Shown: positions 1 to 27,238 of the stretch, piece by piece
Layout of the letters: every line of letters starts with the position of its first letter
Position numbering within the stretch: position 1 is the stretch's first letter
IMG/VR virus record: IMGVR_UViG_3300037155_000051
Coordinates: 1-27,238 of that record
Length of the DNA stretch: 27,238 bases
Direction: 5' to 3' (one strand)
Source of the DNA: a virus
Notes under the pieces: generated by a model
Database searches by the model: none
Seen by the model: the letters and a program-made list of their open reading frames with translations, nothing else
What the model was told of the DNA's origin: nothing
Made by a program: the position numbers and the translations under genes

Positions 1-157
1 GCAGCAAGTAGTGGACCGTGCGCTTGCGAACGCGCGAGCGGTCGGTGATGGTGAGTTGCAGGCCGTCCGGGCGCACGCGCACATCGGCAAAACGGTTGTC
101 AGCAATCACCTTGTCGGCGCGCTTGGCAAGCGCAATGAGAAATTCTGTCTGCATCAT
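1..157 (-). CDS. Partial hypothetical protein (3' end outside window)
   Basis: The first 52 codons of a leftward gene run off the left edge. The protein begins MMQTEFLIALAKRADKVIAD and is rich in basic residues. Its ATG overlaps the stop of the upstream gene as ATGA, and a second ATG follows directly, so the start could be 157 or 154. The overlap suggests translational coupling at the end of a chain of small genes. I do not recognise the family and the C-terminus cannot be seen. Confidence 0.7.
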   Translation of the reverse strand, partial: MMQTEFLIALAKRADKVIADNRFADVRVRPDGLQLTITDRSRVRKRTVHYLL

Positions 158-333
158 AGCACCATACTAAAAGGCCAGCCGAGTATCTCGACGAGCATTA
201 CTGTGATCGGGCGAAAGCCAAGCGCGTAGCATGTCATCTCGAAGTCTTCGGGATCATTGACGATCATCCGGCACATGCGGACGTTGCCAATCCCGATATA
301 GAAGAGCGCGATGAAGAGCCAGTTCACCCACAT
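154..333 (-). CDS. Small membrane protein, 59 aa
   Basis: A 59-residue leftward frame beginning MWVNWLFIALFYIGIGNV has a hydrophobic N-terminal segment (about residues 4-18) and a second hydrophobic stretch near the C-terminus (about 44-58), so one or two membrane passes are likely. It starts one base after the TGA of the upstream membrane protein, and its own TGA overlaps the next ATG. This packing is the main reason to accept such a short frame. Function is unknown. Confidence 0.65.
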   Translation of the reverse strand: MWVNWLFIALFYIGIGNVRMCRMIVNDPEDFEMTCYALGFRPITVMLVEILGWPFSMVL

Positions 334-334
334 A

Positions 335-586
335 TCACACCTTCAACAGTTTGCTTGCGACGAACGTACCAATGATGGCACCAAAAATTGCGGGCAACAA
401 GAGCCAACGATCCGCGACATAGCCGACTGTGACGAACCCCTGCGCTGCCATCCACGCTCCCGCGTAAAGCGCGGCGCGGATGCTTTGATGGCGCGTGAGA
501 GCAAGCGTATAGAACGCCCATGCGAAGTCAAGCACGACCATGCCAACGAAGACGGCAGCGTATAGCATCACAGTTTCCAATGCCAT
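335..586 (-). CDS. Predicted integral membrane protein, 83 aa
   Basis: The protein has about three hydrophobic segments (roughly residues 5-25, 38-52 and 60-78) separated by short charged loops, which suggests an inner-membrane protein. Size and topology resemble small phage holins, but no lysis enzyme lies next to it, so that role is only a guess. The start at 586 overlaps the end of the upstream gene by 19 bases. It sits in a run of overlapping leftward small membrane genes. Confidence 0.75.
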   Translation of the reverse strand: MALETVMLYAAVFVGMVVLDFAWAFYTLALTRHQSIRAALYAGAWMAAQGFVTVGYVADRWLLLPAIFGAIIGTFVASKLLKV

Positions 587-774
587 CTCCCATCATCTTG
601 CTGGTACGTATAGAGCCCGACGCGCCCCGTCTCAAGCTGCGGTACTTCGGCGGTAGGATCATAATCGAATACTGCCTTCGGCAGATCAGCCGGATATTGA
701 AACGTATGCCAGTCGTGTTTGAACATCCGCCCGTCAAGTGGCCCGCCGACGCACACTGCGGAATAGTTCGCCAT
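568..774 (-). CDS. Hypothetical protein, 68 aa
   Basis: This soluble-looking protein starts MANYSAVCVGGPLDGRMFKH. The N-terminal GGPLDG pattern is familiar from small phage and bacterial proteins of unknown function. I chose the ATG at 774 because it overlaps the TGA of the upstream gene (TGATG); a longer frame upstream would invade that gene. The C-terminus (WHWKL) overlaps the start of the following membrane protein by 19 bases. No catalytic motif was recognised. Confidence 0.7.
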   Translation of the reverse strand: MANYSAVCVGGPLDGRMFKHDWHTFQYPADLPKAVFDYDPTAEVPQLETGRVGLYTYQQDDGRWHWKL

Positions 775-923
775 CACCCCATCCTCGACATCGTTGCGCA
801 CGCCGAAGCGAACGCGAGAATACCCGCGCCCCACGACATTGCGTCACCCCAAAAGCCACCCACGTAATTCGTGAAGGCATAGGAGAGCCCGATCAGCACT
901 ACGGTTGCGATAAAGTGTTTCAT
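774..923 (-). CDS. Small membrane protein, 49 aa
   Basis: A 49-residue protein starts MKHFIATVVLIGLSYAF, with an N-terminal hydrophobic segment and a second one near the C-terminus. The start at 923 is set by an ATGA overlap with the upstream gene; an in-frame upstream ATG would overlap that gene by more than 50 bases. The short length and coupling place it with the other small envelope proteins of this operon. Function unknown. Confidence 0.7.
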   Translation of the reverse strand: MKHFIATVVLIGLSYAFTNYVGGFWGDAMSWGAGILAFASACATMSRMG

Positions 924-1156
924 CTTGGTTTTGGCCCTGTCTCTTGTGCTATCCACTCTTTGTAATATGGATAGCATGGTGACTGATCGTCGGCGGCATC
1001 GAGCGCCGGATCACGGTTGTCCGCGTAGAAGCGACCACAGCCGAACGCGAAGCCGGTCTCGTAGCGGTCGTGATCGTATTCCATCCCCGCGCCAAGAACC
1101 GCACTCAGCACCGCGATGGTGAGCATTGTGCCGAACCACAGGACAAACTCTTTCAT
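920..1156 (-). CDS. Membrane-anchored small protein, 78 aa
   Basis: One N-terminal transmembrane segment (about residues 5-24) is followed by a GAGMEY motif and a hydrophilic domain with three cysteines (near FGCGRF and SPCYPY). The topology suggests a periplasmic or peripheral domain. The next gene upstream (1153-1395) has the same plan, with hydrophobic N-terminus, GAGVEY and a YGCG motif, so the two may be paralogues. It is joined to both neighbours by ATGA overlaps. Function unknown. Confidence 0.75.
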   Translation of the reverse strand: MKEFVLWFGTMLTIAVLSAVLGAGMEYDHDRYETGFAFGCGRFYADNRDPALDAADDQSPCYPYYKEWIAQETGPKPR

Positions 1157-1395
1157 GGCGTCGGCCTATCCCGTAGTTCTCGGTAGCCCGCGCACCATTG
1201 TGTTTCGGGCATCTGTACTTTGCCCCCGAACCGGGCGTTTGTTTCCTTCAACGTGGCAATGACACCGCAGCCGTATGCGTTGCCCAATTCGAGACTTGCG
1301 ACATGCAACGCACTGCGCATGTATGCGGTGCCATACTCATATTCGACGCCCGCGCCTAGCATGAACCCGAGGATTGCACCGATGACATACTTCAT
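1153..1395 (-). CDS. Membrane-anchored small protein, 80 aa
   Basis: The N-terminus (MKYVIGAILGFMLGAGVEYE) is a transmembrane segment or signal anchor, followed by a soluble domain with cysteines at AYGCGV and TQWCAG. It resembles its downstream neighbour in its GAG(V/M)EY motif after the membrane segment and in a later GCG. ATGA overlaps at both ends suggest the pair is made in linked amounts. No enzyme signature is visible. Confidence 0.75.
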   Translation of the reverse strand: MKYVIGAILGFMLGAGVEYEYGTAYMRSALHVASLELGNAYGCGVIATLKETNARFGGKVQMPETQWCAGYRELRDRPTP

Positions 1396-1718
1396 GTCGG
1401 CGCTCCCGGTACACGCGAGAAGTCGATCTCGACCACGGTCGCGCGGCGGTCAGCGAGCATGGCCCACAACTCTTCGTGGATCGACTGCGGATGATCCTTG
1501 ACATGCAGGAATAAAAATCTTTCGTGGCCACGAAGTTGTTCGGGCTTGCTCACGACATGAACGGCGGCGAGTGAACCGGCGCGACGTAAGAACTCGCGCA
1601 CAGGTTCGGTCTGCCCATTGTAACAATATACGTCCGCATGTTGTGCGCCTTCGTGCGATTGCGGTGGCGCGAGATCGTGCTGCACAAGTGACAGCGGAGA
1701 GTGCGGGTGATCGGTCAT
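1392..1718 (-). CDS. Hypothetical protein, 108 aa
   Basis: This soluble protein has no membrane segment and a His-rich N-terminus. The body contains a hydrophobic strand and helix pattern (AAVHVVSKPEQL, FLFLHVKD). I placed the start at 1718 because the ATG overlaps the TGA of the upstream hydrolase gene; the longer frame begins inside that gene. No domain was recognised, so its role next to the HslV-like protein is open. Confidence 0.65.
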   Translation of the reverse strand: MTDHPHSPLSLVQHDLAPPQSHEGAQHADVYCYNGQTEPVREFLRRAGSLAAVHVVSKPEQLRGHERFLFLHVKDHPQSIHEELWAMLADRRATVVEIDFSRVPGAPT

Positions 1719-2182
1719 CGCTTGGCCTTCCTTTTGCTTTTCCATCCGGCCAGTTTGACGTAAGTCAGCTTGCCGCCTGAGAACGGATCAAGCTCTTTCG
1801 CAATTCGGCACGCTTCGATTGCGCCGTGTCCTGCCTTGAGCAAAGGAAACGCGAACACCGAGCCGACGCCGACTGCATAGTAGCCGGTGTCCGCCCCGAC
1901 ATGCTGCCAGATGTTACCTTCATAGAGCCAGATGCGCCCTTTGAGATCGACACGCAGCCCATTGATGTCTTCGAGCTTCGGAGCGGGTAGCCCCTTCATA
2001 AGTGAGTGCTTCAATCGCTCACAATCTTCGGAGCCGCGAGACGCGCCGAACAACTCCCCACTCGGCAACCTAAAGACCTTGACGCAGTTGCGTGTCAAGA
2101 TCATTGGGCTCTCGTCTTCACCGATGCTCGTCTCGGTGCCGTCACCGGCCATCACGCCGTCTCGATACACGATTGTCGTCAT
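1715..2182 (-). CDS. HslV/proteasome-like Ntn-hydrolase
   Basis: The protein (155 aa) begins MTTIVYRDGVMAGDGTETS, closely matching the start of HslV, the peptidase of the HslUV protease, where Met is removed and Thr1 becomes the nucleophile. Thr2, Asp14 and Lys35 (in CVKVFRL) align with the Thr1, Asp17 and Lys33 catalytic residues of HslV. The later YYAVGVGS segment followed by an Ala-rich helix also matches the HslV core. It is somewhat shorter than HslV (about 175 aa). No HslU-type ATPase is in the window, so it may act alone, use a host partner or cleave itself. Family assignment is strong; substrate is unknown. Confidence 0.8.
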   Translation of the reverse strand: MTTIVYRDGVMAGDGTETSIGEDESPMILTRNCVKVFRLPSGELFGASRGSEDCERLKHSLMKGLPAPKLEDINGLRVDLKGRIWLYEGNIWQHVGADTGYYAVGVGSVFAFPLLKAGHGAIEACRIAKELDPFSGGKLTYVKLAGWKSKRKAKR

Positions 2183-2224
2183 GGAAGTTCTCGTCGGGTG
2201 GCCGGTGAATGTTACGGGTTCGGA

Positions 2225-2548
2225 TCAGCCTAAGACAGACGGGTCGTCATCGGGGCCATAGCCCGGGCGGAACGGGGTGCCGTGAATTTCCATCGCTTGC
2301 ACCGCGACAGCCGCGATCTTGCGCAGATGGTCGAGCGCGTCATGTAGACCGCCCGGCCTGTACCACGCGAGCTTCGCGTCGAGCAACAGTTTGTCAATGC
2401 AAACGATGTCGTCACCGACTGACATTGGCGCTGTGCCCTCTTCGGGATGGCGCAACGCATTGCCGCGCCCGTCATCCTGATAGTCACGTTCGCCGTCGAT
2501 GGCGCGATAGGTGTTCTCGCGAATTTCGCTACGCTGCCGGATCGTCAT
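2225..2548 (-). CDS. MazG-like small phage protein, 107 aa
   Basis: The helical protein contains an AIDGERDYQDD motif near the N-terminus and a later amphipathic stretch (LHDALDHLRKIAAVAVQAME). This pattern is seen in MazG-like and related phage proteins, some of which hydrolyse nucleoside triphosphates, but I cannot identify a full metal-binding set, so the function is tentative. The start at 2548 is preferred over one 11 codons upstream because AAGGAAG lies seven bases before it. Its start lies inside the end of the HIRAN gene. Confidence 0.6.
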   Translation of the reverse strand: MTIRQRSEIRENTYRAIDGERDYQDDGRGNALRHPEEGTAPMSVGDDIVCIDKLLLDAKLAWYRPGGLHDALDHLRKIAAVAVQAMEIHGTPFRPGYGPDDDPSVLG

Positions 2549-2891
2549 TGGAGACTTCCTTCTCTTCGGGTTGACCATCATCCCATCTTAATCCAATGAT
2601 GGTGAGGGGGTTCACCCCGACTGGCACGGGGCCGTTCACTTTTAGTGCGGTGATCTCGGTGCCAGCGTCCATTATTGGCGCAAGTTCGGCAGCGAGACCA
2701 CGGGGAATGTGTCCGAGTTGCTTACCGCCCCACATAACCGCAACGGCATTTTTGTCGTACTTGTATGACGGATGATCGGGACCGCAGCGAACGATGCGCA
2801 GCGGACATCCCGCCTTGCATCGTTGAAGCAAATTCCACGAACCGGGATAAAACGATGTGCCGACAATTCCCACAACACGTTCGATCAACAT
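2529..2891 (-). CDS. HIRAN-domain protein, 120 aa
   Basis: The pattern GIVGTSFY at residues 8-15, then LRIVR, a KYDKNAVAV segment near residues 44-52, and GKQLGHIPRGLAAELAPIMDAG near residues 56-77 fits the HIRAN domain. This DNA-end-binding fold occurs in eukaryotic HLTF-type helicases and as short free-standing proteins in bacteria and phages. Here it is free-standing, with no helicase fused. Its place in a leftward operon that also encodes a primase-helicase suggests a role in phage replication or repair, by inference. Confidence 0.75.
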   Translation of the reverse strand: MLIERVVGIVGTSFYPGSWNLLQRCKAGCPLRIVRCGPDHPSYKYDKNAVAVMWGGKQLGHIPRGLAAELAPIMDAGTEITALKVNGPVPVGVNPLTIIGLRWDDGQPEEKEVSNDDPAA

Positions 2892-2992
2892 TCTACACTC
2901 CGGGCGTCGTCAGCTTCATCTTCATGGTCGAGCCCACTGGGTTCGACTACATCACTGGGCTCAGGCCACCACGGGCGTTCATTTTCAGGCAC
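2885..2992 (-). CDS. Possible small acidic protein, 35 aa
   Basis: A GTG-initiated frame fills the gap between two better genes. It begins right after the TAA of the upstream gene and its stop overlaps the HIRAN start. The product is very acidic and Trp/Pro-rich near its start (PENERPWWPEPSD). No clear ribosome-binding site precedes the GTG. The fit in the gap favours a real gene; the short length and weak start argue against it. Confidence 0.3.
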   Translation of the reverse strand: MPENERPWWPEPSDVVEPSGLDHEDEADDARSVEC

Positions 2993-2993
2993 G

Positions 2994-3191
2994 TTACGCG
3001 GACCGCTTGTCGTTGTCTTCGACGGACACTTCCGTGACTTCGAAAGTTGCTTTTGCCGGATGCGGCAAATAGAACGACCGCTCGCCGCCGCTGCCGTTGT
3101 AGTTGCCCTCGATTGTCACCGGCTCGCCGCCGTCTTGCTTCACGGTTGCGCGGTACTGGCCGTTGACATGAACCTTCACAGTAGTTGTCAT
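2994..3191 (-). CDS. Small beta-rich hypothetical protein, 65 aa
   Basis: The sequence alternates polar and hydrophobic residues (TTTVKVHVNGQYRATVKQ, AKATFEVTEVSVED), suggesting a small beta-sandwich or barrel. A clear TAGGAG ribosome-binding site lies about six bases before the ATG at 3191. There are no cysteines or membrane segments. I do not recognise the family. Confidence 0.7.
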   Translation of the reverse strand: MTTTVKVHVNGQYRATVKQDGGEPVTIEGNYNGSGGERSFYLPHPAKATFEVTEVSVEDNDKRSA

Positions 3192-3284
3192 TGCTATCTC
3201 CTATCCGTTTCGGGAGCCACCCGCACTCACAACTTGCGCTGCGAGTGCGGGCGACGATGGCGGTGCCCACGAACCGCCAGAACT

Positions 3285-3332
3285 TTTAGGGCGCTTGTCA
3301 AGGGTCACGACTGTTGCGTGACGCGCCCTAAA
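3285..3332. repeat. Nested inverted repeat between genes
   Basis: Outer 10-bp arms TTTAGGGCGC (3285-3294) and GCGCCCTAAA (3323-3332) match perfectly. Inside are 6-bp arms GTCACG (3304-3309) and CGTGAC (3317-3322) with a 7-nt loop, directly abutting the right outer arm. It lies between two leftward genes just past a stop codon, so the transcript could form a stable two-tier hairpin. There is no T-run, so it is not a classical terminator. Confidence 0.65.
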
Positions 3333-3334
3333 CT

Positions 3335-3460
3335 TTATTCGCCGGTCATCGGCGGACCATTGTCGGGGTGTATCCGGTCGTCGCGCCGGATTAAAGCTTT
3401 GACACCCCACCCGAGAAGAGCAATCACGATGGCCGCGATAAGAACGTATACGACGATCAT
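3335..3460 (-). CDS. Single-pass membrane protein, 41 aa
   Basis: The product begins MIVVYVLIAAIVIALLGWGV and continues with a short basic stretch (KALIRRDD), typical of an N-out, C-in single-pass peptide. A strong AGGGAGAG ribosome-binding site precedes the ATG. Small phage membrane peptides of this kind are common, but their roles vary and none can be assigned here. Confidence 0.65.
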   Translation of the reverse strand: MIVVYVLIAAIVIALLGWGVKALIRRDDRIHPDNGPPMTGE

Positions 3461-3501
3461 GTTGCTCTCCCTAAATTTTATCCCGCCGCGTTTGTCACTA
3501 C

Positions 3502-3520
3502 CGGAAGCAAAAAGCTTCCG
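3502..3520. repeat. 7-bp hairpin between genes
   Basis: Arms CGGAAGC and GCTTCCG enclose a loop of five A (five T on the transcribed minus strand). It lies 16 bases past the stop of the Ala/Pro/Lys-repeat gene. It could stabilise or end that transcript, but no T-run follows on either strand. Confidence 0.45.
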
Positions 3521-3535
3521 CGATGGGCCGTTAAC

Positions 3536-4066
3536 TTACGCGGTCGGATCGAACTCGGCACCCGCGTCGGCTTCCGGCTCGGGTTCCGCACCCGGGATGG
3601 CGTTGAGCGCGGACTGACACGCTTCGTACACCTTGTCGTAGTTCTCGGGCTTGAGTTGCGAGACGTTCTGCACGTTGCCGTTCTCGTCGAGGATGTCGAG
3701 CGCCTCTTGCTTGCCAAGAGCCTCATTGCTCGCGACTTCGCGGATTTTGGCGCGCACCTGATCTTCGGTGTACTTGCCGACTTGTGTCTTCGGCGCGGCA
3801 GCCGCAGGCTTGGCAGCGGCGGCAGGCTTGACAGCCGCAGCCGGTTTCGCCGCAGCCGCAGGCTTGGCAGCCGCAGCCGGTTTCGCCGCAGCCGCAGGCT
3901 TGCCAGCCGCAGCCGGAGTGGCGGCAGGCTTGACAGCCGGTGAGACTTTCGGGGACTGACCCGCAAGGAACGCTTGATATTCCGTGGCGCGTTTCACGAC
4001 TTCGGCAGGCGTGCCGCCGAGTTGGTTCGCCAGTTCGAGCGCCTTCACTTTGTCAGCATCGCTCAT
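3536..4066 (-). CDS. Ala/Pro/Lys-repeat linker protein, 176 aa
   Basis: An N-terminal helical domain (DKVKALELANQLGGTPAEVV) is followed at about residues 45-95 by a flexible linker built from KPAAAA-type hexamers, then a C-terminal helical domain with ALGKQEALDILDENG and SQLKPENYDKVYEAC. The C-terminal pattern recurs in many phage proteins of unknown function, some linked to recombination or DNA metabolism. The start at 4066 has AAAGGAAG eight bases upstream; a longer frame lacks this. It lies directly downstream of the primase-helicase gene. Function unknown. Confidence 0.75.
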   Translation of the reverse strand: MSDADKVKALELANQLGGTPAEVVKRATEYQAFLAGQSPKVSPAVKPAATPAAAGKPAAAAKPAAAAKPAAAAKPAAAVKPAAAAKPAAAAPKTQVGKYTEDQVRAKIREVASNEALGKQEALDILDENGNVQNVSQLKPENYDKVYEACQSALNAIPGAEPEPEADAGAEFDPTA

Positions 4067-4123
4067 TGGGGACTTCCTTTCGTTTCGAGTTTCAACACGC
4101 TCGACCAAATTTCACTGTGACTG

Positions 4124-4153
4124 TCTAAACCACATTCACAGCCCGGATGTCAA
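4124..4153 (-). promoter_or_regulatory. Possible leftward promoter with operator dyad
   Basis: On the minus strand TTGACA (4153-4148) is followed after 18 bases by TTTAGA (4129-4124). Matching arms CTGTGA (4115-4120) and TCACAG (4136-4141) flank the -10 box, as a repressor site might. It lies in the 101-bp gap upstream of the Ala/Pro/Lys-repeat gene. Confidence 0.4.
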
Positions 4154-4167
4154 GCACATGACCCGGC

Positions 4168-6423
4168 CTATTCAAAGTCTTGAGCGGCAGTCGCCTCCGC
4201 AGTTTTTGCCGTGGTATCGCGTTCTTTCATGTAGAGTGCGCCGATGTCGGCGGATTGCAGGACAAGCGCGGCACTGCCATTGATTGCCCACAGGATCGGG
4301 CGCGCACCATCGGGCAAGCGATGCTGACCGATGCGCTTGCCGCGCAGCTTGCGCCGCAGGAATGAGCCGATCACATTGCCGAGACGCTGTGTTTTCTCAA
4401 GACGCTTCGGCATGTTGTCGATCACATCTTGAATGGTGACGAGACGACGATTGAGCGGCGCGTTGCCAGCGTTCTCAGTCATCCACGTATCAACATCGCC
4501 CATCGTTTGTTCGATCATCTCGGACTTTGCCATGTTCATCGGCGCGCTTTCATGGCCATTGTACGATCCGAGCTTCCGCTCTTGTAGTTCATAAGCTACA
4601 GCCGCGAGCGCGTCGGGGTCACGCAGGATCGAGAAGAGCCGCGCATAGTATGCAAAGTCGCGCTTCGCCGCGTCAGTGCGAACGACAAGCCATCGGCGGT
4701 CGCTGTCTTCGAGCGGCAGTGCATCAATATGGTTTGAAATCGCGAACATCGCCATATAGTTCTCAATCTGGAACGCAGCGATGTTTTTCATATTCACTTC
4801 GATGAACGGCTCGGTGATGATGTCACGCAATTCGTTCGCCACTTCGCGTCGGCCAATCTGCATCAACTCTTCGATGACAGCGAGCTTGCATTGTGCGGCC
4901 CACCCGTTGAAATCACCCTTGAGTGAGCTATTCTTTGGCCGCTTCGTATTCGGCACGCCGATCAGTTGTTCGAACACGCGAGCGATGAAGCTCTTGCCAG
5001 TGCCGTGCGTCTCGCCTACGAGCAACAGCGCGTGGTTCGGCTTCGCGGCCTGATTTTGATACACCCATGCCATCCAATTCAGGACGTGATCGCGATCTTC
5101 CGCGTTCGGGAATAGATATTCGAGATGCTCACGCCAGATTGTCGTGTCACCTTGCGCCGGGACAACTTCCGATGTGCGCCACGTATTATATAATTCGCCA
5201 ATGACTTCACCCATGCCGGGCCGAAAGATCATCTTGTCGAGCTTCTCCATGCCGAGCCTCCGTGAGAATATGAAACGCGAGACCGATGGCTTTTGCAAAT
5301 AGTTGTACTTGCTATCGAACGCCTTCGATGTCCATATCACGCCATCGCGTCGGCGCACGAAACGCTCTTGCCCGACGATCCACACCCATTCTTTATAGAG
5401 GCGTTGCAGCGACATCGGTGCAGGCTTGTTCGGCTTGTTGTCGGTGCCGGTCGCCGCCTGCACTGTCTCGACCGGCACGCCGCTGTCACGCGCAATCGTC
5501 GCTTCGATGTCCGCGATCTCGTCTTCGGTGAGCGGCGGGAATTGGGCTTCGGCAGTAGATGCGCCCGGTGCGTTGATGTTCGCATAGTCGTATGCGTTGT
5601 CGATCTTTTTGTCGAGATCGGTGTCAGTCCACAGCGGGTCGCAGATTGGAAAGACGTTGTAATGGTCGGCCATCAACATCTTCGCCTGCGTGCGCGATAT
5701 GCCGTGATCGCGCAACTCCATCGCAGTCTTGAGCGTGGTCAACTCGCCGCCGCGACCCTCGATAGCTTCATCGGCATCATTCTTTAGGAAGTAGATGGCC
5801 CACTCGATATTGTGCGGCTGATCGACTTCAACGACAGCATCGGATTGATTGCTACCCTCGACGCGCTCTTCGGGCTTGCGCTTGCGCAGGAACTTCCAAA
5901 ACCATTCGGGCGACCATGCGTCTTCGCCATTCCACTTCTCATTCGTATATTCGGTCGGGGGGACTTCACGATATTTCGTGCCATCTTTCAGTTCGCAGCC
6001 GGGGATCAGCACGTAATTCGTGCTATCAATGTCGGGGCCGAAGCCGCTCTTGCCTAGCGCGTTGACGTGCTGGCCGGGCTCACAGCGATATGTCAGATGC
6101 AGTCCGCCGCTTGGCGTCTCAACCGTGCGCGTCGGCGGGAAACCGTATTCGAGCGCCAGCAAATTGAATGTGTGCTGACCGCTCTTGCCTTCCTTGCGAT
6201 CAAGATCGACAACGATGCGATTAGATTTCGCGTTCGCCTGTCCCCAGTTGCAGCCGGGGAAGCGAGCGTGCCACTTTTTGATTTGATCCGGGTCGTTGCT
6301 CGCGCGTTTCAGATTGTCATCGAAGCATGGCGGATATTTTGCGAGCGGGGTGATCGGGAAGAGATAGCAATCCGGATTGAAGTCGAGATAATCGAGCGCG
6401 GTGTTGAGTGTGTCACGCGGCAT
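4168..6423 (-). CDS. Primase-helicase (Prim-Pol plus SF3-type ATPase)
   Basis: The protein (751 aa) joins two activities of phage DNA replication. Residues about 15-145 match an archaeo-eukaryotic primase/polymerase domain: a DLD metal-binding motif at 73-75, TPSGGLHL at 103-110, and GPDIDS near 129-134. Residues about 440-600 form a DUF5906/SF3-like helicase with Walker A GETHGTGKS at 470-478, a Walker B-like AVIEEL at 515-520, and SNH plus DRRW near 563-578. It therefore probably primes and unwinds DNA at the phage origin. The start at 6423 has GAGG about eight bases upstream. The divergent repeat region at 7973-9277 would be its natural target, by inference. Confidence 0.88.
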   Translation of the reverse strand: MPRDTLNTALDYLDFNPDCYLFPITPLAKYPPCFDDNLKRASNDPDQIKKWHARFPGCNWGQANAKSNRIVVDLDRKEGKSGQHTFNLLALEYGFPPTRTVETPSGGLHLTYRCEPGQHVNALGKSGFGPDIDSTNYVLIPGCELKDGTKYREVPPTEYTNEKWNGEDAWSPEWFWKFLRKRKPEERVEGSNQSDAVVEVDQPHNIEWAIYFLKNDADEAIEGRGGELTTLKTAMELRDHGISRTQAKMLMADHYNVFPICDPLWTDTDLDKKIDNAYDYANINAPGASTAEAQFPPLTEDEIADIEATIARDSGVPVETVQAATGTDNKPNKPAPMSLQRLYKEWVWIVGQERFVRRRDGVIWTSKAFDSKYNYLQKPSVSRFIFSRRLGMEKLDKMIFRPGMGEVIGELYNTWRTSEVVPAQGDTTIWREHLEYLFPNAEDRDHVLNWMAWVYQNQAAKPNHALLLVGETHGTGKSFIARVFEQLIGVPNTKRPKNSSLKGDFNGWAAQCKLAVIEELMQIGRREVANELRDIITEPFIEVNMKNIAAFQIENYMAMFAISNHIDALPLEDSDRRWLVVRTDAAKRDFAYYARLFSILRDPDALAAVAYELQERKLGSYNGHESAPMNMAKSEMIEQTMGDVDTWMTENAGNAPLNRRLVTIQDVIDNMPKRLEKTQRLGNVIGSFLRRKLRGKRIGQHRLPDGARPILWAINGSAALVLQSADIGALYMKERDTTAKTAEATAAQDFE

Positions 6424-6452
6424 GGAGCATCCTCAATCGTCGTGAACTGCGC

Positions 6453-6481
6453 GCAATAGCACAACGCGCTGTTAATTGCAA
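6453..6481 (-). promoter_or_regulatory. Possible leftward promoter before primase-helicase
   Basis: On the minus strand TTGCAA (6481-6476), a 17-base spacer and TATTGC (6458-6453), preceded by TGC, give a plausible sigma70-type promoter about 30 bases before the primase-helicase ATG. Matches are partial. Confidence 0.33.
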
Positions 6482-6549
6482 ACAATCTATGCGCTTGACA
6501 CCCGGCCCGATGACCGCGTAGTGCGTCACACGTTGCGCACCCACTATCC

Positions 6550-6603
6550 CTAGAATGGTATTTCGTCGTCGATGTCCGCCTGTGAAGCGGAACGACATTC
6601 ATC
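6550..6603 (-). other. SSB-like acidic tail remnant after a stop codon
   Basis: Immediately after the TGA of the Cys-rich protein gene, the same frame continues for 17 codons as DECRSASQADIDDEIPF and then TAG. The ending DDEIPF is the hallmark C-terminal tip of bacterial and phage single-stranded-DNA-binding proteins, which recruits replication proteins. No SSB-fold domain is found upstream in any frame. It could be a remnant of a lost SSB gene, a readthrough extension, or chance. Confidence 0.4.
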
Positions 6604-7434
6604 TCAGCACAGCGTGTGATGTGGCGGCGGCGAGTGATGGTGATGTCCGCCTGCGTGTGAATGTCCGCCGTGCCCGCTCCCCAAATCGGGGCCACTCGTA
6701 CCCAAATTGGGTATTGGCCCGGGATGATCGCGTGACCATTGGCTCGCGCCATCGTGATATTCTTCCGGCGCGATGATCCCGGGTGTCAGCGTTCGATGAC
6801 TTTTGGGTTTGTAGGTGTTCGATGACTTTTTGCTTTTGCTAACATCGCATGGAGTTTTAGATGCTTTCAATGGTGCAGCCCCGTGACCATTGGCATCGAG
6901 CGTGGGCTTTGTGATCGGCACTGGCGTTGCGAAAACTGGCGCACATCTCGTCGATAGTTGAGCGCGCTTCGATTGTAGACACGCGATGATCTTGTCGCGA
7001 TTAGGGAGGGCAGCGGCGCACAGCCTGATTGCGTCCGAAGTGCAGCGAGCAACTCTTTCGGACATTTTCATCGGCTTCACGGGCTTCGCGACAGCCGCCT
7101 TTTTTGGGGGCGTCTTGAGTAGTTCATTGCAGTGTGGTGGACAGGTGGTTACGGTCGGGCGTTCACGCGGCAACGGATCACACTTGACGCCGCCCTTCGG
7201 CGGCTGACCGTAGCATCGCGTCAGGTCACGGTATTGCGTTGACAGCGGTTCATAGGTGTCGGTCACGATCTTGGCGCGCTTCTCGATCCCGGTGTGAACG
7301 AGCGTGGGCTCAGCGCCGCGATTTTGTTTTTGTTGCTGTTGCCAGTAGCCGACGCCGACAATGATCGCGGCCCAGATGGCGATGATCGCAAGGGGATAAA
7401 GCGCATAGAGCGCGCCGCGTAAGCGTGGGGACAT
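6604..7434 (-). CDS. Membrane-anchored Cys-rich-repeat, His-rich protein
   Basis: The protein (276 aa) has an N-terminal transmembrane segment (about residues 10-30), a linker with several cysteines, and near residues 130-165 a unit with the spacing C-x3-D-x3-LC...IIACLQSK...LSTRC. This resembles the Cys-rich (GLG1/FGFR-type) repeat found in some alphaproteobacterial secreted proteins. The C-terminal 40 residues are rich in Gly, Pro and His (GGHHHHSPPPHH), suggesting metal binding. An AAGGAAG ribosome-binding site precedes the ATG. It is probably exposed to the periplasm; function is unknown. An SSB-like tail follows its stop codon in frame. Confidence 0.75.
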   Translation of the reverse strand: MSPRLRGALYALYPLAIIAIWAAIIVGVGYWQQQQKQNRGAEPTLVHTGIEKRAKIVTDTYEPLSTQYRDLTRCYGQPPKGGVKCDPLPRERPTVTTCPPHCNELLKTPPKKAAVAKPVKPMKMSERVARCTSDAIRLCAAALPNRDKIIACLQSKRAQLSTRCAPVFATPVPITKPTLDANGHGAAPLKASKTPCDVSKSKKSSNTYKPKSHRTLTPGIIAPEEYHDGASQWSRDHPGPIPNLGTSGPDLGSGHGGHSHAGGHHHHSPPPHHTLC

Positions 7435-7447
7435 CGGGACTTCCTTT

Positions 7448-7615
7448 TCAGTAGAGCGCGATCACTATGATCGCAACCGAACAAATCACAGTGATGATGG
7501 CAGCACCGGGCGCATTGGGCTTATCGAGCGCGACACCGACCGAGCCCGCCGATACGACTGCGGCAATCAGCGCGAGCGCGGCGATGGTCTGCATGACGGT
7601 TGGCATGTGCATCAT
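7448..7615 (-). CDS. Two-pass small membrane protein, 55 aa
   Basis: Two hydrophobic segments (about residues 8-28 and 35-54) with a short loop (ALDKPNAPG) indicate a membrane hairpin. AAAGGAAG lies five bases before the double ATG at 7615; the in-frame upstream extension lacks such a site. The next gene begins 14 bases after its stop. Its size fits small phage membrane effectors or holins, but no function can be assigned. Confidence 0.7.
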   Translation of the reverse strand: MMHMPTVMQTIAALALIAAVVSAGSVGVALDKPNAPGAAIITVICSVAIIVIALY

Positions 7616-7774
7616 CGGGACTTCCTTTATGGTCGGCGGGCGGACTATGGCCTCGAACGCCCACCGAGTTTTTCCCTCCCTAGCCCGCCTTTCCGATGCG
7701 CGTGCAGCGGCGCGTGACAGTGCCACGGGAAGCGGTGGCCATAGCACCTTCGCGATGCTCGGGTCAAGGCCGGG
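7616..7774. other. Gap between leftward genes, no convincing gene
   Basis: A 20-codon minus-strand ATG frame is present (MATASRGTVTRR...) but has no support beyond a weak GAAGG. No promoter or terminator was recognised. Confidence 0.4.
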
Positions 7775-7972
7775 TCAGATGCGGCGCGCCGGACGCGGGA
7801 TATGCTGATCGTGGGCTATCGTGATCTCTTGTTCAAAGCCGCAGCGCACACAGGTCACGATCTCGACATCCATGTCGATCCCCGGGCCTGCATCCTCGAT
7901 AGTCTTGAGCCGCAGTTCGCCGCCGCAGTGATGGCAGCGAGCGGATGGCGGCAGCGGTGTCATTGGGCGCAT
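7775..7972 (-). CDS. Zinc-ribbon protein, 65 aa
   Basis: Two CxxC knuckles (CHHCGG near residue 13 and CVRCG near residue 41) define a four-cysteine zinc ribbon. A very strong AGGAGG site lies five bases before the ATG at 7972. It is the first gene of the leftward block beside the large non-coding region, so it may be an early gene. Zinc ribbons of this size often bind DNA or proteins; the target here is unknown. Confidence 0.72.
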   Translation of the reverse strand: MRPMTPLPPSARCHHCGGELRLKTIEDAGPGIDMDVEIVTCVRCGFEQEITIAHDQHIPRPARRI

Positions 7973-8224
7973 GGGGGCCTCCTATTCGGTTCACACCGTG
8001 GCAATCTCGCACGGACTACACCCGCCGAGCGCGCCGGTCAATGACGCCGATTGCCGCATACCCCTCGAAGGGCTCGGGCTTTTGGGTCGTTTTTCATGGG
8101 TCTATTTTGGCCGGTTTTTCAGCTTGCAGCCTGATTTTGGACGCTCTAAATCAGGCTGTGACCTGACCCCACGGGGGTCTATATGTTGACGCTCGGGGCC
8201 GAACTGTCAGCTTATAGGTTGACT

Positions 8225-8502
8225 GGCAATGCCCGGCAACCCTTGGCAACCCTATAGGCTTGCCGGGGTTTAGCCCTGTGCCGCAGCGGTTTATAGTGGT
8301 GGCAACCCTTGGCAACCCTCTTTTGTAGTCGGTAGAGAGTAGAGAGTAGAGGGGGTCGGGAAGAGAGGAAGAGAGGGGAGGGGGTCTACTCAGGAAAACG
8401 TCAGAATAGGGGTTTAGGGTTGCCGGGGTTGCCGAGGGGTTGTAATTGATTGATTTCGTTGAAGGAAACCCGGCAATCCTCAGGGTTGCCGGAAGGGTTG
8501 CC
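8225..8502. repeat. GGCAACC / GGTTGCC repeats in inverted halves
   Basis: GGCAAC(C/T) begins at 8225, 8235 and 8245 (exact 10-bp steps) and again at 8301 and 8311. On the other side GGTTGCC begins at 8418, 8427, 8484 and 8496, with one GGCAAT at 8472. The left half is thus mostly in one orientation and the right half mostly in the other, centred on the purine tract. The 10-bp phase places units on one face of the helix, as expected for cooperative protein binding. Confidence 0.7.
8333..8384 (+). repeat. Purine-rich tract with TAGAGAG repeats
   Basis: TAGAGAG is repeated in tandem at 8333 and 8340 with a partial third copy, leading into an unbroken 27-base purine run at 8358-8384. Long purine tracts can adopt unusual structures or act as easily opened or strand-biased sites. 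It sits between the two halves of the GGCAACC array. Confidence 0.65.
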
Positions 8503-8562
8503 GCGCCCTCGATATGATTGGCCGAGCTACCGCGAGCGCAGATCGGGCGGTTCCGGGCCGCG

Positions 8563-8979
8563 TTAACCTTAATTTCTCCCTTTGCCCGCGCACGAAACAT
8601 CAGTTTTGATGTCTCAGACATCAGTTTTGATGCTTTATACATCATTTTTGCCTTAATTGAGGTTAATCGACAAGGTTAAGTGGTTAATTTTACTATGTTT
8701 TCGGGTTAATGGGATGGTCGCGGGTGGTATTCATGGTGTATAGTTAAGGTTAACGGATGGTCACGGCTGCCACAATCGTGCGATCAACCTTAACTGTTAA
8801 GGTTAAGTGCTGCGTCTGAGGCTCAGGACGGACGGTTAACCTTAACTGTTTACGTTACCGCACCGGCAGGGCAGGCAACACGGCTCATTAACCTTAACGC
8901 TTAACCACGTTCTACTGTGCATTAACCATGTCTATTAACCTTTATTACTTACCATGTTGCACGATCATCGCCATTAACC
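8563..8979. repeat. TTAACCTTAA-type iterons
   Basis: Copies include TTAACCTTAA at 8563, GTTAAGGTTAAC at 8743-8754, a perfect 9-bp inverted repeat AACCTTAAC-T-GTTAAGGTT at 8786-8804, GGTTAACCTTAAC at 8834-8846, TTAACCTTAACG at 8888-8899, and single TTAACC or GGTTAA units at 8661, 8682, 8704, 8901, 8922, 8935 and 8974. Both orientations occur. The number of copies in about 420 bp is far above chance in G+C-rich DNA. Confidence 0.75.
8597..8650. repeat. Three 21-bp-spaced CATCA...TGATG operator-like units
   Basis: ACATCAGTTTTGATG occurs at 8597-8611 and again at 8618-8632, with a degenerate third copy (ACATCATTTTTG) at 8639-8650. Each full copy is a dyad (CATCA and TGATG), and starts are exactly 21 bp apart, two helical turns. 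This fits dimeric repressor or initiator binding on one face of the DNA. Confidence 0.7.
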
Positions 8980-9277
8980 ACACAAAGGACTTGACATTGC
9001 AACGCATAGAGGCAGGGGGCAGGGAAGGTTGGGGTCAGTAGGCAGCGAGGGATGGGGGCCGCACCCTCCGAGCTACCGGGTAGCCTCCAAAATTTTTCGC
9101 GATTGTCAAAACGCTATGTGCCCTTCGGTACTCGCTCGCTCCAAAATTCGAAAGCCGCTCCGGAAAAAATAGAGACAGTTCGCACAATGTTCTTAGGCAC
9201 CTGTTAACTGAGTTCGAGGGTTTCGCTTGCGCTCGCTGTCCGCCGTAGTAGACTGCCGCCGATCAATGGAGCGTGCT

Positions 9278-9451
9278 ATGACCAAGGCTCAGCAGAACAT
9301 CCTCTTCGCCGCCGCGCTCGCCACGGTACGCGATCTTCCGAAGTCGTGGACCCGCGACAAACGCGGCGACAAGCCGGTGTTCGAGCTTTGCGGCTTCCGT
9401 GTTATTGAGACGGTAGATGGCAGGTTCATCGCCGTGAAGGATGGCACATGA
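9278..9451 (+). CDS. Hypothetical protein, 57 aa
   Basis: First rightward gene after the control region. The product (MTKAQQNILFAAALATVRDL...) has an N-terminal helix and a short beta-rich end (ELCGFRVIETVDGRFIAVKD). The start at 9278 has GGAG eight bases upstream; longer starts lack this. Its TGA overlaps the next ATG. Its position suggests early expression. Family not recognised. Confidence 0.65.
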   Translation: MTKAQQNILFAAALATVRDLPKSWTRDKRGDKPVFELCGFRVIETVDGRFIAVKDGT

Positions 9452-9678
9452 AACGCCGCTCACCCTTAAATCGTCCGGCTCCGAAGGGCTCGCGCCGCGC
9501 GGGGCACACTCGGATTACGCCACGGATCATCGAGCGGATCAACGAGAAGATTTTCAAAGCGCGCCACTTCAAAGCGCGGCGTCCGGCTATCCCGCGACCG
9601 AAGACTATTCCTGACAAGCGCCCGGCCATGATCGACCGGATCGTACAGGAAGAGATCGACGACAACGACAGGAAGTGA
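9448..9678 (+). CDS. Strongly basic small protein, 76 aa
   Basis: The N-terminal two thirds are rich in Arg, Lys and Pro (for example RRSPLNRPAPKGSRRAGHTR) and the last 15 residues are acidic (IVQEEIDDNDRK). The charge suggests nucleic-acid or protein binding. The ATG overlaps the preceding stop as ATGA. No known motif was recognised. Confidence 0.62.
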   Translation: MKRRSPLNRPAPKGSRRAGHTRITPRIIERINEKIFKARHFKARRPAIPRPKTIPDKRPAMIDRIVQEEIDDNDRK

Positions 9679-9680
9679 CC

Positions 9681-9890
9681 ATGCACACGTATCTCAGAGA
9701 TTTTGAGCTAGGAAAAGACGAGAAGGAAGTTCAAGTCTTTCGCGTCGGCTACTATTATTTCACAGGTCGCGAAGTTCTTGCGGCAACAGAGTGGCACACG
9801 CTCAGCACGCACAAGACCGAAGAGGGCGCGATGCGCCGCGTGAACTATCTCAACGGCGGCGCGGGCTCAACCTGCCCGGGGGAAGAGTGA
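9681..9890 (+). CDS. Hypothetical protein, 69 aa
   Basis: The compact protein (MHTYLRDFELGKDEKEVQVF...) is rich in Tyr and Glu, with a beta-strand pattern (VQVFRVGYYYF) followed by a helix. The ATG at 9681 has AGGAAG six bases upstream; a GTG at 9675 that overlaps the previous stop is possible but less likely. The same GGAAG-TGACC-ATG arrangement recurs at other starts in this block. Function unknown. Confidence 0.65.
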   Translation: MHTYLRDFELGKDEKEVQVFRVGYYYFTGREVLAATEWHTLSTHKTEEGAMRRVNYLNGGAGSTCPGEE

Positions 9891-9892
9891 CC

Positions 9893-10063
9893 ATGCCCGA
9901 CCCTGACCGCCTCATAGCATTTTTGCATCCCGCACAATACGTCGCTTTCAAAGCGGCGGGCATGATTGAAAAAGATAGCGAGGGTGAATTTATTCAGTGC
10001 GCCATGAACGGGCGCATTGTCGTGAAGGTCTATGGATCAATCCCCACATGCAAATCGAAGTGA
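9893..10063 (+). CDS. Hypothetical protein, 56 aa
   Basis: A short frame encoding MPDPDRLIAFLHPAQYVAFK and ending at CKSK. GGAAGAG precedes the ATG at a suitable distance. It overlaps the next gene by 16 bases. A helix-then-strand pattern is visible but no domain was recognised. Confidence 0.6.
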   Translation: MPDPDRLIAFLHPAQYVAFKAAGMIEKDSEGEFIQCAMNGRIVVKVYGSIPTCKSK

Positions 10064-10938
10064 CCAAAGTCGAGATCATGCGGCGCGAGAGCAAGCCCGG
10101 GCACCCGTTCTCGGAAGTCTTCATCGACTACATCGAAGACGGTGTGACGCGCTCGTCCTATTCGCGGCTCTTCCATACGCTCGATGACAACGCTCACGCG
10201 AGCATTGCCCGATCCGGCCACTACTCCCGAAACGAAAAAGGAAGCCCCATGCTCGTTCACACTCAAACGCTGCGAGACCGCACCGCAAAAAATAAACTCG
10301 TCTCGCGTCCGGATGCGCAAGCACGCGGACTGCGACACTACTTCACGGGCGAGGCTTGCGGCAATGGCCACGTCGCGCTGCGCTACACTAGCGACAAAAC
10401 GTGCGTCGAGTGCAAGCGTATTTACACGCGCAGCAAGCGAGCGGCCCGCCGTTGCGGTGGCGATCTTATTGAGAAGCCGACGAAGCGCCCGGGTTGGGGG
10501 AAATTCCTTTGCGGTGTCGCCGTCAAGCGTGGCGAGCTTGAGAGTTACGCTCGCACTGGCAAGCTGCCGTATCGGATCATCGAGAAGTCGGGCTTGTTTG
10601 CTCCCGGGCTCGACTTCGAGATGGCTGACTATTGTGTCCGCGAAGGAATGGACGGCGGGCGCTTGCTGTGGGGTATCTATCTTCGAAATCATAATGTGAA
10701 GGTCGCCACGATCATGCCGGGCTTCCCCCGCGCCGTCGCAACGCTCAAGGATTTATTCGATGCAGCAAACGAAAACCGAAAATACTTCCGAGACGGAAGA
10801 CCTGTCAGCGTACCTTCTCGACAATTACGGAGCGTGCAAGCTCGGGAGCCCGCAGTGCTACCACGGCCCGGGGCCACAATGCTTGAAACACGGATGGCAG
10901 GGCCGGGAGTGTCCGAACTGGCAACCGTGCGGCGCTGA
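10048..10938 (+). CDS. Zinc-finger phage protein, possibly two products
   Basis: The open frame gives 296 aa. Residues about 108-131 carry ACGNGHVALRYTSDKTCVEC, a C-x3-H...C-x2-C finger common in phage HNH-type and other DNA-linked proteins. The N-terminal 67 residues look like a separate acidic domain. The ATG at 10048 has no good ribosome-binding site, whereas an in-frame ATG at 10249 has AAAAAGGAAG just upstream, so a shorter protein (229 aa) starting MLVHTQTLRD may be made as well or instead. The last 60 codons are overlapped by the next gene in another frame and look degenerate. No catalytic His-Asn-His set was seen. Confidence 0.6.
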   Translation: MQIEVTKVEIMRRESKPGHPFSEVFIDYIEDGVTRSSYSRLFHTLDDNAHASIARSGHYSRNEKGSPMLVHTQTLRDRTAKNKLVSRPDAQARGLRHYFTGEACGNGHVALRYTSDKTCVECKRIYTRSKRAARRCGGDLIEKPTKRPGWGKFLCGVAVKRGELESYARTGKLPYRIIEKSGLFAPGLDFEMADYCVREGMDGGRLLWGIYLRNHNVKVATIMPGFPRAVATLKDLFDAANENRKYFRDGRPVSVPSRQLRSVQAREPAVLPRPGATMLETRMAGPGVSELATVRR

Positions 10939-10987
10939 AACACTCGATCAACTCAGGGAGAAGATGCAATGCGATACACCAACATAA
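10760..10987 (+). CDS. Cys-rich small protein, 75 aa
   Basis: The product has six cysteines, four as a probable metal site (PQCYHGP, PQCLKHGW, RECPNWQPCG). It starts at an ATG with AAGGA about seven bases upstream and overlaps the previous open frame by 179 bases and the exonuclease start by 19. The composition looks more like real coding sequence than the overlapping tail of the previous frame. Function unknown. Confidence 0.55.
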   Translation: MQQTKTENTSETEDLSAYLLDNYGACKLGSPQCYHGPGPQCLKHGWQGRECPNWQPCGAETLDQLREKMQCDTPT

Positions 10988-11055
10988 GCTTCGATCTCGA
11001 AACGCTCGGTGTGGACCCGGGATGTGTCATCACGCAAATCGGTGCGTGTGCGTTT
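10969..11055 (+). pseudogene. 5' fragment of DnaQ-like exonuclease, cut by transposon
   Basis: These 29 codons encode MRYTNISFDLETLGVDPGCV and continue ITQIGACAF. FDLETLG with Asp9 and Glu11 is the Exo I motif of DEDDh 3'-5' exonucleases. GGGAGAAG precedes the ATG. The transposon enters right after codon 29; reading on into it adds 24 foreign residues before a TAA at 11128-11130. Joined to 12823-13332 the gene would encode 198 aa in one frame, so it was intact before insertion. Confidence 0.88.
11048..11055 (+). repeat. Left 8-bp target-site duplication
   Basis: GTGCGTTT here is repeated exactly at 12815-12822 on the other side of the inserted element. An 8-bp duplication is typical of IS1595-family insertion. 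Confidence 0.9.
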
Positions 11056-11080
11056 CATGCTTGTCCGCTTGACACATGCA
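11056..11080 (+). repeat. Left terminal inverted repeat
   Basis: The 25 bases starting CATGCTTGTCCGCTT match the reverse complement of the right end at 19 of 25 positions, with the first seven identical. Confidence 0.8.
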
Positions 11081-11142
11081 CCTACCAGTGCTCTATAGAT
11101 GGCAGAGGGCGAAAGGTCGCCCATAGTTAACGGGAGTTGACC

Positions 11143-11475
11143 ATGAAAGACGCAAAAGGACACGGAAGCAACGCCAAAACCGACTCTGTTACTGCTGCTG
11201 AGATTAAGCAGCATATTTTCAGCGGTGGCGGCAAAATTCGGGCATCCAAAGTTGATGTTGATACCGGGGGACCCGGCGGGCGCTATCGGGCTTGGGTAGA
11301 AACCCCGGTGGCAAACAAGATGTTTGGCGATCTTACTGGCTACAGTGCCTCCGTTGGCCTTCCATCTTTTATTGCAGCGCACGCAAGCGACATAGCTGAA
11401 TTTATTAACAAATACGGCAATGGGGCACCTGCGATTGCGCATCAAAGCGGCGTCGAGAAAATTCCTCACAACTAA
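11143..11475 (+). CDS. Transposon passenger protein with KDAKGHGS leader
   Basis: The 110-aa product starts MKDAKGHGSNAKTDSV, the same type of leader as six phage proteins at 18127-20191. Near its C-terminus AIAHQSGVEKIP resembles IPAHQSGIEA in the phage protein at 18127. The middle (GGRYRAWVETPVANKMFGDL, then a helical stretch ending INKYGNG) shows no known domain. GGGAG lies about seven bases before the ATG at 11143. It lies inside the transposon, between the left end and the zinc-ribbon gene. It may be a captured phage gene or a family that works with mobile DNA; function unknown. Confidence 0.78.
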   Translation: MKDAKGHGSNAKTDSVTAAEIKQHIFSGGGKIRASKVDVDTGGPGGRYRAWVETPVANKMFGDLTGYSASVGLPSFIAAHASDIAEFINKYGNGAPAIAHQSGVEKIPHN

Positions 11476-11496
11476 GACGGCGAAAGGGCTTAGGCC

Positions 11497-11715
11497 ATGA
11501 ACGACTATCGAAGGCCAGCGGATTATCAGATCAAACATCACTACACCTGCGTTGCCTGCGGCGAGGGAGTTGAAACTGAAAGTTGCTATGGCGCTCCGAT
11601 GTTATGCCCATGCGGCGGACGGTACGAATTTTCTGGCGAAAGCTACCCGGCAGACAGTCAGGAATGGGATGAAGAACGTAACGATATAAACGACGAATTT
11701 CATACTCGCCGTTAA
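11497..11715 (+). CDS. Transposon passenger zinc-ribbon protein, 72 aa
   Basis: Cysteine pairs CVACG and CPCGG suggest a small zinc ribbon (CVACGEGVETESC...LCPCGGRYEF), followed by an acidic, Trp-containing tail (QEWDEERNDINDE). It lies between the leader-bearing passenger and the transposase, same strand, 13 bases before the transposase start. It may assist transposition or regulation, but nothing shows this directly. Confidence 0.68.
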   Translation: MNDYRRPADYQIKHHYTCVACGEGVETESCYGAPMLCPCGGRYEFSGESYPADSQEWDEERNDINDEFHTRR

Positions 11716-11728
11716 ATAGGACCAACCG

Positions 11729-12799
11729 ATGATCCCAGATATTCACCAATGGGAAAAGCTGCCATTCCCCAAGTCTCTGCCGCAGTTTCAAAAGTTGTTC
11801 CCGGATAACGCGGCCTGCGCCCGCTATCTTGAGGGTGCAAAATGGCCTGACGGCCTCCATTGCCCGCACTGCAAAGCCGCTGGCGAGCCGCTGTACTGTT
11901 CTGCGGCGCGTCCGCATGTGATCGCCTGCCGAAAGTGCCGCAAGCAAACGTCCCTGACGGTCGGCACGGTCATGGAACGCACCCATACGCCACTGACGAC
12001 TTGGTTTTGGGGCGCTTACCTCATTTCCAGCATGACGCCCGGCCTGTCTGCCGTTCAATTCCAGCGCCAGCTTGGCTTGACCCGATACGAAACTGCCTTC
12101 GGCATCCTGCACAAGCTTCGCGCCGGTATGGTGCGCCAAGACCGCGACCGGATCGGTGGCAGTATTTCGGGCCGGGACCATATCGAAATCGACGAAACCT
12201 ACATCGGCGGCGTGCTGCGCGGCGAAGGCAGAGGCCCACATGCTGACGACAAGACGCTGGTAGTTGCCGCCGTCGAGGTTCGCACCCGACCGCCCAAGAA
12301 GGGCGACAAGCCCGAACGGCGTGGCGGGCGCTACGCTGGCCGTCTTAGGCTGGAAATCGTCCCCGACCGCACTGCCAAGTCCCTGTGCGGCTTTGTAGAA
12401 GCTGCGGTTGATCCTACATCCAACATGGTCGTTACCGATGCTTGGGGCGGCTACAACTCGCTGGCTGATCGCGGCTACGCCCACATGCCGGTTGTCAAGT
12501 CGAACAAGCCCGATGTTGCCGAAGAATATCTCCCTATCGTCCACTTGGTTTTCAGTAATTTGAAGGCTTGGCTGCAAGGCACGCACCACGGGCGCGTCGA
12601 GCCTAAGCACCTGCAAGCCTACCTCAACGAATTTACCTTTCGCTTCAATCGCCGCTTCTACCCGTTCAACGCCTTTCGTTCGCTCTTGGGCATTGGCGCA
12701 AACGGCGAAAGCCCGACTTATGACGGGCTGTATAGCGGCGAGTGGACACACCCGAATGTCAGTCATGGAACACATCAACCGCTAGAGCCTGTATGTTGA
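11729..12799 (+). CDS. ISXO2-like transposase, IS1595 family
   Basis: The 356-aa protein has an N-terminal zinc ribbon (C45, C48, C67, C70) and a DDE-type catalytic core: IEIDETYIGG with Asp155, VVTDAWGGYN with Asp237, and FSNLKAWLQGTHHG with Asn277, the third-residue region of the DD(N/E/H) set. This order is diagnostic of ISXO2-like transposases, which excise and insert DNA at 8-bp target sites. An AGGA site precedes the ATG. The coding end overlaps the right inverted repeat. The frame is intact, so the element may be active. Confidence 0.92.
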   Translation: MIPDIHQWEKLPFPKSLPQFQKLFPDNAACARYLEGAKWPDGLHCPHCKAAGEPLYCSAARPHVIACRKCRKQTSLTVGTVMERTHTPLTTWFWGAYLISSMTPGLSAVQFQRQLGLTRYETAFGILHKLRAGMVRQDRDRIGGSISGRDHIEIDETYIGGVLRGEGRGPHADDKTLVVAAVEVRTRPPKKGDKPERRGGRYAGRLRLEIVPDRTAKSLCGFVEAAVDPTSNMVVTDAWGGYNSLADRGYAHMPVVKSNKPDVAEEYLPIVHLVFSNLKAWLQGTHHGRVEPKHLQAYLNEFTFRFNRRFYPFNAFRSLLGIGANGESPTYDGLYSGEWTHPNVSHGTHQPLEPVC

Positions 12800-12814
12800 A
12801 ACCGGATAAGCATG
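12790..12814 (-). repeat. Right terminal inverted repeat
   Basis: Read on the minus strand it starts CATGCTTATCCGGTTTCAAC and matches the left end at 19 of 25 positions. It contains the last codons of the transposase gene. Confidence 0.8.
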
Positions 12815-12822
12815 GTGCGTTT
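12815..12822 (+). repeat. Right 8-bp target-site duplication
   Basis: GTGCGTTT, identical to 11048-11055. Confidence 0.9.
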
Positions 12823-13332
12823 AATGCGAACGCGAGCCCGGGAGCCGTGGGCACGGTCGAGCCGCAGAATTTTTCGGCGCACATCGAGCCGCAGTCATGT
12901 CTCGATCTCGGCATGACCGTCGCATGGTCAACGATTGCGTGGTGGCTGCAACAGCCCGAAGCGGCGCGGATGGAGATGGTTCGGGCGGACACGGCGATGC
13001 ACTTGGCCGAAGCTTTGATCGTTCTCAAACGATGGCTCGAAGCTGTGAGCGGCGGAAATTCGAAAGAACTTTTCGTCTGGGGGCACGGTGCGACTTTTGA
13101 CATCTCACTTCTCGAAGACGCATATCGCCGCTGCAAGCTGCCGGTGCCGTGGCACTATCGCAACGTCCGCGATCTCCGCACGCTGCGCGCTCTCGCGCCG
13201 CCTGATCTAGTGCTGACCGCGCCGTCCGCCGAAGGCAACCTGCACGTCGCCGTCGATGACGCGATCATGCAAGCCGCGTGGATCACGCAATGCACGGCGG
13301 CGCTGCGCAGCGGGCAATCGCCAGTTAACTAA
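12823..13332 (+). pseudogene. 3' fragment of DnaQ-like exonuclease
   Basis: These 169 codons plus stop hold the rest of the exonuclease: WGHGATFDISLLEDAY (Exo II, with its Asp) and HVAVDDAIMQAAW (Exo III, with its His and Asp), separated by helices. The D9/E11 motif lies on the other side of the transposon, so this part alone should be inactive. An ATG at 12793 in the transposon end could start a 179-residue version with PDKHGAF before the native sequence. The ancestral enzyme probably degraded single-stranded ends during phage replication or recombination. Confidence 0.85.
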
Positions 13333-13343
13333 AAATTAACCGT

Positions 13344-13386
13344 CGCCGTCGAATTGGCTTGCACAGTTCGACGGCGATGCTATGTT
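13344..13386 (+). promoter_or_regulatory. Promoter with perfect 10-bp operator dyad
   Basis: TTGCAC (13359-13364), a 16-base spacer and TATGTT (13381-13386) form a good sigma70-type promoter. A perfect inverted repeat, CGCCGTCGAA (13344-13353) and TTCGACGGCG (13367-13376), overlaps the -35 and spacer, as expected for a repressor site. It drives the mini-ORF and terminator cassette downstream. Confidence 0.6.
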
Positions 13387-13418
13387 CGGGGCGTCGAGAA
13401 AAACCAATGGAGTTTCCA

Positions 13419-13466
13419 ATGTCTATCACCCAAGCGCGGCTCGAACTTCGCCCCTACGGTGTGTAA
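13419..13466 (+). CDS. Possible 15-aa leader peptide
   Basis: A mini-ORF encodes MSITQARLELRPYGV, with GGAG seven bases before its ATG. It starts about 30 bases after the expected transcription start and ends nine bases before a perfect terminator stem. This promoter, leader ORF and terminator order is that of attenuators or of a short stand-alone transcript. No run of one amino acid is present, so no controlling tRNA is indicated. Confidence 0.45.
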   Translation: MSITQARLELRPYGV

Positions 13467-13474
13467 CAGAGGAT

Positions 13475-13500
13475 GCGCCCGGGGCAACCCGGGCGCTTTT
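13475..13500 (+). terminator. Rho-independent terminator
   Basis: GCGCCCGGG (13475-13483), a GCAA loop, CCCGGGCGC (13488-13496) and TTTT (13497-13500) form a perfect 9-bp stem with T-run. It lies five bases before the next ATG, so readthrough is needed to express that gene from the promoter at 13359. Confidence 0.85.
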
Positions 13501-13504
13501 CATC

Positions 13505-13660
13505 ATGGACGCCCTAGCGATTTTCGAAGACGCCCTGCTCGAGATCGCCCGCATGGTGCGGGACGCCGAGAGGGCTGCCGTCGAAAAAATTCAGGCCCGC
13601 AACACCGGGCATATTGGAGATGACTTCTATGAACACGCAACTTCAAACTCCGCCGCTTAA
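13505..13660 (+). CDS. Small helical protein, 51 aa
   Basis: The product (MDALAIFEDALLEIARMVRD...) is an acidic, helix-forming sequence. No ribosome-binding site precedes its ATG; the terminator's T-run lies there instead. Its end overlaps the next gene. A longer version starting at 13382 would pass through the terminator. Its expression may therefore be conditional. Confidence 0.45.
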   Translation: MDALAIFEDALLEIARMVRDAERAAVEKIQARNTGHIGDDFYEHATSNSAA

Positions 13661-13958
13661 ACTGCGGTACATGGACATCAAAGACCCTGCCGAAGAGATC
13701 GTGCAGGCGCATGAAGACATCATCGACCGCACCCGTGAGATCGCGGCAGCTTTCGTCCGCCGCAGCGAGTGCGTGGGCTTCAAAGGTAAAAAGCGCGACG
13801 AGCTTTCGCTCGAATACTTCATCGGTGCCGCGACCATGCTGCGCGCCTCCGGGCAGCCGGATCACGCCGCCTACGTTGAGCGGCTTTGCGTTCTGCTAAT
13901 TGCCACACGCGGCTACAAGTGGGTAGCCAAGTTCGCAGCGGAGGGTCGGTTCACATGA
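13629..13958 (+). CDS. Hypothetical protein, 109 aa
   Basis: A soluble helical protein starts MNTQLQTPPLKLRYMDIKDP, with a later SLEYFIGAATML segment and a conserved-looking core. GGAG lies nine bases before the ATG at 13629. It resembles unnamed phage proteins that occur near recombination genes, but I recognise no domain. Its stop overlaps the next ATG. Confidence 0.7.
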   Translation: MNTQLQTPPLKLRYMDIKDPAEEIVQAHEDIIDRTREIAAAFVRRSECVGFKGKKRDELSLEYFIGAATMLRASGQPDHAAYVERLCVLLIATRGYKWVAKFAAEGRFT

Positions 13959-14296
13959 CCACAGTTTGCAAACTTGACCATAGCGACCCGGATGTGATCC
14001 CGGCAGTTTTGTGCCGGGTGTGCAATCCGCCGCTCAAGCCGATTGAAGATCGGCTGACCAAGCCGACCGAACCCGTTCTCAACGTGAACCCGGAAGCTGT
14101 CAAGACGAACATGCGCAAGCGTCGGCGGCGGCTGCGCGCCGAAGTGCGCGAGCTTTCCGACGAGCTTGAGAAGTTCAAGCTCGCTCGCGTCGGCAAAGAC
14201 ATGATCGACCAAGCCGAGCGTCGATGGCGGCTCGCCTATCAGGAACTTGCGGCGCTCAACGACAAGCTCGATGACCAAGAGGATGTCGCAGCATGA
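13955..14296 (+). CDS. Coiled-coil zinc-motif protein, 113 aa
   Basis: The N-terminus holds a possible metal site (TVCKLDHSD and CRVCNPP). Residues about 50-105 form a long charged helix (MRKRRRRLRAEVRELSDELE and ERRWRLAYQELAALNDKLDD), a probable coiled coil. The ATG overlaps the preceding stop as ATGA and has GGAGGG upstream. It may bind a partner or DNA; nothing identifies which. Confidence 0.68.
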   Translation: MTTVCKLDHSDPDVIPAVLCRVCNPPLKPIEDRLTKPTEPVLNVNPEAVKTNMRKRRRRLRAEVRELSDELEKFKLARVGKDMIDQAERRWRLAYQELAALNDKLDDQEDVAA

Positions 14297-14475
14297 CAGC
14301 CCGAAGCCGCGCTTTCATTCCGGCGATTGCTCGGCATCTGACCCGCCGCGAGCGCGTGCAATTCTTTTTGCTCGGGCTCGGCACCATCTTCGAGGGGCTT
14401 GTAATGACCCTCTCGCTCGGGTATCTTACCGTCGAGACAAGGGCGTGGCTCTTGTTCACAGTGTTTGAGGATTGA
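14293..14475 (+). CDS. Small membrane protein, 60 aa
   Basis: A basic N-terminal stretch (TARSRAFIPAIARHLTRRER) is followed by a hydrophobic segment (about residues 22-45), suggesting an inner-membrane protein with cytoplasmic N-terminus. Its ATG overlaps the previous stop as ATGA. Function unknown. Confidence 0.65.
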   Translation: MTARSRAFIPAIARHLTRRERVQFFLLGLGTIFEGLVMTLSLGYLTVETRAWLLFTVFED

Positions 14476-14476
14476 C

Positions 14477-14584
14477 ATGCGCAGACTTATTCGGATAGCA
14501 TTGATCCTCTACATAGTGCAGGCGGGCGCGGGCGTGGTGGCCGGAGTTCTCTTTGCGCTCCACATAACCGGAGTTATCCCATGA
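14477..14584 (+). CDS. Single-pass membrane peptide, 35 aa
   Basis: The peptide MRRLIRIALILYIVQAGAGV plus a short end is basic at the N-terminus then hydrophobic for nearly its whole length. GAGG lies seven bases before its ATG. It is tied to the next gene by an ATGA overlap, which supports a real gene despite its length. Function unknown. Confidence 0.6.
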   Translation: MRRLIRIALILYIVQAGAGVVAGVLFALHITGVIP

Positions 14585-14727
14585 TGTGCCGTCCAGACGC
14601 CGACGATCTCCCGCACACTGAGTGGGAGTGCGAAGAGCGCCACGCTATCAATTCCTGCCTCGATGCGGAGTGCCAGTATTGCGGCGGCGGCGCGGAGATC
14701 GAGCCCCAAGAGGAAGGCGATGTCTGA
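14581..14727 (+). CDS. Cys-rich acidic protein, 48 aa
   Basis: The product has five cysteines (MCRPD, WECEER, NSCLDAECQYCGG) in a probable zinc-binding pattern and is otherwise acidic. The ATGATG start overlaps the previous stop, and a further ATG overlap joins it to the next gene. Likely metal-binding; role unknown. Confidence 0.62.
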   Translation: MMCRPDADDLPHTEWECEERHAINSCLDAECQYCGGGAEIEPQEEGDV

Positions 14728-14905
14728 CACGCAATACGAAAAACGAGACGCCGCGTTCGACGACTACTTTCAACGCAATCGAGCGACTGCCGATATTCAC
14801 GCCGCGTTCAACGCGGGATGGGAAGCCCGCAAGCGCGCCGAGTACGACATGATGATTGAGCGTGTTGCCGATCACGTTCACGAAGCGCGGGAGAAGCGGC
14901 GATGA
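14720..14905 (+). CDS. Small helical protein, 61 aa
   Basis: The sequence (MSDTQYEKRDAAFDDYFQRN...AFNAGWEARKRAEYD) is highly charged and helix-forming. The FNAGWEAR pattern occurs in many unnamed phage proteins. AGGAAGG lies just upstream of the ATG at 14720. No function known. Confidence 0.7.
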   Translation: MSDTQYEKRDAAFDDYFQRNRATADIHAAFNAGWEARKRAEYDMMIERVADHVHEAREKRR

Positions 14906-15108
14906 CAATCAAGCGTGAAGTTCGAGCGGCGCTCGAAAGTGCCCAGACAGTTGACTTGCCGCAGCATCGAAAGACGCCGCACAAGTTCGGGCTCGTCCGA
15001 TCACTCGTTCTCGCCGTTGTACGGGAATTGCCGGACATGATGACGATGGCCGAACTGCGCGACGAACTTGAGATCAGCAACGTACAGGATCGAGGCGACA
15101 ATGACTGA
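14902..15108 (+). CDS. Hypothetical protein, 68 aa
   Basis: A helical basic protein (MTIKREVRAALESAQTVDLP...) whose end (MAELRDELEISN) is acidic. ATGA overlaps the preceding stop. No motif recognised. Confidence 0.65.
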   Translation: MTIKREVRAALESAQTVDLPQHRKTPHKFGLVRSLVLAVVRELPDMMTMAELRDELEISNVQDRGDND

Positions 15109-15391
15109 TACCCGCAACCCGACCGAAGAGGCAATCGTCGCCCGGATCAAAGACCCGTGGTCGCCACCTGCCGGGCGGACAATCGGCACAGCCGGGCCGC
15201 TCAAGATCGAGGGGCTTGCCGAGATGGCGCAACTACTCCCCGACAGTCGGTGGTATGCGTTCCCGGTTCACGTTCGCAAGACCGCGAACGGCACCGCCGA
15301 AGTGTGGGTCGATGGTCGGCTCCGCCCGTCCGATGACATGCCGGAGCCCGAAGGCATCAAGGTTCCTGTGATGGAGATCAAAAAGCCCTGA
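15101..15391 (+). CDS. Hypothetical protein, 96 aa
   Basis: The protein starts MTDTRNPTEEAIVARIKD and later has a beta-rich segment (WYAFPVHVRKTANGTAEVWV). GAGG lies upstream of the ATG, which overlaps the previous gene. It ends a run of seven tightly packed genes before a 121-bp gap. Function unknown. Confidence 0.68.
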   Translation: MTDTRNPTEEAIVARIKDPWSPPAGRTIGTAGPLKIEGLAEMAQLLPDSRWYAFPVHVRKTANGTAEVWVDGRLRPSDDMPEPEGIKVPVMEIKKP

Positions 15392-15460
15392 GTTACCCTG
15401 CCGTGCAAGAGGGCGCGGCGCGTGCAGCGGGCGGTCATGCTAACAACACCCGCCAGTGTT

Positions 15461-15488
15461 CCCCGGGGGCGGCTCCATCCCCCGGGGG
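15461..15488. repeat. G+C-rich hairpin before a gene
   Basis: CCCCGGGGG (15461-15469) and CCCCCGGGGG (15479-15488) can pair over nine bases with a 9-nt loop, and each arm is itself nearly palindromic. It lies 25 bases before the next ATG and has no T-run, so it may shape translation or slow transcription rather than end it. Confidence 0.5.
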
Positions 15489-15512
15489 CACAACTCAACA
15501 GAGGATAGGACG

Positions 15513-16088
15513 ATGACGCACAAGATCGAGATCAAGCCCGACCGCCGCAAGAGCGAGTACAGCACTGGCTTGCTGTATAATGGTGCGCGCGAGATTTTTG
15601 TTGACGGCGAGTTGTGGGGCCGGGTCTACCCGAGCTATCACGGCTGCCACGGGCAGACGCATGTGCTGCATCAACTCGACCCTATCGAAGACAACATTGA
15701 TCGGTGCTACCGGATTGGCATCGGACCAAAAGGCCGCACCGAGATAAAGGAATGGTCTGACAAACACTATCTCCAAAATCTCGAACGTGATGTTCTCCCT
15801 GAGAGCCTTCCATGTCGGATCGAGAAGATGGTGAGAAAAGCAATTAAGGATGGCCATCTTCGGTCGCCCACAGTGATTGCGCAAGAGCGCAAGGAAGCGA
15901 ACGCTCGGCTGCACGCCGCCGAGGCGCACGAAGCGGAAGTGAAGCAATGCAAGCTCGACAAGCGTGCCAATGAAGCTCTCGATGCAATCTATCTAGCGGC
16001 GGGTGGCATCACGATGACGACAAAGAAATATATCGCCGCGCGCTCCGAATTGCTTGCAGCGATGAAGTGGGCGGTGGACAATGCGTGA
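15513..16088 (+). CDS. Hypothetical protein, 191 aa
   Basis: A two-part protein: residues about 1-75 are mixed strand and helix (YNGAREIFVDGELWGRVY), and residues about 115-191 are charged and helical (AQERKEANARLHAAEAHEAE), with a weak coiled coil. The ATG at 15513 has AGGATAGGA upstream. It opens the next block after the gap. No homologue recognised. Confidence 0.72.
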   Translation: MTHKIEIKPDRRKSEYSTGLLYNGAREIFVDGELWGRVYPSYHGCHGQTHVLHQLDPIEDNIDRCYRIGIGPKGRTEIKEWSDKHYLQNLERDVLPESLPCRIEKMVRKAIKDGHLRSPTVIAQERKEANARLHAAEAHEAEVKQCKLDKRANEALDAIYLAAGGITMTTKKYIAARSELLAAMKWAVDNA

Positions 16089-16524
16089 CACGCATGACGA
16101 GTTAGGGCTCACCCGAGAAGACTACGCCGAGCAAGCGCAGCGGCGGCGGGCGCTTGAGTTTCGAAATAACATGGGCCGCGTAGCTGAAAACAGAAAGGAT
16201 GCTCGCATGAAAAAAGTTCTGACTATCGGTGCCTTCATCGTAATTCTCATTGCGGGGGTGCTTGTTCTACTCGCCTCCGCTCGCGCCGATGTCGCTATCC
16301 ACACGCCAACCGGCGACTACACCATCGAAACCTTCGCTCCGTTTGGTCCGGCGAAAATCATCCATACTTCGCCAATGTCGGACGAAGCCGTCAAGCACGA
16401 CGAGCAATGGATGCGCGAGTGCAAGCCATCATTCTACATGACAGAGTTCGGTGTCATGCACTACGACTTCTCGAAGAGCCCAAGGGGTTGCGAGTTCGGA
16501 TACCTGCCCGGCGAAGTTCGGTGA
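16081..16524 (+). CDS. Membrane-anchored or secreted protein, 147 aa
   Basis: Residues 1-42 are charged and helical, 43-70 form a transmembrane or signal-like segment (MKKVLTIGAFIVILIAGVLV), and the rest is a soluble domain with two cysteines (RECKPS, RGCEFG). The ATG at 16081 overlaps the preceding stop. A second in-frame ATG at 16207 begins right at the signal segment and has AAGGA upstream, so a shorter secreted form may be made. The C-terminal domain is probably periplasmic. Confidence 0.68.
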   Translation: MRDTHDELGLTREDYAEQAQRRRALEFRNNMGRVAENRKDARMKKVLTIGAFIVILIAGVLVLLASARADVAIHTPTGDYTIETFAPFGPAKIIHTSPMSDEAVKHDEQWMRECKPSFYMTEFGVMHYDFSKSPRGCEFGYLPGEVR

Positions 16525-16527
16525 TCC

Positions 16528-16785
16528 GTGCCGAGGGGGCTTTATCCACGAACCCATGCGAGGCGCGTCGGCATAGGCGCACCGAAAGAATTGCGGGCTG
16601 CGCTCATTCAATCCGTGATCGACGGCGACATGGTGAAGTACGAAGTCACTGTGAAGGCGCTTCGCGAATGGCTCGCTCAAAACACCGAGGAAAAACATGA
16701 CAAGCGAAAAATTTCATTTCGGGCCGACCGACGATCAGTTGCGCGAGCGCGAACTGATCCGCCAGATCGAGATGCTCAAGCGTGA
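16528..16785 (+). CDS. Hypothetical protein, GTG start, 85 aa
   Basis: The frame has a plausible folded part (RVGIGAPKELRAALIQSVID, then EVTVKALREWLAQN). The GTG at 16528 has only a weak upstream site. Its last 30 codons overlap the next gene and are unusually Arg-rich, so the true end may differ in related phages. Function unknown. Confidence 0.5.
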   Translation: MPRGLYPRTHARRVGIGAPKELRAALIQSVIDGDMVKYEVTVKALREWLAQNTEEKHDKRKISFRADRRSVARARTDPPDRDAQA

Positions 16786-16918
16786 GTTTTACGAAGCGTC
16801 TCGCCCGTTCATCGAAGAGCTTGCGCTGATCCGCGCTCGACAACCGCTGCCGCCGCTCATACTTCAACTCACCGAAGAGCAAATCGCAGAAGTCAAAAAG
16901 AGGATACCGTGTGACTAA
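16697..16918 (+). CDS. Small helical protein, 73 aa
   Basis: A highly charged helical protein (MTSEKFHFGPTDDQLREREL, then a Pro/Leu-rich break, then LTEEQIAEVKKRI). GAGG lies six bases before the ATG. It overlaps the endonuclease-like gene by eight bases. Confidence 0.65.
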   Translation: MTSEKFHFGPTDDQLRERELIRQIEMLKREFYEASRPFIEELALIRARQPLPPLILQLTEEQIAEVKKRIPCD

Positions 16919-17357
16919 GTGGCCCGGCAACGAGAAGTGGCGGCTGTACGATAGTCGGCGCACACCCCGCCCGCCCGAGTTCGGCGTGTGGCGCAATGTG
17001 GTTCAACGCTGTACTAATTCTAAAAATCATGGCTTCCATAATTACGGCGGGCGCGGCATCACTGTCTGCAAACGCTGGCGGGTCTTGAAAAACTTCCTTG
17101 CAGATATGGGGGCTAGACCCTCGCCACAGCATACGCTCGAACGAAAGAAAAATCATCGAGGCTACAGCAAATCGAATTGCAAGTGGGCTACTCGTCGGGA
17201 GCAAGCTTACAACCGACGCTCTAATCGAGTGGTTACGTTTCGAGGAAAAACTCAGTGCTTGACCGCGTGGGCGCGCGGGGCGGGTATCAATCCAAATACC
17301 TTCTATTACCGCATAATGCGGCAAGGATGGACAATCGAAAGGGCGTTGGCGACATGA
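16911..17357 (+). CDS. Phage HNH/AP2-type endonuclease-like protein
   Basis: The 148-aa protein matches a widespread free-standing phage family: RCTNSKNHGFHNYGGRGITV, then W..FLADMG, RPSPQHTLERKKNHRGYSK, NCKWATRREQAYNRRSNR, with a helical DNA-binding end (NPNTFYYRIMRQGWTIERAL). Members are often annotated as HNH or AP2-domain homing endonucleases. It starts with GTG. It sits in a row of unrelated small genes, which fits a mobile 'moron' gene. I cannot assign a cleavage site. Confidence 0.72.
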   Translation: MTKWPGNEKWRLYDSRRTPRPPEFGVWRNVVQRCTNSKNHGFHNYGGRGITVCKRWRVLKNFLADMGARPSPQHTLERKKNHRGYSKSNCKWATRREQAYNRRSNRVVTFRGKTQCLTAWARGAGINPNTFYYRIMRQGWTIERALAT

Positions 17358-17779
17358 CGATCACCATAGATGACATGCGAAGAGTTTTGCGAGGGGAACC
17401 GAAGGCCGAGATGGCTATTTTCTGGATGGCATACGCATGGCACTCCGGCAAAGGCTCCGATCTCTATCGCGTGCTATGCGAGAGCCCGTACATTCCGCCC
17501 GAGCGTTTCCGCTTCGATCAAGACCCTGACATCGTGCGCCTCTTCGGACGACTTGAATGGCGGTTTCAGCCGGAGATCGAAGCCGCCTATCAGCCGGTGA
17601 AGATCGACGATGTGGAAGATGGCGACATCCTGATCGCGGGCAAGACTTTCCTGTGCATACAGAACCGATGGCCGTGCCGCGTCTTCACTGAAAACAGGTG
17701 GAAGTGCGTGGCGTGCAAGGATGGCGCACACCGGCTGCGCGCCGATGATGCTGGCTTTGTGATCGGTTTTCGGCGTTGA
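17354..17779 (+). CDS. Hypothetical protein, 141 aa
   Basis: Starting at an ATG that overlaps the endonuclease stop, the protein (MTITIDDMRRVLRGEPKAEM...) has a mixed helix and strand composition and two clusters with Cys (LCIQNRWPCR, WKCVACKDG), the latter possibly a metal site. No known domain. It ends the block; a promoter-like element follows. Confidence 0.7.
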   Translation: MTITIDDMRRVLRGEPKAEMAIFWMAYAWHSGKGSDLYRVLCESPYIPPERFRFDQDPDIVRLFGRLEWRFQPEIEAAYQPVKIDDVEDGDILIAGKTFLCIQNRWPCRVFTENRWKCVACKDGAHRLRADDAGFVIGFRR

Positions 17780-17783
17780 TTTA

Positions 17784-17819
17784 TTGCCGGTTGCGCTCGA
17801 ACACTTTTGTCGCTAAAAG
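17784..17819 (+). promoter_or_regulatory. TGCCGGTTG promoter-like element 1
   Basis: TTGCCGGTTGCG (17784-17795) begins five bases after a stop codon. TTGCGC (17791-17796), a 17-base spacer and TAAAAG (17814-17819) fit a sigma70-type promoter. Related elements occur at 20192 and 23184. Confidence 0.5.
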
Positions 17820-17857
17820 CGTGGGGAACACGATGACCTGAGTGAGCGGGGGAGCCC

Positions 17858-18055
17858 ATGCCCATACGAAAAGTCAAAGGCGGTTACAAGTGGGGAGGCC
17901 ACGGGAAGGTCTACTCGAACCGCGCCGGGGCTGCGCGCCAAGCTGCGGCAGCTTACGCGAACGGCTATAAAGGTGACGCCGCGAAGACTGCGAGCGACCG
18001 CCATAGTGCCAAGCATGTGCTAGGCCAGAACGACAGCACCTACCACAACAAATAA
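17858..18055 (+). CDS. Small conserved phage protein, 65 aa
   Basis: The product (MPIRKVKGGYKWGGHGKVYS...) belongs to a recurrent family of short phage proteins with the pattern RKVKGGYKWG...GKVY followed by an Ala-rich helix. Function is not known. A strong GGGGGAG lies upstream. It opens the block that contains the leader-bearing proteins. Confidence 0.78.
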   Translation: MPIRKVKGGYKWGGHGKVYSNRAGAARQAAAAYANGYKGDAAKTASDRHSAKHVLGQNDSTYHNK

Positions 18056-18062
18056 TTAACCA

Positions 18063-18092
18063 CTCGGGCGGGTTCCCTTTGCGGAGCCCGAG
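18063..18092. repeat. Hairpin between genes
   Basis: CTCGGGC (18063-18069) and GCCCGAG (18086-18092) form a perfect 7-bp stem with a 16-nt loop. No T-run follows. Confidence 0.4.
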
Positions 18093-18126
18093 CGAGCGGA
18101 CTACATTCTCGGGATAGGAGCCCACA

Positions 18127-18618
18127 ATGGCAAAAGATCAACTCGGACACGGCAGCGACACACGCGGCGGGCCAACTACACCCCCGGGTCGCGTGGTAGG
18201 ATCATCGGCAGTTCGCGGCCAGCCTGATATTCCGGCCCATCAAAGCGGCATTGAGGCGACGACCGCTCCGATGCAGCGTCGGCAGTTTGAGGCCATCGCG
18301 GGCGCGATCAACGAGACGAATGTACCCGGCGTGGTTAAGGGCGCTCTCGCGCAGCATTTTGCCAATGCGCTGCGCGGCTCAAATCAAAACTTCAACGCGG
18401 AGAAATTCCGCACTGCCGCGACAACCGGCGACATGGGCCGCACGAAAACTGCGCCCGCCAGCATGACGCGCTCGCACTATGAGACCGTCGCGCACGCGGT
18501 TCACGATTTCAGCGCGTCACATCCCGAAGCGAAGGGTCTTGCCGAGAGTTTCGCCAGTTCGCTCGGCAGGCGCAATCCGAACTTCAACGCGAGTAAGTTT
18601 ATCAGCAAGGCGAAGTGA
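18127..18618 (+). CDS. KDQLGHGS-leader protein with duplicated domain, 163 aa
   Basis: The leader MAKDQLGHGSDTRGGP is followed by a linker with IPAHQSGIEA and two tandem copies of one domain, about residues 49-98 and 112-162. Each copy has (R/S)xx(F/Y)Exx(A)..., then FA(N/S)(A/S)LR, then NxNFNA(E/S)KF; the pattern NPxFxxxxFxxA is widespread in small phage and plasmid proteins. The copies differ enough to be an old duplication. This is the first of six leader-bearing genes. Function unknown; the duplicated domain is probably structural or DNA-linked, by inference. Confidence 0.82.
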   Translation: MAKDQLGHGSDTRGGPTTPPGRVVGSSAVRGQPDIPAHQSGIEATTAPMQRRQFEAIAGAINETNVPGVVKGALAQHFANALRGSNQNFNAEKFRTAATTGDMGRTKTAPASMTRSHYETVAHAVHDFSASHPEAKGLAESFASSLGRRNPNFNASKFISKAK

Positions 18619-18620
18619 CG

Positions 18621-18845
18621 ATGAAAGATGCTCTCGGGCATGGTAGCGACAATCGCGGTGGCAGCAATCCAGGCGCACCGACTGGCCGTGGCGTTCATGG
18701 TCGCTACTTGATCCAAAAGCTCAACACGAAACTCGCTGGCAATCCGTGGCAAGTGACGAAGCGCGTCGGCAATCGTGCCGTTGCCGAGCGAACCGCCGAA
18801 CGGATGCGGATCGACAACGCAGACACACTTTTCAGGGTGAAGTGA
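18621..18845 (+). CDS. KDALGHGS-leader protein, 74 aa
   Basis: The product starts MKDALGHGSDNRGGSNPGAP and continues with a short basic domain (RYLIQKLNTKLAGNPWQVTK, then an Ala/Glu/Arg helix). AAGGCGAAG precedes the ATG. It lies two bases after the previous stop. The leader is shared with its neighbours; the body is not. Confidence 0.78.
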   Translation: MKDALGHGSDNRGGSNPGAPTGRGVHGRYLIQKLNTKLAGNPWQVTKRVGNRAVAERTAERMRIDNADTLFRVK

Positions 18846-18846
18846 C

Positions 18847-19203
18847 ATGGCAAAAGACGCACTCGGACACGGCAGCGACCCACAGGGCTTAGGCAATGGC
18901 CCGGACCCCCGTGGACTTCGCTCGGGTATCAAGATCATGGGCGGCGCGCAGTTCTCAGGTAAAAAGCTCAGCGGCTATTCGCCGTCGAGCGGCGGTGCGG
19001 CGCTTGTCAACAATATCCGGGGCGGCAGGCCGGTCAATACACACCCGTCAATGACCAATTCATCGGGTCACGCATGGGGTTCGCTTGCGGCTCTTGCCGA
19101 CTTCAAACGTGAACATGACGGACCACGCGATCATGCCGCCGAGCAACGCGGCTTCAACAGCGGCGCACGCGAGATCGCGCGCCTGCGGCGACAGGGGAAG
19201 TGA
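18847..19203 (+). CDS. KDALGHGS-leader protein, 118 aa
   Basis: The leader MAKDALGHGSDPQGLGNGPD is followed by a Gly/Ser-rich basic body with a partial internal echo (DPQGLGNGPDPRGLRSG) and a VNTHPSM segment that recurs as LHPSMTD in the protein at 19551. The C-terminus is basic (REIARLRRQGK). It is adjacent to both neighbours. Function unknown. Confidence 0.78.
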   Translation: MAKDALGHGSDPQGLGNGPDPRGLRSGIKIMGGAQFSGKKLSGYSPSSGGAALVNNIRGGRPVNTHPSMTNSSGHAWGSLAALADFKREHDGPRDHAAEQRGFNSGAREIARLRRQGK

Positions 19204-19204
19204 C

Positions 19205-19543
19205 ATGGCAAAAGACGCACTTGGCCACGGAAGTGAAAGTCGCGGCGCGGCGGATGCACTCTCGCAGGGTCATCCGAAATCAAGCGTAGTTCCAGTTCAT
19301 CCGGCGTTTCCGGCTGGTACAGTCGGCTATCTCGAACAAAAATATGCTCAAGCGAAGGGCCTAGTTGGTCAGCGTGTCGAAATGCCGGTGCATTACGATG
19401 CGTGGGCTATGGGCAATCGCTATGGGCAAGTAACGAGCGTCGGTCGTGGTGGCAAATTCGTGAATGTGCAGCTTGATAAAACGCCGTCTCAGCGCACGAA
19501 GCTGCACCGTGTTGACTTTGACTACGCAAAAGTTATCAAGTGA
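19205..19543 (+). CDS. KDALGHGS-leader protein, 112 aa
   Basis: After the leader MAKDALGHGSESRGAADA comes a GHPKSSVVPVHPAF segment shared in part with the next two genes, then a small beta-rich domain (YGQVTSVGRGGKFVNVQLD) resembling a barrel. The ATG directly follows the previous stop and shares the same GAAG-TGAC-ATG context as its neighbours. Confidence 0.8.
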   Translation: MAKDALGHGSESRGAADALSQGHPKSSVVPVHPAFPAGTVGYLEQKYAQAKGLVGQRVEMPVHYDAWAMGNRYGQVTSVGRGGKFVNVQLDKTPSQRTKLHRVDFDYAKVIK

Positions 19544-19550
19544 GGATGTC

Positions 19551-19988
19551 ATGGCAAAAGATGCACTCGGCCACGGGAGCGACACACGCGGCTTGAACGC
19601 CCGAACCCCGGACAGCGCGAACGTGCCGCTGCGCGGGCACGCGAACCACTTGAAGTCGAACGACGAACTGCGCGGCATCGTGAAGGATGCGGGCGCGGCA
19701 GCCGAAAACTTCCGCAACACCGGCATGATGGTGCCGGGCACGAACGTCTTGACCGAAAACAAGTACATGGATCAGATGCACGACGCGAACACCGTGCTTG
19801 GCTATCGAGCGCGTGGCGGGCGCGACTTCTCGCAGACCGCAGATGCGTCAGCCGCCCGCACTCTCGGTGGGCATCCGAAGTCGGCTGCGGTCGGGCTGCA
19901 CCCTAGCATGACGGACAAAGCCGAAGCGGCGCACTTCGCTGCAATGGCCGAACGTCAATCCGGCCATCCAGCCAAGTGGAGGCCATAA
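19551..19988 (+). CDS. KDALGHGS-leader protein, 145 aa
   Basis: The leader MAKDALGHGSDTRGLNARTP is followed by a helical body and a C-terminal GGHPKSAAVGLHPSM region shared with sister proteins. GAGG precedes the ATG. Its TAA overlaps the next ATG. Length and body differ from the other members, so only the leader and the GHPKS motif point to common function. Confidence 0.8.
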   Translation: MAKDALGHGSDTRGLNARTPDSANVPLRGHANHLKSNDELRGIVKDAGAAAENFRNTGMMVPGTNVLTENKYMDQMHDANTVLGYRARGGRDFSQTADASAARTLGGHPKSAAVGLHPSMTDKAEAAHFAAMAERQSGHPAKWRP

Positions 19989-20191
19989 TGGCAAAAGATG
20001 CACAAGGCCACGGCAGCGGTGCGCCCAGTTCGGTGAAGCAATCGCGCCCGAAAAAGCAAGCCGATGTCGTGGATTGGATCACGCAAAACACGAAGCTTGC
20101 GCTCGGACAGGATCATCCGAAATCCCGCAGTAACGGTGCGCCGGGCGGCGTTCGCACACTCCCGGGCCGAGACAATTCCAAGGCTGTATAA
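19988..20191 (+). CDS. KDAQGHGS-leader protein, 67 aa
   Basis: The last of the six: MAKDAQGHGSGAPSSVKQSR, then a short helical part (VVDWITQNTKLALGQ) and DHPKSRSNGAPGG, echoing the GHPKS motif of its neighbours. The protein is very basic, as would suit contact with packaged DNA, though this is speculation. A promoter-like element begins right after its stop. Confidence 0.76.
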   Translation: MAKDAQGHGSGAPSSVKQSRPKKQADVVDWITQNTKLALGQDHPKSRSNGAPGGVRTLPGRDNSKAV

Positions 20192-20227
20192 TTGCCGGTT
20201 GCGAATACCCCTTAATGCGGATAGGTT
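20192..20227 (+). promoter_or_regulatory. TGCCGGTTG promoter-like element 2
   Basis: TTGCCGGTTGCG (20192-20203) starts at the base after a stop codon. TTGCGA (20199-20204), a 17-base spacer and TAGGTT (20222-20227) could be a promoter; the -10 match is weak. The TTGCGAATAC part recurs at 20866 before the terminase genes. Confidence 0.42.
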
Positions 20228-20262
20228 AACCCCCGAATTTCAAATTTCGAGAGGGGTTCGCC

Positions 20263-20553
20263 ATGAACATTGCCCGCGACGGTGCAGCCAAAAATCCGCA
20301 GACTTCCTTTCCGGTCAAAGAGACCATGAAGGATATGACCACGCTTTCGGGTGTCGCTCCGGCGAACCCGGGCACCGGCCCGGACGCTTCGAGCCCGAAC
20401 CCGCTCGACGCCGAGCCGCGTGAGAAGCTTCTCAAAAAGCAAGGCTCCGTTCTCGCCCCCGCGTGGGATATGAAAGACGGCATGGGCGAAGGTCTCGACG
20501 ATACCATCGGCGGGGCCGTGATGGACGAGGGCGAACTTTCGGCCAAGCTATAA
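20263..20553 (+). CDS. Hypothetical protein, 96 aa
   Basis: The protein (MNIARDGAAKNPQTSFPVKE) is Pro/Gly-rich in the middle and acidic at the end. A GAGAGGGG site precedes the ATG. It lies in the head-gene region, where small decoration or internal proteins are common, but it has no recognised domain or the KDALGHGS leader. Confidence 0.7.
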   Translation: MNIARDGAAKNPQTSFPVKETMKDMTTLSGVAPANPGTGPDASSPNPLDAEPREKLLKKQGSVLAPAWDMKDGMGEGLDDTIGGAVMDEGELSAKL

Positions 20554-20651
20554 TGCTCACTGGCTGGCAAATCGCGGGCGCGATGTTCGCGGGCGGTTGT
20601 GTCGGCTTTCTCGCTGGTGCGGCGTGGCATGGATGGATGATCGGGAGATGA
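20553..20651 (+). CDS. Single-pass membrane peptide, 32 aa
   Basis: The peptide starts MLTGWQIAGAMFAGGCVGFL and is hydrophobic almost throughout. The ATG overlaps the previous stop and its own stop overlaps a possible start of the next gene. It may be a membrane peptide of the head or lysis region, unproven. Confidence 0.58.
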   Translation: MLTGWQIAGAMFAGGCVGFLAGAAWHGWMIGR

Positions 20652-20653
20652 CA

Positions 20654-20860
20654 ATGGCAACAGACATCGTAGGTTCAAACATGCCGTCGAAAAACGGCTA
20701 CGGCCAGAATGGGGACAAGAGCCCGGCGAGCGTTCAACCCGGCGACCCATGTGGTAAGAGCGGCTTCCTTCCGGCAGTAACAGTTCCGACCGATCCGTGG
20801 CAGACCCGGGATGTCGGCAAGAGCGGCATGGCCGCGAAAGCTCCCGGCGCAAAGAAATAA
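20654..20860 (+). CDS. Hypothetical protein, 68 aa
   Basis: A Gly/Pro/Lys-rich protein (MATDIVGSNMPSKNGYGQNG). I chose the ATG at 20654, which has GGGAG six bases upstream; an ATG at 20648 overlapping the previous stop is possible. The basic, low-complexity end (SGMAAKAPGAKK) suggests a flexible or nucleic-acid-binding tail. Confidence 0.65.
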   Translation: MATDIVGSNMPSKNGYGQNGDKSPASVQPGDPCGKSGFLPAVTVPTDPWQTRDVGKSGMAAKAPGAKK

Positions 20861-20865
20861 TCTGA

Positions 20866-20895
20866 TTGCGAATACAGCGGCGCGCATGGGCGCGC
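20866..20895. promoter_or_regulatory. TTGCGAATAC copy and hairpin before terminase
   Basis: TTGCGAATAC (20866-20875) repeats part of the element at 20199. A hairpin GCGCGC-ATGG-GCGCGC follows at 20880-20895. No -10 box is convincing. Confidence 0.3.
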
Positions 20896-20935
20896 ACATC
20901 GACATGCGTCGGTGCAACTACAAAGGAATACGGGC

Positions 20936-21619
20936 ATGGCCCGAGAAGTTACATCTCGCGAAGAGACTAGGCTTGTAGGCCCGGGGCGAAAGTATTCCCC
21001 CACGCGGCTTCGCTTGCTCATAAAATTCGCCGCTGAAAATCCCATCAAAGTCGATATGTGTCGGCGCGCTGGTATATCCACGCGCCTATTGCACCGCTGG
21101 ATCGAGCAAAGCAAAGGTGGGCATCCCGCGTTTCAATCTCTTCTCATTGACGGCGAGATAGTGAAATTCCACGACGCGCTCGCGGCGGCGTTCGAGGATG
21201 CAGTCGGACCCATAGAGCAAACGATGCGCGGTCTCGCGACAGGAACACACCGGAAAGTCCTCACTCATCAAGGCCGCGTACAGTACCGCTATGATCCCGA
21301 TCTTCTCGCGCTCGGGTTCGAAGGTCCGCAAGCGTATCTACTCGACGAAAATAAAATGCCGATCCCCGAGATTATCGAGGAAGTTGACCCCGATATGGTT
21401 CGATGGGCATTGGAGCGGCTCAGCCCCGAGAAATATCGAATTGCGCAAAAGATAGACGTGAACCACACCGGGGGTGTGCTTGTGGTCGGCGCGCAGTTGA
21501 CCAAGGAACAATTCGCGGAGAAGTTTGTCGGGAAGCGCCCCGATGACGAGCCGACCGATGTTGAGTTTGAAGTCATTGACGAAGCCGATCCGACTGCCGC
21601 AGGCAATCCCGATGAATGA
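20936..21619 (+). CDS. Terminase small subunit-like protein, 227 aa
   Basis: Residues about 25-60 form a helix-turn-helix (RLRLLIKFAAENPIKVDMCR, AGISTRLLHRWIEQ), the DNA-binding part of terminase small subunits, which select phage DNA for packaging. The C-terminus is acidic (PDDEPTDVEFEVIDEADP). AAAGGA precedes the ATG at 20936. The stop overlaps the large-subunit start by eight bases, the usual pairing in tailed phages. Confidence 0.72.
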   Translation: MAREVTSREETRLVGPGRKYSPTRLRLLIKFAAENPIKVDMCRRAGISTRLLHRWIEQSKGGHPAFQSLLIDGEIVKFHDALAAAFEDAVGPIEQTMRGLATGTHRKVLTHQGRVQYRYDPDLLALGFEGPQAYLLDENKMPIPEIIEEVDPDMVRWALERLSPEKYRIAQKIDVNHTGGVLVVGAQLTKEQFAEKFVGKRPDDEPTDVEFEVIDEADPTAAGNPDE

Positions 21620-23183
21620 CGGGATCGGAAATCATGTCGTTCACAAGTGGCGGCTAAAGCACGGCGTGTGGGTGCCGCTTATCATCGACGACTTCGGTCT
21701 CGAAAAGGAAGTTATCTGGGCTCCGCAGGCCGGATCACAGGATGCGTTCCTATCGTGTCCGACACAGGAAGTTCTCTATTCCGGTACACGCGGCCCGGGC
21801 AAGACCGATGCACTCTTGATGGACTTCGCTCAGCATGTGGGTCTTGGCTATGGCGCGAACTGGGTCGGCATCATCTTTCGTCACAGCCATCCCGAACTTC
21901 GCGACATCATCGAAAAGAGCAAGCATTGGTATAACCTGATCTTCGCGGGTGCGTTCTACAATGAGATCAAGTTTTTCTGGGAATGGCCGACAGGTGAGCG
22001 CCTCTACTTCTCGCACTTCGACACGCCTGCGGACTACACAAAATATCACGGCCATGCGTTCACATGGATCGGATGGGAAGAGTTGACTTCGTGGAATACA
22101 CCGGACTGCTACAAGTCGGTGTTTTCGCTCTTGCGGTCTACCGTGCCCGGCATCCCGCGTAAGATACGCGCCACGACGAACCCGCACGGCGTCGGCCATA
22201 ACTGGGTCAAGAGCCGCTTCCGGATCACGACAGTCGATCCGAAAGTTGTGGCCGGGCCGGTGATCTCCGATGCGCGTGACATTGCCGGGCATCCGGAGCC
22301 GCCGCGTCAGGTCATCTTTGGCTTCCTCGAAGAGAACAAGATTTTGCTCAAGTCCGATCCGGACTACGTGAACAACCTGCGGCAGTCGGCTCGAAGCGAT
22401 GCGCAGTTACAGGCATGGCTCTATGGGTCATGGGATATTGTCGCGGGCGGCATGTTCGACGACATCTGGCATGGCTACAAAGATACCATCGTCGTCAAAG
22501 AGTTTATCCCGCCGCCTAGCTGGCCAATCTTTCGGGCATACGATCATGGATCGAGCAAGCCGTTTTCAGTCGGATGGTACACGATCAGCGACGGCTCGGA
22601 CATCATGGCGAATGGAAAAGTGCGCGCCACGGTGCGCGGCGATCTATTCCGGATTAAGGAATGGTACGGCTGGCGCGGCAAAGAGAACGAAGGTTCGCGT
22701 ATGCTAGTCACTGAGATTGCTCGCGGCATTATCGAACGCGAGATCAAGTTCGGTTGGCGCTCGGTCGATGGATCGTGGTGCAAAGTGAAGCGTGGACCCG
22801 CTGATACGTCTATCTTCGACGAGAACAATGGCGTGTGTATAGCCGATGACTTTGAGCGGCCAGTTTTCATCAACGGTGTGAAACATCGGGGCATTGTCTG
22901 GGAGCGGGCTGACAAAGGTCCGGGCTCCCGCGTGCAGGGATGGGAGCAAACCCGTCGCCGCTTGAAAGCGACCAAGCGCCTCGATGGAGAAATACGCGAA
23001 ACTCCCGGTTTGTTTGTAGCAGACGAGTGCTATCATTGGCTCCGCACAGTGCCAGTTTTGCCGCGCGACGAGATCAAAGTAGATGATGTGGATACCGAGG
23101 CCGAAGACCACGTAGGAGACGAAACACGCTATATGCTGCGGTACGAACCACGCACAGTCGGGTCGCGCCGAGTGCCGGTCTAA
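21612..23183 (+). CDS. Terminase large subunit, 523 aa
   Basis: The packaging motor ATPase/nuclease. The ATPase part has Walker A GTRGPGKTD at about 58-66 and Walker B FTWIGWEEL at about 150-158. The C-terminal nuclease part has FRAYDHGSSKP, the first metal-binding Asp, PADTSIFDE, and EDHVGDETRYML near the end. The start at 21612 overlaps the small-subunit stop; a longer frame upstream is inside that gene. Together with the portal it pumps DNA into the procapsid. Confidence 0.93.
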   Translation: MNDGIGNHVVHKWRLKHGVWVPLIIDDFGLEKEVIWAPQAGSQDAFLSCPTQEVLYSGTRGPGKTDALLMDFAQHVGLGYGANWVGIIFRHSHPELRDIIEKSKHWYNLIFAGAFYNEIKFFWEWPTGERLYFSHFDTPADYTKYHGHAFTWIGWEELTSWNTPDCYKSVFSLLRSTVPGIPRKIRATTNPHGVGHNWVKSRFRITTVDPKVVAGPVISDARDIAGHPEPPRQVIFGFLEENKILLKSDPDYVNNLRQSARSDAQLQAWLYGSWDIVAGGMFDDIWHGYKDTIVVKEFIPPPSWPIFRAYDHGSSKPFSVGWYTISDGSDIMANGKVRATVRGDLFRIKEWYGWRGKENEGSRMLVTEIARGIIEREIKFGWRSVDGSWCKVKRGPADTSIFDENNGVCIADDFERPVFINGVKHRGIVWERADKGPGSRVQGWEQTRRRLKATKRLDGEIRETPGLFVADECYHWLRTVPVLPRDEIKVDDVDTEAEDHVGDETRYMLRYEPRTVGSRRVPV

Positions 23184-23219
23184 GTGCCGGTTGTGACTTT
23201 AGCTGGAATGTGATTAAAC
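23184..23219 (+). promoter_or_regulatory. TGCCGGTTG promoter-like element 3
   Basis: GTGCCGGTTGTG (23184-23195) follows the terminase stop directly. TTGTGA (23191-23196), a 17-base spacer and TTAAAC (23214-23219) match the same layout as the elements at 17784 and 20192. Confidence 0.48.
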
Positions 23220-23243
23220 CATAGCCCCGAAGGGGAGAACGTC

Positions 23244-24956
23244 ATGGCAATAAATGATCGGCACCCCGAGTATATCAATCGTATCGGTGAGTGGATACAG
23301 ATGGGTGACACCTATGCGGGTGAGCGCGAGATCAAGCGCAAGCGCATTGACTACCTGCCCCCGACTTCCGCTATGGTGCAGGACGGCATGACATCTCCAC
23401 AATCCCCCGGGTGGGTTGATTACGAAGCCTACTTGCAGCGCGCCGTCTACCATGACGTGATCCGCGATGCAGTCAAGGCGATGGTCGGCATCATGCACAT
23501 GAAGCCCGCGACGATCACGCTGCCAGAACGTATGCAGCCGATGATGGACCGGGCGACCGTGCAGGGCGAAGGCTTGCAGATGCTTTTGCGCCGGATCAAC
23601 GAGGCGCAACTCGTCAAGGGTCGCTGCGGCTTGCTGGCCGAAGCGCCGACTGGCGTGGACGTGAACAAGGCAATTCCGTACATCGCGTTCTATGACCCGG
23701 AGCGTATCATCAACTGGGATGCGGGCATACGCGAAGAGGGCAAAAACGAATTGGAGATGGTCGTCATTGACGAAAGCGGAAAGCAACGTCATGGCTTCAT
23801 CTGGAAAGACATGCGCAAGCATCGCGTACTCAAGCGCGGCCCGATTGACACCCCGGAGACCAATGCGGAAGCCGCGTTCTCCCGGCCCGGTGCGGATGAT
23901 CCGTATCAGGTGTGCGTCAAAATTGACGATCTATCCATGCCGCTCGATGCAGACTTTATCACGCCGCAGATTGGCGGGCGTGATCTAAAGGTTATCCCGT
24001 TTGTCTTCGTCGGCGCGAACGATCTCGTACCCGAACCGGAAGTCCCCCCACTTCTCGGTCTTAGCAACCTTGCGCTCGCCATCTATCGCGGCGAGGCCGA
24101 CTATCGGCAGACGCTATTCATGCAAGGCCAGCAAACGCTCGTCATCATCGGCGGCAACACTGCCGACAAAGACGAGCCGCTTCGCGTCGGCGCGAAGGGC
24201 GTCATCGACTTGAAGATCGGCGGCGATGCGAAGTACATCGGCGTCACCGCTGCCGGACTTGGCGAGATGCGCCAGTCGTTGAAGAGCGACAAGGATAGCG
24301 CGACCGCATGGGGCGTCTCGTTCATGGATGTCGGCAATGCACGCGGCGAGAGCGGCGAAGCATTGCGTATCCGTGTTGCGGCTCGCACGACCACAATTTC
24401 GTCGGTCGCCCAGACGGGCGGCGCGGCGCTCGAACAAGTGCTAAAGTTTTGCGCGATGTGGATGGGTGAGAACCCCGATGAAGTTCGCGTCGAACCGACC
24501 ACCGACTTTGCCGATACGACCGTGCAGGGTGCAACCGTGCTGGCCTTTATGCAGGCCAAGCAACTCGGCCTGCCGCTATCTGACAAGTCGATGCACCGTT
24601 CGATGCGGGCAAACGATCTTACCGAATTGACCTTCGAGGAAGAGATCGACCAAATCAACGAGGAAAAAGTACAGGCCGCGCAAACCGCGATGGCTCTCAA
24701 CGAGGCACTCGGGCTCGATCCGCTCACTGGGCAGCCGCCTGTCACCGATGCAAGCTTCTCGGATACGTCGCCAACCGGCGATGCAGGAAGTGCAGCGGCG
24801 GACACTGGCGATGCGGCTGCCACTATTCCGCCCGAACCAATCACTCCGCCGATCCTACCGGGTCGCAGCGTGCCGATCACGCCGCACACTCGAAAGCAAC
24901 CGAACCCACTCAAGCTCAAGGTGGGCAAAAAGGGAGCGTCGGCAGGAAAAGCTTGA
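23244..24956 (+). CDS. DUF4055-type portal protein, 570 aa
   Basis: The protein (MAINDRHPEYINRIGEWIQM...) matches the DUF4055 portal-like family, with an N-terminal region of the form YLPPTSAMVQ, a long central helical and beta region (PFVFVGANDL, LALAIYRGEADYRQTLFMQG), and a C-terminal disordered Pro/Gly/Lys-rich tail from about residue 505. A GGGGAG site precedes the ATG. Portals form the 12-subunit ring through which DNA enters and leaves the head; position just after terminase fits. Confidence 0.86.
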   Translation: MAINDRHPEYINRIGEWIQMGDTYAGEREIKRKRIDYLPPTSAMVQDGMTSPQSPGWVDYEAYLQRAVYHDVIRDAVKAMVGIMHMKPATITLPERMQPMMDRATVQGEGLQMLLRRINEAQLVKGRCGLLAEAPTGVDVNKAIPYIAFYDPERIINWDAGIREEGKNELEMVVIDESGKQRHGFIWKDMRKHRVLKRGPIDTPETNAEAAFSRPGADDPYQVCVKIDDLSMPLDADFITPQIGGRDLKVIPFVFVGANDLVPEPEVPPLLGLSNLALAIYRGEADYRQTLFMQGQQTLVIIGGNTADKDEPLRVGAKGVIDLKIGGDAKYIGVTAAGLGEMRQSLKSDKDSATAWGVSFMDVGNARGESGEALRIRVAARTTTISSVAQTGGAALEQVLKFCAMWMGENPDEVRVEPTTDFADTTVQGATVLAFMQAKQLGLPLSDKSMHRSMRANDLTELTFEEEIDQINEEKVQAAQTAMALNEALGLDPLTGQPPVTDASFSDTSPTGDAGSAAADTGDAAATIPPEPITPPILPGRSVPITPHTRKQPNPLKLKVGKKGASAGKA

Positions 24957-24981
24957 CAGCGCGGCTAAACATGGTTAATAG
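24953..24981 (+). promoter_or_regulatory. Strong promoter with 7-bp dyad
   Basis: TTGACA (24953-24958), exactly 17 bases, then TAATAG (24976-24981) is a near-consensus sigma70-type promoter. An inverted repeat GCGGCTA (24961-24967) and TAGCCGC (24979-24985) brackets the -10. It begins inside the portal stop codon and lies about 100 bases before the scaffold-like gene. Confidence 0.65.
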
Positions 24982-25083
24982 CCGCACTCCGTTGAAGTCC
25001 CCCAAAAACTAAGGGGCCTAATTTTTAGGACACATGGGTGTCGCCCGGCTGCATGTGCAGATGGGAAAGTGTAGGAGGCCGCT

Positions 25084-25956
25084 ATGGCTAAGCTGAAAAC
25101 GATCTATGATACCATCGACGAAATCCCCACAGATATTGCCGTCGCTGACTTGTACGTTGAGCGCAACGGCAAGATGGAATTGGTCGGTGTCGAGGGTGTT
25201 CGCACACAGGCCGATGTTGACCGTGTGCAAGAGGCGCTCAAAAAGGAACGCGGCGATCACCGTGTCTCAAAAGAACAACTGTTGCGCTTCACCGACATCA
25301 ACCCGGACGAAGTTCACGAAAAGCTCGATCAGTTCGACAGCATGAAGGCGCAACTCGAAGCCTTCACGAAAGACGGAAAACTCGACGAGACCAAGCTCGA
25401 ACCTGTTATACAAACTCGGGTGAAGGCGGCTCTCGGGCCGGTCGAGCGCAACGTCGCGCAACTCGCACGTCAACTCGAAGACCAAAAGAAACTGACCGCC
25501 GATGCGGAACATGGTCGTGACGAGTTGAAGGGCACGATCAAGCGCGGTTCGGTCGAGCGCGCCATTCGCGACGAAGCGATCAAGCTCAAGCTGATCCCAA
25601 CTGCCGTCGATGATGCTATCATGGCCGGGCTCGATGTTCTCGATGTGGCCGACGATGGTGCCATCGTAACGAAAGACAAGCCGGGCGTCACCCCGGGCAT
25701 CGGAGCGGGAGACTGGCTCAAGGATATGCAGGACAAGCGCCCGCATTGGTGGCCGCAGTCGCAAGGCGGCGGTGCCGGACAAGGCGGTCGTAGCGGTGGC
25801 GTTCCGAACCGGGCCGATAACCCGTGGTCGGAAGAAGGCTGGAACATGACCAAGCAAGGCCAGCTTGTCAAAGCGAACGAGGCCAAAGCCGCCGAAACTG
25901 CGAAGGCGGTCGGCAGCTTTATCGGTGCTACGCACCCGGTCAAAGTCTCGAAATAA
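25084..25956 (+). CDS. Scaffold-like head protein, 290 aa
   Basis: The highly charged, coiled-coil-rich middle (residues about 45-170, for example LEDQKKLTADAEHGRDELKG), Gly-rich linker (QGGGAGQGGRSGG) and conserved C-terminal domain NPWSEEGWNMTKQGQ match phage scaffolding proteins that guide capsid assembly. The start has a perfect AGGAGG. The C-terminal domain recurs in the next gene. A major capsid gene normally follows closely but is not in this window. Confidence 0.76.
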   Translation: MAKLKTIYDTIDEIPTDIAVADLYVERNGKMELVGVEGVRTQADVDRVQEALKKERGDHRVSKEQLLRFTDINPDEVHEKLDQFDSMKAQLEAFTKDGKLDETKLEPVIQTRVKAALGPVERNVAQLARQLEDQKKLTADAEHGRDELKGTIKRGSVERAIRDEAIKLKLIPTAVDDAIMAGLDVLDVADDGAIVTKDKPGVTPGIGAGDWLKDMQDKRPHWWPQSQGGGAGQGGRSGGVPNRADNPWSEEGWNMTKQGQLVKANEAKAAETAKAVGSFIGATHPVKVSK

Positions 25957-26015
25957 GCTGTCCGCTAATGACAGCTTGCGAAACCGAGGCGTTCCGGGTA
26001 CAACCGGAACGCCTC
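25955..26015 (+). terminator. Two tandem hairpins, terminator-like
   Basis: AAGCTGTC (25955-25962) and GACAGCTT (25970-25977) form an 8-bp stem with 7-nt loop, starting in the scaffold stop codon. Then GAGGCGTTCCGG (25986-25997), GTACAA loop, CCGGAACGCCTC (26004-26015) forms a perfect 12-bp stem. The T-run after it is weak (ATCTTTG), so it may attenuate or process the transcript rather than stop it fully. Confidence 0.6.
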
Positions 26016-26040
26016 ACATCTTTGCGTGGAGGGGATAGCT

Positions 26041-26277
26041 ATGAACCCGTGGTCCGCCGCTGACTGGAATTTGACCGCGCAAGGTCAATATATCAAGCGG
26101 TACGGGGTCGAAGCGGGCGCTCGGCTGGCGCGCTCAGTCGGCTCGTCTCTTGGAGCCCTAAAGCCGGTCACGGCTACGATCATCAATAAGGTCTACGTCA
26201 TCCGGGGCAAAAAAGGCGACAAGGGCGACCCAGGTCCGCAAGGCGCGGTCATCCCACTTGTTCTCGATGGGGATTGA
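26041..26277 (+). CDS. Scaffold-domain protein with mini-collagen, 78 aa
   Basis: Residues 2-43 (NPWSAADWNLTAQGQYIKRY and onward to GALKPV) align with the C-terminal domain of the scaffold-like protein just upstream, with N-P-W-S, W-N-x-T-x-Q-G-Q, V-G-S and P-V conserved. Residues about 56-70 contain short collagen-like G-x-y triplets (GKKGDKGDPGPQG). GGAGGGG precedes the ATG. It may be a fibre or decoration adaptor that docks to the head through this shared domain, by inference. Confidence 0.72.
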   Translation: MNPWSAADWNLTAQGQYIKRYGVEAGARLARSVGSSLGALKPVTATIINKVYVIRGKKGDKGDPGPQGAVIPLVLDGD

Positions 26278-26279
26278 GT

Positions 26280-27238
26280 ATGATCTTAGACGCCATCACA
26301 AAATCAATTATCATTGCGCTCGACGAGGCAAAGCACTCGGATGACTGCGACATCGTTGTCGCATGGGCCGATGGTCCCGGTACGTTCAACACCGGAGCAT
26401 CGGGCGGCGGCTTCACTACCACAGCAATTTTTGGCGACGGGTCAGGCGACACGACAACGAACGGTACAACTCCGGTTACGATTGTCGCCGCGCCCGCGCT
26501 CGGTATCAAACGCCGCGTGAAGCAACTCACTGTTTTCAATAATGACACTATCGCCCACGTAGTCACCGTCACCTATCTCGACGAGGCGGCTTCGCGTGTA
26601 TTGTGGCAGGGGTCACTCGATCACGGTCAGATGCTTTACTACGGAAACGAAACTTGGAACGCTGGAATGATCGGCACCCCGGGCGCAAGCGGTGCGCCGG
26701 GGTCTCCCGGTGGCGCAACTGGCGACCCGGGTGTCAGCGGAGTGCCGGGAACGCCGGGCGCGGATGGCGCAAGTGGCGTGCCGGGAACGCCGGGCGCAGA
26801 TGGAGCAAGCGGAGTGCCGGGTGATCCGGGCGCGTCGGGCGTCCCGGGTGTCAGCGGAGTGCCGGGCACAGTCGGCGCGACGGGCGCTGGCGTCAGTGGC
26901 GTGCCGGGAACACCGGGCGCGGATGGCGCAAGCGGCGTGCCGGGCGTCAGCGGAGTGCCGGGAACGCCGGGCGCGGATGGAGCAAGTGGCGTGCCGGGAA
27001 CGCCGGGCGCGGACGGCGCAAGCGGAGTGCCGGGCACAGTCGGCGCGACGGGCGCGGGTGTCAGCGGAGTACCGGGTGTCAGCGGAGTACCGGGTGTCAG
27101 CGGAGTGCCGGGAACGCCGGGCGCGGATGGCGCAAGTGGCGTGCCGGGAACGCCGGGCGCGGACGGCGCAAGCGGAGTGCCGGGCACAGTCGGCGCGACG
27201 GGCGCGGGTGTCAGCGGAGTACCGGGTGTCAGCGGGGT
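26280..27238 (+). CDS. Collagen-like fibre protein, partial (3' end outside)
   Basis: The frame starts [20 protein letters not shown], gives a globular beta-rich N-terminal part of about 129 residues, then from 26673 to the edge a run of more than 60 collagen-like G-x-y triplets built from units such as [12 protein letters not shown] and GVPGVS. Collagen-like repeats form trimeric rods in phage tail fibres and spikes. The gene continues past the window. The N-terminal part may attach to the virion. The ATG is close to a GGGGATTGAG site. Confidence 0.85.
26673..27238 (+). repeat. Tandem collagen-coding repeat DNA
   Basis: Nearly identical 36-base and related units coding [12 protein letters not shown] repeat many times, with variants GVPGVS and [11 protein letters not shown]. 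Such DNA can change copy number by slippage or recombination, giving rod-length variants. Confidence 0.82.

What the first reader, a model, noticed from the sequence alone, without database searches (positions are those of the whole stretch)
18127..20191. Six neighbouring proteins share an N-terminal KDALGHGS leader but have different bodies
The starts read MAKDQLGHGSDTRGG, MKDALGHGSDNRGG, MAKDALGHGSDPQG, MAKDALGHGSESRG, MAKDALGHGSDTRG and MAKDAQGHGSGAPS, while the rest of each protein differs. A common short N-terminus on unrelated, basic, small proteins next to the head genes resembles the capsid-targeting peptides of T4 internal proteins. The leader could direct these proteins into the head, to a shared partner, or to a protease. 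The targeting role is inference; the repeated leader is seen directly.
Basis: partly seen in the sequence, partly recalled or inferred. Interest (0 to 1): 0.86.

Follow-up and report, generated by a model that had tools for sequence, protein, structure and literature searches.

The report
Shared N-terminal tag on phage proteins
A clade of uncultured phages puts the same nine-residue N-terminal tag (M-K-D-A-x-G-H-G-S) on many otherwise different small proteins encoded next to the DNA-packaging genes; it is most likely an address label that loads effector proteins into the virus particle for injection, like but unrelated to the capsid-targeting tags of phages T4 and P1.

Summary
It is not a quirk of one contig. 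The leader occurs in 270 distinct proteins from dozens of IMG/VR phages, always at the start codon, with about 80 body clusters. These phages form one terminase clade; no isolate among those searched carries the leader. Codons within a genome differ synonymously as much as between genomes, so selection acts on the peptide and is old. Bodies include ADP-ribosyltransferases, GNATs, a ParB-like domain and a domain otherwise seen in giant multidomain phage proteins; 99% lack cysteine and most are basic. In one relative, four homologous bodies carry a different shared leader (MW[ST]DEARxAAxxAR): a natural tag swap. A conserved acidic 96-aa protein (20263-20553) accompanies the leader in 63 of 63 loci and is absent from 6 of 6 leader-less relatives: a candidate partner. 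Best reading: a non-cleaved N-terminal loading tag for virion-delivered early effectors. Packaging is inferred, not shown; no prohead protease of three families was found, so T4-type processing is not supported.

The parts
18127..18618 (+). leader protein 1 (163 aa): leader MAKDQLGHGSDTRGG + HQSGI motif + two copies of a small phage motif (RRxFExIAxxI...NxNFNAxKF); weak phrog_2922
   Evidence: pI 10.26, no Cys; a leader-less, Cys-containing protein with the same motif by eye is in Rhizobium phage RHph_X3_9
18621..18845 (+). leader protein 2 (74 aa): MKDALGHGSDNRGG + ...GNPWQVTKRVGNRAVAERTAERMRIDN; homologue in L119 carries the alternative W-leader
   Evidence: E 7e-15 body match to L119_4642
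18847..19203 (+). leader protein 3 (118 aa): MAKDALGHGSDPQG; body related to cluster 4
19205..19543 (+). leader protein 4 (112 aa): MAKDALGHGSESRG + HPKSSVVPVHPAF module + body of phrog_5546 family
   Evidence: leader-less 76-aa homologue in Rhizobium phage RHph_X3_9
19551..19988 (+). leader protein 5 (145 aa): MAKDALGHGSDTRG + body also present, with leader, in L047-L051; HPKSAAVGLHPSM module
19988..20191 (+). leader protein 6 (67 aa): MAKDAQGHGSGAPS; homologues in L119 and L132 lack the exact leader
11143..11475 (+). seventh leader protein outside the array (110 aa): MKDAKGHGSNAKTDS..., C-terminal AHQSGVEKIP; homologue in a Hyphomicrobiales MAG contig (L112)
20263..20553 (+). conserved acidic 96-aa protein (pI 4.5) between array and terminase small subunit; co-occurs with the leader; candidate receptor/adaptor
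20657..20860 (+). small 67-aa protein, conserved next to 20263 in many leader-bearing phages
17858..18055 (+). small basic protein (...DSTYHNK) immediately upstream of the array; related genes bracket the array in relatives
20936..21619 (+). terminase small subunit (inferred from position and homologues)
21567..23183 (+). terminase large subunit (ORF opens at 21525); defines the leader-bearing clade
23244..24956 (+). portal protein (DUF4055)
25084..25956 (+). head scaffolding protein (phrog_206)

Best explanation
The leader M(A/S/P)KDAxGHGS[NDE] is an unstructured N-terminal address tag. A phage-encoded component of the assembling head recognises it and loads a varied set of small, basic, cysteine-free accessory proteins into the particle, from which they are ejected with the DNA to act at the first moment of infection. 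Shown: the tag is strictly N-terminal, selected as a peptide, carried by many unrelated bodies (some of them enzymes known from injected polyvalent proteins), replaceable by another leader on the same bodies, encoded beside the packaging genes, and accompanied by one conserved acidic protein (20263-20553). Inferred: recognition by a head component (that acidic protein, the scaffold or the portal), packaging, and ejection. The tag is probably not cut off by a prohead protease.
For: Strict N-terminal position: every match of K[DN].{1,3}GHG[ST] in six frames of 148 loci directly follows a start codon (260 ATG, 8 GTG, 2 TTG). Peptide-level selection: third-position mismatch in leader codons is nearly the same within a genome (0.43, 0.38, 0.61, 0.22, 0.50) as between genomes (0.48, 0.41, 0.65, 0.24, 0.54), and 21 of 39 loci use both serine codon families. 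Modularity: about 80 body clusters. Tag swap: four W-leader proteins of L119 match GHGS-leader bodies at E 8e-56, 7e-15, 8e-13 and 5e-10. Cargo: ART-PolyVal (E 8.7e-14, 1.5e-9), Arr-type ART (7e-7), GNAT (7e-8), ParB_N (2.7e-4, below cut-off); the largest coherent family is a domain found inside 767-1102-aa phage proteins. The leader is disordered and the body well folded in the model of that family. Place: 230 matches in 31 records, one strand per record, mostly clustered 1-8 kb upstream of TerL, 0 control matches. Composition: median pI 9.88, 99% cysteine-free, 0.20 Cys per 1000 aa, against about 10 per 1000 in other conserved ORFs. Candidate partner: 63 of 63 loci against 0 of 6. Precedents: T4 CTS (PMC9026906), P1 DarB N-terminus (PMC9024508), PVC packaging domains (PMC10097599).
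Against: No virion proteomics exists for these uncultured phages. No prohead protease found, unlike T4. Some enzyme calls are weak (zincin below cut-off with a poor model, KptA-like not significant). A few copies lie far from the head genes (for example 11143 in the window, and about 20 kb downstream of TerL in G004 and G028). The acidic partner's co-occurrence is confounded by common descent, since leader-bearing phages form one clade. Low cysteine is also seen in some structural proteins (scaffold, MCP, tape measure), and the control ORF set may contain spurious frames.
Confidence: 0.58

Rival explanations
1. The leader is a docking peptide for another shared partner inside the infected cell (host enzyme, phage transcription or replication complex, membrane site); the proteins are expressed late or throughout and are never packaged.
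For: All shown properties (N-terminal, peptide-level selection, modular, one conserved companion protein) also fit a cytoplasmic docking tag. A homologue of window protein 4 is leader-less and lies in the early region of a T7-like phage, so bodies can act without packaging.
Against: Location with terminase/portal, near absence of cysteine, and a cargo set matching injected polyvalent proteins fit delivery better.
Confidence: 0.22
2. The leader is a translation or stability element: its first codons or residues raise expression or protect the N-terminus, with no specific partner.
For: It sits at the start codon, each gene has its own purine-rich upstream site, and lysine codons early in a gene are common in well-expressed genes (general knowledge).
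Against: The codons vary nearly to saturation while residues stay fixed, including GHGS away from the start; exchange for a wholly different leader on the same bodies; confined to one set of genes rather than all genes of the phage.
Confidence: 0.06
3. The leader is a recombination seam: a DNA homology block that lets cassettes be shuffled, or the remnant of recent gene duplication.
For: The cassettes are clearly mosaic, with further shared modules (HxxGV, AAxALAxGPKSxxVPVH) that are nearly mutually exclusive.
Against: DNA identity of leaders within a genome is hardly higher than between genomes at silent positions, which duplication or gene conversion would not give; two serine codon families are mixed within genomes.
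Confidence: 0.06
4. The proteins are structural or core components of the head interior (a multi-gene decoration or internal scaffold set) rather than effectors.
For: Encoded with head genes, basic, many copies per genome.
Against: Bodies differ from phage to phage and include enzyme domains.
Confidence: 0.08

Closest known systems
T4 capsid targeting sequence (CTS) of IPI, IPII, IPIII and Alt (PMC9026906, PMC7697877)
   Same: About 10-residue N-terminal tag on diverse basic, poorly conserved proteins, among them an ADP-ribosyltransferase; encapsidates foreign proteins in T4.
   Different: No recognisable common sequence; no prohead protease or gp21-type cleavage motif found here; up to 13 copies per genome; siphovirus-type TerL clade; virion location unproven here.
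P1 DarB N-terminal capsid targeting signal (PMC9024508)
   Same: The N-terminal 30 residues suffice to send a reporter to the capsid; the Dar proteins act on infection.
   Different: P1 Dar proteins show no shared N-terminal consensus according to that paper; here the consensus is near-invariant across about 80 body types.
Polyvalent proteins of phages and conjugative elements (Iyer et al. 2017, PMC5512222)
   Same: Overlapping domain set (ART-PolyVal, GNAT, ParB-like, weakly MPTase-like), phage location, proposed co-injection with DNA.
   Different: There 2-15 domains sit in one polypeptide; here single domains are separate small proteins, each with the same tag.
N-terminal packaging domains of PVC (eCIS) payloads (PMC10097599)
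   Same: Disordered N-terminal tag necessary and sufficient for loading; related effector bodies occur with different N-termini in different particles.
   Different: Acts in tail-like particles with a loading ATPase; different tag; no homology tested.

Membership tests
T4-type CTS / internal proteins | short conserved peptide at the extreme N-terminus of otherwise different proteins | tested here: met
T4-type CTS / internal proteins | cargo small and basic, including an ADP-ribosyltransferase | tested here: met
T4-type CTS / internal proteins | cleavage by a prohead protease at an [LI]xE-type site | tested here: not met
   no S78 in 26 records and no ClpP type in 16; S77 none in 16 but without a positive control; [LI]xE within residues 3-40 in 12 of 270
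T4-type CTS / internal proteins | proteins present in virions and ejected | not testable with these tools
   no virion or proteomic data for these uncultured phages
T4-type CTS / internal proteins | tag sufficient to package a foreign protein | not testable with these tools
   needs experiment; natural tag swap shows modularity only
Polyvalent proteins | two or more disparate domains in one polypeptide | tested here: not met
   leader proteins are mostly single short bodies, median 126 aa; larger ART ORFs of 591-797 aa with a different N-terminal motif lie downstream of the portal in four records
Polyvalent proteins | domains of the polyvalent set (ART-PolyVal, GNAT, ParB-like, MPTase) | tested here: met
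   ART-PolyVal and GNAT over cut-off, ParB_N E 2.7e-4 below cut-off, MPTase-like only weak
P1 DarB-type targeting signal | N-terminal signal sufficient for capsid entry | not testable with these tools
   needs a reporter fusion
PVC packaging domain | disordered N-terminus preceding a folded effector | tested here: met
   residues 1-24 and 29-38 pLDDT under 50, body over 90 in the 25-sequence model; one family only

The most novel reading that the evidence does not exclude
An entire family-level clade of phages carries a general-purpose, protease-independent protein delivery system. A short peptide tag (with at least one interchangeable alternative tag, and possibly a third on larger proteins, [PA]RDxxGRWTxGG) is read by a dedicated acidic adaptor and loads a rapidly changing library of up to a dozen separate effector proteins per virion: a polyvalent protein split into addressable single-domain cargoes.
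Probability: 0.35. Interest if true: 0.9.

Novelty: new variant of a known kind. Interest (0 to 1): 0.8.

Why it matters
N-terminal packaging tags are known experimentally from few phages (T4, P1), with little sequence signature to recognise them elsewhere. This tag is readable from sequence, so it lets one list the candidate injected proteome of dozens of uncultured phages and pick out unknown anti-host or anti-defence proteins by their tag alone. The natural tag swap and a conserved candidate partner make the mechanism directly testable, and a nine-residue tag would be a simple tool for loading proteins into phage particles.

Tried and rejected
tblastn of leader proteins against 50,697 phage records found no leader-bearing isolate. 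Structure prediction of the HEIGH-motif cargo was poor (pLDDT 52), so it is not claimed as a metallopeptidase. PDB fold search for the commonest cargo gave nothing. PADLOC gave no hits. Recombination-seam and recent-duplication origins were rejected by silent-site comparison. sigma-70 promoter and terminator scans around the array were at chance level. Literature searches for GHGS or for a shared N-terminal phage motif gave nothing. Single hits outside the clade (for example L019, L028, L040, L107-L111) were treated as chance. A family-wide host search failed for lack of a handle.

Full report
OBSERVATION. Each gene keeps the residues but not the codons (for example GGA/GGG/GGC for the first glycine, AGC/AGT for serine). 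The pattern AARGAYN6GGNCAYGGNWS occurs seven times in the window and never in 100 shuffles. The seventh copy opens an ORF at 11143-11475, near an IS1595-type transposase gene, 7 kb upstream of the array.

SETTING. Downstream follow a small terminase subunit, TerL (21567-23183), a portal (DUF4055), and a scaffold (phrog_206). The window is a 27,238-base IMG/VR record, probably a fragment. The nearest TerL among isolates is Roseobacter phage RDJL3 at 56%; the genes around TerL in that phage and in three other relatives carry no leader.

THE LEADER IS A WIDESPREAD MODULE. Two degenerate DNA patterns found it in 40 and 81 stretches of IMG/VR and in two Hyphomicrobiales MAG contigs with two copies each. 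All loci held yield 270 distinct complete proteins; the commonest cores are KDAKGHGS (103) and KDALGHGS (80). K, D, G, H, G are fixed partly because the search demanded them, but N was allowed for D and never occurred, and S against T was 268 to 2. Bodies without the leader form about 80 clusters.

SELECTION ON THE PEPTIDE. Silent third positions of leader codons differ within one genome nearly as often as between genomes, and over half of the loci mix the two serine codon families. Recent duplication, gene conversion or a DNA-level function would leave the opposite trace.

LOCATION AND DESCENT. In 31 whole records an unanchored pattern gives 230 matches, all on one strand per record, mostly in one cluster 1-8 kb upstream of TerL, against none for the reversed pattern (TerL positions). 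A TerL search independent of the leader, plus a tree of 52 TerLs, puts all leader-bearing phages in one clade (support 100/99), with 11 leader-less relatives outside; within the clade TerL falls to about 50% identity to the window, so the nine residues are very old.

CARGO. Pfam finds ART-PolyVal (8.7e-14, 1.5e-9), rifampin-ART-like Arr (7e-7), GNAT (7e-8) and ParB_N (2.7e-4, below cut-off). Both ART-PolyVal matches above cut-off in 26 records carry the leader. The largest coherent family (25 aligned) has a disordered first 38 residues and a confident fold after residue 45. The same fold occurs inside 767-1102-residue phage proteins, one annotated with a zeta-toxin domain and one as XkdF. ART, GNAT and ParB-like domains are listed for polyvalent proteins, which Iyer et al. 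argue are injected with DNA (PMC5512222). Leader proteins are basic (median pI 9.88) and 99% have no cysteine (0.20 per 1000 residues); other conserved ORFs of the same genomes average about 10 per 1000, although that set may contain spurious frames and some structural proteins are also cysteine-free. Cysteine avoidance is expected of proteins that pass through an oxidising compartment (inference).

NATURAL EXPERIMENTS. In L119 (TerL 64%) the same place holds four genes with another shared start, M(A)W[ST]DEARxA(A/S)xxAR, on bodies homologous to GHGS-leader bodies (E 8e-56 to 5e-10), next to one MRDAKGHGS gene. Other phages have one or two such genes among GHGS ones. Conversely, a homologue of window protein 4 in Rhizobium phage RHph_X3_9 has no leader and lacks the HPKSxxVPVH module too; beside it lies a leader-less, cysteine-containing protein resembling protein 1 by eye, in the early region of that T7-like phage. 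The leader is thus something added to, removed from and exchanged on bodies. A third N-terminal motif, [PA]RDxxGRWTxGG, starts larger ORFs downstream of the portal, some of which carry ART-like domains; whether it is a third tag is open.

CANDIDATE PARTNER. The 96-aa acidic protein at 20263-20553 is found in 63 of 63 leader-bearing loci that reach far enough upstream of TerL, in none of 6 leader-less relatives, and in no phage isolate searched. One further locus, L120, has it without a visible leader, but that contig is short. Loci of one contig can overlap, so 63 is not a count of independent phages, and common descent explains some of this; it is a lead, not proof.

INTERPRETATION. A tag that loads diverse early effectors into the virion explains all of this with the fewest assumptions, and has precedents in T4 (CTS, PMC9026906), P1 DarB (PMC9024508) and PVC payloads (PMC10097599). 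It is not filed as a T4 CTS: the processing protease and cleavage motif were tested and not met. Packaging and ejection remain inferred; a cytoplasmic docking tag is the main rival.

Noticed in passing
window 25084-25956 and 26041-26277: The scaffold's C-terminus (NPWSEEGWNMTKQGQ...) recurs as the N-terminus of the next gene, a short protein with a collagen-like GKKGDKGDPGPQG stretch; long collagen-like repeats follow to the window end. The shared NPWxxxxWNxTxQG module could be a coat-binding element.
   Followed up: partly
L119:4642, 4992, 5282, 6011: A second shared leader, M(A)W[ST]DEARxA(A/S)xxAR, on four genes upstream of TerL, replacing GHGS on homologous bodies.
   Followed up: yes
L160, L161, L162, L163, L119:11836 and 13012, L132:16907: Larger ORFs downstream of the portal begin with an [PA]RDxxGRWTxGG-type motif 6-9 residues after the start; some carry ART-like domains.
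   Followed up: partly
window 11729-12799: IS1595-family transposase gene inside a phage contig, just downstream of the seventh leader gene.
   Followed up: no
window 19205-19988 and many relatives: A secondary module (A)AxALAxGPKSxxVPVHxxM occurs mid-protein in 44 of 270 leader proteins and almost never together with the HxxG[VI] motif (3 with both).
   Followed up: partly
window 4168-6423 (- strand): Primase/polymerase with DUF5906 region on the opposite strand, marking the replication module.
   Followed up: no
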